A program made the translations under genes and the position numbers. Under the pieces are notes generated by a model that did not search any database, was not told the origin of the DNA, and worked only from the letters and a program-made list of their open reading frames with translations. Shown one piece after another: positions 1 through 64,000 of a stretch of DNA of 64,000 nucleotides. The stretch's first letter is position 1. Each line of letters begins with the position of its first letter. This stretch comes from Streptomyces chartreusis (GTDB taxonomy: Bacteria; Actinomycetota; Actinomycetes; Streptomycetales; Streptomycetaceae): NCBI RefSeq assembly GCF_008704715.1, contig NZ_CP023689.1, positions 9,734,001-9,798,000 of the forward strand, in the 5' to 3' direction.

Positions 1-363
1 TCCGATGCAGACGGTCCGATAGCCCCGCTGGGCGAGCCCGGACACGAACTCGGGGGTGTCGTAGACGAAGGTGCCGTCGGCAGTGGTCTCGCTGCCGGCG
101 AAGCTCGCCGCGAACAGCCGCGGATGCGGCCCCGGTTCGGCAGGCGTGGGCAGGAAGCCCGCGAAGATCGCCTGGTGCGAGGCGTAGGTGAAACTGCCGG
201 GTGCGTGACGCTTCTCCCAGCGGCCGCCGGGCAGATGGCGGGCCAGGTTCGGGATGCGCCCCTCGGCCGCCAACTCCACGGCCACGTCGTGGCGCAGTGT
301 GTCGAGGGTGACCAGGAGGATGTCGTGATGGCCGACGACCTCGTTCATGTCGGGCTCGGACAT
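1..363 (-). CDS. STM4013/SEN3800-family hydrolase (partial, C-terminus outside window)
   Basis: N-terminal 121 residues of an alkaline-phosphatase-superfamily metalloenzyme. The conserved strand ILLVTLDTLRHDVA carries the first metal-binding Asp, and a later segment, APGSFTYASHQAIFAG, holds the likely nucleophile (Thr or Ser). These features fit the STM4013/SEN3800 family, which is uncharacterised but always sits with STM4014 and STM4015 proteins and usually with two radical-SAM proteins (STM4011, STM4012). Those two would be expected beyond the left edge. I chose ATG at 363; upstream codons stay open, so the true start could be slightly earlier. It lies 52 bases downstream of the STM4014 stop and reads the same way, so it is probably co-transcribed. 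The function is unknown; a phosphoester or sulfoester hydrolase is a family-level inference. Confidence 0.85.
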   Translation of the reverse strand, partial: MSEPDMNEVVGHHDILLVTLDTLRHDVAVELAAEGRIPNLARHLPGGRWEKRHAPGSFTYASHQAIFAGFLPTPAEPGPHPRLFAASFAGSETTADGTFVYDTPEFVSGLAQRGYRTVCIG

Positions 364-415
364 GAGGCCCTCCCGCAAGTCAGGTACAGGCGTGGGAAGT
401 TTCTGCACGTCGGGC

Positions 416-1621
416 TCAGGCACGGGATGTTCCTGTTCTGTACGGTCCGCGCGGGGCCCTGCCGGAGGCAGCCGGGCGGGGCGGGTGGAGCTCACCGGGC
501 AGGGCCGGCTCGCGCAGGGCGGCCCTTACCTGCGCGGCGTACGTGTCCAGGCCTTCCGCGCCGCTGCCCGGCAGCCCGGTCAGCCGGGGCAGCAGGTCCC
601 CGAAGGCGTTGACCTCGCCGACGAAGGCCCTGCGCCAGCCAATCGCCGGCAGCAGGTCCACACCGACGCACAGGGTCCGCGGGAAGCAGGCCGCGGCCCG
701 CTCGCACACCTCCAGTACGTCGGACCAACGGCCGCCTGCCGCGCCGACGGCGTCCCGGGCGACGGCCAGGTCGCCGCGGCTGCCGCCCAGGTGCAGATTG
801 GTCAGCGGCGTGCGACTGGTGCGGACCACGGCGTGCGTGGCTCGCCCGCCCACCACGACCACGCGCAGGTCCGCGGCCCGGCCGTGCTGGGAGGCTTTCG
901 GAACCCAGCGCTCCAGGTGCAGCCCGTCGGGTGCGAGCGCGTCGACGATGGTCGCGATGTCCCGCTCGCTGTCGTAGCGACGCACCCGGAGGGAGTTGTG
1001 CAACGACCCGTCCGCCGAGAGTTCGACGGACGTGGTGGCCCTGATCCGGCCGCCGCCCGACTCGACGGCGAGGACGCCGGACGCCGACGACCCGTGCGCG
1101 GGCTTGACGAACAGCCGGGGCATCCGGTGCTCGCGCATCAGCGCCCGTACGTCGTCCCAGCCGCGCACCGGCGCCCCGCCCGGCCCCGAGGTCGGCGAGG
1201 CGGGTACCGGCACACCGGCCGCGTCGAGCACGCCGTGGCAGGCGCGTTTGTCGAACAGCACGGCGAGATCGTCGGGGGCGTCGAGCCGGATGCCGCCGCG
1301 CAGGGTGCGCAGCGCGGCGGTGAAGCGGGCGTACCAGCGGGCCGAGCCCTCGACCCGGGTGGGATCCGTCGCGCCGCGCAACAGCCGGTCGACCTCGGGA
1401 TTCTCGCCGGGGGAGTCGACCCGCACGATCTCGTCCGAGGCGAAGTCGGCTCCTCCTTCGAGCAGGACGTCGCTCCAGGCGACGATACGCGGGCCGGGCA
1501 GGCCGGCCGCGCGCACCGCGTCCGCGAAGAGCGACACCCGCCGGTTCTCGGGATTGCCGACCACGGCGAACCGCGACCCGGCGACACCGGAGGCCGGCGG
1601 GGCCACGGAGGGTGTGGTCAC
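416..1621 (-). CDS. STM4014-family protein, ATP-grasp-like
   Basis: A 401-residue protein recognised as the STM4014 family from its company and its sequence. FAVVGNPENRR near the N-terminus looks like a pre-ATP-grasp domain. FVKPAHGSSASGV supplies an ATP-binding Lys and Gly-rich loop, and GEVNAFGD near the C-terminus resembles the Mg-binding Glu/Asn of ATP-grasp ligases. An ATP-dependent carboxylate-amine or peptide-type ligation is therefore plausible (inference). The GTG start at 1621 overlaps the STM4015 stop by four bases (GTGA), implying translational coupling. The frame stays open far upstream, but that part is antisense-like filler inside STM4015. The substrate is unknown. Confidence 0.85.
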   Translation of the reverse strand: MTTPSVAPPASGVAGSRFAVVGNPENRRVSLFADAVRAAGLPGPRIVAWSDVLLEGGADFASDEIVRVDSPGENPEVDRLLRGATDPTRVEGSARWYARFTAALRTLRGGIRLDAPDDLAVLFDKRACHGVLDAAGVPVPASPTSGPGGAPVRGWDDVRALMREHRMPRLFVKPAHGSSASGVLAVESGGGRIRATTSVELSADGSLHNSLRVRRYDSERDIATIVDALAPDGLHLERWVPKASQHGRAADLRVVVVGGRATHAVVRTSRTPLTNLHLGGSRGDLAVARDAVGAAGGRWSDVLEVCERAAACFPRTLCVGVDLLPAIGWRRAFVGEVNAFGDLLPRLTGLPGSGAEGLDTYAAQVRAALREPALPGELHPPRPAASGRAPRGPYRTGTSRA

Positions 1622-2577
1622 TCGCCCACCGCGACGTAGCGCCAGACCGTGCCGTCGTCCTCCGTGTCCTCCTCCGCGTCGTCGCGGTCGAGGTCGACCT
1701 CCACGCCCGCGGTCGCCATGGTCTGGCGCACCCGCTCCTCGACCGCCGCGCTCAGGTAGTGATGGTGCAGGTCGAGCGTCTTCAGGTGCGTCAGGGGCTG
1801 ACCGCCCAGCAGCGCGGCGGCACCCTCGTCGGTCAGCACACCCATGGACAGGTCGAGCACCTCCAGGCGCTCCACCACGGGCGCGGACGCCACCGCCGCG
1901 GCCACCGCGTCCTGCATCTCGCTGTTGCGCAGCGCCAGATGACGCAGGCGCGGCAGCCGTGCGCCCGACAGGATCGGCTCCAGGTCGGAGGCCTCGCTGT
2001 CGCCGCCGTAGTCGGGCGTGCCGAGCCACAGGTCGAGGTGCTCCAGGGCGGGCAGGTCGCTCGCACCTATGCCGCGCACCACCTCGGCGGGCAGCCCGCC
2101 GGTCTCCACGACGAGCCTGCGCAGCCTGCTGTGGCTCAGTGCCGTGAACTCCAGCCCCGAGCCGCCCCGCACACCGAACTCCTCCAGCGCCCCGAACCCG
2201 GCGAGGAGCGGGGAGACGTCGCTCTGGTTGATCCAGGAGATCTCACACTCCTCCATCACCATGTCGCCGAGGAACAGCGCACGCAGCGCGGGGAAACGGT
2301 CCCGGGCGGCCACCAGCGCCTCGATGACGGGGGAGGGGTCGGAGTCGTACGCCTCCTGCCACGCCCCGACTATCAGCGCCCGCACCCGAGTGGTGTCGAC
2401 GGCGGCGCAGAACCGGGCGAACGCCTTCGGCCACTCCTCGTCGGCGTCGTACACGTCGCTGGTGATCCGCCAGGCGACGGTGTCCGGCTCGGGGAGGTCG
2501 TCCGTCGTCTCGTCCGGGCCCGGAAACGTGTGCGCGGGCAGCCCGTGGAGCTGGTCGAGGTGGTCACCGATGGTCAT
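1618..2577 (-). CDS. STM4015-family leucine-rich-repeat-like protein
   Basis: A 319-residue protein of the STM4015 family. From about residue 130 it shows successive leucine-rich motifs (LPALEHLDLWLG, LPRLRHLALRNSE, VERLEVLDLSMG, LTHLKTLDLHHHYLS) typical of LRR solenoids, followed by an acidic tail ending WRYVAVGE. It probably binds a protein or peptide partner rather than acting as an enzyme. ATG at 2577 is preceded by a purine-rich GGGAGAGG ribosome site. It is the first gene of the leftward unit; its promoter matches the PafBC/RecA-NDp DNA-damage type, see 2624-2646. The family has no known function. Confidence 0.85.
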   Translation of the reverse strand: MTIGDHLDQLHGLPAHTFPGPDETTDDLPEPDTVAWRITSDVYDADEEWPKAFARFCAAVDTTRVRALIVGAWQEAYDSDPSPVIEALVAARDRFPALRALFLGDMVMEECEISWINQSDVSPLLAGFGALEEFGVRGGSGLEFTALSHSRLRRLVVETGGLPAEVVRGIGASDLPALEHLDLWLGTPDYGGDSEASDLEPILSGARLPRLRHLALRNSEMQDAVAAAVASAPVVERLEVLDLSMGVLTDEGAAALLGGQPLTHLKTLDLHHHYLSAAVEERVRQTMATAGVEVDLDRDDAEEDTEDDGTVWRYVAVGE

Positions 2578-2623
2578 GCGGCCTCTCCCGAGGAGAAAGA
2601 GTGAGCGGTCTGTGATGTCGGCA

Positions 2624-2646
2624 GTTCTACCAACAGCCACTGACAA
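2624..2646 (-). promoter_or_regulatory. Putative PafBC/RecA-NDp DNA-damage promoter for STM4015 unit
   Basis: On the minus strand the sequence reads TTGTCAGTG, then eight bases, then TAGAAC. The actinobacterial RecA-independent damage promoter consensus is tTGTCRGtg-N8-TAnnnT. The upstream element matches perfectly and the spacing is exact; the -10 has C in place of the last T. Transcription would start about 40 bases before the STM4015 ATG. It is the mirror image of the rightward promoter at 2676-2698; together they form an 11-base perfect inverted repeat (2637-2647 and 2675-2685). Confidence 0.6.
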
Positions 2647-2675
2647 CCGCGTGCGGCGGGGCGGGGTTCGGGGCG

Positions 2676-2698
2676 TTGTCAGTGGTGCCGCCTACGGT
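2676..2698 (+). promoter_or_regulatory. Putative PafBC/RecA-NDp DNA-damage promoter for DUF6745 unit
   Basis: TTGTCAGTG at 2676-2684, eight bases, then TACGGT at 2693-2698. This is a full match to the consensus tTGTCRGtg-N8-TAnnnT of PafBC-dependent, mitomycin-inducible actinobacterial promoters. The predicted transcript start falls at about 2705, immediately at an in-frame ATG (2706). The first gene could therefore be read either leaderless from 2706 or from the Shine-Dalgarno-preceded ATG at 2748. Confidence 0.72.
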
Positions 2699-2747
2699 CG
2701 TGGTCATGAAGCCGGTGCGCGGCGCACCCGGCGGTGAGGGGACAGCC

Positions 2748-3074
2748 ATGTACCGACAGGGAGACGTGCTGATCGTGCCGGTGACGGAGGAGGCCGTCCC
2801 GGCACACGTGGCACACGCCCCGAGGGAGCAGCGCGACGGGCGGGGCCGGCTCGTGCTGGCGCTGGGCGAGGTCACCGGCCACGCTCACGCGATCGTCGGT
2901 CCGGGCGAACTGATACGGGAGCCGGGGCCGTTCGGCCCGCTGCTGCTGCGTCTTCCGCAGGGCGGCCGGGTCGTGCACGAGGAACACGCGGCGATCGCGC
3001 TCCCCAAGGGCTGGTACCGGGTGATCCGGCAACGGGAGTACGTGCCCGGGTCCGTGCGGATCGTGGCGGACTGA
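2748..3074 (+). CDS. Small conserved hypothetical protein (MYRQGD type)
   Basis: A 108-residue protein beginning MYRQGDVLIVPV, with a central GRLVLALGEVTGHAHAI segment and a C-terminal YRVIRQREYVPG. It looks like a compact beta-rich single domain with no signal peptide or membrane segment. I do not recognise a function. ATG 2748 follows GGTGAGGGG at a good distance; an alternative in-frame ATG at 2706 coincides with the predicted start point of the damage-type promoter and could be used as a leaderless start. It is 82 bases upstream of the DUF6745 gene and reads the same way, so the two are probably one unit. Confidence 0.8.
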   Translation: MYRQGDVLIVPVTEEAVPAHVAHAPREQRDGRGRLVLALGEVTGHAHAIVGPGELIREPGPFGPLLLRLPQGGRVVHEEHAAIALPKGWYRVIRQREYVPGSVRIVAD

Positions 3075-3104
3075 ACGCCGAAGGCCGGAAGGGCAACGGG
3101 TGCG

Positions 3105-3156
3105 GGGGCAAAGGGTGCAGGGGCGAGAGGTGGAGGGGCGAAAGGTGGAGGGGCAG
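3105..3156 (+). repeat. 15-bp purine-rich tandem repeat before DUF6745 gene
   Basis: Three copies of a 15-base unit, GGGGCAAAGGGTGCA, GGGGCGAGAGGTGGA and GGGGCGAAAGGTGGA, followed by a partial GGGGCAG that runs straight into the ATG at 3157. Each unit contains a Shine-Dalgarno-like purine core. The last copy (GGTGGAGGGG) is the probable ribosome site of the downstream gene. Confidence 0.75.
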
Positions 3157-4275
3157 ATGACCACGACGGACTTCGGATCCGCGACGGACATGGAGGGGAC
3201 CGAGGTGACGGGGACGGAGGCGGCGGGGACCGAGGTGACGGGGACCGAGGTGGAGAACATGGCCTCCGGCGAGTTGGGGCCGTGGCGTTACTGGGCCTCG
3301 GCGACCGGTCCCGCCGACCGCGCTGGCGCCGAGGACGCTGTCCGAAGGGCCTACCGGCTGGCGGGACTCGCCGAACCGGAGCGCGTGGTGTGGGTGGGTT
3401 CGCCGCGAGCGGCCGTCACATTGCTCAGGGAAGACCTGGTGGACCGCGGCGAGAGCGTACGGGACGCGGTACGCAGCGCACCCTGGGCACGGCAAAGACG
3501 TTCCCTGTACGCCGAGTTGGGCGCCGCGGGCTGGTCCGCGCACTGGGCGGCGACGGGCGGACGGCTGTGGGAGTCCACCCAGGCCCTGGTGGACCGGATC
3601 CGCTCCGGCGTCATCGAGGACCTCGCCGGCCGGGACACCGGCAAGGAAGCCGCCGAGATCCGGCTGCTCCTCCTGGACGCCGTGCTCGGACAGCACGACG
3701 CGCCGTGGCTCGCCGCGTTCCCCGCGGACGACGGTCCCCTCGACGCACTGACGGCGGTCTGCCGCAACGCCGGCTGGTGGTGGCCCTACGCCCGAGTGGC
3801 CGTCCTCTCCGAGCGGCCCGTGGCCCTGCACCGCGACGAGGCCGGCCGACTCGACCACGGCGACGGCCCGGCTCTGGCCTACCCCGACGGCTTCGCCCTG
3901 CACGCCTGGCGCGGCATGCCCGTCCCCGCGGACTTCCTCGCCGGACTGGCCACCCTCACGCCGGACCGCATCCGCGCCGAGGAGAACGCCGAACTCCGGC
4001 GAGTGATGCTGGAGTACTACGGCTACGACCGCTATCTGACCGACTCGGGAGCCCGCCCCCTCCACCAGGACGAGACAGGCACCCTGTGGCGAATCGACCT
4101 GGTCGACGACGAACCCGTGGTGATGGTGGAGGTCCTCAACTCCACCCCCGAACCGGACGGAACACGACGCACCTACTGGCTACGCGTACCGCCCTCGACG
4201 CGGACGGCGAGGGCGGGAGTTGCTTGGACCTTCGGGCTCGCGGCGGAGGCGTACGCGCCGGCGGCGGAGACGTGA
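3157..4275 (+). CDS. DUF6745 domain protein with repeat N-terminus
   Basis: A 372-residue protein from the ATG at 3157, chosen because GGTGGAGGGG lies just upstream; an ATG at 3100 would translate the upstream repeat. I assign it to DUF6745 from the overall pattern: WVGSPRAA, LLLLDAVLGQHDAPWLA, GWWWPYARVAVLSERPVALHRDEAGRLDHGDGPAL, YPDGFALHAWRGMPVP, and a C-terminal LRRVMLEYYGYDRYLTDSGA. No enzymatic motif is evident. Residues 14-33 are a (GTEVT)-type repeat encoded by four 15-base copies (3196-3255). It is probably co-transcribed with the small protein upstream from the damage-type promoter. Role unknown. Confidence 0.75.
   Translation: MTTTDFGSATDMEGTEVTGTEAAGTEVTGTEVENMASGELGPWRYWASATGPADRAGAEDAVRRAYRLAGLAEPERVVWVGSPRAAVTLLREDLVDRGESVRDAVRSAPWARQRRSLYAELGAAGWSAHWAATGGRLWESTQALVDRIRSGVIEDLAGRDTGKEAAEIRLLLLDAVLGQHDAPWLAAFPADDGPLDALTAVCRNAGWWWPYARVAVLSERPVALHRDEAGRLDHGDGPALAYPDGFALHAWRGMPVPADFLAGLATLTPDRIRAEENAELRRVMLEYYGYDRYLTDSGARPLHQDETGTLWRIDLVDDEPVVMVEVLNSTPEPDGTRRTYWLRVPPSTRTARAGVAWTFGLAAEAYAPAAET
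3196..3255 (+). repeat. 15-bp in-frame tandem repeat encoding GTEVT
   Basis: Four contiguous 15-base units (GGGACCGAGGTGACG, GGGACGGAGGCGGCG, GGGACCGAGGTGACG, GGGACCGAGGTGGAG) encode GTEVT-GTEAA-GTEVT-GTEVE. The period is a multiple of three, so copy-number change would alter N-terminal length without shifting frame. Confidence 0.85.
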
Positions 4276-4502
4276 GCGGGCCGCGGACCCTGCCGGCCCC
4301 GTGACGAACCGGTGTTCAGGACGTGGTGCCGGCCAAGCCACCTCCACCGGTGGCAATGCCGCCGCTCGGCCTGGGAGTGGCGAAGGGAGGCGTGTCCTGA
4401 GCGAGGTGGCCGCCGCCGAACGGGCGAGTCGCTCGGGCACGGCGAAGCACTGTCATCAGTGACGGAGACCGATCTTTGGCCGGTGAGGGCGACCGTCGGT
4501 GC

Positions 4503-4904
4503 TCAGAGGCTGTCGGACCGGAAACCGTCGGCGCTGACGTTGGCCATCGCCCTGCTCGTCACTCGATAGCGGCCGTTGGGGACCTCGCGGGCCTTGGTGA
4601 CGTGCACGGCCAGCGGTCCGGCCCATTCGTATCCGTGATGTTCGCCGTGTTGTGCCAGCTTGTCGGTGAGGGCCTGCCCCACATGGACGCCGTTGCGGGT
4701 GAGTTCGTCGTGGACGTGTTCCGCGAGCATCACGTCGTACGCGTTCGGGACCACGACACGGCTTTGACTGCACACCACGGCACTGCTGTCGCATTCACGC
4801 CTCAGCGCAGCCACCACATCGATGGGATCCCGGCGGATGAAATGCCCCCAGAGTGCCTCCTCGGCGCGCTCAAGGGCTCGTTCCCATCCGGTGAGCGTGC
4901 TCAT
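4503..4904 (-). CDS. Stand-alone FhaA N-terminal domain (DUF3662) protein
   Basis: A 133-residue protein matching the FhaA N-terminal domain: WERALERAEEALWG, PIDVVAALRRECDSSAVV, RVVVPNAYDVML, and GYEWAGPLAVHVTKA followed by GRYRVTSRA. In canonical FhaA proteins this domain precedes an FHA phosphothreonine-binding domain near ftsW/pbpA/pknAB; here the protein ends right after the first domain and no kinase genes are nearby. ATG 4904 is preceded by a strong AAGGAG. It may be a dimerisation or decoy partner for full-length FhaA (inference). Confidence 0.75.
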   Translation of the reverse strand: MSTLTGWERALERAEEALWGHFIRRDPIDVVAALRRECDSSAVVCSQSRVVVPNAYDVMLAEHVHDELTRNGVHVGQALTDKLAQHGEHHGYEWAGPLAVHVTKAREVPNGRYRVTSRAMANVSADGFRSDSL

Positions 4905-5103
4905 CTGCCTGCGGCTCCTTCTGTCTCGTCGGCACTGTCGCCGCGGCGGCGGACGGCCGCGGCCAGGAGGGTGCTGTGTCACTGACTCCTGGCAAGCCGA
5001 GTGCCCAGGACTCGAATCCGCAGTGCCCTTGTTGCGGAAGCCGCCGACATCGTCCGTTGTCGCAGAAGCTGCCGACAGCCTCCGTCTGGCCACCCAGCGG
5101 CCC

Positions 5104-6060
5104 TCACCCTCCGGCCAGCAGTGCCTCGCCGAGTGGGGTGAGGGCGTGGAGGACGCGGCTGCCGTGGCGCACCGTCGTGATCAGGCCCGCCGCACGCAGC
5201 ACGGTGGCGTGCTCGCTGGCCGTGGCCACCGAGACTCCGGCCCGCTCGGCGAGCGCCGTGGTTCCGGCGGGCGTGGCCAGAGATGCCAACACTCCGGCGC
5301 GGGTGCGGCCCAGCAGCGCTCCGAGCACGTCGCCTGGTGGTGTCGCGGTGTCGGTGACCGGCAGGGGGCGTACGAGTACCGTCGGCGCCGCCGGGTCGTA
5401 GATCAGCATCGCGCTCGAGGCGAAGTAGGAGGGCATCAGGTGCAGCCCCCGTCCGCACAGTTCCACGGTGTGGGAGGTGGCGAACGGGACGAGAAGGTCA
5501 GGAGGAGACCATCGCCAGCCCGGCTGCAAGGTCGCGAGCAGCGCCTCGACACCGCCACGAAGCAGGGTCTCCGAGCGCAGCGCGCGATCGGCAGCGGCCA
5601 CGTTCAGTACGGCGGGCCAGAGCGGGGCGAGCGACGAACGGTGATAGCGCGTCAGGTCCTCGGCCAGGCTGCGTCGGGCCGTGGTCGAGCCCTGCGCCAG
5701 TTCCCGTGTCGCGGAGGCCCCGGCCACCGTGTGCAGTGGGTTGAGGTCGGAGGCCAGCTGGGGCGTCGGGGTCTGGGCCGCCAGTTCGGCTGCTGTGACG
5801 GCGTCCCGGGCCGTCGGCTGGTACAGGAAGTCCGGCAGATAGCCGGCGGGCGGGACCAGCCGGGCCAGGATCCCCGCGCGGGCCGCGAGCCCCGGCTTCA
5901 CGGCCCGCCGCCAAGCCGAGAGTTCGCCACGGCGGGCTGCCGGACCCGAGGGCGGCGCGGCCAGATGCCGGACACTCAGGGCCGTCTCCAGCAGTACGTC
6001 GGGTGCGGCGGCGACGGTGACGCGGGCGAGGTCGGCCGGGCCGAACCGTATCCGTAACAC
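5104..6060 (-). CDS. ArsR/SmtB-type winged-helix transcriptional regulator (DUF5937 N-terminus)
   Basis: A 318-residue regulator of a type common in Streptomyces. A roughly 200-residue N-terminal domain begins LRIRFGPADLARVTVAAAPD and contains LIYDPAAPTVLVRPLPV. The C-terminal winged helix is ALLGRTRAGVLASLATPAGTTALAERAGVSVATASEHATVLRAAGLI. No metal-binding Cys motif of classical ArsR is visible, so the effector is unknown. The GTG start at 6060 gives the usual (V/M)LRI N-terminus and has little Shine-Dalgarno sequence. It is divergent from the secreted propeller gene at 6192, a possible target. Confidence 0.8.
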   Translation of the reverse strand: MLRIRFGPADLARVTVAAAPDVLLETALSVRHLAAPPSGPAARRGELSAWRRAVKPGLAARAGILARLVPPAGYLPDFLYQPTARDAVTAAELAAQTPTPQLASDLNPLHTVAGASATRELAQGSTTARRSLAEDLTRYHRSSLAPLWPAVLNVAAADRALRSETLLRGGVEALLATLQPGWRWSPPDLLVPFATSHTVELCGRGLHLMPSYFASSAMLIYDPAAPTVLVRPLPVTDTATPPGDVLGALLGRTRAGVLASLATPAGTTALAERAGVSVATASEHATVLRAAGLITTVRHGSRVLHALTPLGEALLAGG

Positions 6061-6191
6061 GCGGTGCAGAGTACCGGAGCGCACCCGCATTTCGGCCCTG
6101 CCCGAAAGGACGGGCACGGAGGGCCGGCGGGCGGCAATTCTCGGGTGCGGAACGGACGCCCGCCGGGCGCCACCGACCCCCTGGAGGCCAG

Positions 6192-7157
6192 ATGCCCGCA
6201 CCCCGTCGACTCATCGCACCGGCGCTTGCCGCCGCGACACTGCTGACCTGTGCCGCGGCCGTCCCCGCCGAGGGCGCCTGCCGCCCCCTCCCCGATCGCT
6301 ACGTCGTCTCCCGGACGGAAGGCGTGCTCCCCGAGGGGATAGACGTCCGTCCCGACGGCACGATGTACGTGTCCTCCGACGGAACGGGCGCCCTGTACCG
6401 AGGCCGGGTGACGGCACCGCAGATGCGGCCCTTCCGCGCCGACGGTGCGACCGCCCGCGGCAGCACGCGGGGCATTCACACCGACCGTACGGGCCGGGTG
6501 TTCTCCGTCGGCATGGGGCGGCTCGCCGTCCACGCCCCGAACGGCCGTCTCCTCGACTCCGTTGACGCGCCGAACGGTCCCCTCGGCGCCCCCGACCTCA
6601 ACGACCTGGTCGTCACGCCCGACGCCGTCTACGTCACCGACTGGGCGAACCCGGTGGTCCTGCGCGCATCGTTGGACGGGGGCAAGGTCGGTTCGCTGGA
6701 GCCCTGGGCGGACGTCCGCGGTGCGTTCCCCGGATTCCCCGACCGTTACTGGCTGCTCAACGGGATCGTCGCCGATCCGACCGGGCGTATCCTCCTCGTC
6801 GCATCCAACGGGACCGAGGCCGTCTGGCGCATCGACACCGCTACCCGCGAGGTGAGCCGGCTCGACCTTGGGGACACCTCCTTCGGCGCGGACGGCATGG
6901 TGCTCCACGGCCGGAACCTGTACGCCGTACTCAACTACGGGGCCCCGCACGGCGTTTACATCGCCGGGCTGGACGCTGGGCTCCGCAGCGGAACGGTCGT
7001 CCACCGCATAACCGGTGACCGCTTCGACCTGCCCACCACCCTGGCCCGTAACGACTGCCGCCTCTACGTCGTCAACAGCCAGAACGACGAGCCACCCGGC
7101 GCCCCGCCTTACACCGTGACCGCCCTGGACGATCCGGTGTGCGAGGCGGACGGGTGA
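6192..7157 (+). CDS. Secreted SMP-30/NHL-type beta-propeller protein
   Basis: A 321-residue exported protein. The Sec signal is MPAPRRLIAPALAAATLLTCAAAVPAEG. Repeating blade motifs follow: GIDVRPDGTMYVSSDGTGALYRG, GIHTDRTGRVFSVG, LNDLVVTPDAVYVTDWANPVVLR, LNGIVADPTGRILLVASN. Similar proteins are annotated as SMP-30/gluconolactonase-like or merely as extracellular propellers. C30, C259 and C278 are the only Cys outside the signal-peptide region and two of them could form a disulfide. Enzymatic activity cannot be inferred. It sits 131 bases from the divergent ArsR-type gene. Confidence 0.75.
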   Translation: MPAPRRLIAPALAAATLLTCAAAVPAEGACRPLPDRYVVSRTEGVLPEGIDVRPDGTMYVSSDGTGALYRGRVTAPQMRPFRADGATARGSTRGIHTDRTGRVFSVGMGRLAVHAPNGRLLDSVDAPNGPLGAPDLNDLVVTPDAVYVTDWANPVVLRASLDGGKVGSLEPWADVRGAFPGFPDRYWLLNGIVADPTGRILLVASNGTEAVWRIDTATREVSRLDLGDTSFGADGMVLHGRNLYAVLNYGAPHGVYIAGLDAGLRSGTVVHRITGDRFDLPTTLARNDCRLYVVNSQNDEPPGAPPYTVTALDDPVCEADG

Positions 7158-7234
7158 TTCGCGGGGACGGCGTGCCGGGGTCGCCCTCCGCGGGGGAGCG
7201 GACGGCTCCGGCGCTGCCGTCCCCCTGCCAGCGC

Positions 7235-8149
7235 TCAGTCTTCTGCGACGCGAATGATCGTGCGGCCGGGGACGCGCTGCTTCGGAGCGAAGGCGTCGGC
7301 CGCCTCCGCCAGCGGCCGAACCGCGCCCACCTGTACCCGGAGCCGGCCCTCCCGCAGACGCTGGGCGAGGTCGGCGAGGCGTGCGCGGTCGGGCTCTACG
7401 ACGAAGAAGAGGGCGTGTCCCTCGTCGGGGCGCACGGTGGGTGGGTGGGCGATGGTGACGAGCGTGCCGCCGGGGCGCACGAGGGCGGCCGAGCGGTCGA
7501 GGATGTCGCCGCCGATCACGTCGAACACGATGTCGACCTGGCCGGCGTCCTCCAGTCGGTCGGTCTCCAGGAACGCGTGCGCGCCCAGGCCGAGGACGGT
7601 GTCCCGGTCGGCGGCGCGGCCCGTGCCGACCACGCGGGCTCCCACCTCGTGAGCGAGCTGGACGGCGATGGAGCCGACGCCGCCGGCGGCGCCGTGGATC
7701 AGGACGGTCTGGCCGGTGGTGAGACGGGCGTGGTCGAACAGGCCCTGCCAGGCGGTCAGTCCCGAGATGGGCAGGGCGGCTGCCACCGTGTGGTCGATGT
7801 CGGTGGGGAGCGGCGCGAGATTGCGGGCTTCCACGGCGACGTACTCGGCCAGCGAGCCGTTGCGCGCCCAGTCGGTCGGTCCGAAGACGCGCTGGCCGAC
7901 CGTGAGGCCGGTCGTTCCGTATCCGAGTTCCGTCACCACCCCCGAGACCTCGTGCCCTGGCACGCTCGGAGTGCGGTCGCGGCCGGCGCGGTCGGACCAG
8001 GTTCCGGGCCATTCGAGCTCTCCCCGGGTGAAGCCCGCGGCGTGCACCCGCACGATGACGTCGTTCTCGGCGGCGTGGGGATGAGGAAGGTCCTCGAGTG
8101 TCAGCCCTGTGATTCCGGCCTCGCGATCCCGGACAGTGATGGCTCGCAC
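7235..8149 (-). CDS. NADP-dependent quinone oxidoreductase (zinc-free MDR family)
   Basis: A 304-residue medium-chain dehydrogenase/reductase. The GroES-like N-terminal domain carries VPGHEVSGVV, and the Rossmann domain carries the NADP loop HGAAGGVGSIAVQLA. It lacks zinc-ligand Cys clusters, so it belongs with quinone oxidoreductases. I prefer GTG 8149 (V-RAITVRDREAG): AAAGGA lies six bases upstream, whereas the ATG two codons earlier at 8155 directly abuts that site. It follows the HD-domain gene by 62 bases in the same direction, probably one operon opposite the GlxA regulator. Confidence 0.85.
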   Translation of the reverse strand: MRAITVRDREAGITGLTLEDLPHPHAAENDVIVRVHAAGFTRGELEWPGTWSDRAGRDRTPSVPGHEVSGVVTELGYGTTGLTVGQRVFGPTDWARNGSLAEYVAVEARNLAPLPTDIDHTVAAALPISGLTAWQGLFDHARLTTGQTVLIHGAAGGVGSIAVQLAHEVGARVVGTGRAADRDTVLGLGAHAFLETDRLEDAGQVDIVFDVIGGDILDRSAALVRPGGTLVTIAHPPTVRPDEGHALFFVVEPDRARLADLAQRLREGRLRVQVGAVRPLAEAADAFAPKQRVPGRTIIRVAED

Positions 8150-8211
8150 GAGCATTCCTTTCTTGGCGTGTGGGGGAGAGAGATACCGCTTGGGAGTCGG
8201 CTGCCGTCGGG

Positions 8212-8850
8212 TCACCGCGGCCAGGGAGCCTCGATGATGCGTTCCACCATGGACGTACGGCGGAAACCGGGAACGAAGTGTTCCAGGACGTCCGCATTGA
8301 CGGTCCCGTAGGTGGTGTCCGGGCGGTCTTTGAGACCGTCCACGAATGCCTGTAGGAATTCCTTCTTGAAATCGCCGCGCGGATGAGCGGCGACGATCTC
8401 GTCCACCAGGTCGCTTTCCAGCCTGTCCAGTCCCCAGCCGATCGCGTCCGTCAGGACACCGTGATTCGTGGCGGCGACCTCGGGCTCCATCCGGCCGGGG
8501 ATCCCCGGTGTCGTGTGCAGGGCGATCGCCCGCCAGACCACCTCGGCGGCGCTCTCGGAGAACCCGCGGTCGAGCAGGAACTTCCGTGCGTGGTCGGCGC
8601 CGTCCAGCTCGAAACGCTGCTGTGTGTCGGAGAACGGGATCGAGAGCCCCGCGTCATGGAACATCGCCGAGACGTAGAGCAACTCGGGATCGATCCGGAG
8701 ATTAAGTTCACGCGCATGGAGGGAACCGAAGAGGAATACCCGCCGGGAGTGGTGGAAGATCAGAGGGATCGTCCTCTCCCGAAGAAACTCGGTGGCCCCC
8801 GTGACGGCCGAGGTCTCCGGGATTTCCACCCCTGCGATGATGTCGGTCAT
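8212..8850 (-). CDS. HD-domain hydrolase, cyanamide-hydratase-like
   Basis: A 212-residue metal-dependent HD-domain protein. The His ligands appear as FHHSRRV, AMFHDAGL and IALHTTPGIP, with a later Asp-rich DAIGWGLDRLESDLVD. The pattern resembles the cyanamide hydratase/HD family known from fungi and actinobacteria, although substrate assignment from sequence alone is unsafe. ATG 8850. It is the first gene of a leftward pair with the quinone oxidoreductase and diverges from a GlxA-type regulator 135 bases away, which is the obvious candidate regulator. Confidence 0.8.
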   Translation of the reverse strand: MTDIIAGVEIPETSAVTGATEFLRERTIPLIFHHSRRVFLFGSLHARELNLRIDPELLYVSAMFHDAGLSIPFSDTQQRFELDGADHARKFLLDRGFSESAAEVVWRAIALHTTPGIPGRMEPEVAATNHGVLTDAIGWGLDRLESDLVDEIVAAHPRGDFKKEFLQAFVDGLKDRPDTTYGTVNADVLEHFVPGFRRTSMVERIIEAPWPR

Positions 8851-8985
8851 GATGTCCGTGCTTTCCGATTCGATTCACTACGAATGGACCTTGCGTCCGT
8901 TCTCCACGGTGCCGCCCACAAGGCCCCCGGCGCCGCCTCGGAACGGCCATGAACCACTCGAATCCAGTCACCCCAGGATGGGCCT

Positions 8986-9960
8986 GTGAGCTCCCGCACG
9001 CATCGGGTGGCGATCCTCGTCCACGACGGGGTCAAACTGCTGGACGTCGCCGGCCCCGCCGAGGTGTTCGGTGAGGCGAATCTGCTAGGCGCCGACTACC
9101 GGATCACCCTGGTGTCGACGACGGGCGCCGACGTCACCTCCTCGATCGGCATGCGCATCGCCGTCGACGGCAGCGCCGCCGAGGAGCCGGACCCCGACAC
9201 GTTCCTGATGCCGGGCGGCGACGTCCACCCCAGAACCCCCGTCACCCGCGACCTGGCCGAAGCGGCCCGTGACCTGGCAGGCCGCGCCGGGCGGATCGCC
9301 TCCGTGTGCTCCGGCGCCTTCGTCCTCGGCGCCACCGGTCTTCTGGACGGCAAACGGGCGACCACCCACTGGAAGATCGCGGGCGAACTCGCCGCCAGGC
9401 ACCCGAAGGCGCACGTCGAGCCCGACGCCATCTACGTGCGCGACGGCTCGACGTACACGTCGGCGGGCGTGACCGCGGGCATCGACCTCGCGCTCGCCCT
9501 GGTCGAGGAGGACCACGGTCCCGACGTCAGCCGGGAGGTGGCCCGCTCCCTGGTGGTGTACCTGCAACGAGCGGGCGGCCAGTCACAGTTCTCCGCCCCC
9601 TTGCAGGGCCCGCCGCCCCGGTCGCCGGCCCTGCGCAGCGTCGTCGACCTGGTCACCGCGGATCCCGGCGGCACCTACTCCCTCGCCGAGCTCGCCGGGC
9701 GACTCAACGTCAGTACGCGTCACCTGACCAGACTGTTCCGCGAGGAGTTGGGCACCACGCCGGCCCGCTACGTCGAGTCGATCCGCTTCGACATCGCGAA
9801 GTCGTTCCTCGACCAGGGGTACACCGCGACGCGGGCGGCATCCATGGCCGGCTTCCCGAGCTACGAGAGCCTGCGCCGCGTCTTCGCACGCGAGTTGGCC
9901 ATCAGCCCGACCGCCTACCAGCGCCGCTTCGCCACCGCACGCCGCGAACAGGCTGAGTAG
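8986..9960 (+). CDS. GlxA-family AraC-type transcriptional regulator
   Basis: A 324-residue regulator. The N-terminal DJ-1/PfpI-like domain has the strand VAILVHDGVKLLDVAGPAEVFG and the nucleophile-elbow-like SVCSGAFVLGATGLLDG, but is thought to sense ligands rather than catalyse. The C-terminal AraC domain contains two helix-turn-helix units (YSLAELAGRLNVSTRHLTRLF and GYTATRAASMAGFPSYESLRRVF). The GTG start at 8986 is followed directly by SSRTHRVAILV, the usual N-terminus. It diverges from the HD-hydrolase/oxidoreductase pair. Confidence 0.9.
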   Translation: MSSRTHRVAILVHDGVKLLDVAGPAEVFGEANLLGADYRITLVSTTGADVTSSIGMRIAVDGSAAEEPDPDTFLMPGGDVHPRTPVTRDLAEAARDLAGRAGRIASVCSGAFVLGATGLLDGKRATTHWKIAGELAARHPKAHVEPDAIYVRDGSTYTSAGVTAGIDLALALVEEDHGPDVSREVARSLVVYLQRAGGQSQFSAPLQGPPPRSPALRSVVDLVTADPGGTYSLAELAGRLNVSTRHLTRLFREELGTTPARYVESIRFDIAKSFLDQGYTATRAASMAGFPSYESLRRVFARELAISPTAYQRRFATARREQAE

Positions 9961-10060
9961 AAAACAAGCCGTGTGCCCAACGTCTGCCTCAATAAACAAG
10001 GCTCTATTGGTGAGTGAATTCAGGATCGCAGGGCATTCGGAGTGCGGGAGGTTGATAACT

Positions 10061-10231
10061 ATGGTTCCGCTGCTTCTGGTTCTGCTTCTTGCCCTGATCC
10101 TTTTCGGTGCCGGCTTCGCGCTCAAGGTTTTGTGGTGGGTCGCCATCGCCGTTCTGGTGGTGTGGCTCCTCGGCTTTGTGATGCGTTCCACGAGCACCGG
10201 GGGCGGTCGAGGCCGTTGGTACCGGTGGTGA
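10061..10231 (+). CDS. Small hydrophobic membrane protein
   Basis: A 56-residue protein consisting of a long hydrophobic stretch (MVPLLLVLLLALILFGAG, then LKVLWWVAIAVLVVWLLGFV) and a Gly/Arg-rich tail ending RGRWYRW. It probably forms two short membrane helices. Such 'hydrophobic proteins' are common in Streptomyces and often lie near stress sigma factors, as here. ATG 10061 is chosen because GGGAGG lies ten bases upstream; a longer frame from 9971 has no ribosome site. It is followed immediately by a strong terminator. Confidence 0.8.
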   Translation: MVPLLLVLLLALILFGAGFALKVLWWVAIAVLVVWLLGFVMRSTSTGGGRGRWYRW

Positions 10232-10255
10232 CCTGAGCGCACCATGCGTTTCACA

Positions 10256-10283
10256 GAAGGGCCCGGCTCCGGCCGGGCCCTTC
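10256..10283 (+). terminator. Rho-independent-type hairpin
   Basis: Perfect 12-base stem, GAAGGGCCCGGC and GCCGGGCCCTTC, around the loop TCCG, 24 bases after the small membrane protein stop. It has no U-tract, as is usual in actinobacteria. It separates that gene from the sigma factor. Confidence 0.85.
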
Positions 10284-10376
10284 ACGCATGCAGGAATGGA
10301 GGGCCTGCGACGGGGTAGATGGTGGGCCGACGACGGCCGCGGGCGGCCGCCGTCGGCATCGGGAGAGGGGAAGAAC

Positions 10377-11222
10377 ATGGTGCTCACGCAGGCGACGACC
10401 ACTCGTACGCACACAGGCGATTCGTATGAGGTCGCAGACCCTGCCCACGTGTCGCCTCGGGATGCCCGTGAGCTGTCGCGGTGCTTCTTCGCCGAACTGG
10501 CGCAGTTGGAGGAGGGCACGGCCGAGCACAGCTACGCCCGGAACACGCTGATCGAGATGAACATGTCCCTGGTCCGCTATGCGGCCGGCCGGTTCCGCAG
10601 CCGTGGGCCGGAGGAGATGGAGGACATCGTCCAGGTCGGCATGATCGGCCTGATCAAGGCCATCGACCGTTTCGAGCTGTCGCGCGAGGTCGAGTTCACC
10701 ACTTTCGCGGTGCCGTACATCGTGGGTGAGATCAAGCGGTTCTTCAGGGACACATCCTGGGCCGTGCACGTGCCCCGGCGGCTCCAGGAAGCCCGCTTGC
10801 AACTGGCCCGCGCGAGCGAGGAACTGAACAGCCGACTGGGCCGGACACCGACCGTCAAGGAACTGTCCGAACTGATGAGCCTGCCGGAGCAAGAGGTCGT
10901 AGAGGCCCAACTGGCGTCCAACGGCTACAACTCGGCCTCCCTGGACGCAGCCATCAGCACCAGCGATGACGGTGAAAGCGCCCTACAGGACTTCATCGGG
11001 GCGGAGGACACAGCGCTGGAGCTCGTCGAGAACGTGCACGCGCTGGCCCCGCTGATCGCCGGTCTCGACGAACGCGACCGGCAGATCATTCACATGCGGT
11101 TCGTGGAAGAGCTCAGCCAGGCCCAGATCGGCGCACACCTCGGCGTCTCCCAGATGCACGTCTCCCGTCTCATCTCCAGGCTCCTGGCCCGCCTGCGCGA
11201 AGGCATGCTCAGCACGGCCTGA
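10377..11222 (+). CDS. SigB/SigF/SigG-family RNA polymerase sigma factor
   Basis: A 281-residue stress/sporulation-type sigma factor. Region 2 is IEMNMSLVRYAAGRF...DIVQVGMIGLIKAIDRFE with the -10 recognition helix FTTFAVPYIVGEIKRFFRD. Region 3 is VPRRLQEARLQLARASEEL. Region 4 contains LDERDRQIIHMRFVEELSQAQIGAHLGVSQMHVSRLISRLL. It belongs to the SigB/F/G group of Streptomyces. No anti-sigma or anti-anti-sigma gene is adjacent, so its control must come from elsewhere; the SpoIIE-type proteins at 23.9-27.3 kb are the nearest possible members of such a circuit. ATG 10377 has AGGGG close upstream. Confidence 0.92.
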   Translation: MVLTQATTTRTHTGDSYEVADPAHVSPRDARELSRCFFAELAQLEEGTAEHSYARNTLIEMNMSLVRYAAGRFRSRGPEEMEDIVQVGMIGLIKAIDRFELSREVEFTTFAVPYIVGEIKRFFRDTSWAVHVPRRLQEARLQLARASEELNSRLGRTPTVKELSELMSLPEQEVVEAQLASNGYNSASLDAAISTSDDGESALQDFIGAEDTALELVENVHALAPLIAGLDERDRQIIHMRFVEELSQAQIGAHLGVSQMHVSRLISRLLARLREGMLSTA

Positions 11223-11246
11223 GCCGCAGGCGAGCCAGACAATGGA

Positions 11247-12686
11247 TCAGGCGCCGGGCAGAACGCCGGTGCGGGCCACCTCCGAGTACCAGCGGGCGCT
11301 GGCCTTCGGGATGCGGGTGCCGGTCGGGTAGTCCACGTAGACCGTCCCGAAGCGCTTGCTGTAGCCGTGCGCCCACTCGAAGTTGTCCAGCAGCGACCAC
11401 AGGAAGTACCCGCGCACGTCCGCGCCGTCGGCGATGGCCTGGTGGACCGCGGCAAGGTGGCCGCGCAGGTAGGCGATACGCCCCGGGTCGTTGACCTGGC
11501 CGTCAGGGCCGGCGTAGTCGTCGAACGCCGCACCGTTCTCCGTGATGACCAGCGGCAGCCGCGGGAAGTCGGACGCCAGCCGGCGGAGCAGGTCGTACAG
11601 TCCCGTGGGGTCGACGGCCCAGCCCATGGCGGTGGTGTCGCCGGGTGGCTGGTGGAAGGCGACCTTGTCCGCCGCGGGCCACGGGCTGTGCGAGCTGTTG
11701 CCGTGTCCGTCCGAGGAGTGGCTGCCCGTGCTGCCGGCCTCCGAGACGAGGGTGGGCGTGTAGTAATTGACGCCGAGGAAGTCCAGCGGCTGGTTGATCT
11801 GCCGCAGGTCGCCGTCGCGGACGAAACTCCAGTCGGTCAGGGTGGCGGTGTCCTTGAGCAGGTCCTCCGGGTACTCGCCCTGAAGCATCGGACCGGTGAA
11901 GACCCGGTTGGCGAGCGCGTCGATCCGCCGTGCCGCGTCGGCGTCGGCCGGGTCGTCGGTCAGTGGCCGGACCTGGTGGATGTTCAGGGTGACCGAGCAC
12001 TGGCCACCGGTGGGGAGCCGGTCGCGCAGCGCCTCGACCGCCATGCCATGCGCCAGGTTGAGGTGGTGGGCGGCGCGCAGGGCGGCGACCGGATCCGTGC
12101 GGCCGGGAGCGTGGACGCCGGAGCCGTAGCCCAGAAACGCGCTGCACCAGGGCTCGTTGAGGGTCGTCCAGGTCGTCACCCGGTCGCCCAGGGCGTCGGC
12201 GGCGAGGGCCGCGTACTCGGCGAAGCGCTCGGCCGTGACCCGCTCCGGCCAGCCCCCGCCGTCCTCGAGTTCCTGCGGCAGGTCCCAGTGATACAGGGTG
12301 GCGACGGGCTTGATGCCCTTCGCCAGGAGCTCGTCGACGAGGCGCCGGTAGAAGTCGAGGCCCTTCTGCACGGCGGGGCCGCGTCCGGTGGGCTGGATCC
12401 GGGGCCAGGCGAGGGAGAAGCGGTAGGCGCCGAGTCCGAGGTCGGCCATGAGGGCGACGTCCTCGCGCCAGCGGTGGTAGTGGTCGGTGGCGATGTCACC
12501 GGTGTCGCCGTTGCGGACCCGGCCGGGCGTCCTGGCGTATGTGTCCCAGATCGACGGCGTGCGGCCGTCCTCGGCGGCGGCGCCCTCGATCTGGTACGAG
12601 GCGGTCGCGGAACCCCAGAGAAAGTCACGGGGGAAGGTGCGGGCGCCGTCCATGCCGGACTCGCTCTGCTGTGCAGCGGTGACCAC
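11247..12686 (-). CDS. bglC: GH1 beta-glucosidase
   Basis: A 479-residue glycoside hydrolase family 1 enzyme, the usual length. The acid/base Glu178 lies in TLNEP and the nucleophile Glu383 in [20 protein letters not shown] and NYYTP are also typical. With no signal peptide it would hydrolyse beta-glucosides such as cellobiose in the cytoplasm after import by the adjacent ABC system. GTG 12686 is preceded by AAAGGA. It is the last gene of the leftward solute-binding protein, permease, permease, glucosidase operon, the same order as cebEFG-bglC. The symbol rests on that synteny. Confidence 0.9.
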
Positions 12687-12782
12687 GTAAGTCCTTTCAG
12701 GAATGAGCCCGTTCGCGAGCAGGCGAAGGGGCGAACACGGTTGTACGGGCCCGTCGTTCGTCGCCCGGGCCGGTGTGCGAGG

Positions 12783-13703
12783 TCAGCCCTTGACGGCGCC
12801 GGCCATGATGCCGCTGACGATCTGGCGACCGAAGACGATGAACATCGCCAGCAGCGGAAGCGTGCCGAGCAGCGCGCCCGCCATGATCAGTGACTGATCG
12901 CGGACGTACCCGGCGCTGAGCTGGGTGAGGGCGACGGGGACGGTCGGGTTGGTCATGTCGAGGACCACGACCGGCCAGAAGAAGTCGTTCCAGGCGTGCA
13001 CGAACGTGATCATGAACAGGACCGCCATCGCGGGCCGCGCCACCGGAAGCACGATGCTCCAGAAGATGCGCAGCGAGTGCGCCCCGTCGACGCGCCCCGC
13101 CTCGACGAGTTCGTCCGGCAGCGCCTCCGAGAGGTACTGCCGCATGAAGAACACCCCGACCGCGCTCACCAGCGTCGGGAAGATGACGGCGGGCAGCTGC
13201 TGCGCCAGCCCGAGTTCCGACATCATCATGAACAGCGGTACGACCCCGAGCTGGGGCGGCACCATCATGGTGCCGATCACCAGCATGAGCAGGATGTTGC
13301 GCCCCTTGAAGCGCAGCTTGGCGAAGGCGAAGCCCGCGAGGGTCGCGAACATCACCGTGGACAGCGCGATCACCCCGGCCACGATCGTGCTGTTGATCAT
13401 GGCCTTGCCCATGGCCGCCTCGTCCCACGCGCGGGCGAGGTTGCTGAACAGATTGGGGCCGGGCAGGAACGGCGGCGGCGTCTGGCTGACGCGGGTGTTG
13501 TCCGTGGACGCCGCCACCATCGTCCAGTACAGCGGGAAGATCGACAGAATCGCCATGACGGCGAGCAGGACGTAGGCGAGCGGCCCCGCGTGATGCTGGC
13601 GGCCGGCACCCGGGCGCAGCAGCCGCCGGCCGAGGCGGCGGGGACTTTCGGGTTCCGTCCGGACCGGGATGTCGGGACGGACCGGGAGGCTGTTGACGGT
13701 CAT
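12783..13703 (-). CDS. cebG: Carbohydrate ABC transporter permease, CebG-like
   Basis: A 306-residue MalG-type inner-membrane permease with six predicted transmembrane segments, beginning with PLAYVLLAVMAILSIFPLYW. The EAA loop that contacts the ATPase reads SEALPDELVEAGRVDGAHSLRIFWSIVLP. It should pair with the permease upstream (12 bases between genes). ATG 13703. No ATPase gene is present in this cluster, as in other Streptomyces sugar importers that share the MsiK ATPase in trans. Confidence 0.87.
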   Translation of the reverse strand: MTVNSLPVRPDIPVRTEPESPRRLGRRLLRPGAGRQHHAGPLAYVLLAVMAILSIFPLYWTMVAASTDNTRVSQTPPPFLPGPNLFSNLARAWDEAAMGKAMINSTIVAGVIALSTVMFATLAGFAFAKLRFKGRNILLMLVIGTMMVPPQLGVVPLFMMMSELGLAQQLPAVIFPTLVSAVGVFFMRQYLSEALPDELVEAGRVDGAHSLRIFWSIVLPVARPAMAVLFMITFVHAWNDFFWPVVVLDMTNPTVPVALTQLSAGYVRDQSLIMAGALLGTLPLLAMFIVFGRQIVSGIMAGAVKG

Positions 13704-13715
13704 GGGGGCTCCAGG

Positions 13716-14711
13716 TCAGGGCGTGCGGGGGCGCAGCCGGCGGATCAGGCGCTGCACCGCGAAGACGAGGATGAGCAGCAAGAACATCGCCCAGGCGACA
13801 GTCGCCGCGCGGCCCATCTGGTAGTTCTTCCAGCCCTCCTCGTACAGCAGCAGGCCGAGCGTCTGGTACTGGTTGTCCGCGCCGCCGGTGACTCCGTTGG
13901 GGCCCTGGCCGAAGATCAGCGGCTCACCGAAGAGCTGGGTGGCCCCGATCGTGGAGAGCACGATCGTGAAGACGATGGTGGAGCGGATCCCGGGCACGGT
14001 GACATGGGTGAACTGCTTCCACCGCGAGGCCCCGTCGAGGGAGGCGGCCTCGTATCGCTCGGCGGGGATGGCCTGCATCGCGGCCAGGTACAGCAGCGCG
14101 TTGTAGCCCGTCCAGCGCCAGATCACGATGGTCGAAATGGCGGCCTGGGCAGGCCACTTGTCGGCCTCCCAGTCCAGCGGGTCGATACCCACCACGCCCA
14201 GCATCCAGTTGATCATGCCGAAGTCGCGTTCGAAGAGCATGGTGAACACGAGAGCGGCCGCGCCGACGGACGTGGCGTAGGGGACCAGCGACGCCACGCG
14301 GAAGAACAGCGAGGCGCGCATCCGGTAGTTGAGCAGATGCGCCAGACCGAGCGCCATCAGCAGCTGCGGCACCGTGGAGATGACGCCGATGGTGAAGGTG
14401 TTCTGCAGCGCGTTCCAGAACCGGGAGTCGTTCACGAGGTCGACGTAGTTGTCCCACGCCACCCACTCCATGACGTCCAGGGTGGCGAGCTCCACCCTGT
14501 GCAGGGAGATCCACGCCGTATAGACGAGGGGGTAGAAGCTGAACGCGGCGAAGACGACGAAGAACGGCGCGACGAAGGCGTACGGCGCGCCCTTGAGGTC
14601 CAGCCGGTGCAGCAGGGCACTGCGTTGCTGACCCGTGCGCCCGTTGCCCGTCTTCGGGGACGGGCCTGGAGGCTCCTCGCCGGCCAAGGCGTTCGTGGTG
14701 GAGGTGGCCAC
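13716..14711 (-). CDS. cebF: Carbohydrate ABC transporter permease, CebF-like
   Basis: A 331-residue MalF-type permease with a hydrophilic N-terminus, then YAFVAPFFVVFAAFSFYPLVYTAW and five further membrane segments. The EAA loop is IPAERYEAASLDGASRWKQFTHVTVP. GTG 14711 gives the N-terminus VATSTTNALAGEE and follows GGAAGGA. The frame stays open beyond this into the solute-binding protein gene, but no ribosome site supports a longer form. It is the second gene of the operon. Confidence 0.87.
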   Translation of the reverse strand: MATSTTNALAGEEPPGPSPKTGNGRTGQQRSALLHRLDLKGAPYAFVAPFFVVFAAFSFYPLVYTAWISLHRVELATLDVMEWVAWDNYVDLVNDSRFWNALQNTFTIGVISTVPQLLMALGLAHLLNYRMRASLFFRVASLVPYATSVGAAALVFTMLFERDFGMINWMLGVVGIDPLDWEADKWPAQAAISTIVIWRWTGYNALLYLAAMQAIPAERYEAASLDGASRWKQFTHVTVPGIRSTIVFTIVLSTIGATQLFGEPLIFGQGPNGVTGGADNQYQTLGLLLYEEGWKNYQMGRAATVAWAMFLLLILVFAVQRLIRRLRPRTP

Positions 14712-14802
14712 CGGATTTCCTTCCTGACAGCGGATGTCCGAGCCGGACCCGGGGCGCGCCGGCAACAGGCGGGCGCGCCCCGGGCGGCCTGAGGCCGAGG
14801 GG

Positions 14803-16113
14803 TCAGCCGACCGCCTTCTCGATGCGTTCCGAGGTGGTCTTCCACGCCTTGTCACGCGAGGTGCCCTGCTCGACCAGGGCCAGACCCTGGGAGAAGGTGT
14901 CCTTGATCGTGCCGTCCTTGCGGCCCAGGACCTGCTTGTCCGGGATCTGCTGCGCGGCGGTACCGAAGATCTCGCCGATCGGGGCGTCGCTGAAGTACTC
15001 GGAGGTGACGTTCTTGACGTCGTCACGCTCCAGCGAGGTCCGGGAGGAGGGGAAGTTGCCCAGCTTCTCGAAGATGTGGGCCTGCTGCTCCGGCGCGGTC
15101 AGCCATGCGACGAGCTTCTGCGCCTCCGCCTTGACCGGGCTCTTCTCCACGACGCCGAGGAAGGAACCTCCCCAGTTGGCGCCCTTGGGAGCGTTGGCGA
15201 CGTCCCACTTGCCCGCGTTCTCCGGGCCGGCCTTCTCACTGATGTGGCTCAGCATCCACGCCGGGCAGACGGCGGTGGCGAACGTGCCGTTGGCCAGTCC
15301 CGGATCCCAACCCGGCTGGAACTGACGGAGCTTGGCGCTCAGCCCGTCGTCCGCGGCGTCGGCGGCGAGGTTCCACGCCTCCTTGACGACCGGGTTCTTG
15401 GCGTAGATGAGGCCGCCGTCCTCGTCGTAGTACTGCTCCGGGTAGCCGTAGACCATGGCGTTGAACAGGCCGCTGGCCGAGTCCATGTAGGCGACCTTGT
15501 CGCCCTTGTAGTCCTTCTCGAAGGTGCGGCCGACCTCGACGTACTTCTTCCAGTCGCCCGCCCACAGCTTGCCGACCGCCTCGCGGTCGGTGGGCAGTCC
15601 GGCCTGCTCGAAGTAGTCCTTGCGGTAGCAGACGGCCATCGGGCCGCTGTCGGTCCCGAGACCCAGGACCTTGCCGTCCTTGGTGGTGATCTGCGACTGC
15701 TTCCAGGGCAGGAAGTGGTCGGTGCCCGCGATGCCGGCGAAGTCCGCGAACTTGGCCGACTGGGTCTCCGTGACCTCCTTCGCACGGCCGATCTCGATGC
15801 CCTGGATGTCCTTCAGACCGTTGCCCGCGGCGAGATGGGTCTGGAGCGCGGTGTAGTACGTCTGCTCGTCACCGGCTATCTCGGCCTGGATGTCGACGTC
15901 GGGGTTCTCCTTCTCGTACTGCTCGAGCAGGCCCGACTCCTTGAAGCCCATCACCCCGTACATGCCCATGGTGATGACGACCTTGCCGTCCTTCTTGCCG
16001 CCGCCCGTGACCGAGCCGTCGCCACTGCTGCAACCGGCGACGAGTGCCAACGCGCCGACCGCCGCGGCTGCTGCCGCCAGCCTTCTCCCGCGCGACGTAC
16101 CGAGACTGCTCAT
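14803..16113 (-). CDS. cebE: Sugar-binding lipoprotein, CebE-like
   Basis: A 436-residue extracellular solute-binding lipoprotein. The signal peptide ends in the lipobox LVAGC (Cys28), which would anchor it to the membrane. The mature part shows the family-1 binding protein pattern with many aromatics (WDPGLANGTFATAVCPAWMLSHI, GANWGGSFLGVV). Together with the two permeases and the glucosidase it probably captures cellobiose or a related beta-glucoside. ATG 16113 follows GGGAGAAG. The twin LacI-type operators at 16188-16225 lie about 75 bases upstream. Confidence 0.87.
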   Translation of the reverse strand: MSSLGTSRGRRLAAAAAAVGALALVAGCSSGDGSVTGGGKKDGKVVITMGMYGVMGFKESGLLEQYEKENPDVDIQAEIAGDEQTYYTALQTHLAAGNGLKDIQGIEIGRAKEVTETQSAKFADFAGIAGTDHFLPWKQSQITTKDGKVLGLGTDSGPMAVCYRKDYFEQAGLPTDREAVGKLWAGDWKKYVEVGRTFEKDYKGDKVAYMDSASGLFNAMVYGYPEQYYDEDGGLIYAKNPVVKEAWNLAADAADDGLSAKLRQFQPGWDPGLANGTFATAVCPAWMLSHISEKAGPENAGKWDVANAPKGANWGGSFLGVVEKSPVKAEAQKLVAWLTAPEQQAHIFEKLGNFPSSRTSLERDDVKNVTSEYFSDAPIGEIFGTAAQQIPDKQVLGRKDGTIKDTFSQGLALVEQGTSRDKAWKTTSERIEKAVG

Positions 16114-16187
16114 GAATCTTCTCCCTACGGCCGGCGCAGTCGTATCGGACGGACACGAAAGCGGTGACCAAGCGGCTCCGGTGAGTA

Positions 16188-16225
16188 GTGGGAACGTGCC
16201 CACTCCTGGGTGGGCACGTTCCCAC
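16188..16225. promoter_or_regulatory. Twin LacI-type operators between cebE-like gene and lacI-type gene
   Basis: GTGGGAACGTGCCCAC at 16188-16203 and its exact reverse complement GTGGGCACGTTCCCAC at 16210-16225, six bases apart. Each copy is itself a near-palindrome with the central CG typical of LacI-family operators. Their centres are 22 bases apart, about two helical turns, so two dimers would sit on the same face. The classical CebR site is TGGGAGCGCTCCCA; this site keeps the TGGG/CCCA ends but changes the middle. It probably represses the leftward operon. Confidence 0.8.
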
Positions 16226-16412
16226 CGACGGGAAGCAGACTCACGGCAGCGAGCGGATCTGTCAATGACTTGAACGCGATCAGCGGCCGATTCCGGGTTC
16301 CTGCGTTCATCTTTCGTGGCGGACCGGCCGCCTGCCCGGCCTCGCCGTCTGCCAGAATTGGCGCTGGTCACCAACGCGGTCGACACTGCCGCGGCTTCAG
16401 GGAGGGGAGTGC

Positions 16413-17441
16413 ATGGCTGGAAACCGCCGTCCGACGATCAAGACGGTCGCCGCCCGTGCCGGTGTGGGCCGGACGACGGTCTCCCGTGTCGTGAACGGCT
16501 CGCATCTGGTCAGCGCCGACGCCCGGTCCCGGGTCCTGGCAGCGATCAAGGAGCTCAACTACGTACCCAACTCGGTCGCCCGCGGCCTCGTGACCAGCCG
16601 CACCGACGCGGTCGCCCTGGTCATCCCGGAATCGGCGAGCCGACTCGGCTCCGAACCCTTCTTCGCCGCACTGATCAGAGGCGTCAGCCAAGCCCTCGCC
16701 GACCGTCGCACCCAGCTCCAGCTGATGCTCGTCCGCGACCAGGCCGAACGGGAGCAGCTGACCGAGTCGGTTGCGGAGCGCCGGGTGGACGGGGTCCTGC
16801 TGGTGTCCGTCCACTCCGACGACCCGCTGCCCGCCATGCTTGAGGAGATGGGGCTGCCCACCGTGCTCGCCGGCCGCCGCGACGCGGACGAGCGCCTCAG
16901 CTACGTCCACGCCGACAACGCCGGGGGAGCCACCGAGGCGGTCCGCCACCTGCTGCGCAGCGGACGGAAGAAGGTGGCCACCATCGCCGGACCGCTGGAC
17001 ATGGACGTCGGCCGCAGCCGCCTCGAAGGCTGGCGGGTGGCACATGAAGAGGCCGGTCTCTCCGCGCCCGAAACTCTCGTCGAGGTAGGCGACTTCAGCT
17101 GGGAGAGCGGGAGCCAGGCAATGCGTTCGCTTCTTGAACGTGCCCCGGATCTGGACGCCGTGTTCGCCGCCTCCGACCTCATGGCGATCGGCGCGCTGGA
17201 GGAACTGCGCCGCCAGAAGCGGCAGGTGCCCGGCGATGTGGCGGTCGTCGGATTCGAGGACTCGCCGCACGCCCGCTGGACCAATCCGCCGCTGACGACG
17301 GTGCGTCAGCCGGTGGAGGAGCTCGGCAGCACCATGGTCCGCATCCTCGCCGACATCACCGAACCGGGCGCGGAGAGGCAGCAGTTGATGCTGCCGACGG
17401 AGTTGGTGGTGCGGGAGTCGTCGGGCGGGCCGGGGATCTGA
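16413..17441 (+). CDS. LacI-family regulator of the adjacent sugar operon
   Basis: A 342-residue LacI/GalR repressor. The DNA-binding head is TIKTVAARAGVGRTTVSRVVNGSHLVSADARSRVLAAIKELNYVPN, including the hinge helix. The periplasmic-binding-protein-like effector domain includes VALVIPESASRLGSEPFFAALIRG, VDGVLLVSVHSDD, and DAVFAASDLMAIGALEELRR. It occupies the position of cebR, divergent from the transporter genes, and probably binds the twin operators at 16188-16225. Its recognition helix (RTTVSRVV) differs from what I recall of CebR, consistent with the altered operator. ATG 16413 follows GGGAGGGGAG. Confidence 0.88.
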   Translation: MAGNRRPTIKTVAARAGVGRTTVSRVVNGSHLVSADARSRVLAAIKELNYVPNSVARGLVTSRTDAVALVIPESASRLGSEPFFAALIRGVSQALADRRTQLQLMLVRDQAEREQLTESVAERRVDGVLLVSVHSDDPLPAMLEEMGLPTVLAGRRDADERLSYVHADNAGGATEAVRHLLRSGRKKVATIAGPLDMDVGRSRLEGWRVAHEEAGLSAPETLVEVGDFSWESGSQAMRSLLERAPDLDAVFAASDLMAIGALEELRRQKRQVPGDVAVVGFEDSPHARWTNPPLTTVRQPVEELGSTMVRILADITEPGAERQQLMLPTELVVRESSGGPGI

Positions 17442-17486
17442 CGAGGCAGGGGCCAGGAACCGGAACCCGCGAGGTCGGCGGGTGTC

Positions 17487-18149
17487 TCAGCCGCGGAACT
17501 CCGGCCCTCGCTCCGGCGCGGCGGCCGCCAGCGCCTCGGTGACCCCCTTGGAGTCGGCTCGCAACCCGTACACCGGAGTGCCGGGCTGCTGACGCCAGGC
17601 GTCATCGAGCCCGCCGGCGTCCACCGTGTCGAACCCCATCTCCCCGATGAGGGCCATCACCTTGCGCTTAGCGTCCTCATCGTCGCCTGCCACCGGCAGA
17701 GCCATCCGATCCGTGGAACCCTCCGGCCGGGCGCGATCCAGGAGGTCCTGAGCGAAGGTGCCGTTGAACGCCTTGATCACGGCATGCCCGATCTGACGCT
17801 CGGTCCAGCGGCTCTCGGTCAGCCCCTCGTCCTCGATCGCGTCGATCCTGCCGTCCCGCTGCTTCGGGTAGTAGTTGCCGGTGTCGACGACAGCGACACC
17901 CTCGGCCGCCCCGTCCAGCAGCCCGGACGGCAGGTTCGGTACGGCCTTCATGGGGACGGTGACGACGACGATCTCGGCACTGCGGGCCGCGTCCTCCACC
18001 CGCACCGCGGTGGCACCGGTCTCCTCGGCCAGCTCCGTCAGGGTCTGCGGGCCGCGCGAGTTCGCAACCGAGACGTCATGCCCGAGCGAGGTGAGGCGAC
18101 GCGTGAGGTTACCGCCGATGTTGCCCGCGCCGATGATGCCGATCTTCAT
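17487..18149 (-). CDS. NADPH-dependent F420 reductase-like oxidoreductase
   Basis: A 220-residue Rossmann-fold protein. The nucleotide-binding loop IGIIGAGNIGGNLTRRL is at the N-terminus and is followed by VANSRGPQTL, whose Ser/Arg suits NADP. Later come VTVPMKAVPNLP and AVIKAFNGTFAQDLLDRARPEG. This pattern is shared by NADP:F420 oxidoreductase-like proteins and NAD(P)-binding reductases found widely in actinobacteria. The true cofactor pair is uncertain. ATG 18149. It is convergent with the LacI gene and shares no operon. Confidence 0.8.
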   Translation of the reverse strand: MKIGIIGAGNIGGNLTRRLTSLGHDVSVANSRGPQTLTELAEETGATAVRVEDAARSAEIVVVTVPMKAVPNLPSGLLDGAAEGVAVVDTGNYYPKQRDGRIDAIEDEGLTESRWTERQIGHAVIKAFNGTFAQDLLDRARPEGSTDRMALPVAGDDEDAKRKVMALIGEMGFDTVDAGGLDDAWRQQPGTPVYGLRADSKGVTEALAAAAPERGPEFRG

Positions 18150-18466
18150 GACTGGCCTTCCGGATCAGAGAGCTCGTGACCACGGCACCAACCCCGGCAC
18201 GAGTACGGCTATTCCGAGCCGGCCGCTGAACGGGGGTCGTCTACCGCCATCGGGCACGCAGACTCGGGCCGCGTCCCGCTCGAAGATCCATCTCCGACCG
18301 GCACCACGCAGCACGCAACGCCGTCCTGGCCCTCTGCTCCACCCGTCCAGCTGTTAGTGGCGGCGGTTCGGGAGCCGTGCAGGGCTCCGGACAGCGGACG
18401 TCCGCAGGCCCCCCGATGGCTGCTGCCAGGATGCGGGACCTTCCTGCAGTGACCAGGGTGGACGTC
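18150..18466. other. Intergenic region upstream of gas vesicle cluster
   Basis: 317 bases between two divergent genes, so it must hold promoters for the reductase and for the gvp operon. The one structure I see is the perfect 12-base palindrome GCGGACGTCCGC at 18394-18405, 62 bases before gvpO, a candidate operator. No convincing -35/-10 pair was found. Confidence 0.5.
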
Positions 18467-18787
18467 ATGGCAGAAGAGCGTCGCTCCCACGCGAGGAAAT
18501 CCTCGACCGCGTCCACCCGCCGCACAGCATCGGCTCGCGGTCCGGAACACGCCGCGCGTGCCGCCTGCCGCAGCCTGGAGGGGCTGATCGACCATCCCAC
18601 CGAGGGCGTGTCGGCCGTCACCCGGCAGGACGACGGATGGTGCGTCGTCGTGGACGTCCTGGAACTCCCCCGGATCCCGGATACCACGAGTCTGCTCGCC
18701 TCCTACGAGGTGCAGGTCGACCAGAACGGCGAACTCTTGGAATACCGCAGGGTCCGCCGCTATCGGCGCGGCTCCGCCGACGAGTGA
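18467..18787 (+). CDS. gvpO: Gas vesicle protein GvpO
   Basis: A 106-residue GvpO, first gene of the gas vesicle cluster. A basic, low-complexity N-terminus (KSSTASTRRTASARG) is followed by the conserved domain AARAACRSLEGLIDHPTEGVSAVTRQDDGWCVVVDVLELPRIPDTTSLLASYEVQVDQ and RYRRG. GvpO is an accessory factor of unknown molecular role that heads actinobacterial gvp operons. The ATG at 18467 follows a weak GGGTGG. Confidence 0.88.
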   Translation: MAEERRSHARKSSTASTRRTASARGPEHAARAACRSLEGLIDHPTEGVSAVTRQDDGWCVVVDVLELPRIPDTTSLLASYEVQVDQNGELLEYRRVRRYRRGSADE

Positions 18788-18820
18788 GCCCGTTTCCCCC
18801 GACGACCGGAAGGACGCCCC

Positions 18821-19267
18821 ATGCCTGCGACCACCTACTCCGACGAGGTAGTGGCGTGCCCCCCGCGCGCCGGCACGTTGTACGACGTGCTGGAACTCAT
18901 CCTCGACCGGGGCATGGTGATCGACGTGTTCGTCCGGGTCTCCCTGGTCGGCATCGAGATCCTCAAGATAGACGCGCGCATCGTCGTGGCCAGCGTGGAC
19001 ACCTATCTGCGCTTCGCCGAGGCCTGTAACCGGCTCGACCTGGAACGGGATTCCGGAAGCACGACCGTTCCCGAGCTGGTAGGCGGCGGGGTCGCCAAGT
19101 CGGTCGGCAAACGCAAGGTGCGCAAGGCGGCGGAGACGGTGGGCGACACCGTACGCAAGGCTGTCGGTGGTCGACACGAGGAGTCCGAGGAAGAAGAGGA
19201 GGAACGTCCGAGCAAGCGGCGTGCCTCCTCGGGCAGCGGTAGTAGCCGACGACGCTCGGAGGCATGA
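18821..19267 (+). CDS. gvpA: Gas vesicle shell protein GvpA
   Basis: A 148-residue GvpA-fold protein. The core TLYDVLELILDRGMVIDVFVRVSLVGIEILKIDARIVVASVDTYLRFAEACNRL is the alpha-beta-beta-alpha unit that assembles the gas vesicle wall. Unlike the roughly 70-residue cyanobacterial GvpA, it has a long charged C-terminal tail (KRKVRKAAETV, then EEEEEERPSKRRASS), as is usual in Streptomyces. It follows gvpO by 33 bases and is the presumed main shell subunit among three GvpA-fold proteins in the cluster. Confidence 0.9.
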   Translation: MPATTYSDEVVACPPRAGTLYDVLELILDRGMVIDVFVRVSLVGIEILKIDARIVVASVDTYLRFAEACNRLDLERDSGSTTVPELVGGGVAKSVGKRKVRKAAETVGDTVRKAVGGRHEESEEEEEERPSKRRASSGSGSSRRRSEA

Positions 19268-19270
19268 GCT

Positions 19271-20014
19271 GTGTCCACCGGTGGTGTGTACGTCTACGCG
19301 ATCGTCCCGACCGATGCGGTCCTGCCCGCTGACGCCCGCGGCGTGGGCGGACCGGCCGCTCCGCTGCGGACGATCAGGCAAGGTCATGTCGCGGCCGTCG
19401 TCAGCGACGCGCCGGACAAGCTGCGCGCCCGGCGACGCGATCTGCTGGCCCACCAGGAACTACTGCAGCGCCTCGCGGACGACGGGCCCGTACTGCCCAT
19501 GCGCTTCGGCATGATCGCACCGGACGAGGACACGGTGAGCAGGCAACTCGCCGACGCCGGCAGGGACCACACCGCCGCCCTGGAACGTATCTCCGGCGGC
19601 GTCGAGGTCAACCTGAAGGCCTTCCCGGCGCAGAACGCGCTCGCGACCCTCGTCACGGAGGACAGGAAGGTCCGCCGGCTACGGGACGAGGCGCGCCGCC
19701 GCCCCGGCTACGAGGCCAGTCTGCGACTGGGTGAGGCCGTGGCCTTCGCCCTGGCCGCCCGCGCCACCGAGGCGGGGCGCCGCATCCTTCGCGAACTGAC
19801 CCCCCTGGCCCGCGAGGTGGCCGCGGGACCGGACGTCGAGGGCTGCGTCCTCAACGTGTCGTTCCTCGTCGACCGGGGCGCGCACGAGCGCTTCCGCGCC
19901 ACGGCCCAGCGGTTCGCCGACGGACACCGTGAACACGTGGAACTGCGCCTCGCGAGCCCTCTGCCCTGCTACAGCTTCGTCACCGCCGTACCGGCTCGGA
20001 CCACAGGAGTCTGA
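19271..20014 (+). CDS. gvpF: Gas vesicle protein GvpF
   Basis: A 247-residue GvpF/GvpL-family protein. VYVYAIVP opens the N-terminal domain and is followed by GHVAAVVSD, LLAHQELLQRLADDGPVLPMRFGM and the C-terminal VLNVSFLVDR plus PLPCYSFV. Family members are minor or accessory components that bind GvpA during assembly. GTG 19271 lies three bases after the gvpA stop, implying coupled translation. A second family member, gvpL, lies downstream. Confidence 0.9.
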   Translation: MSTGGVYVYAIVPTDAVLPADARGVGGPAAPLRTIRQGHVAAVVSDAPDKLRARRRDLLAHQELLQRLADDGPVLPMRFGMIAPDEDTVSRQLADAGRDHTAALERISGGVEVNLKAFPAQNALATLVTEDRKVRRLRDEARRRPGYEASLRLGEAVAFALAARATEAGRRILRELTPLAREVAAGPDVEGCVLNVSFLVDRGAHERFRATAQRFADGHREHVELRLASPLPCYSFVTAVPARTTGV

Positions 20015-20015
20015 C

Positions 20016-20270
20016 ATGGGGCTCATCACAGGACTGCTCACCCTGCCCATCGCCCCGGTGCGCGGTGTCGTCTGGGTGGCCGAGAAGCTCCAGGACGCCG
20101 CCGAGCGAGAACTGCACGACCCGGCCGTCCTGCGCACCCAACTGGCCGTACTCAACAAGGAACTCGAAGACGGCTTCATCAGCCTCGAAGAGTTCGAACG
20201 GGAAGAGGAACGGCTGCTCGACCGGCTCGATGCCGCCACCGCCCGCCCCGCGCCCAGAGATCGAAGGTGA
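20016..20270 (+). CDS. gvpG: Gas vesicle protein GvpG
   Basis: An 84-residue GvpG. The typical N-terminus MGLITGLLTLPIAPVRGVVWVAEKLQDAAERE is followed by an acidic amphipathic helix (LEDGFISLEEFEREEERLLDRL). It is a small accessory protein needed for vesicle formation in other organisms. ATG 20016 follows AGGAG; its gap from gvpF is one base. It is shorter than most genes here but fully typical of the family. Confidence 0.9.
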   Translation: MGLITGLLTLPIAPVRGVVWVAEKLQDAAERELHDPAVLRTQLAVLNKELEDGFISLEEFEREEERLLDRLDAATARPAPRDRR

Positions 20271-20277
20271 CTCACTC

Positions 20278-20877
20278 ATGGATGACCAGGCCAAGCTCAC
20301 CCTCGCGGCGGCACTCATGGGGGGTTACGTCCTGGGGCGGACGAAGAAGGGCCGGCTCGCTCTGACCGTCGCCACCTATTTGGCGGGCAGACGGTTCGGC
20401 CTCGAACCCCGTCAGCTCGCCGCCGAAGGAATGCGCCGACTGGGGGAGGTCCCTCAGGTCGCCGAGTTGCAGGGACAGCTAAGAGGCGAAGTCCTCGAAG
20501 CGGGCCGCAAGGCCGTCACGGTCGCGGCCGACCGTGGCATGGCGACACTCGCCGACGCCCTCAGCGACCGTACGGCCCGCCTCCGCGAGCGCGACGAGGA
20601 CGAGGCGGGAGAGGCGGAGGAGGAGTACGAGGGCGAGGGCGGGCCGGAGGGGGAGCACGAGGAGGAAGAAGAACCGGAGGAGCCTGCCGGGACGCGCGCC
20701 GGCCGGCGTGGCACTCGGCAGCCGAGCCGGTCTCGAAAGGCGTCCACCACGTCCGCCAAGAAGAAGGCGCCGGCCAAGCGGACGGCGGCGAAGAAGACAG
20801 CCGCGAAGAAGACCACGGCAAAGAAGACGACCTCGTCGAAACGAGCAGCGTCTCAGGGCGCCGGACGCCGGAGGTGA
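20278..20877 (+). CDS. gvpY: GvpY-like protein with histone-H1-like tail
   Basis: A 199-residue protein in the gvpY position. The N-terminal 100 residues (LTLAAALMGGYVLGRTKKGRLALTVATYLAGRRFGLEP, then LQGQLRGEVLEAGRKAVTVAADRGM) look partly amphipathic. A very acidic linker (EEEYEGEGGPEGEHEEEEEPEE) and then a Lys/Ala-rich tail with KRTAAKKTAAKKTTAKKTT repeats follow, like histone H1 or Hup-type tails. Such proteins occur in Streptomyces gvp clusters, with unknown role. The tail may bind nucleic acid or polyanions (inference). Confidence 0.8.
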   Translation: MDDQAKLTLAAALMGGYVLGRTKKGRLALTVATYLAGRRFGLEPRQLAAEGMRRLGEVPQVAELQGQLRGEVLEAGRKAVTVAADRGMATLADALSDRTARLRERDEDEAGEAEEEYEGEGGPEGEHEEEEEPEEPAGTRAGRRGTRQPSRSRKASTTSAKKKAPAKRTAAKKTAAKKTTAKKTTSSKRAASQGAGRRR

Positions 20878-20883
20878 CCCGCC

Positions 20884-21930
20884 ATGGCCAAAACGGACAC
20901 GGATGAACCCGAGGCGGCGGAGTCGGGCGTGGACCGCCTCCGCGCGGAGTTGTCCGACTACCTCGGTGCCCAGCTGGAGCGGATGACCGAGAAGGCGGGC
21001 GACAGGCTGACGGACATCACCGGCAAGCTCACCGACGTGGCCGAGAACGGTGGATCGCTTCCCAAGATCGGTACCCGTGTCCTGCAGGGGGCGTCGCCCC
21101 TGAAGGCGTTCCTCGGGGACAAAGCCACCAGCCTCAAGGACAGCACCGTGGACAAGGCGAAGCAGGCGTTCGGCGGCGGGGGCAAGGGGAAACGCAAGTC
21201 CGGCAGTGACAAGGTCACGCACATCTTCGAAGTCCAGGACGTGGGAGTGCCGCTGCGCAGGGCCTACGACCATTGGACGCAGTTCGAGAACTTCAGCAGC
21301 TTCGCCAAGGGCGTCCGCGACGTCTCAAAGGGCGATGAGGTGAGCAGCGACTGGAAGGTCAAGGTCGGCCCGTCCTCGCGTGCCTTCAAAGCGACCGTGC
21401 AGGAGCAGGTGCCCGACGAACGGATCGTGTGGACGTCCGAGGGAGCCAAGGGCACGACACGGGGTGTCGTCAGCTTCCACGAACTGACGCCCAACCTGAC
21501 GCGGATCGTCCTGGTCGTGGAGTACTACCCCTCCGGGTTCTTCGAGAAGACGGGAAATCTGTGGCGCGCTCAAGGGCGCCGCATGCGGCTGGACTTCAAG
21601 CACTTCGTGCGCTTCGTCACGCTCACCGAGGAGGAAGCCGAGGGGTGGCGCGGCGAAATCCGTGACGGCGAGGTCGTCGTGTCCCACGAGGAGGCCCTGG
21701 AGCAGGAAGAGGCCGCTGACCAGGAATCGCCGGACGAGGACGAGCCTGAGGACGAGGAGGACGGCGAGTACGAGGACGAAGAGGAGGTCGAGCCTGAGGA
21801 CGAAGAGGACGGCGAGCCTGAGGCCGAGGACGAGTATGAGGACGACGAGGAGCAGGACGAAGTCGAGGAGGAAGAGGACGAGGAAGCGCCTCCCAAGGGG
21901 CGCGGAACGAGCAGGCGGCGCCGTGGCTGA
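20884..21930 (+). CDS. gvpZ: GvpZ-like protein with SRPBCC domain and acidic tail
   Basis: A 348-residue protein in the gvpZ position. Residues about 1-95 are helical (YLGAQLERMTEKAGDRLTDITGKLTDV). A central SRPBCC/polyketide-cyclase-like domain follows (IFEVQDVGVPLRRAYDHWTQFENFSSFAKGV, AFKATVQEQVPDERIVWTSEG, RIVLVVEYYPSGFFEK), normally a hydrophobic ligand cavity. The last 90 residues are an extreme Asp/Glu-rich tract ending in GRGTSRRRRG. The acidic tract comes from imperfect repeats of GAGGACGAAGAGGAC-like DNA. gvpJ starts inside its last codons. Confidence 0.85.
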   Translation: MAKTDTDEPEAAESGVDRLRAELSDYLGAQLERMTEKAGDRLTDITGKLTDVAENGGSLPKIGTRVLQGASPLKAFLGDKATSLKDSTVDKAKQAFGGGGKGKRKSGSDKVTHIFEVQDVGVPLRRAYDHWTQFENFSSFAKGVRDVSKGDEVSSDWKVKVGPSSRAFKATVQEQVPDERIVWTSEGAKGTTRGVVSFHELTPNLTRIVLVVEYYPSGFFEKTGNLWRAQGRRMRLDFKHFVRFVTLTEEEAEGWRGEIRDGEVVVSHEEALEQEEAADQESPDEDEPEDEEDGEYEDEEEVEPEDEEDGEPEAEDEYEDDEEQDEVEEEEDEEAPPKGRGTSRRRRG

Positions 21931-22297
21931 ACTCGACTTCCGAGGGGCGGCCCAGCCGGTGGCAGGACCCCCGGCCGCCAGCCTCGCCGACATCCTCGAG
22001 CGCGTACTCGACAAGGGCATCGTCATCGCCGGAGACATCAAGATCGACCTCCTCGACATCGAGTTGCTCACCATCCGGCTCCGGCTGTTCGTGGCCTCCG
22101 TGGACACCGCCAAGAAGGCCGGGATCGACTGGTGGGAGACCGATCCGGCGCTCAGTTCACGTGCGGCTCGCGACGCCCTGCGCGAGGAGAACAACGAGTT
22201 GCGGCGTCGCCTGGAGGCACAGGAGGCGGGGGAGGACGAGGCACCCCGTGCGGTTGACGCGCCAGGCGCGGACAGCGCGGCCACACAAGGAAAATGA
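21923..22297 (+). CDS. gvpJ: Gas vesicle protein GvpJ
   Basis: A 124-residue GvpA-fold protein: SLADILERVLDKGIVIAGDIKIDLLDIELLTIRLRLFVASVDTAKKAGIDWW, followed by a helical, acidic C-terminus. GvpJ is a minor shell protein thought to seed vesicle tips. I chose GTG 21923, which overlaps the gvpZ stop by eight bases; the frame is open further upstream only because the acidic repeat DNA of gvpZ reads as Arg/Thr in this frame. Confidence 0.88.
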   Translation: MAELDFRGAAQPVAGPPAASLADILERVLDKGIVIAGDIKIDLLDIELLTIRLRLFVASVDTAKKAGIDWWETDPALSSRAARDALREENNELRRRLEAQEAGEDEAPRAVDAPGADSAATQGK

Positions 22298-22313
22298 AGG
22301 AGAGCACAGGCAC

Positions 22314-23129
22314 ATGACGGAGCATGGCCCTGCGGTTCCGGGGACTCAGGCCACCTATGTCTTCGCGGTCTGCCGTGATGTCGACCCGGCAGCCGTCCGC
22401 GATCTGCCCGGCGTCGATGCCGCGGAGCCCGTGCGAGCACTGCCACTCGGGACGCTGACGGCGGTCGTCCAGTCCGTCCCGGCGGCGGACTTCACCGATG
22501 AGGCCTGGCAGTCGCGTCTCTCCGACCAACGCGAGCTGGAACGCTACGCGCGCGCCCATCACGAGGTGGTGTCCGCGGCGGCCGCCGGCTCACCCACCGT
22601 CCCGCTGCCGCTCGCCACGCTGTATCACGGCGACGAGCGAGCGCGGCAGGCTCTCGCCGAGCAGGCGGACCGGTTCCATTCCGCACTGAGGCGTACGGCG
22701 CGCCACGCCGAGTGGGGGGTGAAGGTGTACGCGCCGGCAGAGCCGTCGGTCGACCCGGTCCCCGTCGCGCCCCCGCCGGTGGCCCGGTCGGGCCGGACGC
22801 GCCCGGCCGCTGGGGCCGGCCTCGCCTACCTGGAGCGCAAGCGGGGGATGCACCGGCGGCGGGAGAGCCGCCACGACGACGCCCTGCGCACGGCCGAGGC
22901 CGTGGACGCCGAAGTGAGCCGCCTGGCCACAGGGTTCCGCAGACTCCGGCCGCACGGCGCCCAGCAAACCGGGCAACGGGATGTCCAAGTCCTCAACGCC
23001 ACGTACCTCGTGGCAGACCATCGAGCCGCCGAGCTCGTACAGCTGACCCGCACGTTGCAGGAGCGGACCGGGACGCGGATCGAGCTGTCCGGGCCGTGGG
23101 TCCCGTATTCCTTCGTCGGCGAGGTGTAG
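22314..23129 (+). CDS. gvpL: Gas vesicle protein GvpL
   Basis: A 271-residue GvpF/GvpL-family protein with ATYVFAVCRDVD at the N-terminus, LPLGTLTAVVQSVPAADF, and PTVPLPLATLYHGD, and the C-terminal VLNATYLVADHRAAEL and GPWVPYSFV. A Pro/Ala linker and a charged insert (RGMHRRRESRHDDALRTAEAV) separate its halves. ATG 22314 follows GAAGGAG. It would act with GvpF as an accessory or minor wall factor. Confidence 0.9.
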   Translation: MTEHGPAVPGTQATYVFAVCRDVDPAAVRDLPGVDAAEPVRALPLGTLTAVVQSVPAADFTDEAWQSRLSDQRELERYARAHHEVVSAAAAGSPTVPLPLATLYHGDERARQALAEQADRFHSALRRTARHAEWGVKVYAPAEPSVDPVPVAPPPVARSGRTRPAAGAGLAYLERKRGMHRRRESRHDDALRTAEAVDAEVSRLATGFRRLRPHGAQQTGQRDVQVLNATYLVADHRAAELVQLTRTLQERTGTRIELSGPWVPYSFVGEV

Positions 23130-23149
23130 GCGATGGCGAGGTGCGGGCG

Positions 23150-23377
23150 ATGACGGGGGCGGTGGTGCCCTGGGACGACCCCGAGCCCCTCAGTGGCCCC
23201 GTGGGAGTGCCACTCGTGGATCTACTGGACCGGGTCCTGGCGACCGGAGTGGTGATCAGCGGAGACCTGGTCATCGCGATCGCGGAGGTACCACTGGTAC
23301 GGCTGTCGCTGCACGCCTTGCTGTCGTCGGTGAACGAGCGCGTTCCGGCACCCTGGGCTGACGGGGGACCGCTGTGA
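23150..23377 (+). CDS. gvpS: Gas vesicle protein GvpS
   Basis: A 75-residue third GvpA-fold protein: PLVDLLDRVLATGVVISGDLVIAIAEVPLVRLSLHALLSSVNER. It corresponds to gvpS of Streptomyces clusters. ATG 23150 follows GGCGAGG; an in-frame GTG three codons earlier is possible. Its stop overlaps the gvpK start (GTGA). Confidence 0.85.
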   Translation: MTGAVVPWDDPEPLSGPVGVPLVDLLDRVLATGVVISGDLVIAIAEVPLVRLSLHALLSSVNERVPAPWADGGPL

Positions 23378-23476
23378 CCGACGGCGGCGGACGGGGGAAC
23401 CCTGTAACCGATGGCGGTGGACTGGGAAGCCCTGCGACCGACGCCGGCGGAGGCGGGACCCCTGCGACCGACGGCA
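23374..23476 (+). repeat. 30-bp tandem repeat in 5' end of gvpK
   Basis: Three consecutive 30-base units (23374-23403, 23404-23433, 23434-23463) plus a partial fourth encode VTDGGGRGNP, VTDGGGLGSP and ATDAGGGGTP. The period is a multiple of three, so expansion or loss keeps the frame. Confidence 0.8.
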
Positions 23477-23745
23477 GGCGGCTCGACCTGGGCCCGGACC
23501 AGGTGGGCCGCGACCTCGTAGCGCTCGTCCTGACCGTGGTGGAACTCCTTCGCCAGCTGATGGAACGCCAGGCGATCCGGCGGGTGGAGCAGGGTGATCT
23601 CAGCGAGGAGCAGATCGACGAGATCGGCACAACCCTCATGCTGCTCGACGAGCGCATGACGGAACTCTGCGAGCAGCACGGCTTGCGACCGGAGGACCTG
23701 AACCTCGATCTCGGCCCCCTCGGCACCCTGCTGCCCCGAGACTGA
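23374..23745 (+). CDS. gvpK: Gas vesicle protein GvpK
   Basis: A 123-residue GvpK. The conserved domain is LDLGPDQVGRDLVALVLTVVELLRQLMERQAIRRVEQGDLSEEQIDEIGTTLMLLDERMTEL. The first 34 residues are an unusual low-complexity extension made of three and a half 10-residue repeats (TDGGGRGNPV type). GTG 23374 overlaps the gvpS stop. It closes the gas vesicle operon; no gvpN or gvpC is present, as is normal for Streptomyces. Confidence 0.9.
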   Translation: MTDGGGRGNPVTDGGGLGSPATDAGGGGTPATDGRRLDLGPDQVGRDLVALVLTVVELLRQLMERQAIRRVEQGDLSEEQIDEIGTTLMLLDERMTELCEQHGLRPEDLNLDLGPLGTLLPRD

Positions 23746-23862
23746 ACGTCCCGCCGCTGAGCGTGCCCAGATACTGGGTATATCCGGAAGCGGACCACAA
23801 GAACGCGTGTGGGGCCCGTTGGTGTACCGCGTCGGCCCGCTCAGCTCTGGACACGTCATCGA

Positions 23863-25956
23863 TCAAGACAGGCTGTCGGGCTCATTGGCGCCGGAGAGTG
23901 TCTGCTCGGCCCAGATCGTCTTCGCCGGAGGCGTGAAGCGGGTCCCCCACGCCTGCGCCAGCTGCGCGGTGATGAACAGCCCGCGTCCGCCCTCGTCGAC
24001 CGTGCCGGCGTGGCGCAGATGTGGGGCGGCCGAGCCCGCGTCCCGCATCTCGCAGGTCAGGCTGCGGTCGTGGATGAGGCGGAGTTCGAAGGGTGGGCTG
24101 CCGTAGCGGATGGCGTTGGTGACGAGTTCACTGACGATGAGCTGGGTGTCGTATGCGGTCTCGTCGTCCACGTTCCATTCAGCGAGTTGTCCTCGGGTAC
24201 GGCGCCGAGCCTCGGCAACAGCCGCCGGGGCCGCGTCGATCGGCCAGGCGGCGAACCGGTTGGACGGGAAGTCCTGGGCACGTGCGACGATCACCGCGGC
24301 GTCATGCACGCCCATTCCCGCCGGGATCGCGTAGACGAGGGCGTCGCAGAGATCCTGCAGCGGGCGGTCGGCGTAGTCGGACGGCGTAGCCAACGGGCCC
24401 GGGTTTTCGGCCAGATAGGAGGTGAGAAGCGGGTCGCTGGTGAACACCAGGACGCTTCCGGCCGGTGCGTCGATCTCGACGGCTGCAAAGGGTGTGCCGT
24501 CCGAACTCCCCAGTCTCGGCCCGGCCGCTGCGGCGGCGGAGACTGTCCCGTCCGGGCGCACGATGAGGGGGGTCAGATGGCCGGCCGCCGCCATACTGCA
24601 CACGCCGGTCAGGGGATCGTGGACGGCGTAGGCGCAGTCGGCTCTGAGCTCCTCGTGGCGCAGCGGATCGCCGTACGGCAGATGAGCCCGTTCCGCGGCA
24701 AGCCGGTTCGCGGTGTCGTGCAGGCGGGCGAGCAGTTCGTCCGGGGTGAGTTCGAATGCGGACATGGAACGGACGGCGGTGCGCAGTTGACCCATGGTCG
24801 CTGCCGCGTTCAGACCGCGGCCGGCCACCTTGCCGACAACGATGGCTGTGCGCGCGCTGGCCAGCGCGGTCGTGTCGTACCACGCGCCCGGGTCGGCGCC
24901 GGTAAGGGAGAGGTATGCGGTCTCCAGCCACGCGTGCGCTTCAGGGCGGCGGGGCAGTAGCCGACGCTGGACCGTGGCGGCGATCGTGTGCTCGTGCGTG
25001 TAGCGCCGCGCATTGTCGATGCACAGCGCCGTGTGCGTCGCCAGCTCCACCGCGAGCGCGCGGTCATCCTCGTCGAAGGCCGGCGAGTCCTCCGTCCGAT
25101 ACAGGCTCACGATGCCGAGGGCCGCATCGCGCAGTGTCAGAGGAACCACGAGGAGGGAATGAGCTCCCGATGCCCGGATCGCCTCCGCGAGCGCCGGATC
25201 GGCTGCCAGCCATGGAGCGGCCGTACCCAGCCGTTCCAACCTCGGCCGCAAGTCGGCCAGGGCCTGCGTGAAGGGGGTCGGGCCGGCAAGGCAGCGGACG
25301 TCTCCCACCGAGTGGGCCTCCGGTGGCCGTGGATGGGCACTGCGAAAAGCGGTGCGTACAACGAGTGTGCCCGTGGGCAGCGGGGCCAATGGTGCGTCGT
25401 CGCCGCGGATCACGGAGTCCACAACCTCCACGATGGCGATGTCGGCGAATGCGGGGACCAGCGTCGCGCTGAGTTCCTCGCCGGTTACCGCCGGATCCAG
25501 GGTGCGTCCCACGTTGCCTCGGACCGCGTCGAGCAGTTTGGTGTGAGCGTGGGCGCGCTCGCGTTCCGTGACGTCGACCGCGGAGACCCCCACCCCGAGC
25601 ACCTTCCCGTGTGGATCCTCCAGGCGCAGCGCGTTGACTTCGAAGGTCCGCTCCTGCGGCTCTCCCCCTTCGACATGTGCTCGGACCATGTGTTGCCGTA
25701 CGGGGATTCCGGTGTCGAGCACTTCGCGCAGGAGCGCTTCCGCGTCTTCCTCGACGAGCGGGTAGACGTCACGGACGCGGCGCCCGCGCAGGTCGTCCAG
25801 GGATGCGTTGCGCATGAAAGGAGTGGCGGTGTTGACGCGCAACACCCGCAGGTTCGAGTCGAAGAGGTGGAGGCCGATCGGTGACTGAGCGAACAGCGCC
25901 TCCAGCATCGACGCAGCGGCCTCGTCGACCCGTCCGACGGGATCACTGTGCGCCAC
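23863..25956 (-). CDS. PAS-GAF-SpoIIE-HATPase protein with degenerate phosphatase motifs
   Basis: A 697-residue cytoplasmic sensor. In order: PAS (residues about 15-125, FAQSPIGLHLFDSNLRVLRVN), GAF (about 140-325), a SpoIIE/PP2C-like domain (about 335-540), and an RsbW-like HATPase (about 560-690, with TQLIVSELVTNAIRYG and DEGGRGLFITAQLA). In active relatives the phosphatase has GGDW(Y/F)D and VGDVxG(H/R)G; here the equivalents are PGAWYD and VGKVAGRG, so two metal-ligand Asp residues are replaced. The phosphatase half may be inactive while the kinase half is intact. GTG 25956 follows GGAGG; longer forms are open to 26031. Confidence 0.85.
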   Translation of the reverse strand: MAHSDPVGRVDEAAASMLEALFAQSPIGLHLFDSNLRVLRVNTATPFMRNASLDDLRGRRVRDVYPLVEEDAEALLREVLDTGIPVRQHMVRAHVEGGEPQERTFEVNALRLEDPHGKVLGVGVSAVDVTERERAHAHTKLLDAVRGNVGRTLDPAVTGEELSATLVPAFADIAIVEVVDSVIRGDDAPLAPLPTGTLVVRTAFRSAHPRPPEAHSVGDVRCLAGPTPFTQALADLRPRLERLGTAAPWLAADPALAEAIRASGAHSLLVVPLTLRDAALGIVSLYRTEDSPAFDEDDRALAVELATHTALCIDNARRYTHEHTIAATVQRRLLPRRPEAHAWLETAYLSLTGADPGAWYDTTALASARTAIVVGKVAGRGLNAAATMGQLRTAVRSMSAFELTPDELLARLHDTANRLAAERAHLPYGDPLRHEELRADCAYAVHDPLTGVCSMAAAGHLTPLIVRPDGTVSAAAAAGPRLGSSDGTPFAAVEIDAPAGSVLVFTSDPLLTSYLAENPGPLATPSDYADRPLQDLCDALVYAIPAGMGVHDAAVIVARAQDFPSNRFAAWPIDAAPAAVAEARRRTRGQLAEWNVDDETAYDTQLIVSELVTNAIRYGSPPFELRLIHDRSLTCEMRDAGSAAPHLRHAGTVDEGGRGLFITAQLAQAWGTRFTPPAKTIWAEQTLSGANEPDSLS

Positions 25957-26200
25957 GGAGACCACCTCCGAGGTCCGTACTGCACCCGCTCGGGGCGCGG
26001 GCCTCCGCATCCCAGCGTGCCTCCCGGTCAACGGGATCGCACCCGCTGACTGCCAGCGGGGTGCCGGATGCCAGGTGACCGCCGCCTATCTTGTTGCCCG
26101 CACTTGGCCAGATCGCAACGGGCTGTCACATGATCGACAGGACGGGCCCTAGGCGGCGACTGCCGAGCGAGTTTGCGGAGGTAGGTGGAAGGCTTGTGGC

Positions 26201-27322
26201 ATGGCCCTTCGAGCGTGGGTGGATGTGCGACGTTCCTGGCGTCCGGGGCATGCACCGGCGCTGGTCGTGATTCCGCTGGGGCTGATCGTCACAGTCTGTG
26301 TGGTGGATGTTCTGGCTCCGCCGCATATTCACCTTGGCCCACTGCTGGTGGCGGCGCCCGCGATCACGGTGGCGTTCGCCGGCGCCCGTGCGACGGCGTT
26401 GATGGGGGCGCTCGCGGTGGCGGCCCAGGTGCTGATCGGTGTGCTCAGAGGGGTTCTGACCACGGCGAACATTCAGGCCCAGATCGCTGCGCTGATCGTC
26501 GTCTCGATCATCTGTGTCACGATCTGCGTCGTGCGGGACCGGCGCGAGCGGCAGATGCACCGTGTGCGGTCGGTGGCCGAGGCGGCGCAGAGTGTGCTGC
26601 TGCAGCCGCTGCCCACACACGCCGGCCCGCTGCGGATCGCCGGCCTCTACCTCCCGGCAGAGGAAGAGGCCGAGCTGGGCGGAGACCTGTACGCGGCCGC
26701 ACGGACGGACCACCACAGCACCCGGCTCCTCATCGGAGACGTACGCGGAAACGGCATGGCCGCGATCAGCAACTCCGCGCTGCTGCTCGGAGCCTTCCGC
26801 GCAGCAGCCCATCGGCAGGCCACTCTTCCCCGCCTTGCCGTCCACCTGGACGGCGCGTTCCGCTGGGACACCAGCCAGTGGCGATCAGAGGCTGCGCAGG
26901 ACACGAGCGAGGACTTCGCCACCGCGATCCTGCTCGACATCCCCGACCATGATCCGGTCGTCCACCTCATCGCCTGCGGTCACCCACCGCCACTCCTCCT
27001 TCGCGGGCAGCAGCTCACCCCACTCACCACCGAGGACACTCACCTACCGATCGGCTTCGGCGGAGCCTTCGGAATTGGCACATACGACGTCCAGACTTTC
27101 CCGTTCGAGGTCGGCGACCTGCTGCTCCTCTATACGGACGGTGTCATCGAAGCGCGGGATGCCGCCGGTGTCTTCTACCCGTTCACCGAACGGGCGCGGG
27201 ACTGGACCACGGACGACCCCGAGCAGCTGCTGCACCAGCTTCGGGAGGACTTGCTGGCCCACGTCCAGGGACACCTCGATGACGACGCGGCCGTGGTCGC
27301 GATCCGCCGCCAGGCAGTCTGA
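26201..27322 (+). CDS. Membrane-anchored SpoIIE-type serine phosphatase (PP2C)
   Basis: A 373-residue protein. Residues about 20-110 contain three to four membrane segments (ALVVIPLGLIVTVCVVDVL, HLGPLLVAAPAITVAFAGA, AQIAALIVVSIICVTICVV). The cytosolic PP2C domain keeps its metal sites: GGDLYAA, IGDVRGNG, YTDGVIEARD and DDDAAVVAIRR. It would dephosphorylate an anti-anti-sigma factor in a partner-switching pathway (family knowledge). It diverges from the larger SpoIIE-type protein, 244 bases apart; one may supply the phosphatase activity the other seems to lack. ATG 26201. Confidence 0.88.
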   Translation: MALRAWVDVRRSWRPGHAPALVVIPLGLIVTVCVVDVLAPPHIHLGPLLVAAPAITVAFAGARATALMGALAVAAQVLIGVLRGVLTTANIQAQIAALIVVSIICVTICVVRDRRERQMHRVRSVAEAAQSVLLQPLPTHAGPLRIAGLYLPAEEEAELGGDLYAAARTDHHSTRLLIGDVRGNGMAAISNSALLLGAFRAAAHRQATLPRLAVHLDGAFRWDTSQWRSEAAQDTSEDFATAILLDIPDHDPVVHLIACGHPPPLLLRGQQLTPLTTEDTHLPIGFGGAFGIGTYDVQTFPFEVGDLLLLYTDGVIEARDAAGVFYPFTERARDWTTDDPEQLLHQLREDLLAHVQGHLDDDAAVVAIRRQAV

Positions 27323-27396
27323 ACCCCTCGCACCGGGGTGCGTGGCAGGCCTGGTGCACTCGTCCGTGATGCCTGCTGCTCAATGTTGTGCAGCGC

Positions 27397-27729
27397 TTAT
27401 TCGCTGCGGTCGGCGTCAGGGTCGCCGACCGGTGCATCGAACTCCAGGTGCAGGATGCTCTCGTAAGCCGGGGCTGCGGATGACTGCTGAGCGGCCGCCA
27501 CCCCGGGACGGTCGTCTCCGGTCCAGACGGCGACGGCCCGGTAGTCATATCCGTCTTGCCAACCGCGCTCGAACTCGAACGACACCGTCTGACCCGCGCT
27601 GAGCGCCCGGTAGCCGGGCGTCAGTACGCTGCCGAAATGGGCCCAGCAGCCGCCCGGGGTGGTCTCGGATTCGATGACTCCCCAGCCCTCGTCGCCATGC
27701 CACTCCCGCACGATGCCGATACCCCTCAT
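27397..27729 (-). CDS. Cold-shock-domain-like protein
   Basis: A 110-residue protein beginning MRGIGIVREWHGDEGWGVIESETTPGGCWAHFGSV and continuing LSAGQTVSFEFERGWQDGYDYRAVAVW. This follows the cold-shock fold (G-W-GVIES, WAHFGSV, G-VSFE) but the canonical RNP motifs are altered, so it is a divergent nucleic-acid-binding protein. The C-terminal 35 residues are acidic and probably disordered. ATG 27729. It is convergent with the SpoIIE-type gene. Confidence 0.75.
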   Translation of the reverse strand: MRGIGIVREWHGDEGWGVIESETTPGGCWAHFGSVLTPGYRALSAGQTVSFEFERGWQDGYDYRAVAVWTGDDRPGVAAAQQSSAAPAYESILHLEFDAPVGDPDADRSE

Positions 27730-28001
27730 TGGATCAGTCTTGCATCCGGTACTCGTGGCAGGGTTCCGAGGGCGAAATCGTGAGCGCCGGTCGCGCCCTG
27801 GCGGCATTCATGGTGAAGGCGATGAGCACGGCTCCACGCCGGGCAGCCGGATGCTGGGGTGGCGTCCCAGGTAGTCGGCCGTCGGCAATCGCAGCTGGCT
27901 GGCCCCATCCACCGAGTGGTACCGGACTTTCAGCCGATGCGGCTCGGTTACAGATCCCGCACTTGCTGGTGGCTGGGAGGTGAGCTGGTCATGATGGGCG
28001 T

Positions 28002-28397
28002 ATGACGTTGGCAGCGCGTGCCCTCGCGCAACTGGCGGCCTGGCCCGACCTCTCCGAGGCGGAGCCGAGCTGTGGCGTTGGTCGAGCCCTTCGTGCGGCT
28101 GACGGTGAGATCGTCCATTTCCACTCCGACGATCACGTTGACCTGTACCTCACGGCACGGGCCATCAAGCGGTTCGAAGAACACCTCACGGCCACGACCG
28201 CCGTCCAGCTGGTGCCCGGCTCGCAGTGGGCGACGCTGCGCATTGACGTCACTGCGGATATTCATCTGCTCATGACGCTGGTCAGCCTCGCCCTCCAGGC
28301 ACATCAGGCGTGGCCGGTTCCGGACGACGTTCCGCGAGCGCAGTGCAATGATCATCTCAGCTCGGCACGTCCGCGTGAGAATCTCGGCGGAGGCTGA
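28002..28397 (+). CDS. Luciferase-domain (DUF5519) protein
   Basis: A 131-residue protein: LAARALAQLAAWPDLSEAEPSCGVGRALRAADGEIVHFHSDDHVDLYLTARAIKRFEEHLTAT, then VQLVPGSQWATLRIDVTADIHLLMTLVSLALQAHQAW. The pattern is that of the DUF5519 'luciferase domain' family, which despite its name has no shown light-producing activity. The ATG at 28002 is only weakly supported by an upstream GGGAGGTGAG about 20 bases away. It is followed by the three-helix-bundle gene after 27 bases. Confidence 0.75.
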   Translation: MTLAARALAQLAAWPDLSEAEPSCGVGRALRAADGEIVHFHSDDHVDLYLTARAIKRFEEHLTATTAVQLVPGSQWATLRIDVTADIHLLMTLVSLALQAHQAWPVPDDVPRAQCNDHLSSARPRENLGGG

Positions 28398-28424
28398 GAG
28401 GCACCATTTCAGGCAGGTGGAGCT

Positions 28425-28637
28425 GTGGCTGACAGGGCACGCGAGGACGAAGCCATCCATGGGGTCGTCGAGCGTCTGACAGACGCTTTGAGTGCGACGC
28501 GCAGCCCGGCCGAGGTCGAGGCCGCCGTAGCCAAGGCTCACGCATCCTTCACGGGCCGGCCCGTGCGTGAGTTCGTGCCCGTACTGGTCGAACGCAAGGC
28601 ACGCGCGCTGCTGAGCGACTCCCGTGCCGGGCAATAG
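28425..28637 (+). CDS. Three-helix bundle dimerization domain protein
   Basis: A 70-residue protein: AIHGVVERLTDALSATRSPAEVEAAVAKAHASFTGRPVREFVPVLVERKARALLS. It matches a small actinobacterial family described as a three-helix bundle dimerization domain, with the conserved hydrophobic RPVREFVPVLVER segment. GTG 28425 follows GGCAGGTGGAG. Its function is unknown. Confidence 0.7.
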   Translation: MADRAREDEAIHGVVERLTDALSATRSPAEVEAAVAKAHASFTGRPVREFVPVLVERKARALLSDSRAGQ

Positions 28638-28662
28638 GGAAAGCCACCTACCGCAGCCGCAC

Positions 28663-29067
28663 TCAGTTCTTCAGGGCGAGCAGTACGCCGGCCCCGGCGA
28701 AGACTGCTCCGCCCAGCAGCGTCCACATCGCCGACCCCATCATGTACTTCCGCATGTTCACGCGTGCCGTGTGAGGTTTGCCGTCCTCGTACAGCACCTG
28801 GACCTCAAGCCCCTTCTCCAGGTTCATCCCGGTCCCGCGCACATGGGGCGAGAACCGCACGCGGTGTCCCTGCTGGTCGACAAAGGCGATGACCGGCACC
28901 AAGTTGTGGCCGTCGGACCAGTCGTCCCGCGTGTTGTCGACCACGAGTCCCTGGGCGCGGATACCGGCCCGTTGAAGCCGCCGCACCACCAAGCCTTCCC
29001 GCACAGCGAAGCCGAACAGGAGCAGAGCAACTGCTCCGCACACCACGACACCCGCCGAATCGCTCAC
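28663..29067 (-). CDS. DUF3592-domain membrane protein
   Basis: A 134-residue protein with an N-terminal membrane segment (AGVVVCGAVALLLFGFAV), an extracytoplasmic beta-rich domain (LQRAGIRAQGLVVDNTRDD, then VPVIAFVDQQGHRVRFSP and VQVLYEDGKPHTARVN) and a C-terminal membrane segment (AMWTLLGGAVFAGAGVLLAL). This layout is typical of DUF3592. GTG 29067 is preferred because AAAGGG lies upstream; the longer open frame is Arg-rich and lacks a ribosome site. Confidence 0.8.
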   Translation of the reverse strand: MSDSAGVVVCGAVALLLFGFAVREGLVVRRLQRAGIRAQGLVVDNTRDDWSDGHNLVPVIAFVDQQGHRVRFSPHVRGTGMNLEKGLEVQVLYEDGKPHTARVNMRKYMMGSAMWTLLGGAVFAGAGVLLALKN

Positions 29068-29404
29068 CGTAGATTGCCCTTTCCGTTTCGCCCGGCACTC
29101 CGAGCCCTCGCACCTGGAGGGACGCCGCACCCCCGAGACCGGTTGCGTAAGCGGACGCCCCGACTCCCGTCTCGCCGCCCGTCGCCGAGCAGCACGGTGT
29201 ACTGCGGCTGAGCACAGAACTGAAGCCTTCGGTCTCACGGAACAGGGAGCCATCGATCGCTGGTGGTCACAGCTCCCCGGCGCAGGCTTGCGCGAGAGTC
29301 CGCACCGGGGCCGACGCGGCGCGGACCGGTAGAACAGGGGCGTCCGGTCTGGAACCGCGGCCGGGCCGGGGCACGTCCCCTACCGGGACCGTTGAAGGGA
29401 CGCC
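29068..29404. other. Intergenic region between divergent membrane-protein genes
   Basis: 337 GC-rich bases that should hold two divergent promoters. I see AAGGGA just before the ATG at 29405 but no convincing promoter, repeat or RNA structure. Confidence 0.4.
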
Positions 29405-30361
29405 ATGAGCATCGACGCACGCCGCCCGTCCGGGCCGTCGCCGGCCGGAAGGCCGCGGCCCGCGGGCGATCCGCCGCGGCCGTACACGCCGCTGTGGCGA
29501 CGTCTGCGTGAGGACGAATGGCCCCCGCTGGGTGAGGTGTTGCGCGGGCGGCGGGAGCAGGTGCCCCAATGGGTGGTGCTGGTGCTGTTCCTCCCGTGCC
29601 TGTGGTGGCTGACCGTGCCGCTGCTGGTCGGCTACCAACTGGCCCGCACCGCCCGGCGTTTGGCGCGCCGGATCTTTCCCGTACGCCCGCAAGGGCTCGT
29701 CGAGGATCCCCAGGTGCTCCGCGTGCAGCGGGTGCGGGCCTGGCTGGCCCTCGCCATGTCGGGGCTGCTGCTGGCCGCGTTCGGCGGCTGGGACGACCTG
29801 GCGGAGGCGCCGGGCCAGGTCCTGCTGCGGCTGCTGTACGCGCCCTGGTTGGCGCTGTTGACTGCGGCGTTGGTGGTGACGCTGCTCTTCTTGGCGGCCA
29901 GGCCCGGGACGCGGCGGGCCATGCGAACGCGGCTGTGGCCCGCAGGCCGGTCAGCCCTCTGGTACTTCGGTGCCTGGACGCTGGTGCCGCTGCTGTTCAT
30001 GGCGGCGGCCGAGGGGATGGGGCTGCTGCCCAGCGGCGTCAACGTGCTGCTCTGGGCATCCGTGATGTTCGTCTGCTGGGCGCCGTTCTGGTGGGTGATC
30101 TTCTTTCTCGGCTTCGCCTCCGGTCCGGCACTGCGCCACGCCTTCAACCTGTCCGCCCTGCATGCGGCGCTGCCCGCACTGGTCACGTCCGTCCTGGTCT
30201 GGGTGTTCGCCTTCCTCGGCCTGTCGACGGGTGGTCTTCCGCCGGGCCCGCTGCCTCTCGCGGTGTGTGCGTTCCTCGGCGGCCCGGTGTCGGTGACAGC
30301 GGTGGCCTGGTGGGAGATTCACCGGCTACGGCTTCGGCACGGAGTGCGGTTGCGGGGTTAG
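29405..30361 (+). CDS. Multi-pass membrane protein of unknown function
   Basis: A 318-residue protein with a Pro-rich cytoplasmic N-terminus and about seven membrane segments (for example WVVLVLFLPCLWWLTVPLLVGY, WLALAMSGLLLAAFGG, WLALLTAALVVTLLFLAA, VNVLLWASVMFVCWAPFWWVIFFLGFASG, LVTSVLVWVFAFLGL). No catalytic or transporter motif is recognised. ATG 29405 follows AAGGGA. A terminator-like hairpin lies at 30635-30666 downstream. Confidence 0.7.
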   Translation: MSIDARRPSGPSPAGRPRPAGDPPRPYTPLWRRLREDEWPPLGEVLRGRREQVPQWVVLVLFLPCLWWLTVPLLVGYQLARTARRLARRIFPVRPQGLVEDPQVLRVQRVRAWLALAMSGLLLAAFGGWDDLAEAPGQVLLRLLYAPWLALLTAALVVTLLFLAARPGTRRAMRTRLWPAGRSALWYFGAWTLVPLLFMAAAEGMGLLPSGVNVLLWASVMFVCWAPFWWVIFFLGFASGPALRHAFNLSALHAALPALVTSVLVWVFAFLGLSTGGLPPGPLPLAVCAFLGGPVSVTAVAWWEIHRLRLRHGVRLRG

Positions 30362-30726
30362 CGCCGCGGGGCTGGGCGCTCTGTCGGGCGGGAGTTTGCG
30401 GCCGGTGCCGAGGCCAGGAGAAGCACCAACGGCCGAACACATGCCCATCTTCCTTGCAAGCGCGGTCGCCACATCGGGCAAGCATCCGGCCCGAGGACCA
30501 GATGGCCCATGGGGGGAATCTCTTCCGCCGTTCGGGACGGGCAAGTGCTGTCCTTGGGAGCGGCCGGGGTGCAGGTGGGCCGGTGAGCTGTTCCACACGA
30601 TGCTTCCGGGCGCGGGTATGTAGGTAGAGGGGTCGCCCACCGCCTCGAATCGCCGAGACGGTGGGCAACGGCCATTGACCGAATTCCGGCTCTCGCCCTG
30701 TCTAACCGAGAGTGCTTCGGAACGGG
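30362..30726. other. Intergenic region between convergent genes
   Basis: 365 bases. Apart from the hairpin at 30635-30666 nothing is recognisable. A short frame at 30396-30623 has no family resemblance or good ribosome site. Confidence 0.4.
30635..30666. terminator. Hairpin between convergent genes
   Basis: Arms GCCCACCGCCTCG and CGAGACGGTGGGC pair over 13 positions with one mismatch around the loop AATCGC. It lies between the convergent membrane-protein and hydrolase genes and could act for both. Confidence 0.6.
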
Positions 30727-31572
30727 TCAGCGCACAGTCCGCGCCGCCTTCTCGATGATTCGGGTGACGGCGTCCGGGTGGGACACGGTCACCGCATGGG
30801 AGGACCGGATCTCCTCGATATGGGCGTTGGCGCGCTCGGCCATGAAGACCTGGAGCTCTCGCGGGATGATGCGGTCGTTCGAGCCGACCAGAGCCCAGGA
30901 GGGGATGGTCTTCCAAGCGGGCTCGCCGGAAGGTTCGTTGAGGGCGGTGCCGGTGCCGGGGCGCTGAGTGACCGCCATCATGCGGGCGGTGTTCGCGGAG
31001 ACATCGGCGCCGAAGGCTTGGTGGAACTTGGACTGGTCGATGTAGAAGTCGAAGTCCTTGGAGCCGTCGGGCTTGGTGATCGGGACGGGCCGTAGAACGT
31101 CGCCGATGACACTGCCCTCGAACCTGCTCGCCAGCTCGTTGACGCTCTCGCCCGTGTCGGGCAGGAAGGCATCGGCGTACACGAGCGCCTTGACGTTGTC
31201 GGCGCCACGGGCTGCGTTGCTGATCACCGCTCCGCCGTAGGAGTGCCCGACCAGAACCACCGGCCCGTCGATGGAGGCCAGCAGGTTCTTCACGGCTGCG
31301 GCGTCGCCGCTCACACTTCGCAACGGGTTGGCCGCGGCCAGCACCGGATAGCCGTCTTCCTTGAGCTGCTTGATGACGCCGTTCCAGCTCGAGGAGTCCG
31401 CGAACGCGCCGTGGACGAGTACGACGGTCGGCTTGGCACCCTTTGGAGTGGTGGTGCCCTTGCTGGCGCTCGCCGACCCGACCGACGTGGCCACGAGGGC
31501 CGAGGCGATGGCTGCGGTGGCCAGGAGGGTGAGGGGCGTGCGGGCATGCCGAAGACGTGAATGGCGGTACAT
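30727..31572 (-). CDS. Secreted alpha/beta hydrolase
   Basis: A 281-residue exported hydrolase. The signal peptide is MYRHSRLRHARTPLTLLATAAIASALVATSVGSASA. The fold motifs are VVLVHGAFADSSSW (oxyanion region), GHSYGG (nucleophile Ser), and a late Asp (GSNDRIIP) and His (SSHAVTVSHPD). It resembles actinobacterial secreted alpha/beta hydrolases of the EstX/salicylate-esterase-like group; the substrate is unknown. ATG 31572. Confidence 0.85.
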   Translation of the reverse strand: MYRHSRLRHARTPLTLLATAAIASALVATSVGSASASKGTTTPKGAKPTVVLVHGAFADSSSWNGVIKQLKEDGYPVLAAANPLRSVSGDAAAVKNLLASIDGPVVLVGHSYGGAVISNAARGADNVKALVYADAFLPDTGESVNELASRFEGSVIGDVLRPVPITKPDGSKDFDFYIDQSKFHQAFGADVSANTARMMAVTQRPGTGTALNEPSGEPAWKTIPSWALVGSNDRIIPRELQVFMAERANAHIEEIRSSHAVTVSHPDAVTRIIEKAARTVR

Positions 31573-31895
31573 GAGAAGCCTTTCGAGGCAGAGGTTGCAA
31601 CCAAGTCCTGGGAAGTGGACATGGATGGATTTACGGCAGGGTGCTGCCGCAGTTCAGAGGGAGACGGGCCATGGGCGGCAAGCGGGATCACGTCCGAGGC
31701 TTGCCGGCAGCGGCGTACGACCGACGCACGACCGTACTGACTGGCCCGCTCAAGGTGCTCATCGCGTCGCTGGGATCGATGCGCAGGGGAAAGGAACGGA
31801 TGATCCACGTTCTATGCCTGCGGAGTCCACGCGCACGGAAGCAATGATCAGTACGGCTGATCTCGCAGCGCTGCTGCTGGTGCAGCGCAGGACTC
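31573..31895. other. Intergenic region between two hydrolase genes
   Basis: 323 bases between two leftward hydrolases; it should hold the promoter of the secreted hydrolase. No motif or repeat was recognised. Confidence 0.4.
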
Positions 31896-32846
31896 TCAGG
31901 CGCTGCGGAGGGCGGTGCTCAGGGCGTGAATGGCCAGCTCCATCGCGGCAGTTGTCGCCTGCGTGGGACGCAGCGGGTTGAGCATCATGAAGTCGTGCAG
32001 GGTGCCGTTGATACGGATACTCATGGTGGGCACAGCCGCCTGGATCAGCTTGGCCGCGTACGCTTCGCCTTCGTCACGCAGCACATCGTTCTGGTCGACG
32101 ATGACGAGCGCCGGCGGCAGGCCCTGAAGGTCATCCAGGCTCGCCCACAGCGGTGAAGCGGTGATCTCCGTCCGCTGGGCGGGGTCGGTGGTGTAGCAGT
32201 CCCAGAACCAGGCCATGGACTTGGCGGTGAGGAAGGGGCCGTCCGCGAACTCCCGGTAGCTTTCGGTGTTCTGGGACGCGTCCGTGACGGGGTAGTACAG
32301 CGACTGGTGCACGAAGGTCACGTCACCGCGCTGCTTGGCCATGAGGGTGAGGGCTGCGGTCATGTTGCCGCCGACGGAGTCGCCGGCCACCGCCAGGCGT
32401 GACGCGTCCAGGCCTTCCTCGGCACCCTTCGCGGTGATCCATCGAGCGGTCGCGTACGCCTGCTCGATGGCGACCGGGTACTTGGCCTCCGGCGAGCGGT
32501 CGTACTCGACGAAGGCGACCGCGACCTGTGCCCCGACGGCGAGCTCGCGCACCAGGCGGTCATGCGTGCCGGCGTTGCCGAGGACCCAGCCGCCGCCGTG
32601 CACGTAGAGGACGACCGGCAGTGATCCCTGGGAGCCGATGGGCTTGACGATGCGTACCTGCACATCCCCCACGTCGGCGGGCACCGTGATCCACTTCTCC
32701 TCCACATCCGGTTTCTCCACCGGCGCCGCCTGAAGGTCGTCGAGCACCTTCCGGGCGCCCTCCGGACCGAGTTCGTAGAGGAAGGGCGGGTTGGCCGTCG
32801 CATCGGCCAGCTCATGAGCCGCAGGTTCCAGAACGTGCTTGGTCAT
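31896..32846 (-). CDS. Alpha/beta hydrolase fold-3 (hormone-sensitive-lipase type) esterase
   Basis: A 316-residue cytoplasmic esterase. It has the HSL-family oxyanion motif HGGGW, the nucleophile elbow GDSVGG, a catalytic Asp region (VIVDQNDVLRDEG), and the catalytic His in NGTLHDFMM. Small acyl esters are the likely substrates. ATG 32846 follows AAGGAG; the frame is open further upstream but that part crosses the likely operator at 32876-32905. Confidence 0.88.
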   Translation of the reverse strand: MTKHVLEPAAHELADATANPPFLYELGPEGARKVLDDLQAAPVEKPDVEEKWITVPADVGDVQVRIVKPIGSQGSLPVVLYVHGGGWVLGNAGTHDRLVRELAVGAQVAVAFVEYDRSPEAKYPVAIEQAYATARWITAKGAEEGLDASRLAVAGDSVGGNMTAALTLMAKQRGDVTFVHQSLYYPVTDASQNTESYREFADGPFLTAKSMAWFWDCYTTDPAQRTEITASPLWASLDDLQGLPPALVIVDQNDVLRDEGEAYAAKLIQAAVPTMSIRINGTLHDFMMLNPLRPTQATTAAMELAIHALSTALRSA

Positions 32847-33417
32847 GGTTGCACTCCTTAGGTCGGCAGGCCCTCTTACCTGCTTTAAACCTAATGACCA
32901 GGTAAAGGTGAAATGTGTGACAGGTCTGGAGGTAAACGGCTGTGACCTGCGGATTCGCGAGCGACGAGTACGCATACTGCTCGCAGGGTGCGATGCGTAT
33001 CGGTCTGCTCACGATGCGCGAGCGCGGCACGTCGGGCAACGCGTCGACATCGTGATCGTCATGCGAGCAGCCGCGTTCCGCCGCGGACTCGATTGCACGT
33101 GCTGCAGGTCAGACGTACAGGGTCGACAACCACATGGAGCGGACGGCCCAGATCTCCCTGGACGCGATCACGAAGGCGAGGGCCAAGAGCCTGCTGGTGC
33201 GCGGTACCGGGCGGAGGTGCATTCTGAGAAACGGAGCGCCCAGGCCAGTGAGCTTGCTCAGCGGGCGCATACGAGGTGAAGGCACTGCACCTCAACAGGG
33301 TCGCCGTAGTCGTGTGGTCCGGCGATGTCGAACGCTCAACCCTTATCTCAGTGTGCGGTTGCCCCCTGTCGTCCGCTGCCTCGGGCGCCGCCGCCATTCC
33401 CGACCCCGGGGAAACGC
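32847..33417. other. Long intergenic region between divergent esterase and alcohol dehydrogenase genes
   Basis: 571 bases. The esterase-proximal part is AT-richer than its surroundings and holds the inverted repeat at 32876-32905. From about 33060 to 33230 one rightward frame reads DSIARAAGQTYRVDNHMERTAQISLDAITKARAKSLLV, which looks protein-like. It has no clear start or family match and may be a gene remnant. Confidence 0.4.
32876..32905. promoter_or_regulatory. Inverted repeat, candidate operator of the esterase gene
   Basis: TTACCTG at 32876-32882 and CAGGTAA at 32899-32905, separated by 16 AT-rich bases (CTTTAAACCTAATGAC), about 30-60 bases before the esterase ATG. The position and the AT-rich setting suggest a promoter with a regulator site. 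No regulator gene is adjacent. Confidence 0.4.
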
Positions 33418-34443
33418 ATGAACACCTATCGAGCTGCGCAGGTCGACACCGCGAACGGGTCCTTCCGGATCGTCGAGCGGGAGGTACCGCATCCAGGCCC
33501 TCGCCACGTAAGGGTTGCCGTCGAAGCCTGCGGAATCTGCCACAGCGACGCCGTCTTCGTGGGCGCCGGCATGCCCGGCGTGCGGTTCCCTCTGGTTCCG
33601 GGCCACGAGGCCGCCGGGCGCATCGAGGAACTCGGAGAAGGGGCCGAGGTCGGAGGCTGGAACGTGGGGGACCGCGTCACGGTGGGCTGGTTCGGAGGGA
33701 GTTGCGGTCGCTGCATTCCCTGCCGCCAGGGCGACTTCATCGTCTGCGACAACCTCAAGATTCCCGGCTACGCGTACGACGGCGGTTTCGCCGAAGCCAT
33801 GATTGCGCCGATCGACGCCCTCGCCCGGATCCCCGAAGCTCTGAAGGCGTCCGACGCGGGACCCATGGCCTGCGCCGGCGTCACGTCGTACAACGGTCTG
33901 CGACGCAGCTCCGCCCGGCCCGGCGACCTCGTGGCCGTACTCGGTATCGGTGGCCTCGGCCACCTGGGCGTCCAGTACGCGGTAGCCATGGGATTCGAGA
34001 CCGTGGCCATCGCCCGAGGCGCGGAGAAGGCCGAGTTTGCCAAGCAATTGGGAGCACACCACTACATCGACAGCACAGCAGCGACAACGGTCGCGGAATC
34101 CCTGCTCTCCCTGGGCGGCGCCAAGGTCGTACTCGCCACGGCGGGAAGCTCCGACGCCATCGCGGCAACGGTTGACGGCATGACGCACCGCGGCGAACTC
34201 GTCGTCATCGGAGTGAGCCCCGACCCGCTGGGCATCAGCCCACTACAGCTGATTCTGCGCGGCAGGACTGTACGCGGCCACCCGTCCGGCACCGCACAGG
34301 ACGTGCAGGACACCATGGCGTTCAGCACCCTGCACGGCATTCGCCCGACGGTGGAGACCGTGCCGCTGGCAGAAGCCGACGCGGCCTACCAGAAGATGCT
34401 GTCGGGAGCCGCACGCTTCCGCATGGTGCTCACCACCGGCTGA
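33418..34443 (+). CDS. Zinc-dependent alcohol dehydrogenase
   Basis: A 341-residue zinc MDR enzyme. The catalytic zinc ligands lie in CGICHSD and GHEAAGR, and the structural-zinc Cys cluster is CGRCIPCRQGDFIVC. The NAD loop is GIGGLGHLGVQYAVAMG. It oxidises alcohols or reduces aldehydes, in the AdhP-like subgroup. ATG 33418 follows GGGGAA. It begins a rightward run with a YhgE-like permease (79 bases later) and an enoyl-CoA hydratase homolog. Confidence 0.9.
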   Translation: MNTYRAAQVDTANGSFRIVEREVPHPGPRHVRVAVEACGICHSDAVFVGAGMPGVRFPLVPGHEAAGRIEELGEGAEVGGWNVGDRVTVGWFGGSCGRCIPCRQGDFIVCDNLKIPGYAYDGGFAEAMIAPIDALARIPEALKASDAGPMACAGVTSYNGLRRSSARPGDLVAVLGIGGLGHLGVQYAVAMGFETVAIARGAEKAEFAKQLGAHHYIDSTAATTVAESLLSLGGAKVVLATAGSSDAIAATVDGMTHRGELVVIGVSPDPLGISPLQLILRGRTVRGHPSGTAQDVQDTMAFSTLHGIRPTVETVPLAEADAAYQKMLSGAARFRMVLTTG

Positions 34444-34522
34444 CACCGCGTGCCGACGCCGAGATGCGCACGCCAGTCCATCGATTCCAGACAGCCCAGG
34501 ACCGTGCCCGTATGGGAGTTCC

Positions 34523-35839
34523 ATGACCTCAAAGGGTTCCGGGAAGCAGCCATCACTCGCACGCGCTGTCGTCGTGGCGCGGCACGGGAAGATCTGGCTG
34601 GTGCCGACCATCCTGTCCGCACTGGTGGCCCTGTGCCTGACGCTGCTCTACATGGGCGGCATCCTCAACCCGAACGGCAACCTGCGCCATCTGCCCATTG
34701 CGCTGGTCAACTCGGACCAGGGCCCACCGCTGCCGGGACAACAACAGACCTTGGGCACACAGGTGAGCCGGTCGGTCGCTGCAGCGACCCCAGCAGACGC
34801 CGTGCAATGGCGCCGGCTCAGCCAAGCTCAGATGCAGGACCAGCTCGCGTCGGGCAAGATCTACGGCGCTCTGGTGATCCCGAGCGACTTCACCGCCTCG
34901 GTGGCGGCACTGACAACCAGCCAGGCCACAACGCGCCCCGCCCTCACCGTCCTGACCAACCCCGGGCTGGGCAGCCTCGGCTCATCCCTGGCCAGCCAGA
35001 TCACCCAGCGCGCGGCTCACCAGGCATCCCTGACGATCGGCAAGCAACTGGCAGCCCACGCCTCCGAACAGGGCGCCAACACCACCACCCAATCCCTCCT
35101 GGGCGACCCTGTCACCGTCACCACCAAGGTGGGTCATCCCATCGGAGGCCACAGCGGCCTTGGTCTGAGCGGCTTCTATTTCACACTGCTGCTGGTCCTG
35201 ACCGGATTCGTCGGCGGAAACATCATCAACAACGGCGTCGACGCGGGCCTGGGATACACCGACAACGAGATCGGGCCCTGGCACACCCGACGCCCCACCG
35301 TGCCCATCAGCCGCACGCAGACACTGCTGCTGAAGATGCTCATGTCCGCGGGCATCTCTGTGTTGACCACCAGCCTGATCATGGTCGCCGCGATCGGGAT
35401 CCTGGGCATGGACGCCTCCCACCTGCCCCTGCTGTGGATCTTCTCCTACTGCGCGAGCCTGGCCGTGGGCCTGGGAGTGCAGGCCATCAACGCCGCCTTC
35501 GGCGGGATCGGCCAAGTGGTCTCCATGTTCGTGTTCATCGCCCTGGCCCTGCCGTCCTCAGGGGCGACGATTCCCCTCCATGCCGTACCCGGTTTCTACC
35601 GCTTCCTGGCGCTGTTCGAACCGATGCGGCAACTGAGCGAGGGCGTACGGGCCATCCTCTACTTCGACGCCCGAGCCGACGCCGGCCTGACCCGCGGCTG
35701 GGTCATGATCGCCATCGGCAGCGCTCTCGCCCTGCTGTTCGGGTTCGCCATGACGCTGTACTACGACCACAGGGGACTGCGCCGTTTGACCGCACGCCCT
35801 GCACCCCCCGCGTCCACCGGCACACCGGAGTCGTCATGA
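34523..35839 (+). CDS. YhgE/Pip- or DUF3533-type ABC-2 membrane protein
   Basis: A 438-residue membrane protein. The N-terminal membrane segment is IWLVPTILSALVALCLTLLYMGGI. A long extracytoplasmic domain starts IALVNSDQGPPLPG, a hallmark of YhgE/Pip-like proteins. Five or six C-terminal membrane helices follow (LSGFYFTLLLVLTGFVGG, ISVLTTSLIMVAAIGILGM and so on) in the ABC-2 permease fold. No ATPase gene lies nearby. Export of a hydrophobic compound is plausible (inference). Its stop overlaps the next ATG. Confidence 0.8.
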   Translation: MTSKGSGKQPSLARAVVVARHGKIWLVPTILSALVALCLTLLYMGGILNPNGNLRHLPIALVNSDQGPPLPGQQQTLGTQVSRSVAAATPADAVQWRRLSQAQMQDQLASGKIYGALVIPSDFTASVAALTTSQATTRPALTVLTNPGLGSLGSSLASQITQRAAHQASLTIGKQLAAHASEQGANTTTQSLLGDPVTVTTKVGHPIGGHSGLGLSGFYFTLLLVLTGFVGGNIINNGVDAGLGYTDNEIGPWHTRRPTVPISRTQTLLLKMLMSAGISVLTTSLIMVAAIGILGMDASHLPLLWIFSYCASLAVGLGVQAINAAFGGIGQVVSMFVFIALALPSSGATIPLHAVPGFYRFLALFEPMRQLSEGVRAILYFDARADAGLTRGWVMIAIGSALALLFGFAMTLYYDHRGLRRLTARPAPPASTGTPESS

Positions 35840-36672
35840 CCCTCGCCTACCCGTCCATCCGGACCCGGCATGAAGACGGCGTTCTGTTTGCCACCCTCGA
35901 CGCCGGGCCCCTCAACCTCCTCGGCGTAGACCTCGTGCGCGACCTCGTCGCCCTGGTGAACATGCTCCACACCGACCCCGGCGACATGCGCGTCGTCGTC
36001 ATCGACAGCGCCTCACCGGACTACTTCTCAGCACACGTAGATCTCTCGGCGGTTCCGCAGTACACCGCCGAAGCGGCCATGGCCGGCGGGCCCGGTGACG
36101 CCTCCCTCGGCATGTTCCTGCACCGGCTGGCACGCGTCCCAGCGATCACCATCGCCAAGGTGCGCGGCCGCGCTCGCGGCGGCGGCAACGAACTCGCGCT
36201 GGCCTGCGACATGATCTTCGCCTCGCGAGAAAGTGCGGTCTTCGGCCAGTTCGAATCCGGCACCGGCGCCCTGCCAGGCGCCGGCGGCATCCAGCACCTG
36301 GCACGGCGCCTCGGCCGGACTCGCGCCATCGAGGCCATCACCGCAGCGGACGATTTCGACGCCGACCTCGCCGAACGCTACGGCTGGATCAACCGCGCCC
36401 TGCCCGACGCCGAACTCGACGGCTTCGTCGAGCAGCTGGCCAAGCGCATCGCAGGCTTCCCGCCCGCGGGCGTCAATGCAGCCAAGCGCGCCATCAACGA
36501 CCTCACGCTGGCAGAACCCGCACACGTCCGCTCCGACGCCGCCACCTTCCAAGGCCTCATCACCCTGCCCGAAACCCGCGAGCGCCTGGACTACCTGGCC
36601 GCCCACGGCCTCCAGGAACCCGGTGACCTCGAACGCGACCTCGGTAAAGCGGTAGATGAGTTCCGCCGCTGA
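35836..36672 (+). CDS. Enoyl-CoA hydratase/isomerase-family protein
   Basis: A 278-residue crotonase-fold protein: VVVIDSASPDYFSAHVDLS, AITIAKVRGRARGGGNELALACDMIFAS (oxyanion-hole region), FGQFESGTGALPGAGGIQHLARRLG. The catalytic Glu pair of true hydratases is only partly recognisable, so the exact reaction is uncertain. The ATG overlaps the upstream stop (ATGA), giving translational coupling with the permease. The gene ends 17 bases before the break point of the antisense integrase fragment. Confidence 0.85.
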   Translation: MTLAYPSIRTRHEDGVLFATLDAGPLNLLGVDLVRDLVALVNMLHTDPGDMRVVVIDSASPDYFSAHVDLSAVPQYTAEAAMAGGPGDASLGMFLHRLARVPAITIAKVRGRARGGGNELALACDMIFASRESAVFGQFESGTGALPGAGGIQHLARRLGRTRAIEAITAADDFDADLAERYGWINRALPDAELDGFVEQLAKRIAGFPPAGVNAAKRAINDLTLAEPAHVRSDAATFQGLITLPETRERLDYLAAHGLQEPGDLERDLGKAVDEFRR

Positions 36673-36868
36673 CGTCCGCCTCCCGGACCACCTGGTGGAG
36701 GAGCAGGGTGCGGACCTTCTCCGCCTTGACCTCTGTCTCGGCCTGCTCGTGGAGATAGAGGTCTTCCTTCGTGAGCGGATCACGCCCGGCGTACCCCCGG
36801 ACCTGGAAGCCGGCCCCGTTGGGGCGAATGCTGCCGGGCTGACGTCGCTTGCTCTTGGTGTTCGCCAT
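36671..36868 (-). pseudogene. Truncated site-specific integrase (N-terminal fragment)
   Basis: The reading frame MANTKSKRRQPGSIRPNGAG, then FQVRGYAGRDPLTKEDLYL and EKVRTLLLHQV closely follows the N-terminal arm-binding region of tyrosine integrases from actinobacterial phages or integrative elements. Resemblance stops at about residue 60 (position 36689), right at the end of the enoyl-CoA hydratase gene; the core-binding and catalytic domains are missing. It is a scar of a lost or rearranged element. The upstream 36869-37138 contains nothing else recognisable. Confidence 0.65.
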
Positions 36869-37138
36869 GGTCCTGGAACCTATTCATGGTTAGTGCCACG
36901 GCTACGACGAACAGCGCGCCTACCGGGAGAGGTAACGCGCTGGTCAGGCAGTGTTGCCGTCCGGCACAGTCGATGTCACTCGTGGATGTCAGCCTGGGCT
37001 TCACGCCGCTTCACCCTTGCTGTTGGCTCATCACGCTCCGCACCCGTCCCGGGGCGGCCGTCGCTAGGTCCGCGTCACCCGGTAAGGTGGCGATCTTCGG
37101 CCGGCGGAAGCCGTACGGAGTCCTCGAAGGCCGGGCAC

Positions 37139-37912
37139 ATGATGCATCTAGCCGACCATCCGGTACGCCGCCGCCTCAGCGCCGCCCTGGGCAATCTCGC
37201 CGTCACTTTCCGCGGCATGACCGCGCATCCGGACGAGCACAACTGTGAATGCCACTGGGGCAGTGCGGAGGAGCTGTCTCTTCTGAAGACACCGGACGTG
37301 GAGCTGGAGCCGGATCTCCTGCGCCGGGCGTGGCAGGCCACCGACTGGACCGATCACGCGGCCGTGCTGCGCCGCGTCTTGCCGCAGTTCGCCCAGGTCC
37401 TGGTCGCCGGTCGCGCGGAACCCCTGTTCGGCGGCCTGGAAGAGGCCGGCTCTTCCTTCGCCCGCGGCCGCTGGCAGCAGTGGCCCGACCACTGCGCCGG
37501 TTCGGTACGCGAGTTCCTGCATGCCTGGTGGGAGCACAGCCTCACCGATCCGGATGCGGTCGTCCCGGCGCATCAGGTCTTCGTGATGTGTGCCGAGGCA
37601 TCCGGATCGGTCCGCCCGTGGCTTGCCGAATGGGAGAAGCAGACCGGGTACCTCAGCGACCGACGTCTCGCCGAGGCAGCGGCGGAATGGGAGTACGAAC
37701 TCCTGGGAGACAACCTCCCGTGGAACGTCGGCTGGTACGAGCACCACGAGGAGGAGATGCGCGCCGAACTGGTCGCCTGGCTCCTCGGCCACGCCGCGGT
37801 GCGGCTCCGCGAGTCGGGCGCATCGGCGGAGCTGCAGCACCGCATACGGCTGCTCGGACTCACCGACGAGGACCGCTGGACGGATCCGCACTGGCCCGGC
37901 CACCGCTACTGA
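37139..37912 (+). CDS. Conserved hypothetical actinobacterial protein
   Basis: A 257-residue soluble protein, rich in Trp and acidic residues, beginning MMHLADHPVRRRLSAALGNLAVTFRG and containing HNCECHWGSAEELSLLKTPDVELEPDLLRRAWQATDWTDH. I recognise it as a Streptomyces conserved hypothetical protein but know no function. The CECHWGS motif with its His and Cys could bind metal (speculative). ATG 37139 or 37142; the frame is open upstream to 36656 but that part overlaps the integrase scar. Confidence 0.65.
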   Translation: MMHLADHPVRRRLSAALGNLAVTFRGMTAHPDEHNCECHWGSAEELSLLKTPDVELEPDLLRRAWQATDWTDHAAVLRRVLPQFAQVLVAGRAEPLFGGLEEAGSSFARGRWQQWPDHCAGSVREFLHAWWEHSLTDPDAVVPAHQVFVMCAEASGSVRPWLAEWEKQTGYLSDRRLAEAAAEWEYELLGDNLPWNVGWYEHHEEEMRAELVAWLLGHAAVRLRESGASAELQHRIRLLGLTDEDRWTDPHWPGHRY

Positions 37913-38233
37913 CGACGAGCAGGCGCGACGGCTCGCGTGGCTGCACGCCCGGTTCCGACACGACCTCGGCGCCGGGCCGCGCCATGGCTGGGCTGCAGAG
38001 ACCGGCTGGCCACGGCGGACGGGCCACACCGGCCATGGACCCCGATGAACGAGGCGGAAACTGCGACTGGGCGACTCCGGTCTCACGAGTTGCGACAGCC
38101 GGAGGCGGCCGATACACGATCCGGTGTGCGCCGTGGACGGAGGTGAATGCCTCGCCCGTGGGGAGCAGTGAGGGTCAACTCCTCGCTGATGCGCTGCTGC
38201 GCGACCCGCTGCAGTACCGCACACACTGCCCGC
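37913..38233. other. Intergenic region between convergent genes
   Basis: 321 bases. A short rightward frame (ARRLAWLHARFRHDLGAGPRHGW) near 37925-37995 looks protein-like but has no start or continuation; it may be a remnant. No terminator hairpin stood out. Confidence 0.35.
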
Positions 38234-39061
38234 TCAAGACTTGCGTGCCAGCCCCGCCGTGATGAGGTGCTCCCAGACGGTGAGTTCCCGTCCGGCGGCG
38301 TCGGCCCACTGGCTGTCGACCGGCTCGGGGCGCCACAGGGGCGCGGGAACGATGCCGGGGTCGAGGATCTCCAGGCCGGTCAGCAGGTGCTCGATCTCCT
38401 CGTCGCTGCGCCACCGACCACGGCCGAAGGTCTGTTGCAGAACCTTCTCCGCTTCTCGCGTCTCCGAGTTGTTGCCGGAGCGGAAGTGACTCACGAAGAA
38501 GTAACTCCCGGACGGCACACGGTCGCGCCAGTAGCGGACGATCCGTGCCGGGTCCTCGTCGTCGTTGACGTGGTGAAGGATGGCGCTGAACATGACGGCC
38601 ACCGGGCGATCGAAGTCGATCAGTTCCCGGGTGTCCGGGTGCTGATAGACGTCTTCGGGATTGCGGACGTCGGCGGCGACGACGCGGGTCCGGTCGTTCT
38701 GTTCCAGCAATGCGCGGCCGTAGACCAGGACTTGGGGATCGTTGTCGACGTACACGACGCGGGACTCCGGAGCGTGCCGCTGTGCCACCTGGTGGACGTT
38801 GTCGGCCGTCGGCAGACCACTGCCCAGGTCGATGAACTGCCGTACGTCGGTCGTCGTAACGATTTCCTTCACCGCCCGCGTCAGGGCAGCGCGGTTGGCG
38901 AAGGCGATTCCCACCGAGCCGGGAAGGTCCCGTTTGAAGACATCGCCGATCTCCCGGTCTACGGCGTAGTTGTCCTTCCCGCCCAGCAGATAGTCGTAGA
39001 CACGCGCGATACTGGGCGTGGTGGAGTCGATCGAGATGCCCTCATCCGTCATGAGCACCAT
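38234..39061 (-). CDS. DUF574 (SAV2177-type) SAM-dependent methyltransferase
   Basis: A 275-residue methyltransferase of the expanded Streptomyces DUF574 family. The N-terminus SIDSTTPSIARVYDYLLGGKDNYAVDRE is diagnostic. SAM motif I reads FIDLGSGLPTADNVHQVA, followed by VVYVDNDPQVLVYG and the LHHVNDDEDP segment. The methyl acceptor is unknown for the whole family. ATG 39061 or the third codon later at 39052. It diverges from the WhiB-like gene. Confidence 0.88.
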   Translation of the reverse strand: MVLMTDEGISIDSTTPSIARVYDYLLGGKDNYAVDREIGDVFKRDLPGSVGIAFANRAALTRAVKEIVTTTDVRQFIDLGSGLPTADNVHQVAQRHAPESRVVYVDNDPQVLVYGRALLEQNDRTRVVAADVRNPEDVYQHPDTRELIDFDRPVAVMFSAILHHVNDDEDPARIVRYWRDRVPSGSYFFVSHFRSGNNSETREAEKVLQQTFGRGRWRSDEEIEHLLTGLEILDPGIVPAPLWRPEPVDSQWADAAGRELTVWEHLITAGLARKS

Positions 39062-39208
39062 CTTCGCCCGTGGCCGACCCTCCTGACCACTCGCATGAGG
39101 GACAGGGAGCCCATAGCGCTACCGTCCCTACCAGGCAAGCACCGCTCACCCGAAGGTGTGACAACGTACTGCGGACTCGGCAGAAGCCGCAGAACGACGT
39201 ACTGTCAT

Positions 39209-39243
39209 ATGCCGGTTGCCTACGGCATGCAGGCAACCGGCAT
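39209..39243. promoter_or_regulatory. 13-bp perfect inverted repeat upstream of whiB-like gene
   Basis: ATGCCGGTTGCCT at 39209-39221 and AGGCAACCGGCAT at 39231-39243 pair perfectly around a nine-base spacer. It lies just before the presumed ribosome site of the WhiB-like gene. It may be an operator or an mRNA leader hairpin; it also argues against the alternative ATG at 39209, which is its first base. Confidence 0.6.
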
Positions 39244-39274
39244 CACCGGTCCAGGGGAGAGGACGGCATCACAG

Positions 39275-39574
39275 ATGGCGGGCACCGACTGGAGTGAGCG
39301 TGGACTGTGCCGGACGGCCAACCCTGACGACCTGTTCGTCGAAGGGGCGGCACAGAACCGAGCCAAGGCACTTTGCGGCGGCTGCGGCGTACGAACCGAG
39401 TGTCTCGCCCACGCCTTGGACGAGCGCATCGAGTACGGCGTGTGGGGAGGCATGACCGAGCGGGAACGCCGGGCTCTGCTACGGCGCCGGCCGACCGTCA
39501 CGTCTTGGCGACGCCTGCTGGAAACGGCCCGCGCCGCACACGAGCGCACCGCCGTCACTCTCAAGGCGAGTTGA
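39275..39574 (+). CDS. WhiB-like (Wbl) iron-sulfur transcription factor
   Basis: A 99-residue Wbl protein. The four cluster-ligating Cys appear as RGLCRTANPDDLFVEG, CGGCGVRTEC (C-x2-C-x5-C), followed by the turn GVWGGMTERERR and a basic C-terminus (RRRPTVTSWRRL). These bind a [4Fe-4S] cluster and partner with the principal sigma factor in other Wbl proteins. ATG 39275 gives the usual short N-terminus (AGTDWSERGLC), with GGGGAGAGG about 14 bases upstream; in-frame ATGs at 39209 and 39224 cannot be excluded. Confidence 0.87.
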   Translation: MAGTDWSERGLCRTANPDDLFVEGAAQNRAKALCGGCGVRTECLAHALDERIEYGVWGGMTERERRALLRRRPTVTSWRRLLETARAAHERTAVTLKAS

Positions 39575-39636
39575 GCCCCGGGTCGGCCGGCCGCCGATGC
39601 ATTCGGTCTGCGGCCGGGGTGCCCGAGGGCGCCGGT

Positions 39637-40377
39637 TCACGAGGGGGCTAGGACGCAGAATTCGTGGCCCTCGGGATCGTTCAGGCACGTCCACGGGGCG
39701 TCGCCCTGGCCGAGGTCGAGGTCGGTGGCGCCCAGGGCCCGTAGCCGCGCCACCTCCGCCGCCTTGTCGTCACCGGGGTACGGCAGCAGGTCGAGATGGA
39801 CTCGGTCCGGCGCGGTCTTCGCGCCGGACGTGCGGATGAACTCCAGATAGGGGCCGACACCTTTGGCGGAGCGCAACGCCGCCTGATCTTCGGTCACTTC
39901 GTGCAGGACCCAGTCCGTCGCCTCGCCCCAGAACCGGGCCATGGCCCGCGGATCCGCACAGTCGACCACCACCGCGGCGATCGGCCCGGTGTCCCGGTAG
40001 ACCTCCCGAGGCTCCAGCACACAGAACTCATTGCCCTCCGGGTCGGCGAGGACCGTCCACGGCACCTCGCCCTGGCCCACATCGGCGGGCGTCGCACCGA
40101 GAGTCAGAAGGCGGGCGACCAGTTCCTCCTGATGGGCCGCGGAGGTGGTGGCGAGATCGAGATGCATACGGTTCTTCGTCGCCGTCTTGGCTTCCGGGAC
40201 GGGAACGACGTCGATGCCGACGACGACCGGGTCCGGCCAGACGAGTCCACCGGGAGGCCCGACATAGGTGGTCACGCCGGCGCTGTAGGCACTCCAGCCG
40301 AGCGCCTCCGCCCAGAACCGACCGACCGCCGAGGCACCGAGTGCCTTGATGTTCACGTGTACAGGTCGCAGCGCCAT
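39637..40377 (-). CDS. VOC-family (glyoxalase-like) two-domain protein
   Basis: A 246-residue protein made of two vicinal-oxygen-chelate modules. Each ends in a near-identical motif: WTVLADPEGNEFCVLEP and WTCLNDPEGHEFCVLAP. The first begins MALRPVHVNIKALGASAVGRFWAEALGW. It resembles the large group of actinobacterial glyoxalase/bleomycin-resistance-like proteins that bind or modify small molecules. Substrate unknown. ATG 40377 is preferred over one six codons upstream. Confidence 0.85.
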   Translation of the reverse strand: MALRPVHVNIKALGASAVGRFWAEALGWSAYSAGVTTYVGPPGGLVWPDPVVVGIDVVPVPEAKTATKNRMHLDLATTSAAHQEELVARLLTLGATPADVGQGEVPWTVLADPEGNEFCVLEPREVYRDTGPIAAVVVDCADPRAMARFWGEATDWVLHEVTEDQAALRSAKGVGPYLEFIRTSGAKTAPDRVHLDLLPYPGDDKAAEVARLRALGATDLDLGQGDAPWTCLNDPEGHEFCVLAPS

Positions 40378-40499
40378 GGCCGCGATCCTATGCACCGCCG
40401 GGCAAGGACACCTTCACCCTCGCCGAGCGGACGAGGCACCCGGTTCTCGTGACCGTCAGGGAGCCCTGACGGTCGACGGTCGTCCGCGCTCGTCCCCGA

Positions 40500-40712
40500 C
40501 TACTTGCCGGCGTCCTCGGCGAGGGTGTGGGCGACGAGGGCGTTGGCGTGGCCGTGGCCCAGGCCGTGCTCGGACTTGAGCCAGTTGACGAGCTCCATGT
40601 GCTTGGTGAGCGGAGAGGTGCGGATGAGTTCCTTCCACTCGGCGATCGGGCGGCCGTACTTCTTCTCGATGGACGGGAAGTAGGCGGCGGGGCCCTTCAC
40701 TTCGGCGGTCAT
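40500..40712 (-). CDS. DUF4287 protein
   Basis: A 70-residue helical protein: MTAEVKGPAAYFPSIEKKYGRPIAEWKELIRTSPLTKHMELVNWLKSEHGLGHGHANALVAHTLA. The YFPSIEKKYGRPI...W and GLGHGHANALVAH segments are typical of DUF4287. Function unknown. ATG 40712 follows AGGA. The open frame extends upstream but without family resemblance. Confidence 0.85.
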   Translation of the reverse strand: MTAEVKGPAAYFPSIEKKYGRPIAEWKELIRTSPLTKHMELVNWLKSEHGLGHGHANALVAHTLAEDAGK

Positions 40713-40863
40713 GGGTGTCCTCATTTTCTGCCTGTTGACGTGTTGTCGATCATTCGACCGGGGACGGCCACGAAAGTCATCGCTGCGTGCGGTGTGTGCT
40801 GGGTCACGGACATGCGAGCGGAGGTGACATTGCCGAAGGGCGACGGCGCTACTCTGCTGTGTC

Positions 40864-41826
40864 GTGCAGGAGACGCGCCTGAGCACTGCCCGGATCCGGG
40901 CGGCCCGCCGAGTGATCGACCCGGTCTTTCTCGACACGCCGCTGTACCGCTGCGAGGCCCTGGAGCCCGTCCTCGGGTGCACGGTGAGCATCAAGCTCGA
41001 GACGGCGAACCCGGTCCGCAGCTTCAAGGGCCGCGGCACCGAGGTGGTCGCGAGCCGGCTCGCAGAGCATGGCCCGCGAGCCGTGGTGTGCGCCAGCGCG
41101 GGCAACCTCGGTCAGGCTCTTGCCTGGTCCGGCCGAGGCCGTGGGCTCGACGTCAGCGTCGTGGCGTCCCGCTTCGCGACCGCGGCCAAGCTTGATCGCA
41201 TCCGCTCGCTGGGCGCCAAGCTGGAACTGGTGGACGGCGACCACGAGATGGCGCGCGAGCGGGCCGCGGCCATCGCCCGCGACGACGGCATTCGGCTGGT
41301 CGAGGACAGCCTCGACATCGAGACCTGCGAAGGCGCGGCGACCATCGGACTGGAGCTGGTGGACACCGTGCCGTCCTTCGACACCGTGTTGATCGCCCTC
41401 GGCGGCGGGGCACTGGCCACGGGGGTGGGGCATGTGGTGAAGACCTTGGCGCCCGAGGTCGAGGTGATCTGCGTCCAGCCGCAGGGCGCACCGGCGATGA
41501 CCCGCTCGTGGCACGGGCGGCGCGTCGTCACCACCGACTCGACCGACACCATCGCCGACGGCGTCGCCGGCCGATACCCGATCCCGGCCGTCCTGGACGA
41601 CCTCCTCGTGGTCGCCGACGACGCGGTACTGGTCCGGGAGGCGTCGATCATCGCCGGCATGCGGCTGCTCCTCGACCACGCCGGCCTCGTCGTCGAACCG
41701 TCGGCCGCACTCGGCATCGCGGCGCTCCTCGAGAACCGTGACCGCTTCGCCGGCCGGCACGTGGTCACCATCGTGTGCGGCAGCAACGTCGACATGGACG
41801 CGTATCACCGCTGGGTCGGCCGATGA
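40864..41826 (+). CDS. PLP-dependent threonine/serine dehydratase-like enzyme
   Basis: A 320-residue fold-type II PLP enzyme. The Schiff-base Lys is in NPVRSFKGRG. The Asn-containing loop CASAGNLGQALAWSG and the phosphate-binding ALGGGALATGVG are in place, and a Ser/Cys-type pocket (VTIVCGSNVD) sits near the C-terminus. It probably deaminates a hydroxyamino acid or acts as a racemase-like enzyme; the exact substrate is unclear. The GTG start at 40864. It precedes the serine hydrolase gene by 58 bases. Confidence 0.85.
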   Translation: MQETRLSTARIRAARRVIDPVFLDTPLYRCEALEPVLGCTVSIKLETANPVRSFKGRGTEVVASRLAEHGPRAVVCASAGNLGQALAWSGRGRGLDVSVVASRFATAAKLDRIRSLGAKLELVDGDHEMARERAAAIARDDGIRLVEDSLDIETCEGAATIGLELVDTVPSFDTVLIALGGGALATGVGHVVKTLAPEVEVICVQPQGAPAMTRSWHGRRVVTTDSTDTIADGVAGRYPIPAVLDDLLVVADDAVLVREASIIAGMRLLLDHAGLVVEPSAALGIAALLENRDRFAGRHVVTIVCGSNVDMDAYHRWVGR

Positions 41827-41884
41827 GTTTCCGACGCCCGGACAGTCGTAGACGCGACGACCACCTAGACCGGAAGGCCGCCCG

Positions 41885-43030
41885 ATGAGCGCTCTGCACG
41901 ACACCCTGCACCGGTACGTCGACGACGGGACGGTGCCGGGCGCCGTCGGCCTCGTGGCCCGTGGCGAGGACGTGGAGGTGGTGACCGCCGGTTCGGTGGA
42001 CTTCGACGGCACCGCCCCCATGGCGAGGGACTCACTCTTCCGGATCGCGTCCATCACCAAGCCCATCACGGCGGCCGCCGTTCTGATCCTGGTGGAGGAG
42101 GGGCGACTCGCTCTGGAGACGCCGGTCGAGGAATGGCTGCCGGAGCTCGCGAAGCCGAGCGTGGTGCGCACGCCCGACGCGGCAGTCGAGGACGTCGTCC
42201 CCGCGGTCCGTCCGATCACCGTCGAAGACCTGCTCAGCTCCCGCACCGGCTGGGGCTTCCCTTCCGACTTCTCACTCCCGGCCGTGCAGTCCCTGTTCAC
42301 GGTGCAGAAGGACGGCCGCGCCCTACAGGACTGGCCCGACGCGGACACCTGGCTGAGCCTCCTCGCACAGGTACCGATGCTCCACCAGCCTGGAGACGCC
42401 TGGCTGTACGGCACCTCGTCCGACCTCCAGGGCATCCTGGTCGCCCGTGCGTCGGGCCGCACACTCCCCGACTTCCTTGCCGAACGGATCTTCGAGCCGC
42501 TGGGCATGACCGACACGGCCTTCGAGGTGACCGAGTCGAAGCGGCACCGCTTCACCTCGCTCTACACCCCGACCCCCGACGGCCCTCCGCAACTGACGGA
42601 CACCCCCGACGGGCTGTGGAGCCGCCTCCCACGCTTCCACTCGGGCGGCGGCGGCCTCGTCTCCACGGCCGACGACTGGCTGGCCTTCGCCCGCATGCTG
42701 CTGAACAGCGGCGAGGGCAACGGCCACCGCATCCTCACCCCCACCTCGGTCAGCCGCATGACGACCAACCACCTCACGGCCGAGCAGCGCGCCGACGCCA
42801 CGCTCTTCCTGGAGGGGCAGGGCTGGGGCTACGGCGGCCAGGTCGACGTCACCCCGGCCGACCCCTGGAACGTCCCCGGCCGCTACGGCTGGGTGGGCGG
42901 CACCGGCACGACGGCGAACATCGTCCCGACCACGGGAACGATCGCGATCATGCTCACCCAGGTGGGGATGACGAGCCCGACACCGACGCCACTGATGCGG
43001 GACTTCTGGCGGAGCGCGGCGGGGAGCTAG
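41885..43030 (+). CDS. Beta-lactamase-family serine hydrolase
   Basis: A 381-residue class C beta-lactamase/esterase-fold protein without signal peptide. The nucleophile is in SITK (S-x-x-K, about residue 57) and the second motif is YGTS in place of Y-x-N; the third is a Gly-rich GWVGGTGT region. Such cytoplasmic members are usually esterases or D-aminopeptidases rather than true beta-lactamases. ATG 41885 follows GGAAGG. Confidence 0.85.
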   Translation: MSALHDTLHRYVDDGTVPGAVGLVARGEDVEVVTAGSVDFDGTAPMARDSLFRIASITKPITAAAVLILVEEGRLALETPVEEWLPELAKPSVVRTPDAAVEDVVPAVRPITVEDLLSSRTGWGFPSDFSLPAVQSLFTVQKDGRALQDWPDADTWLSLLAQVPMLHQPGDAWLYGTSSDLQGILVARASGRTLPDFLAERIFEPLGMTDTAFEVTESKRHRFTSLYTPTPDGPPQLTDTPDGLWSRLPRFHSGGGGLVSTADDWLAFARMLLNSGEGNGHRILTPTSVSRMTTNHLTAEQRADATLFLEGQGWGYGGQVDVTPADPWNVPGRYGWVGGTGTTANIVPTTGTIAIMLTQVGMTSPTPTPLMRDFWRSAAGS

Positions 43031-43253
43031 GGACCGTCGGCCACGTCGGCGGGCTTCAGGTACGCGGCCGCTGTGCCACCGGCCCTTCTGGAATACCGTT
43101 GCCGAGCAACGAAAGGCCAACTAGATTCTCCGAGCCGTCCGCGTCACCCCCGGACCGGCACCGTCGACGAGGAGGTGTGGAGCACATGCGCAGGAGTGCC
43201 CAGCAGTACAGCCCGCGTACCGACCCTAACCACCTCCTCACGACGGAGACACC

Positions 43254-44135
43254 TTGTCGCTTCGCATCACCCCACTGACCGACCCCGACGACGGGCCGCG
43301 CAGCCGGTCGCTCGTCTGGCTGGCGTCCGACGCCGCCTCCATCCCGCTCGGGACGGCCTTTCTGCGCCTGCACGCCGATTCCGGACAGAAGCACCTGGCC
43401 GAACTGACGCTCCAGGTCCATCCCGCCGAGCGGCGCAAGGGCGTCGGTTCGCGGCTCCTCGATGCCGCCGTGGCAGCCGCCCGGGACGCCGGCCGACGCT
43501 GCGTCATAGCGCAGGCCGACGCCGGATCGCCCGGCGACGGCTTCCTGGCGGCGGGCGGGTTCCACAAGGTCCTCACCCTGCGGTTCTCCCGCCTGCCACT
43601 GGCCGACGTGGACACCGCCGCTCTCACCGAGATCATCGAGCGACCGCATCCGGGCTACCGACTGGCCCACTGGCAGGGAACCGTCCCCGACGACCTGGCG
43701 CACACCTTCGCGGCTTCGCGTCGTGCCATGGACGACATGCCCATGGACGACACCGACTACGGCACCGTGACCTGGGACGTGGACCGGGTCCGAGCAGTGG
43801 CCAAGGTCGTCGAGCAGCGCGGCGACCATCTGCACACCGTCGTCGCCATCGACACCGCCACCGGCTCGATCGCCGGATTCACCGAACTCGTCATCCCGGG
43901 CGACGGCACGGGCGATGCCCAGCACTACGGCACCGGCGTACTGCCCGAACACCGCGGCCACGATCTCGGCCGCTGGATGAAGGCCGGGTCGATCCGACAG
44001 GCACACGGGAACTATCCGAACCTCGGCGGCCTCCTGACCGACACCGCCGACAGCAACACACACATGAGACGCATCAACGACGGCCTCGGCTACACACCCA
44101 CGCACACAACCCACCAGCACCAACTCGACCTCTAG
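43254..44135 (+). CDS. Two-domain GNAT-family N-acetyltransferase
   Basis: A 293-residue protein with two GNAT folds. The first has the acetyl-CoA loop LTLQVHPAERRKGVGSRLLDAA; the second has YGTGVLPEHRGHDLGRWMKAGSI. The arrangement resembles mycothiol-synthase-like tandem acetyltransferases, but the acceptor is unknown. I take the TTG at 43254, which follows GGAGACACC. A 17-base terminator hairpin lies ten bases after the stop. Confidence 0.83.
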   Translation: MSLRITPLTDPDDGPRSRSLVWLASDAASIPLGTAFLRLHADSGQKHLAELTLQVHPAERRKGVGSRLLDAAVAAARDAGRRCVIAQADAGSPGDGFLAAGGFHKVLTLRFSRLPLADVDTAALTEIIERPHPGYRLAHWQGTVPDDLAHTFAASRRAMDDMPMDDTDYGTVTWDVDRVRAVAKVVEQRGDHLHTVVAIDTATGSIAGFTELVIPGDGTGDAQHYGTGVLPEHRGHDLGRWMKAGSIRQAHGNYPNLGGLLTDTADSNTHMRRINDGLGYTPTHTTHQHQLDL

Positions 44136-44144
44136 CGGCGCACC

Positions 44145-44182
44145 GACGGGCCGGACGAGGGAACGCCCTCGTCCGGCCCGTC
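44145..44182. terminator. Strong bidirectional terminator hairpin
   Basis: Perfect 17-base stem, GACGGGCCGGACGAGGG with CCCTCGTCCGGCCCGTC, around the loop AACG. It sits between the convergent GNAT and alpha/beta hydrolase genes, four bases from the latter's stop. Confidence 0.9.
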
Positions 44183-44186
44183 AGAC

Positions 44187-45068
44187 TCAGCCGGTGTGGT
44201 CCTCCACGGCATCGAGCAGTTCGGGCCAGAGCGCGCGCGGGCGGTCGTGGCCCATGTCGGGGACCAGGAGGAGTCGGGCGCCGGGCACCAGCTCTGCGGT
44301 GCGTCGCCCGCCGCTGGGGTCGATCAGTGTGTCGTCCAGGCCGTGGATCACCAGCGTGGGCACGCGGAGTTCGCGGAGCGCGTCCGCGCGCGAGCCGCTG
44401 AGGATCATCGCTCCGAGCTGTCGGCCGATGCCGGCGGGGTAGTAGGCGCGGTCGTAGCTGGCGGCCGCCAACTCACGCAGCACCGCGGCGTCGCCGTAGC
44501 GTTTGGAGGCCCACACCAGTTCGTTCTCGGCCGCCGCGATGTAGCCCTCGCGGTCTGCGGGCTTCGGGCCGAACAACACAGCCTGAGCTTCGGGGCTGGG
44601 CTGACCGTAATCGCTCTCGCCGGTCGAGGACATCATGGACGTCAGGGTCAGCACCCGCTCGGGGTGGGCGATGGCCATGGTCTGGGCGATCATTCCGCCC
44701 ATCGAGGCGCCGACCACGTGAGCGCGTTCGACGCCGAGCGCGGTGAGCAGGCCGAGGGCGTCGTCGGCCATGTCCTGGAGCCGGTAGGGCACCATCGCGA
44801 GGGCGGCGGGAATGTCGCCCGAGCTCACGGCGGCGATGAACTTCCCCATGTCGACGGGGTGATCGTCGAACTTGGTGGACAACCCGCAGTCGCGGTTGTC
44901 GTACCGGATCACATAACGCCCACGGTCGGCCAACGCACGGCAGAAGTCCTCGTGCCAGGCGAGCATCTGGGCACCGAAGCCCATGACAAGCAGAACGGGG
45001 CTGTCTCCGGGGTCGCCAAAGGTCTCGTAGGCGATGGACACCCCGGGCGACACGTCAACGATCGGCAT
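44187..45068 (-). CDS. Alpha/beta fold hydrolase
   Basis: A 293-residue hydrolase starting MPIVDVSPGVSIAYETFGDPGDSPVLLVMGFG. The nucleophile elbow is GASMGG, RYDNRDCGLST is typical of this subfamily, and the acid and His are in HGLDDTLIDP and DMGHDRP. It resembles the many actinobacterial hydrolases annotated as esterase or haloperoxidase-like. ATG 45068. Confidence 0.87.
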   Translation of the reverse strand: MPIVDVSPGVSIAYETFGDPGDSPVLLVMGFGAQMLAWHEDFCRALADRGRYVIRYDNRDCGLSTKFDDHPVDMGKFIAAVSSGDIPAALAMVPYRLQDMADDALGLLTALGVERAHVVGASMGGMIAQTMAIAHPERVLTLTSMMSSTGESDYGQPSPEAQAVLFGPKPADREGYIAAAENELVWASKRYGDAAVLRELAAASYDRAYYPAGIGRQLGAMILSGSRADALRELRVPTLVIHGLDDTLIDPSGGRRTAELVPGARLLLVPDMGHDRPRALWPELLDAVEDHTG

Positions 45069-45199
45069 GCGGGGAGCATGCCATGATCGGCGTGCGGAGC
45101 ACACTCGGATTTATCCCGTGTGACCTGCGACCTTCCTTCGGGGCACAGTAGTTGGAGAGCTCCCGGGCATGGTGCCGGTCTCGGCGATACGGTGGCGCC

Positions 45200-45553
45200 A
45201 TGAGTGATCACTCCGAAGCGCCTGTCATGCCCATCGAGGCCTTTGAACCCCCTTACTACGTAGCCGTGTTCACCACAGTGCGAACCCAGGAACAGAGCGG
45301 CTACAGCGAGACCAATGCACGCATGGAAGAGCTGGTGAAGGACATCCCTGGGTACCTCGGGATGGACCACGCCCAGACTCCCGGCGGGCTGGGCATCACC
45401 GTCGGGTACTTCCGCGACGCCGAGGCTCTCACGGAGTGGCGGACCAACGCCGAGCACCGGGCGGCGCAAGAGCGTGGGCGAGCCGAGTGGTACCAGAGCT
45501 ACACGCTGCACGTGGCCAAGGTGGAGCGTAGCCACGGGTTCCTGCGCGCGTAA
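45200..45553 (+). CDS. Antibiotic-biosynthesis-monooxygenase (ABM) domain protein
   Basis: A 117-residue ferredoxin-like ABM domain protein: YYVAVFTTVRTQEQSGYSETNARMEELVKDIPGYLGMDHAQTPGGLGITVGYFRDAEALTEWR, followed by EHRAAQERGRAEWYQSYTLHVAKVER. These proteins are small homodimers, some with heme-degrading or quinone-forming activity. No biosynthetic cluster surrounds it. ATG 45200. Confidence 0.85.
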   Translation: MSDHSEAPVMPIEAFEPPYYVAVFTTVRTQEQSGYSETNARMEELVKDIPGYLGMDHAQTPGGLGITVGYFRDAEALTEWRTNAEHRAAQERGRAEWYQSYTLHVAKVERSHGFLRA

Positions 45554-45650
45554 ATCAGGTGGGTCCCGGGCTGATCGGCGCGGCGGTGCTGTCACAGATG
45601 GGGAGGCTGTCTTGTCCTTGCTCTGAACAGTCCCTGTTTGGAGGCGAGAG

Positions 45651-46061
45651 ATGAGTGCTGAGCATGTGCAGTTGCCGCCGGGCGTCGAGGTGGTCTCGAC
45701 GCGGTCAGAGGCGGCGGCCTGGATCCCGGCGGGCGCTGAGGCCAGGACGATCCGGGTCACCCTGTCGCCCGGCGATCCCGGCGCGCCGCCGCACCGGCAC
45801 CCCGGCCCGGTCTTCGGCTACGTCACCGAGGGCGAGATCCTCTTCGAGCTGGAGGGGCAGGAGCCCAGGGTGCTCAAGGCCGGCGACGCCCTGTTCGAGC
45901 CCGGGGGTGATGTGATCCATTACCAGGGCGCCAATAACCTCCCTGATGCGCAGTCACAACTGGTGGTGACGATGTTCGCGCCGCCCGGCACGCCGATTCT
46001 GACAGTGGTCGGCGCGCAGGAACTGGCGGAGCGACGGCATCTGCGGGTCACGCAATACTGA
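45651..46061 (+). CDS. Cupin-domain protein
   Basis: A 136-residue single-cupin protein. Motif 1 reads PHRHPGPVFGYVTEGEILFELEG (His, His, Glu metal ligands), and motif 2 reads LKAGDALFEPGGDVIHYQGANN. It is probably a metal-binding small enzyme or sensor of unknown substrate. ATG 45651 follows GGAGGCGAG. Confidence 0.85.
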   Translation: MSAEHVQLPPGVEVVSTRSEAAAWIPAGAEARTIRVTLSPGDPGAPPHRHPGPVFGYVTEGEILFELEGQEPRVLKAGDALFEPGGDVIHYQGANNLPDAQSQLVVTMFAPPGTPILTVVGAQELAERRHLRVTQY

Positions 46062-46091
46062 GCAGCGGAATCGCGCCGACGCCTGCTTCGC

Positions 46092-46107
46092 TCAGCCCGC
46101 ACGGGCT
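46092..46107. terminator. Weak hairpin between convergent genes
   Basis: CAGCCC and GGGCTG pair around GCAC between the cupin gene and the leftward hypothetical gene. It is short, so only tentatively a terminator. Confidence 0.3.
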
Positions 46108-46192
46108 GGGGGTTACTGCTGGTGTCGGCGCGGTCCTCTGCCTCGCTCGGATGGGAATTGACGCACAGGTGGTCAGTCCCCCTGATCCAGTG

Positions 46193-46813
46193 TCAGGAAC
46201 GGAAGCCGATGACCCCGAACCCCGGTCGTTCCTGTGCGTGCCTCATCCAGCCGATGCACTGCATGACGGCGTCCACCACCTCGGGCTCCAACGGCGGTGC
46301 TTCGCCCGACTCGTCGACCGCCCGCTTGGTCGCCTCGAACTGCTCCAGAGCCTGGGCGATCTGACCGGGCGTCCACTCGCCGCAGCCCGGGGTGAAGGTG
46401 TACGGCAGTGGCGAGGGCAGGCCGCCGAAGCTGAACTCCTCGACGGACACCGCGGTGATGCCGAGAGCCTTCAGGCCCTGGTCGACGACCGAAAGCCAGT
46501 CCCCGCGATGCGGGGTGAAGCTGCTGTTGTCCAGGAACGAGCCGGTGAGGGAACACAGCCGCTTGTAGGCATAGCCGTACTGAAAGGCGTGGTCCTCGTC
46601 GCCGCTGAAGGGCCCGCCATGGACGACCGCCCGCAGTGCCTCGTACGCCTTGGGGGCACCCTGCTCGATCTCGTAGCTGAAGTAGTCGTCGTCGCGAGCC
46701 AGGTCCTCCCCGAACCTGTCGTTGATCACTTCCAGCAGCTGGTCGTCACGGGATCCGACCAGGGCACGCGTCGCGGCGACATCGAGCAAGTAGACACTCA
46801 GAGAAGAACTCAT
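46193..46813 (-). CDS. Conserved hypothetical protein (possibly DUF7691)
   Basis: A 206-residue soluble protein: LSVYLLDVAATRALVGSRDDQLLEVINDRFGEDLARDDDYFSYEIEQGAPKAYEALRAVVHGG, FQYGYAYKRLCSLTGSFLDN, and GCGEWTPGQIAQALEQFEAT. I recall this pattern from an actinobacterial family possibly catalogued as DUF7691; function unknown. Its ATG overlaps the LRV-repeat gene stop (ATGA), so the two are co-translated. Confidence 0.7.
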   Translation of the reverse strand: MSSSLSVYLLDVAATRALVGSRDDQLLEVINDRFGEDLARDDDYFSYEIEQGAPKAYEALRAVVHGGPFSGDEDHAFQYGYAYKRLCSLTGSFLDNSSFTPHRGDWLSVVDQGLKALGITAVSVEEFSFGGLPSPLPYTFTPGCGEWTPGQIAQALEQFEATKRAVDESGEAPPLEPEVVDAVMQCIGWMRHAQERPGFGVIGFRS

Positions 46814-48333
46814 AGGACGAACCTACGGGATGCCACTGACAGCACCGTGGGAGCCAGTGAGGGGTTGGAGGCTGCCGCCTCCGCCACCCGCTCGTTGTTG
46901 TCGGTGAGGAGTTCCGCGATGACTGTCGGGGGCAGGTTCGGGTGGGTGGCGGCCAGGGGTCGGGCCCGCTCGTCGGTCAGGCAAGCCAGCAGCGCGGGTG
47001 CCGGGGTGTGCGGGTGCCGGGCGATTTCGCGGAAGGCCTTCCGCACCGGAGGCTGGTGCCGGGTCAGTTCCTCCAGCAGGGCGGGCGAGGCATCCGGGTT
47101 GGCCGCCGCTTTGGCCACCACCTGGACTCCGTGGCGGGCGACCATGGCGCGCAGGTGGGCGTCGGAGAGGCCCGGGTGGGGCGCGACGGACTTGGCCACC
47201 TTGGCGTCGGGGTCGGCGGCCAGCGCGTCGCGGATCGCGGCTGGCAGGTCACGCCGTTGCGCCACGAGCATCCGTACGGCCGGATCGGGTGATACGGCCA
47301 GCCGCGCCGTCTCATCCGGGGAGGCGGCCGCGATCCGCGGCAGCAGGGTTGAACCGATCCTGGTCGCTCGCGCCAGGTCGGCCAGCACGTCGAGCGGCAC
47401 GTTCGGATTGTGGGCGAGTCGGCGCTGCACGTCGTGGCCGCGGTCGGCGGCCAGCGTACGGATGAGGGTGTCGTCGATCGCTGGATTCTCGGCGAGATCG
47501 GCCCGGACCCCGGGGATGGGGTCCTTGGCGAGTCGTGCCCCCACGCTCGGCGGCAGATCCGGTCGGATTGCGAGGGCGCTGCGCAGCAGCATGGAGGGGT
47601 GATCGGCGAAGCGGACGGCGGCGTCGATCGGGGTGGCAAGGTTGAGCAGCGCCATGCGCTGGATCTCGTGCACGGTCGACTGGTGAGAACCGTCGCAGGC
47701 GGCGCCCGCGAGTAGATCGCACTCAGGCCGTTGGCAGGACGACTCGTGCACGAACGGCGTTTCCTCGCGGTCGCAGACCAGGCACCGCTGCGCCGGTGGG
47801 ATCCCTTCCCCGGTGATCAGCGTCTCCAGCACAGTCGGCGGCGTCGACTCGTTGGCCGCCGCCGAGCGGCGTACCTCTGCGTGGGGGTGGCGTGCGAGCC
47901 TGGCGGCCGTGTCGGAGGTGGTCCACAGTGCGAGTTCCGCGACCACCTGGATGTCCGGGTCGGCGGCGAGTGTCCGTATGACGTCGGGTGGTAGGTCGGG
48001 GCAGGCGGCGAGTTTCTCGCGGACCCGGGTGGCTGGGTGGGTTGCCAGGAAAGGAGTCCACTCCTGGCGGCCGGCTCCTTCGTCGAGGAGGGCGAGCGCG
48101 GCGTAGGGCTGGGCGGCGGGATCGATGTCGTCCGCGGTCAGCCTGCCCTCGTATGCCAGTTGGACGGCGATCTCGTCGCCGCGAGCGGCCAGCGTGGTCA
48201 GCTGCGCGGGAGTGAGGTCCGTGCGTGCGGCGAGCTCGCTGCTGAGGTCGGTGTCGGCGATGGTGATGAGCCGGTCGATCAGTTCGGGTGGCAGGGACGG
48301 GTTGGCGGCGAGTCCGTGCAGGACGTGGTTCAC
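46810..48333 (-). CDS. Leucine-rich-repeat-variant (LRV) protein with central Cys cluster
   Basis: A 507-residue alpha-solenoid of about 24-residue repeats: LAANPSLPPELIDRLI, ARTDLTPAQLTTLAARGD, LAENPAIDDTLIRTLAADRGHDVQRRLAHNPNVPLDVLADLA and many more. This is the LRV repeat pattern. In the middle, Cys184, Cys187, Cys200, Cys205 and Cys213 form a compact cluster; the Azotobacter LRV protein carries an iron-sulfur cluster, so a metal or Fe-S site is plausible. GTG 48333 is preferred: AGGA lies seven bases upstream. It is coupled to the hypothetical gene downstream. Confidence 0.8.
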   Translation of the reverse strand: MNHVLHGLAANPSLPPELIDRLITIADTDLSSELAARTDLTPAQLTTLAARGDEIAVQLAYEGRLTADDIDPAAQPYAALALLDEGAGRQEWTPFLATHPATRVREKLAACPDLPPDVIRTLAADPDIQVVAELALWTTSDTAARLARHPHAEVRRSAAANESTPPTVLETLITGEGIPPAQRCLVCDREETPFVHESSCQRPECDLLAGAACDGSHQSTVHEIQRMALLNLATPIDAAVRFADHPSMLLRSALAIRPDLPPSVGARLAKDPIPGVRADLAENPAIDDTLIRTLAADRGHDVQRRLAHNPNVPLDVLADLARATRIGSTLLPRIAAASPDETARLAVSPDPAVRMLVAQRRDLPAAIRDALAADPDAKVAKSVAPHPGLSDAHLRAMVARHGVQVVAKAAANPDASPALLEELTRHQPPVRKAFREIARHPHTPAPALLACLTDERARPLAATHPNLPPTVIAELLTDNNERVAEAAASNPSLAPTVLSVASRRFVL

Positions 48334-48384
48334 GGGCACATCCTGGTCGGACTTCCGCCGGATCGCTCGTGGATTTCGAGGTGA

Positions 48385-48416
48385 GGGCGCGCCTGCGCGG
48401 CCGCGCAGGCGCGCCC
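48385..48416. terminator. 32-bp perfect palindrome, probable terminator
   Basis: GGGCGCGCCTGCGCGG is followed immediately by its exact reverse complement CCGCGCAGGCGCGCCC. It lies 84 bases past the stop of the large secreted protein and just before the LRV gene start, both on the minus strand. Confidence 0.75.
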
Positions 48417-48437
48417 CTTCCTTGCCGCTGCTCATGG

Positions 48438-48517
48438 CTCAGCGACTCCACGCCGCTGCTCAGAGCTCAGCGGCTCCACCCGGCTTCTTGCCGATCCTCC
48501 TAACTCAGCGGCTCCAC
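48438..48517. repeat. Three dispersed copies of a 14-bp motif at the gene end
   Basis: CTCAGCGACTCCAC (48438-48451), CTCAGCGGCTCCAC (48466-48479) and CTCAGCGGCTCCAC (48504-48517). The last copy includes the final codons of the large secreted protein, and copies two and three share flanking CCGG. This suggests partial duplication of the gene's 3' end. Confidence 0.65.
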
Positions 48518-51508
48518 CCGGATGTTGCGGAACCGCACCTTGTTCCCGTGGTCCTGGAGGCGGATCGCGCCGGCTGACGGGCCTTCGGGTCGGCCGGCGC
48601 CGGTCGGGCCGTCGATCGTGATGTCGTCGTGGATCTTCTTGCCGTTCCAGACGACGGTGACCCGTGCGTCGGCCGTCTTGTTGCCGTCGGCGTCGAAGCG
48701 GGCCGCGCGGAAGGTGATGTCGTACGTCTGCCAGGTCTCCGGCGCTGTTGCGGCGTTGATGTCCGGAGCCTTCTTGAGATAGATCGCGCCGGCTTCGTTC
48801 GTGTCGAGCGTCGTGTCACCGAAGGAGTCGAGGATCTGGAGTTCGTACCGGTCCTGGAGGTAGACGCCGCTGTTGCCGCGGTCCTGGCCGGTCACGTCGT
48901 CCGGCAGGAGCGGGACGCGGAACTCCACGTGCAGCTTGAAGTCCTGGTAGGCGTCCTTCGTACGCAGGTCGCCGCAGCACACCTCCATCGACTGCTCCTC
49001 GGTGAGCGGCCATTCGACGGTACGTCCGTCCGTGTGCTGCCACTGACTCTGTGACGCGGCGGTGCCGTCGAAGAGGGAGACTCGGGCGCCGTGCGGGCGG
49101 ACGGTGATCAGGTCCAGGTTGACGTGACCCGTGTCGCCGGAGTCGAAGCGGTAGGCGATGGTGTTCTTGCCTGCGCGCAGGGTGACCCGTTCGGCCTGGG
49201 TCGACCAGGTGTCCCAGTTGCTCGTCGACGCGAGCTCGGTCTGTCTCAGCTTCTTTCCGTTGGCGTACAGGGAGAGGGACTTGGTGCCCTGGAAGGGGTT
49301 GGGGCCGTTGGAGTAGCGCAGATTGACGTCGTAGTCGCCGGCCTTGGGGACGGTGACGTCGAAGGTGGTGGCGGCCTTGCCCTCGGTGCCGTAGCGATCG
49401 ACGAAGCCGCTGCCCGAGTAGCCGGGGTGGTCGGTGTTGATTCCGGCCGTGCCGGTCAGCCGTGCCTCCTCGGCCTCGTACAGGGTCGCGGGCGGCGGCT
49501 GCTTGCCCGGCACGGCGTTGAGCGTGTACCAGGCCTCCGTGCTCCACAGTGCCTCGCCCGATGTGGACGCGAAGGGGCGGGGTGAGCGGACGTGGACGAC
49601 ATGGCCCGGCTTGAGGCCGTCAAGGCGCAGAGAGACCGTGCGGCCGTCGTCGGACAGGGTCGCCGAGCGGACGTCGAGCCGCTGCTCGCCGATCTTCGGT
49701 CCGCCGTAGTCCGATGTGGGGGTGTAGCGCCACTGCTCGGCCTGGTAGTGGGAAGCCAGCTTCTCCGCGGTGGCCTCGGACAGCGGCTGGGTGTACTCCA
49801 GGTCGAAGCCGCCCGGGACTGCGCGCATCTCCTTGATGTCGAAGGTGTTGCCGCCGTTGGGGGTCAGCTTCTGGAGGCCGAACTTCAGTTTTCCTTCCTG
49901 GCCCCAGTTGCCGTCCGCGCCGAGCCCGCCCGCGTAGACGACACCGTCCGGGCCCATGGTGATGCGGTTGACGCCGGCTTCGAGTCCCTGCGTGTAGCGG
50001 AACACGGCGCCCTGGTACTGGCCCTTCACCTTCTCCAGATAGGCGCGCTGGAGCCCGCCGTAGGTGACGTCGCCGAGGAGCATCTGCCCGGCGAAGCGGC
50101 CCTTGGTCAAGTACAGCGGTGTGCTGGGGGAGTTGGCGATCTCGTTCTGCGGCAGCCACAGCACCGGTTCGGTCACCGACCGGTCGTCGAAGGGGCCTGA
50201 GGGCTCGGTGTAGTGGTTGAAGAAGCGGTCCTGCTTGATGTGGACCAGCTTGGACGCCGGCAGCCAGCCGCCCTGGTTGTCGGTGGTGAAGATGTCGCCG
50301 CCGGGGCCCCAGCCGATGCCGTTGGGGGTGCGCAGACCGCCCGCGATCGGCTGGATCTTCCCTGTCTTCTTGCTGATCTTGTACGTGGTCCCACGGCCGG
50401 GGGCAGGCTGCGGGGTCGTGGTCGCGCCGCCGTAGTTGATGGCGACGGACAGGTTCACGTAGAAGTAGCCGTCGCGGTAGAGCAGACCGAAGGCGAACTC
50501 GTGGAAGTTGCCGCCGTAGGGCCAGGTGGCGACGGTCCGGTAGTCGTCGGCGACGAAGTCCCGGTTGGTGTCGACCAGTCGGGTCAGCTCGTGCTTCTGC
50601 GACACGTACAGCGAGCCGTCGACGTACTTGATGCCCATGGGCTCGCGCAGCCCGCTCGCGATCTTCTTCACCGTCACCTTGTCGCGACTGGTGTCGCCGG
50701 TGACGTTGTCGAGAAGGTACGCCTCGCCCGTGGTCGTCTGTGAGCCGCCCCAGGTGGTGATGGCCAGGCGTCCGTCGGGCAGCCAGTCCATGCCGGTGAC
50801 CTGCGGCTCGAAGCCGTCCGGGCGCAGGTCGGTGAGGGTGAGGTCGGGGCGTACGTCGGCCAGCGGCAGACCGTCACCCGGGCTGTCCGCTCCGGACTCG
50901 CACTCCTTGCGTCCCGGGGCGGTCACCCGCACCACTCCGGCGTCGGTGCTCAGTGCCTCGCTCGGCACCGTGGTGAAGTCGTTCGCGGAGGGCGGCTTCC
51001 AGGCCAGTGCGAGGCGTTGCTCGCCGCCGCGTTCGAAGTAGTCGATGCGGAACGGGTGCGATCCGGCGGTGAGTTGGACGGATCCGTCCTTGGGCTCGGC
51101 GCCGTGCAGTCCGTCGTGGTCGATGACCGTCCGGTCGTCGATGGTGAGCCGGGATCCGTCGTCGCTGGTCAGACGGAACGTGTAGGACCCGTCGTCGGGT
51201 ATGACGAGGTAGCCGGACACCTCGGCCGAGAAGTTGTCGGCGAAGCCGCCGAAGTCTCCGGTCGTGGACCAGTCCACGGTCGGCATCAGCTTGTCGTGGT
51301 TGGGGGTCTGACCCGGCTTGAGCTTGCACAGCTTGCTGAGCGGGACCTGGGTGTCGAACACCCGCAGGGTCACTCCCGGTTCCTGGGGCGGGATGTCATC
51401 GGGAGCCGCGGCGGACGGTGGCGCCGTCCACACGCCGCCGATGAGGAAGCTTCCGAGAAGCAGGGGGGTGAGGCGTCTTCGGGCATGGCGGAACCACCGT
51501 TGATGCAT
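48500..51508 (-). CDS. Large secreted PA14 / sorbosone-dehydrogenase-like / CBM / DUF1080 protein
   Basis: A 1002-residue exported protein. Signal peptide MHQRWFRHARRRLTPLLLGSFLIGG to about residue 35. Domains in order: PA14-type sugar-binding beta-barrel (about 45-180, SGYLVIPDDGSYTFRLTSDDGSRLTID), glucose/sorbosone-dehydrogenase-like propeller (about 215-560, GMDWLPDGRLAITTWGG, GLRTPNGIGWGPGGDIFTTDNQG), carbohydrate-binding module (about 680-800, YEAEEARLTGTAGINTDHPGYSGSGFVDRYG), and a C-terminal DUF1080 jelly-roll (about 815-1002, FKLHVEFRVPLL, GNSGVYLQDRYELQILDSFGD), the fold of 3-keto-glycoside hydrolases. It probably degrades an extracellular polysaccharide or glycoside. ATG 51508 follows GGAGG. 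Confidence 0.88.
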   Translation of the reverse strand: MHQRWFRHARRRLTPLLLGSFLIGGVWTAPPSAAAPDDIPPQEPGVTLRVFDTQVPLSKLCKLKPGQTPNHDKLMPTVDWSTTGDFGGFADNFSAEVSGYLVIPDDGSYTFRLTSDDGSRLTIDDRTVIDHDGLHGAEPKDGSVQLTAGSHPFRIDYFERGGEQRLALAWKPPSANDFTTVPSEALSTDAGVVRVTAPGRKECESGADSPGDGLPLADVRPDLTLTDLRPDGFEPQVTGMDWLPDGRLAITTWGGSQTTTGEAYLLDNVTGDTSRDKVTVKKIASGLREPMGIKYVDGSLYVSQKHELTRLVDTNRDFVADDYRTVATWPYGGNFHEFAFGLLYRDGYFYVNLSVAINYGGATTTPQPAPGRGTTYKISKKTGKIQPIAGGLRTPNGIGWGPGGDIFTTDNQGGWLPASKLVHIKQDRFFNHYTEPSGPFDDRSVTEPVLWLPQNEIANSPSTPLYLTKGRFAGQMLLGDVTYGGLQRAYLEKVKGQYQGAVFRYTQGLEAGVNRITMGPDGVVYAGGLGADGNWGQEGKLKFGLQKLTPNGGNTFDIKEMRAVPGGFDLEYTQPLSEATAEKLASHYQAEQWRYTPTSDYGGPKIGEQRLDVRSATLSDDGRTVSLRLDGLKPGHVVHVRSPRPFASTSGEALWSTEAWYTLNAVPGKQPPPATLYEAEEARLTGTAGINTDHPGYSGSGFVDRYGTEGKAATTFDVTVPKAGDYDVNLRYSNGPNPFQGTKSLSLYANGKKLRQTELASTSNWDTWSTQAERVTLRAGKNTIAYRFDSGDTGHVNLDLITVRPHGARVSLFDGTAASQSQWQHTDGRTVEWPLTEEQSMEVCCGDLRTKDAYQDFKLHVEFRVPLLPDDVTGQDRGNSGVYLQDRYELQILDSFGDTTLDTNEAGAIYLKKAPDINAATAPETWQTYDITFRAARFDADGNKTADARVTVVWNGKKIHDDITIDGPTGAGRPEGPSAGAIRLQDHGNKVRFRNIRVEPLS

Positions 51509-51639
51509 CGGTCCTCCAGAACGGACCGGAGGCCGCCGGATTGCACTCCGGTCGAGATACCCGCTGCGCGGGGGGTGCGCAGGAGGTGGTACTCGTGCGG
51601 TTGAGCGAAACCGTAGGGGACTTTCGCTGAGCACGTCCA

Positions 51640-51666
51640 GACTTTGTCATCAGCGAGTTCAAAGTC
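51640..51666. promoter_or_regulatory. Inverted repeat between large secreted protein and LysR genes
   Basis: GACTTTG at 51640-51646 and CAAAGTC at 51660-51666 with a 13-base spacer. A further GGGACTTT lies just upstream at 51617-51624. The size and divergent location fit a LysR-type regulator binding region. Confidence 0.5.
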
Positions 51667-51768
51667 CCGTCGGGGATCCGGTACTGCACCGAACCGCGGC
51701 TCGATGCAGACTGTGCGTGCCGCTCGTGCGGTGGCCCTTGGACGTGCACAGACCCGACGGAGACCCGG

Positions 51769-52662
51769 ATGGAACGACGTCAGCTGGAGTACTTCATCGC
51801 GGTCGTCGAGCATGGCGGTTTCACGGCCGCGGCCGCCGCGCTCCATGTCGCGCAGCCCTCGCTGTCGCACGCGATCCGCACCCTGGAGCGCGAATGCGGC
51901 GGGAAACTCTTCCACCGGCTCGCCCAGGGCGTCTGTCTCACCCCGGCCGGCGAGGCCCTGGTGCGGCCCGCCCGGCAGGTCCTGCGCGACCTGTCCACCG
52001 CGAGTTCCCTGGTGCGGGAGGTGCTCGGGCTCAGTGGCGGCCGGCTCGACATCGTTTCGCAGACGACGCTCTCGGTCGACCCGCTGGCCGACATGCTGGG
52101 CCGCTTCCACCGTGCGCATCCGAAGGTCAGCGTGCGTGTGGTCGATCCGGAGCGTGGGCCCGCCGTGGCGCAGATGGTCGCGGCAGGGGAGTGCGAGCTC
52201 GGTCTGGTGGACGCCTCCGTGCCCACGGCCGACCTGAGCGGGATCGACCTGCCGGAGCAGGAGATGCACGTAGTGCTGCCGGCCGACCATCCGCATCCAG
52301 CGGGCGACACCATCACCTCACCTCAACTGGCCGCGCTGGACCTGATCGTGACACCGCCGGGCACCGAGACCCGGGCGGCGGTCGACGACGTGTGCACCGC
52401 GCTCGGCGTCGCGCCACGCATCGCCGTCGAGACCGCGCACCGCGCGATGATCGTGCCGCTCGTTCTTTCCGGCGTCGGCGCCGCCGTACTGCCCGCCTCC
52501 ATGGCCCGGGACGCCGCACTGCGCGGGGCGCGCATGCTGTCCCACCGACCGCGGCTGCTGCGCCACGGTCGACTGGTCTGGCGCTCGGGCCAACTCTCCC
52601 CGGCCGCCGAGGCGTTCGCGAACCTGGCGTCCGAACCCGCCCGGGACGGACGTACCCAGTAG
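51769..52662 (+). CDS. LysR-family transcriptional regulator
   Basis: A 297-residue LTTR. The helix-turn-helix reads RRQLEYFIAVVEHGGFTAAAAALHVAQPSLSHAIRTLERECGGKLFHR, followed by the effector domain (RLDIVSQTTLSVDPLADMLGRFHRAHPKVSVRVV). It lies between the leftward large secreted protein and the rightward sulfatase genes, so it could control either. ATG 51769. The 228 bases between it and the sulfatase are AT-richer than the surroundings. Confidence 0.88.
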   Translation: MERRQLEYFIAVVEHGGFTAAAAALHVAQPSLSHAIRTLERECGGKLFHRLAQGVCLTPAGEALVRPARQVLRDLSTASSLVREVLGLSGGRLDIVSQTTLSVDPLADMLGRFHRAHPKVSVRVVDPERGPAVAQMVAAGECELGLVDASVPTADLSGIDLPEQEMHVVLPADHPHPAGDTITSPQLAALDLIVTPPGTETRAAVDDVCTALGVAPRIAVETAHRAMIVPLVLSGVGAAVLPASMARDAALRGARMLSHRPRLLRHGRLVWRSGQLSPAAEAFANLASEPARDGRTQ

Positions 52663-52890
52663 GTATAGAAAATCTCTACCGCCGTCATTCAAAACCGGTT
52701 CACGTGAATTCAGGCGGCCTCGTTGACCCGCCGCGACGACGACTGACACCTTGGCTTCATCGCAGGCCGGGACGCCTTCAAAGGCCCCCAACAACGCCGT
52801 ACGGAGCCGCTATTCAGGCTGCGAAAAGAGTCTGCGATTTCCCCGAAGAAGGTGTGAATTTTCCGCCGGGTCATCGAATCGGAGAATTGA

Positions 52891-55251
52891 ATGAGTGAGT
52901 TCGACGCGGGACGGCACATACTTCCGCGGCCGGATGCCCGCAGCCCGCTGACGGCCGCCATGGACGTGCACGACCAGGAGACCGCCTTCACTCCCATCGG
53001 CCCGGTCCCGCCGCCCGACGGAGCACCGAACGTCGTGATCGTGCTCGTCGACGACCTCGGGTTCGGCACCTCCAGCGCGTTCGGCGGTCCGTGCGAGATG
53101 CCGGCCGCGGAACGACTCGCGGACGACGGGCTCCGCTACACCCGCTTCCACGTCACGGCCCTGTGCTCACCCACCCGCCAGGCCCTGCTGACCGGACGCA
53201 ACCACCACTCGGTCGGCATGGGCGGCACCACCGAGATGACCACCGCGGCCCCCGGATACAACGGCTTCCGGCCGCGCAGCGCGGCGACCCTGGCCCAGAT
53301 CCTCCAGGGCAACGGCTACAGCACGGCCGCCTTCGGCAAATGGCACCAGACCCCGCCGCGCGAGATCAGCCCGGTCGGCCCGTTCGACCGCTGGCCGACC
53401 GGCGAGGGGTTCGACACCTTCTACGGCTTCATGGGCGCCGAGATGAACCACTGGTACCCGCTGCTCTACCAGGGCACCACCCCCGTCGAGCCCGAGCGCC
53501 GGCCCGAGGACGGCTACCACCTCTCCGAGGACCTCGTCGACCACGCCATCGACTGGGTGCGCACCCAGCGCACACTGACTCCCGACCGACCGTTCTTCAC
53601 CTACCTGGCGCTGGGCGCCGCGCACGCCCCGCTGCACGTCGGCCGCGCATGGCAGGAGAAGTACCGCGGACGGTTCGACCACGGCTGGGACCGGCAGCGC
53701 GAACTCACCCTGCAACGCCAGCGGGAACTCGGCGTCGTCCCCCCGGAGGCCGAACTCGCGCCCTGGGCCGAGGGCGTGCCCCACTGGGACGACCTCAGCG
53801 ACAACCAGCGCCGGCTGTCGGCCAGGTTCATGGAGACGTTCGCCGCCTTCACCGAACACGCCGACGTCCAGGTCGGCAGGTTCGTCGACGCACTGGAGGA
53901 ACTCGGCGAACTCGACAACACGCTCTTCCTCTACATCCTCGGCGACAACGGAGCCTCGGGCGAGGGCGGCATCGAGGGGACGATCGTCGAGCACCGGCTC
54001 GGACACGGCGTGGTGGACGACCCGGACGAGATGATCGACCACCTGGACGAGATCGGCGGCCCGCTCAGCTACCCGATCGCCCCGGCCGGATGGGCGCTGG
54101 CCCTGAACACCCCCTACCAGTGGACCAAGCAGGTCGCCTCGCACTTCGGCGGCACCCGCGACGGCATGATCCTGCACTGGCCACGCGGAGTCCCCGAGCG
54201 CGGCGGACTGCGCCACCAGTTCTCGCACGTCATCGACGTACTCCCGACCATCCTGGACTGTGCGGGCATCCCGGCGCCGTTCAGCGTGGACGGCGTGCCC
54301 CAGCAGCCCATCGAGGGCACGAGCATGCAGCACACCCTCACCGACCCCCAGGCGAGCGAGCACCGCCGGACCCAGTACTTCGAGATGTGCGGCAACCGGG
54401 GCATCTACCACAACGGCTGGATGGCGGTCACCCGGCACGGCATCCCCTGGGAGATGGTCCCGGACAAGGACCGGCGGTTCACCGACGACGTCTGGGAGCT
54501 CTACGACATCGACCACGACTGGAGCCAGGCGCGCGACCTCGCCGCCGAACACCCCGAGAAACTGCGCCGGTTGCAGGACCTGTTCCTCATCGAGGCGGCC
54601 AAGTACCAGGTCTTCCCCCTCGACGACCGGGTCACGGAACGCGAGAATCCCGCGATGGCAGGCCGTATCGACCTGCTCGGCGAGCGGACCTCCATCACCT
54701 ACCGCGCGGGCATGCGACGGTTCACCGAGGAGACCACCCTCAACGTCAAGAACCGCTCGCACAGCATCACAGCGGACGTCGACCTGCCCGACACGGACAC
54801 CCACGGCGTGATCATCTCCCAGGGCGGCCGATTCGGCGGCTGGAGCCTGTACGTCACCGACGGCAGGCCGGCCTACGCCTACAACTACTTCGGCATTAAC
54901 CTGTACACCGTGCGCGGCGACGAACCCCTGACGCCCGGACGGCACGAGATCCGCCTCGAGTTCGACTACGACGGCGGAGGCCTCGGCAAGGGCGGCACCG
55001 CCGTGCTCCTCGTCAACGGCGAGAAGCACGCGAGCGGACGGGTGGCGCGGACCATCCCGTACTACTTCTCCTTCGACGAGACCCTCGACGTCGGAGTCGA
55101 CCTGAGCACCCCGGTGACCGACGACTACCCCGCCCTCGACAACGAGTTCACCGGCACCATTCATACGGTCCGCATCGACCTGGACGACCGCAGCGCCGCG
55201 TCGTCCGAGTACGACGGAGGACTGCACCGGCGTGTGATGGGGGCGCAGTGA
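52891..55251 (+). CDS. Type I arylsulfatase
   Basis: A 786-residue sulfatase. Metal-binding Asp pair in VVIVLVDDLGFGTSS (residues 54-55). The formylglycine motif is CSPTR with Cys92, so it needs conversion by an FGE, supplied by the next gene. TGRNHHSVG and the later FLYILGDNGASGEGG complete the active site. The C-terminal 150 residues form a beta-rich domain. No signal peptide is apparent, so it is probably cytoplasmic. Length is typical of the actinobacterial arylsulfatase group. ATG 52891 follows GGAGA; the stop overlaps the FGE start. Confidence 0.92.
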   Translation: MSEFDAGRHILPRPDARSPLTAAMDVHDQETAFTPIGPVPPPDGAPNVVIVLVDDLGFGTSSAFGGPCEMPAAERLADDGLRYTRFHVTALCSPTRQALLTGRNHHSVGMGGTTEMTTAAPGYNGFRPRSAATLAQILQGNGYSTAAFGKWHQTPPREISPVGPFDRWPTGEGFDTFYGFMGAEMNHWYPLLYQGTTPVEPERRPEDGYHLSEDLVDHAIDWVRTQRTLTPDRPFFTYLALGAAHAPLHVGRAWQEKYRGRFDHGWDRQRELTLQRQRELGVVPPEAELAPWAEGVPHWDDLSDNQRRLSARFMETFAAFTEHADVQVGRFVDALEELGELDNTLFLYILGDNGASGEGGIEGTIVEHRLGHGVVDDPDEMIDHLDEIGGPLSYPIAPAGWALALNTPYQWTKQVASHFGGTRDGMILHWPRGVPERGGLRHQFSHVIDVLPTILDCAGIPAPFSVDGVPQQPIEGTSMQHTLTDPQASEHRRTQYFEMCGNRGIYHNGWMAVTRHGIPWEMVPDKDRRFTDDVWELYDIDHDWSQARDLAAEHPEKLRRLQDLFLIEAAKYQVFPLDDRVTERENPAMAGRIDLLGERTSITYRAGMRRFTEETTLNVKNRSHSITADVDLPDTDTHGVIISQGGRFGGWSLYVTDGRPAYAYNYFGINLYTVRGDEPLTPGRHEIRLEFDYDGGGLGKGGTAVLLVNGEKHASGRVARTIPYYFSFDETLDVGVDLSTPVTDDYPALDNEFTGTIHTVRIDLDDRSAASSEYDGGLHRRVMGAQ

Positions 55252-56138
55252 GCTGCTGCACGCCGTCCGGCGGCCGGGACGAGCAACGGGCTGCCCTCCT
55301 TACGGCGGCCGCCTCCCGGACGACGACCGAGGGCATGGTCGCCGTCCCCGCCGGCAGGTTCCTCATGGGCAGCCAGGACGAGCTCGCCTATCCGGCCGAC
55401 GGCGAGGGCCCGGTCCGCACTGTGCACGTCGACGCCTTCTGGATCGACGCCCGCACGGTTACCAACGCGCAATTCGACGCGTTCGCCGCCGCGACCGGGT
55501 ACCGCACCTCCGCCGAGCGCATCGGCTGGTCGTTCGTCTTCGCCGGGCTGCTCCCCGACGACTTCCCGCCCACCCGGGCGGTGGCGGCCGCCCCCTGGTG
55601 GCGCCAGGTCGAGGGCGCCGACTGGCGGCGTCCCGACGGACCGCAGTCCACCTGGGAGACCCGGCCCGACCACCCCGTCATCCACGTCGTCCGGGACGAC
55701 GCCCGCGCCTACTGCGCCTGGGCCGGCAAACGCCTGCCCACCGAGGCGGAGTGGGAACGCGCTGCCCGAGGGGGACTGCACGCGAAGGTGTTCCCCTGGG
55801 GCGACGAGTTCGAGCCTGGCGGGCGCCCCCGCATGAACGTGTGGCAGGGCGACTTCCCCGACCGGCACCCCACCGTCGACGGCTGGTACGGCACCTGCCC
55901 CGTCGACGCCTTCGAACCCAACGGCTTCGGCCTGTACAACACCACCGGCAACGTCTGGGAATGGTGCGAGGACCGGTTCTCCCTCTCCCACGGCGAACGC
56001 CGGTACGTCACCAAGGGCGGCTCCTACCTCTGCCACGCCTCCTACTGCCGCCGCTACCGGGTCGCCGCCCGACAGGGCCTCTTCGCGGACTCGGCGACCG
56101 GAAACGTGGGATTCCGGTGCGCCCTGGACATGACCTGA
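55248..56138 (+). CDS. Formylglycine-generating enzyme (sulfatase-modifying factor)
   Basis: A 296-residue FGE/SUMF1-type enzyme that oxidises the sulfatase Cys to formylglycine. VPAGRFLMGS, KRLPTEAEWERAARGG, FPWGDEF and NVWEWCEDRF are family hallmarks. The copper-binding active-site Cys pair is in GGSYLCHASYCRRYR (Cys262, Cys267), so it should be active. The GTG at 55248 overlaps the sulfatase stop (GTGA), a direct substrate-enzyme coupling. N-terminal Cys3-Cys4 may be extra. Confidence 0.92.
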   Translation: MSCCTPSGGRDEQRAALLTAAASRTTTEGMVAVPAGRFLMGSQDELAYPADGEGPVRTVHVDAFWIDARTVTNAQFDAFAAATGYRTSAERIGWSFVFAGLLPDDFPPTRAVAAAPWWRQVEGADWRRPDGPQSTWETRPDHPVIHVVRDDARAYCAWAGKRLPTEAEWERAARGGLHAKVFPWGDEFEPGGRPRMNVWQGDFPDRHPTVDGWYGTCPVDAFEPNGFGLYNTTGNVWEWCEDRFSLSHGERRYVTKGGSYLCHASYCRRYRVAARQGLFADSATGNVGFRCALDMT

Positions 56139-56206
56139 CCCCCCTTCACCCCACCCTCCCCACCATCCGCACGGCGCGAGACGCCCGGCGCACAAGGAGC
56201 AGGACC

Positions 56207-57178
56207 ATGGCACAACGTGCAAGAAGGTGGCGCTCAGGCGCCGCGGCGACGGCCGCATTCGGCCTCGCCCTGACCGCGTGCAGCGGGGCGAAGGTCGGCG
56301 AGGACAACGCCGGGGCGGGCGGTGGTCCGGGGGAGTGCGGCACCTTCAACCTCGCTGTCAGCCCGTGGGTCGGCTACGAGGCGAACGCGGCCGTCATCGC
56401 CCACGTCGCGGAGAAGGAACTCGGCTGCAAGGTCGTCCAGAAGGACCTCAAGGCGGAGATCGGCTGGCAGGGCTTCGAGTCGGGCGAGGTCGACGCCATC
56501 GTGGAGAACTGGGGCCACGACGACCTGAAGAAGAAATACATCACCGAGCAGAAGACCGCCGTTAATCTCGGCCCGACCGGCAACAAGGGAATCATCGGCT
56601 GGTATATCCCGCCGTGGATCGCCAAGCAGTACCCGGACATCACCGACTGGCGGAACCTCGACAAGTACGCCGCGAAGTTCAAGACCTCCGAGTCGGGCAG
56701 CAAGGGCCAACTCCTCGACGGCGACCCGTCGTACCAGACCAATGACGAGGCCCTGGTGAAGAACCTGAAGCTGGACTTCAAGGTGGTGTACGCGGGCAGT
56801 GAGACCGCCCTGCTCCAGGCCTTCCGGGACGCCGAGAAGAACAAGAAGTGGGTGATCGGCTACTTCTACGAGCCGCAGTGGCTCTTCTCGGAGGTGCCGC
56901 TCGTCCACATCGACCTGCCCAAGCACACGGCGGGCTGTGACGCCGATCCCGCGAAGGTGGCCTGCGACTATCCCGTGTTCGACCTCGACAAGATCGTCAG
57001 CACCAGCTTCGCCAAGTCCGGCAGCCCGGGCTACGACCTGGTGAAGAACTTCACCTGGACCAACGACGACCAGAACACCGTCGCCAAATACATCGCGCTC
57101 GACAAGATGACACCGGAAGCGGCGGCGAAGAAGTGGGTCGAGGCGCACCCCGACAAGGTGAAGGCCTGGCTCGGATAA
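56207..57178 (+). CDS. Glycine-betaine/choline-type ABC substrate-binding lipoprotein
   Basis: A 323-residue lipoprotein with lipobox ALTAC (Cys25). The OpuAC/ProX-type fold shows as VSPWVGYEANAAVIAHVAEKELGCKV, GEVDAIVENWGHDDLKKKYI, and later aromatic-rich GIIGWYIPPWIAKQYPDITDW and FYEPQWLFSEVPLVHIDLP that would cage a quaternary ammonium ligand. No permease or ATPase gene is adjacent, so it must use a transporter elsewhere. It lies 68 bases after the FGE gene; ATG 56207 follows AAGGAG. It may capture a product of sulfate-ester cleavage such as choline (inference). Confidence 0.85.
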   Translation: MAQRARRWRSGAAATAAFGLALTACSGAKVGEDNAGAGGGPGECGTFNLAVSPWVGYEANAAVIAHVAEKELGCKVVQKDLKAEIGWQGFESGEVDAIVENWGHDDLKKKYITEQKTAVNLGPTGNKGIIGWYIPPWIAKQYPDITDWRNLDKYAAKFKTSESGSKGQLLDGDPSYQTNDEALVKNLKLDFKVVYAGSETALLQAFRDAEKNKKWVIGYFYEPQWLFSEVPLVHIDLPKHTAGCDADPAKVACDYPVFDLDKIVSTSFAKSGSPGYDLVKNFTWTNDDQNTVAKYIALDKMTPEAAAKKWVEAHPDKVKAWLG

Positions 57179-57208
57179 CTACCGCTGCCGTGCGATGAGG
57201 GCCTGTGG

Positions 57209-58660
57209 CTACCGGTTGCGGGTGATCGTCTTGTGCTCGACATAACCGGTCAGGCCGACCTTGCCGTACTCACGGCCGATGCCGCTCGACTTGAAGCCGC
57301 CGAACGGACCGTCGAAGCTCATCGGGGCTCCGTTGAGGCTGACCGTGCCGGTGCGCAGCCGGCGTGCGACGGCGAGGGCCCAGTCGGGGTCCGTGGTCCA
57401 GATACCGCCGGACAGGCCGTACTCGGAGTCGTTGGCGATACGGACGGCGTCGTCCTCGTCGTCGTAGGCGATGACGGCCAGGACGGGGCCGAAGATCTCC
57501 TCCTGCGCGATCCGCATGGAGTTGTCCACGTCGGCGAACACGGTCGGGGTGACGTAGTTGCCCTGCTCCAGGCCCTCGGGGATCTCGGGACCGCCGGTCA
57601 CCAGGCGGGCGCCTTCCTTGATGCCGATGCTGATGTAGTCGATGACGCGCTGCTGCTGGTCGCGGCGGATCATCGGGCCGATGAAGGTGTCGGGCGCGGA
57701 CGGGTCGCCGACCTTCAGCGACTCCACCATCTCCTTCACCGCCGTGACGACCTCCTCGTAGCGGCTGCGCGGGGCGAGGATGCGGGTCTGAAGGATGCAC
57801 GCCTCGCCGTTGTTGCCGAGCGCTCCGAAACGCAGGCCCTGCATGGCCGCTTCCAGGTCGGCGTCCTCCAGGACGAGGGCGGCGGACTTGCCGCCGAGCT
57901 CCAGGCCGACCCTCTTGAGGTGCTCACCGGCGATGGAGGCGATGCGCCGGCCGGCCCGGGTCGACCCGGTGAAGGAGATCTTGTCGACCCCGGGGTGCGA
58001 GACGAGGTACTCGCTGGTCTCCCGGTCCGCGGGAAGGATACTCAGCACGCCCTGCGGCAGGCCGGCCTCATGCCACAGCTCGGCCATGAGCGTCATGCTG
58101 AGGGAGTTCTCCGGGGACACCTTGAGCACGACGGTGTTGCCCGCGAGCAGCGCCGGGACGAGCTTGGCGATGGCGGCGGAGAACGGTGAGTTCCACGGGA
58201 TGACCGCGGCGACCACGCCTATCGCCTCGCGCCGCACGATGGTGTCGAAGCCGACCGACGGATCGGCGGGCTCGACGATCTCCTCCCACCCGAACTCCTC
58301 GGCCGCCTTGAGGTAGCCGTTCACCTGCCGCGTCAGGAACGGCTGACCGGCCCTGGTGAACCAGCCTGCGGAACCGTTCTCCTTGGAGATCACCGCGGCG
58401 ATCTCGTCGGCGCGTGCCGCCCGCAGGGCGTCGTAGCGGCGGACGATATCCATCCGCTCAGCGGGCGTGGTGTGCGGCCAGGGCCCCCGGTCGAAGGCCT
58501 CGCGGGCCGCGGTCACGGCCGCGTCCACGTCGGCGGGGGCGGCCTGCGCCACGCGGCCGAGGACGGACTGGTCGTGGGGCGAGAGGATGTCGAGCGGCAG
58601 CGCCGGGTCGCTGGGAGCGACCCACGAGCCACCGATGTAGAGCTTGTCGTGAACAGTCAT
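57209..58660 (-). CDS. Aldehyde dehydrogenase
   Basis: A 483-residue NAD(P)-dependent aldehyde dehydrogenase. Asn157 (PWNSPF), the general-base Glu254 (LELGGKSA) and the nucleophile Cys288 (NGEACIL) are all present. ATG 58660 follows AAGGA; the frame is open upstream across the SDR gene but without a ribosome site. It follows the SDR gene by 71 bases in the same direction. A betaine-aldehyde or similar substrate fits the context but not a specific signature. Confidence 0.9.
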   Translation of the reverse strand: MTVHDKLYIGGSWVAPSDPALPLDILSPHDQSVLGRVAQAAPADVDAAVTAAREAFDRGPWPHTTPAERMDIVRRYDALRAARADEIAAVISKENGSAGWFTRAGQPFLTRQVNGYLKAAEEFGWEEIVEPADPSVGFDTIVRREAIGVVAAVIPWNSPFSAAIAKLVPALLAGNTVVLKVSPENSLSMTLMAELWHEAGLPQGVLSILPADRETSEYLVSHPGVDKISFTGSTRAGRRIASIAGEHLKRVGLELGGKSAALVLEDADLEAAMQGLRFGALGNNGEACILQTRILAPRSRYEEVVTAVKEMVESLKVGDPSAPDTFIGPMIRRDQQQRVIDYISIGIKEGARLVTGGPEIPEGLEQGNYVTPTVFADVDNSMRIAQEEIFGPVLAVIAYDDEDDAVRIANDSEYGLSGGIWTTDPDWALAVARRLRTGTVSLNGAPMSFDGPFGGFKSSGIGREYGKVGLTGYVEHKTITRNR

Positions 58661-58731
58661 GATCTCGATTCCTTGAGTGTGTGGACTGGCTGGGCGAGAG
58701 GGGTGAGGCGGCGGGGCGAGGGGAGTGACCG

Positions 58732-59571
58732 TCAGGCGGCCGGGTAGTCCGTGGAGCGGCTCACGTCGGCCCACTTCCTGGCCTCGGTCAGACGCGCTTC
58801 CTCCGACTCGACGGCGATGCCGAGGGCGTCGCTGCCGAGGAGGAGCCGGCGGGGCGGCTCGTCCGCTTCGACGGCGCGGATGATCGCTTCGGCCATACGG
58901 TCGGGGTCGCCGGGTTCGTTTCCGGCGTACTCGGCGAACCTGCGCTGCCAGGCGCCGACCGTCGACTCGTAGTCGGCGGTGACGGGCCCTGAGGGCTCCG
59001 CCGCTCCCTCCGCCCAGCCGGTACGGATGCCGCCGGGCTCCACGATGGTCACCTTCACGCCGAAGGGGGCGGCCTCGTTCGCCAGGACCTCGGAGAAGCC
59101 CTCGACCGCGAACTTGGCCGTCTGGTAGGCGCCGAGTCCGGGCGTACCACCCACTCGTCCGCCGATCGAGGAGATCTGCACGATGTGCCCGGACCGCTGG
59201 CGCCGCATGACCGGGAGCACCGCCCGCGTCACGTTGACGACGCCGTAGAGGTTGACCTCGACCTGTGCGCGGAACTCGTCCTCGTGAAAGTCCTCGATGG
59301 ATCCGCTGGTGGCGTAGCCGGCGTTGTTGACCACGACGTCGATCGAACCGAATCGCTCGACCGCCGCGGCCACCACGTCCCGGACCTGCGACGGGGACGT
59401 GACATCCAGCGCGACTGTCTCGATCCGCTGCGGATACGCGGACCGCACGGACGCCAGCGCGTCCGGCTTGCGGGAGGTCACCACGACCCGGTCGCCGGCC
59501 TCCAGCGCCGCGAGGGCGAGGGCCTTGCCGAGGCCCTGCGATCCGCCGGTGATCAGCCAAGTTCGTGACAT
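58732..59571 (-). CDS. Short-chain dehydrogenase/reductase
   Basis: A 279-residue classical SDR: cofactor loop TGGSQGLG, the NNAG motif, catalytic Ser in ISSIGG and YQTAK (Tyr and Lys). TSRKPDAL after strand 2 suits NADP. ATG 59571. First gene of the leftward unit with the aldehyde dehydrogenase, controlled from the intergenic operator at 59641-59662 shared with the divergent TetR gene. Confidence 0.9.
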   Translation of the reverse strand: MSRTWLITGGSQGLGKALALAALEAGDRVVVTSRKPDALASVRSAYPQRIETVALDVTSPSQVRDVVAAAVERFGSIDVVVNNAGYATSGSIEDFHEDEFRAQVEVNLYGVVNVTRAVLPVMRRQRSGHIVQISSIGGRVGGTPGLGAYQTAKFAVEGFSEVLANEAAPFGVKVTIVEPGGIRTGWAEGAAEPSGPVTADYESTVGAWQRRFAEYAGNEPGDPDRMAEAIIRAVEADEPPRRLLLGSDALGIAVESEEARLTEARKWADVSRSTDYPAA

Positions 59572-59619
59572 TGGGGATACCTCATCTCGTGGACTTGCCG
59601 CCCACTGGGCAGCGACTCC

Positions 59620-59647
59620 ACTGTAGACGTTTTTTCCATAACTGCAA
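59620..59647 (-). promoter_or_regulatory. Putative promoter of SDR/ALDH unit
   Basis: On the minus strand TTGCAG (59647-59642) and TACAGT (59625-59620) are spaced by 16 bases, each matching four of six consensus positions. The -35 lies inside the palindromic operator, so repressor binding would block polymerase. Confidence 0.5.
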
Positions 59648-59662
59648 CATCAATGTTGCAGT
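59641..59662. promoter_or_regulatory. TetR-type palindromic operator
   Basis: ACTGCAACAT, two bases (CA), ATGTTGCAGT: a perfect 10-base inverted repeat 70 bases from the SDR start and 70 bases from the TetR start. It is the probable site of autoregulation and of repression of SDR/ALDH. Confidence 0.8.
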
Positions 59663-59732
59663 AACTGTATGTGATGCATCTCGACACAGGACGTTAGGTG
59701 GCCGAACGTCCACGATCCCGTAGAATCAGTCG

Positions 59733-60284
59733 ATGATGAGAGCTGACGCCGCGCGCAATCTGAACGCCGTGCTCCGGGCCGGAGCCCGCCTTCTGGCGGA
59801 GGACCCGAGCACATCCATGGCGGCGATCGCCTCCGCCGCGGGCGTGGACCGCACTACGGTCCACCGCCGGTTCGCGAGCCGTGAAGCACTGCTCAGCGCG
59901 GTCTTCCAGGCCAAGCTCGACTCCGCGGAACGCGTACTCGACGAGGCGCGCCTCACGGAGGCGCCGGTCCCAGTGGCCCTGCACCGCTACGTGGAGGCGA
60001 TCGTCCCCGTCAGCCGCGAGTGGCCGGTGGACACGCGCCGCATGATGCAGCAGGACCCGGAGGCGCGGGTCCGCCGTGAGGAGCAGAGCGCTCGGCTGGA
60101 TGCGTTCATCCGCAGGGCGATCGACGAGGGCTGCATACGGGGGGAAGCCGACCCGACCTGGGCGCGCGCGGTCCTGGACCAGCTCGTCGACACTGTCGCC
60201 CACAAGTTCCACGACATGAAGCCCCCGCAGGCTGCCGACCTCGTGGTGGGGACGCTGTTGGGCGGGCTCGGGGCGGAGTCCTGA
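59733..60284 (+). CDS. TetR/AcrR-family regulator
   Basis: A 183-residue regulator. The helix-turn-helix is LAEDPSTSMAAIASAAGVDRTTVHRRFASREALLSAVF, followed by an all-helical ligand domain. ATG 59733. It diverges from the SDR/ALDH unit with a clear palindrome between them. The ligand is presumably the alcohol or aldehyde handled there. Confidence 0.88.
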   Translation: MMRADAARNLNAVLRAGARLLAEDPSTSMAAIASAAGVDRTTVHRRFASREALLSAVFQAKLDSAERVLDEARLTEAPVPVALHRYVEAIVPVSREWPVDTRRMMQQDPEARVRREEQSARLDAFIRRAIDEGCIRGEADPTWARAVLDQLVDTVAHKFHDMKPPQAADLVVGTLLGGLGAES

Positions 60285-60426
60285 TGACGGCTGTCGCCAG
60301 GGTGCGGCCCGGCGGACGACCGCACGTGACGCCGTTGCCGGCGGCCTGGAGTCTGGGTGGCATGCGCTTGAGGCTGTATCGAGTCGCGCCGGCCGTCGCA
60401 TGCTTCACGTGGCCGGGCAGGTGACG

Positions 60427-61518
60427 ATGATGTCCTCACTGCAGCAGAAGGTCCAAGGCGTCCTCGACGAACTCGTTGAGAGCGGGGCCGAGACGGGTCT
60501 GCAGATTGCCGTGTTCCACGAGGGTGCTCGTGTTGTCGACGCCGTGGCCGGCTTCGCCGACAGCCGGACCGGGCGCATGGCGACGCCCCGGACCCCCTTC
60601 TTCAGTTTCTCTGCCGGCAAGGTCATGACGTCGCTGATCGCTCACCTGCTGGTCAGGGACGGTGCCGTCGGATACGACACGCCAGTGGCCGACGTGTGGC
60701 CGGAGTTCGGTGCCCACGGCAAGGAGACGGCGACCCTTCGGCACGTGCTGACCCACTCGGTCGGCGTGCCGGCGATGCCTGGTGACATCGGCCCTGCCGA
60801 CCTGACGGACTGGTCACGGGTCTGCGGCGCGATCGCCGACGCGGAACCGCGGTGGCGCCCTGGGACCGAGACGGGGTACCACGCATTCACCTACGGCTTC
60901 CTGGTCGGCGAGGTCGCACGCCGGGCCACCGGCAAACCGATGCGGCAGCTCCTGCACGAATGGATCGCCGTGCCCTTGGGCCTGGAAGGTGACCTGTACT
61001 TCGGTGTGCCCCGAGCCGACCTGGCCGGCCTGGCGCGACTCGAAGACGCCGTACCACCCCCGGTCGCCCCACCGGCCGGCGACGTCATTCTCGCGCCCTG
61101 GGAAATGCAGCCGACCGCGGCCATGGGCAATAGCGAGGAGATCCAGCTGGCGGACATCCCATCGGTCGGCACTTTCACCGCGCGAGGAATCGCCGCCATG
61201 AATGCTGCGATCCTCGACGGCCGCCTCATTGATCCACGCCAGCTCGACGAGTTGACGGCGGTGGCCTTCCAGGGCATCGACCAGGTCTTCGGCAACCAGG
61301 TGCGGCTGGCCCTGGGTTATCCACTCGGCCGTATCGGAACGCGGCCCGACGAGACGCCCACGACGTTCGGCTGGATCGGCGGTGGCGGCAGCTACGTGTA
61401 TGCCGACACCGCCACCGGCACCTCCTTCGCCATGACCAAGACCCGTCTCACCCCGCACTTCAACACCGCACAACGACTCGCAGATCTGATCGCGGCTGAG
61501 ACCAACCCACATGCTTGA
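60427..61518 (+). CDS. EstB-like beta-lactamase-family serine hydrolase
   Basis: A 363-residue serine hydrolase. S-x-x-K appears as SFSAGK, the Tyr motif as YHAF, and GWIGGGGSYVY near the C-terminus corresponds to the third motif. The set is typical of esterase-type members such as EstB rather than drug-hydrolysing lactamases. I take ATG 60427 (MSSLQQKVQGVLDELV follows); the next codon is also ATG. It is convergent with the triple-repeat gene, 17 bases apart. Confidence 0.82.
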   Translation: MMSSLQQKVQGVLDELVESGAETGLQIAVFHEGARVVDAVAGFADSRTGRMATPRTPFFSFSAGKVMTSLIAHLLVRDGAVGYDTPVADVWPEFGAHGKETATLRHVLTHSVGVPAMPGDIGPADLTDWSRVCGAIADAEPRWRPGTETGYHAFTYGFLVGEVARRATGKPMRQLLHEWIAVPLGLEGDLYFGVPRADLAGLARLEDAVPPPVAPPAGDVILAPWEMQPTAAMGNSEEIQLADIPSVGTFTARGIAAMNAAILDGRLIDPRQLDELTAVAFQGIDQVFGNQVRLALGYPLGRIGTRPDETPTTFGWIGGGGSYVYADTATGTSFAMTKTRLTPHFNTAQRLADLIAAETNPHA

Positions 61519-61535
61519 GCACCGCCGAGCAGTCC

Positions 61536-62187
61536 CTACTCACCCAATTGCACATCGCCCAGCAAGACCTGCTGCCATTGGGCGTAGGGCGAGAGCGGGA
61601 AGAATCCGGTACATGCCCAGGCGGTGACGAACGGCTCCCACTCGTCCAGCGGTTCAGCGCTTACGTGCTTGATCCCGAGTGTCTCGCCGAGTGTGCCCTC
61701 TTTGGGCAGCTTCGCGGTGCGCGCATGCTGTATCCAGGGAACGGCTGTCGGCCCCTCGTCAAGCTCACCGGCCTGCGCTTCCCCCATCATGACTTGCTGC
61801 CACTGAGCGGTGGGGGAGAGGGAGAACGTCCCAGTGCACACCCAGGCCGTGACGAATCGCTCCCAAGCCGTAATGGGGTTGTGGTTCACGTGCTCAACCA
61901 AGCCTGAGGTGCCGAACGCGGCCGTCTTCGGGAGTTTTGCGGTGGGGGAGTGCTGGACCATCGGGAAGGTGGCGTCGTCCCCCGTCTCGCCTGGCTGTGT
62001 TTCCCCGAGCTGGAATTGCTGCCATTCGGCAATGTTGCCCACGAGACCGCCGTGGCCAGTGCACACCCAAATCGTCACGAAGGGTTCCCAGGCCGTAAGT
62101 GGATTGGGGTTCACGTGCCGGATGAAGAGGTGTTCACCCAGCTCGGCCACTCTGGGAAGCCTCGCGGTGTCTGAACCCTGAACCACA
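61536..62187 (-). repeat. 225-bp tandem repeat within the triple-repeat gene
   Basis: Three in-frame copies, each 225 bases including linker, encode the 75-residue units. The protein copies are clearly divergent (about half identical by eye), so the duplication is old. Confidence 0.7.
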
Positions 62188-62198
62188 GTGTTGACCAT
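61536..62198 (-). CDS. Protein of three 75-residue repeats, unknown family
   Basis: A 220-residue soluble protein that is almost wholly three tandem repeats with an exact 75-residue period (start points 5, 80, 155). Shared core: Q-x-S/A-x-TA-(R/K)-LP-K, HVN-x-NP, W-E-x-FVT-x-W-x-CTG, and (A/E)QWQQ-x-x-(L/M)G-(E/D)-x-Q-x-GE. One Cys per repeat lies in the invariant CTG, next to the FVTAW strand. No signal peptide or membrane segment. ATG 62198 follows GGAGG at five bases. I recognise no family. It diverges from the KAP NTPase gene, suggesting a joint role. Confidence 0.75.
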   Translation of the reverse strand: MVNTVVQGSDTARLPRVAELGEHLFIRHVNPNPLTAWEPFVTIWVCTGHGGLVGNIAEWQQFQLGETQPGETGDDATFPMVQHSPTAKLPKTAAFGTSGLVEHVNHNPITAWERFVTAWVCTGTFSLSPTAQWQQVMMGEAQAGELDEGPTAVPWIQHARTAKLPKEGTLGETLGIKHVSAEPLDEWEPFVTAWACTGFFPLSPYAQWQQVLLGDVQLGE

Positions 62199-62447
62199 CG
62201 CCACCTCCGCAGGTAGACGATTGTGTCCGCGGTGCGTAGCCGCACTGATAAGTGTTTCTCGGGCACTGCGGCTGTGCGAGTCGATCAGTGGCAGGGCACG
62301 GCAGCCGCGGCGCGGACCACGACGAGGCTGCCGCCCTACCACGTACGACGGCGCGCGGAGCCTGTTTTCGTCGGAACTCTCCCTCGTCGTCCCCGTTTGC
62401 GCATGATGGAGCGGCGCCTCAGTTGGTGCGATGAGGGGGATGGGGCG

Positions 62448-63743
62448 ATGGGGAAGATTGGGCTGCTCTCGGACAATGCGATCTCCGGTGCATCCGGTGA
62501 TGCGTTCGGGTTTCTGGCACATGCCCGTGTTCTGTGTGACGCGCTGGAAGGGACGGATGACCTTCCGCTCGCCGTGGGCATTTTCGGCCCATGGGGCATG
62601 GGCAAGTCGAGTTTCATGAATATCTGCCGCGACCTGCTGCGGCAGCGCGAGATTCCTGCCATCTGGTTCAACCCTTGGAAGTACGACCAGAAGGACGAGA
62701 TCTGGCACGCGCTCATTCAGACCGTACTCACCGAAATGGCCATCGATCTGGAGAGGCGTCGGAGCGAGGCCGGCGAATCGAAGCGTGAGCGGTTGACCCA
62801 GACGCTGGCCACCGTACGGCAGTTGAGTCAGGCGGCTGCCTGGCTCCTCGCCCGGCGGGCCGCCGGTCCGCTGACCGGCGGCTTGCTCGCGGCCGATGAC
62901 GTCGATCGTTTCCAAGACGCGATCACCGCCTCGGATGCCGCGGCATACCGCCATGTCAATCACTTCGAGGAGGACTTCAGGGAGGTCGTCCACCGGTACA
63001 CCGACGGCGGTCGACTCGTCCTCTTCGTCGACGACCTCGACCGCTGTACCCAGGACGCGGCAATCACCGTACTGGACTCCCTGAAACTGTTTCTCGGCGA
63101 GGCGTCCTGCGTCTTCGTGCTGGCGATGGACCAACAGGTGATCACCGAGGCGGCCGGACGGAAGGCGGGCGGCGACGAACCGGACCTCGTCCGCGGCCAG
63201 CAGTACCTGGAAAAGCTGATCCACTTCCCCTACCACCTGCCCGGAGTGCCGTTCGAAGCGCTCTACCGGCAATTGCAGACGAAGCTCCGGCCACCGGAAC
63301 TGGCCGGCTCGGGGGAACTCTGGGAACTGATCCAGTCCGCATTCGGCGCCAATCCCCGCCGGGTACGCAGATTCATCAATGGACTCAATCTCACCGCCGC
63401 GACCCTGGAGCTGCAACAGCCGCCGTCCGTACGGCGATTGCTGCACGCCGGTGTGCTGCTGGCATTACGGATGCTGTACCCGTCCTTCTTCCTCGTCCTC
63501 CAGGAAGATCCGGCCATCTGGTTCCGCTTCGACGAGGCCGAGGCCCGCAAGACACAACTCGGCGGCCGGGACGAAACGGTGGCCCAGGAGAATCCAGGCG
63601 TACGACGGCTCCTCGCGGACGTCTCCGCGCATCGCGCAGGGTTCGACTTCCCGCCACCGCCCAACGAGCAGGAGATCAGGCTGCTCACCGAGATCCTCAC
63701 GGTGACGGGCGGTCTGCCCTCGGCTCCTGAGGAGCAGTCATGA
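62448..63743 (+). CDS. KAP-family P-loop NTPase
   Basis: A 431-residue KAP NTPase. Walker A is GPWGMGKSS (residues 47-55), preceded by LAVGIFGPWG, and AIWFNPWKYD follows, a KAP hallmark. Walker B is LVLFVDDLDRC (190-200); the Asp-Arg-Cys after it is also typical. VFVLAMDQQVITEAA and NPRRVRRFINGLNL belong to the C-terminal lid. No transmembrane segments are inserted between the Walker motifs, so it is a soluble member. KAP proteins often figure in phage-defence or membrane-signalling complexes. ATG 62448 follows AGGGGGA; the stop overlaps the next gene (ATGA). Confidence 0.88.
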   Translation: MGKIGLLSDNAISGASGDAFGFLAHARVLCDALEGTDDLPLAVGIFGPWGMGKSSFMNICRDLLRQREIPAIWFNPWKYDQKDEIWHALIQTVLTEMAIDLERRRSEAGESKRERLTQTLATVRQLSQAAAWLLARRAAGPLTGGLLAADDVDRFQDAITASDAAAYRHVNHFEEDFREVVHRYTDGGRLVLFVDDLDRCTQDAAITVLDSLKLFLGEASCVFVLAMDQQVITEAAGRKAGGDEPDLVRGQQYLEKLIHFPYHLPGVPFEALYRQLQTKLRPPELAGSGELWELIQSAFGANPRRVRRFINGLNLTAATLELQQPPSVRRLLHAGVLLALRMLYPSFFLVLQEDPAIWFRFDEAEARKTQLGGRDETVAQENPGVRRLLADVSAHRAGFDFPPPPNEQEIRLLTEILTVTGGLPSAPEEQS

Positions 63744-64000
63744 GCAACGCCGCTTCGGAGCGGGACCTCTTCCAGGCCACCGGCCCCCGCCACGTCATCG
63801 GACTCGACATCGGGGATGGCGAGAGCGCCCTGTGCTGGGTGTCGACGGACCCGGCCACCATGCGGGACGAGCCGAAGGTCTTCGAACGGGACACGAACGA
63901 GAAGAGCATCATCACGGCGATCGCCTGGGAGTACGGGAAGAATGACGACGAGGGCGACGCCACCCGGTTTCTGATCGGCGAAGAGGCCGTGTTGTCCGAG
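63740..64000 (+). CDS. Hsp70/actin-fold ATPase (partial, C-terminus outside window)
   Basis: First 87 residues of a protein with a phosphate-1 motif of the actin/Hsp70 ATPase fold: HVIGLDIGDGESALCWV (D-x-G-x-x-x-S). FERDTNEKSIITAIAWEYG and TRFLIGEEAVLSE continue the fold in the way Hsp70-like domains do (the equivalent of 'IPS' and 'G-x-x-A'). The ATG at 63740 overlaps the KAP stop, giving obligate coupling. A chaperone, sensor or effector role cannot be told from this portion. Confidence 0.75.
   Translation, partial: MSNAASERDLFQATGPRHVIGLDIGDGESALCWVSTDPATMRDEPKVFERDTNEKSIITAIAWEYGKNDDEGDATRFLIGEEAVLSE

Follow-up and report, generated by a model that had tools for sequence, protein, structure and literature searches.

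Back-to-back RecA-NDp-type promoters between the STM4015 and SMALL-DUF6745 genes of Streptomyces chartreusis: a probable LexA-independent DNA-damage control region

Do genes known as hypothetical equivalogs or domains of unknown function belong to the DNA-damage response? The question is raised by a 75-bp region of the 9.9 Mb chromosome of a Streptomyces, S. chartreusis. In the window, that is, the whole 64,000-nucleotide stretch that was analysed (chromosome positions 9734001-9798000), divergent genes start at 2577 and at 2706 or 2748, and between them two RecA-NDp-type motifs stand back to back. The genes of the locus are the following, in window coordinates:

1-363, minus strand: STM4013 family sulfatase/phosphodiesterase-like hydrolase (Pfam), cut by the window edge
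416-1621, minus strand: STM4014 family ATP-grasp protein (NF038074, E=7.5e-135; 464-1621 scanned, the frame extending to 416)
1618-2577, minus strand: STM4015 family protein with leucine-rich repeats, opening the left operon, C-terminus RYVAVGE (NF038076, E=2.4e-124)
Outside the window, after STM4013, left operon: STM4012, radical SAM protein with HemN_C
Outside the window, after STM4012, left operon: STM4011, radical SAM protein
2748-3074, plus strand: SMALL, a conserved 108-aa protein (MYRQGDVL...GEVTGHAHA...VHEEH...RQREY; 39 orthologues extracted)
3157-4275, plus strand: DUF6745 protein (PF20530, E=3.3e-117)

The NCBIfam scores of STM4015 (414.1 bits against a cut-off of 275) and STM4014 (449.8 bits against 175) are well above threshold. 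The first-pass annotation had listed STM4013-4015 as the leftward genes; these are present, but the set is in fact complete, STM4015-4014-4013-4012-4011, with the last two just beyond the window, so that all five members of the STM4011-STM4015 series of NCBIfam hypothetical equivalogs occur here in order. SMALL has no Pfam or NCBIfam family and matches phrog_27831 (E=7e-14). Fold comparison with solved structures returned nothing usable for SMALL (pLDDT 79.6) or DUF6745 (pLDDT 75.3), the best Foldseek E-values being 0.57 and 1.5, respectively, with VIA-align Z at most 2.8 and some cupins among the SMALL rows; a sequence search gave no solved relative below E 0.24. Among the PADLOC models compared with the cluster, a weak partial match of STM4012 to PDC-M51A (E=5e-7) was the only one obtained.

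The intergenic features are these:

2624-2646, minus strand: leftward RecA-NDp variant promoter, TTGTCAGTG-N4-TTGG-TAGAAC, one consensus mismatch
2646-2638, minus strand: leftward -26 element, part of the same promoter
2633-2630, minus strand: leftward extended -10 TTGG, directly before TAGAAC
2629-2624, minus strand: leftward -10 TAGAAC, followed by an invariant T at 2623
2637-2685, no strand: inverted repeat formed from both -26 elements, arms 2637-2647 (CCACTGACAAC) and 2675-2685 (GTTGTCAGTGG)
2676-2698, plus strand: rightward RecA-NDp promoter, TTGTCAGTG-N8-TACGGT, exact match to TTGTCAGTG-N8-TAnnnT
2676-2684, plus strand: rightward -26 element, part of TTGTCAGTG-N8-TACGGT
2693-2698, plus strand: rightward -10 TACGGT, predicted transcript start near 2706

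The motif followed after eight bases by a -10, which had been described for both directions, is borne out with no mismatch on the plus strand and one on the minus strand, as is the perfect inverted repeat, whose 11-nt arms are 100% complementary. When up to two mismatches are allowed, the window contains five matches to the motif against 0.78 expected, a number reached by no shuffle. An exact SOS box (GAACN4GTTC) does not occur between the two divergent genes, the nearest exact match, in a search of exact boxes only, lying at 4306.

This promoter type was defined on the recA gene of S. rimosus as TTGTCAGTGGC-N6-TAGggT (PMC2375139), and SCO6735, which also has a RecA-NDp promoter upstream, is UV-inducible (PMC5087735); motif scans of S. 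coelicolor found the type at 67 genes (among PMC2375139, PMC5087735 and PMC8223512). In mycobacteria, RecA-NDp-like promoters are read by PafBC, whose motif resembles RecA-NDp (PMC8223512). The S. chartreusis sites share with the actinobacterial RecA-NDp promoters (S. rimosus and S. coelicolor recA, SCO6735, M. tuberculosis repair genes) the same TTGTCAGTG-N8-TAnnnT, the frequent 30-nt spacing to the start codon and the association with repair genes; they differ in forming a divergent pair over an uncharacterised cluster, in the extended -10 of a left copy that lacks the T at -7, and in that roughly one in two orthologous right promoters has TTGTCAGACCC in place of TTGTCAGTG.

The 75-bp region is probably a bidirectional LexA-independent damage control region, with a RecA-NDp promoter on each side that would most likely be activated by PafBC. 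Each promoter would be read by the primary sigma factor together with an activator, most likely PafBC, which would recognise TGTCRGTG at about -26 and be switched on by ssDNA. The rightward transcript would begin some 7 nt beyond TACGGT and express SMALL-DUF6745, while the leftward promoter, with its conserved extended -10 TTGG-TAGAAC and no T at -7, would express STM4015-4014-4013-4012-4011; the products would most likely act in one pathway.

The right site agrees exactly with the tTGTCRgtg-N8-TAnnnT rule, and an ATG at 2706 lies at +30 from the motif start, the same leaderless spacing as at other sites in the genome. A leaderless start of SMALL at this in-frame ATG was considered and rejected; the frame leading from 2706 to MYRQGDVL is not conserved in relatives, and the start at 2748 is therefore preferred. 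Absence of the motif from orthologous loci had been set beforehand as grounds for refuting the damage link; what was found is its presence in 57 of the 58 Streptomyces loci in which STM4015 is divergent from SMALL (9 or 10 of 10 scored positions) and, as nTGTCRG-N10-TAnnnT, upstream of SMALL-DUF6745 in 10/10 loci of non-Streptomyces families. Similarly, 57 of 59 loci in named genomes agree with the right promoter at each of the nine scored positions; permuted patterns do so in 0.78 of 59 on average (one row of that locus table, with an impossible offset, is to be disregarded). Outside Streptomyces, the six fully read loci have SMALL-DUF6745 arranged tail-to-tail with STM4011 and not head-to-head with STM4015, so that the pair has unrelated DNA upstream of it there. 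A chance juxtaposition of two TTGTCAGTG words, which as nine-base words are not in themselves rare in a large genome, is exceedingly improbable, since the arrangement persists across dozens of species despite divergence of the spacer, and persists independently in other families; this orthologue conservation refutes it.

The orthologous right promoters in Streptomyces carry TTGTCAGTG in about half of the cases and TTGTCAGACCC in the other half. The form TTGTCAGACCC-N6-TAnnnT is also present at ligA in the S. chartreusis genome and, in several species, at a second conserved gene family; one orthologous gene pair has the TG form in one species and the AC form in the other. The occurrence at ligA and this exchange within a single orthologous pair are the reasons for which TTGTCAGACCC is counted, from sequence, as a real variant of the RecA-NDp promoter.

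The left site departs from the tTGTCRgtg-N8-TAnnnT rule, its last base being C and not T. The mismatch noted in the first-pass annotation is thus real, but the site is not a weak hit: it is a conserved extended -10 variant, and it is still held to be RecA-NDp-like because the spacing, the extended -10 and the conservation are all found. Across the 58 divergent loci the element reads nTGTCRGTG-N4-TTGRTAnAnCT, in which TTG, TA and the last T never vary (it may also be written TGTCRGTG-N5-TGRTAGAAC), and other families have TGTCGG..-TGRTAGGAC, ending in CTGRTAGGAC at the -10. It is kept upstream of STM4015 in loci without SMALL, where the first base before TGTCRGTG varies, and therefore belongs to the STM4015 operon itself. 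A TG directly before nTA constitutes an extended -10, which can stand in for a missing T at -7. Within the genome, sites with a last base other than T number only five, the left site among them (5/42 TTGTCAGTG-N8-TA sites lack the T); the final T is thus strongly selected and the left -10 truly atypical. The dnaB gene is also preceded by TTGTCAGTG-N8-TAGAAC (chromosome 4990727-4990749), with the same atypical hexamer as the left promoter.

These peculiarities bear on a different reading, in which the right promoter alone belongs to the RecA-NDp class and the left sequence, TTGGTAGAACT, is bound by a different regulator or sigma factor, TGTCRGTG then placing the STM401x genes under damage control only in part or not at all. 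The last -10 base of the left element is never T, its TTG, TA and T24 do not vary, and the 23-nt left composite, with 37 occurrences in 101 Streptomyces genomes (reversed controls, 0), is nearly always found just upstream of STM4015, which leaves room for binding by a further regulator specific to the locus. This reading is nevertheless rather unlikely: TGTCRGTG keeps the exact RecA-NDp spacing of 8 nt to TA, also in loci without the right genes; the TG at -15/-14 is that of an ordinary extended -10 and persists as CTGRTAGGAC in other families; and dnaB, too, carries TTGTCAGTG-N8-TAGAAC.

Both promoters being taken as RecA-NDp-type, the genomic distribution of the motif points to the regulon to which they would belong. 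The exact motif has 37 copies in the 9.9 Mb genome and none when read backwards, and the genes downstream include recA, uvrA, uvrB, radA, dnaX, thyX and ogt, as well as ung (uracil-DNA glycosylase), a DinG/YoaA-type helicase and a rarA/MgsA-type ATPase (all profile-checked). In many cases the distance between the start of the motif and the start codon is exactly 30 nt, which is leaderless spacing. The comparative evidence, namely the orthologue motifs, the repair-gene sites and the Deinococcus operator described below, thus supports the placement of the locus in the LexA-independent damage response that had been suggested, and damage activation of both operons would follow from it.

With regard to the activator, tandem WYL genes corresponding to pafB-pafC are located at chromosome positions 7902005 and 7902987, and a helicase gene that carries the motif follows some 3 kb downstream. 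The designation of PafBC as the regulator is upheld to the extent that pafBC is present and the motif fits; for Streptomyces, homology and motif make it the putative regulator. A 2022 study reported that its initial search detected no conservation of the M. smegmatis PafBC motif in S. venezuelae (PMC9380542), and this counts against PafBC control in Streptomyces; as to motif conservation, the 37 genomic sites argue otherwise for the present species. The promoters may also be damage-inducible through another WYL regulator or some other factor, given that the genome has nine WYL matches and that the evidence on PafBC does not come from Streptomyces. We regard this as quite improbable, since mycobacterial PafBC recognises the motif and its orthologues are found here at a tandem locus. 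PafBC thus remains the favoured candidate. The same motif defines the mycobacterial PafBC regulon, but STM401x and DUF6745 are not among the members mentioned in the cited literature.

Two further sites of this type were observed. A second RecA-NDp-like site in the window, CTGTCAGTGGCATCCCGTAGGTT (46820-46842, minus strand), has an ATG 29 nt from its start and opens a DUF7691 gene (PF24740, E=2e-65), to which another motif-bearing gene in the genome is similar by eye. Another back-to-back TTGTCAGTG pair, which encloses a CAGGTCAG element, is present in about 150 of 296 Streptomyces genomes, and one of its sides drives a gene resembling that of a SWIM-type zinc-finger protein.

The same gene pair carries a second, unrelated damage operator in Deinococcus. 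An RDRM, the operator of the LexA-independent damage repressor DdrO (PMC8533742), lies close upstream of the SMALL-DUF6745 start codon in 4/4 Deinococcus species (TTATGTTATAGACGTAA, TTACGCTAATTACGTAA, TTATGTTGCTAACATAA and TTATGCTATTTACGTAA). Scored with a matrix built from the sites listed in PMC1978522, the four reach 25.0-27.0 bits, level with the best known sites, the next best 17-mer of each locus scoring at most 10.7; in the three Deinococcus clusters, none was found upstream of STM4015 itself. The likeness to the Deinococcus RDR regulon consists in this strong operator at the orthologues, while its regulator and operator are unrelated to RecA-NDp, so that the same association was reached independently in another phylum. 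That two unrelated damage regulators should stand before one gene pair would be difficult to account for if the pair had no role in the damage response. In Deinococcus ficus the pair occurs without STM4011-4015 nearby, which suggests SMALL-DUF6745 as the core damage-regulated unit. The RDRM-bearing pair of this species is followed instead by genes for a VWA-domain protein, a glutathionylspermidine-synthase-like protein and an ion transporter.

STM4015 was present in 137 of 296 sampled Streptomyces genomes and, in a class-wide sample, in 42 of 297, including all 21 genomes with a full-length SMALL. SMALL, DUF6745 and STM4011-4015 adjoin one another in Actinomycetota, Deinococcus and Methylobacterium. 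A search of the Methylobacterium and Skermanella loci for the LexA box of Alphaproteobacteria (GTTCN7GTTC) gave no match. The STM4015 matches include Salmonella plasmid records.

The STM4015 proteins, encoded in one to five tandem copies per cluster, have a variable acidic linker followed by a short conserved tail, [RY][YF]xAVxE, whose C-terminal Glu is invariant in 78/78 distinct copies and recurs in Deinococcus, Methylobacterium, Paenibacillus, Bacteroides and Calothrix, five genera belonging to other phyla. A carrier with a conserved tail thus adjoins ATP-grasp and radical SAM genes, as in scaffold or RiPP-like pathways. PQQ, mycofactocin and pearlin-type pathways use a scaffold or precursor peptide with ATP-grasp or radical SAM enzymes, and Pup ends in a C-terminal Glu; the likeness lies in the short conserved C-terminal carrier tail, the enzyme partners and the tandem carriers, the difference in that the carrier here is a leucine-rich-repeat protein of about 300 aa. 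From the invariant Glu tail and the neighbouring ATP-grasp and radical SAM genes it is suggested, with low confidence, that STM4015 may be a scaffold whose RYVAVGE tail is acted on by these enzymes. It is equally tentative that SMALL, DUF6745 and STM4011-4015 might form an undescribed damage-induced pathway common to Actinomycetota, Deinococcota and Alphaproteobacteria. On this view the Glu-ended tails of leucine-rich scaffold proteins would be converted by radical SAM and ATP-grasp enzymes into a protein modification or small molecule that aids survival of damage.

The promoter class is known, and its link to this cluster appears to be unreported, although supplementary lists of the S. coelicolor scans may name its genes; in a literature search, DUF6745 was not mentioned and the STM401x genes were named only in two unrelated Salmonella surveys. 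To our knowledge, the proposed damage link of STM4011-4015 and their tie to SMALL-DUF6745 are new, and so are the variant form of the left promoter, the connection to damage across phyla and the putative scaffold with its terminal glutamate. Two promoter variants, with an extended -10 and with TTGTCAGACCC, are defined, both of which a plain motif search would miss, and the phyla in which the two regulators act diverged long ago. Families so far catalogued as hypothetical equivalogs or domains of unknown function gain a testable role, and the LexA-independent regulon of Streptomyces may be large, contrary to the published remark on S. venezuelae.
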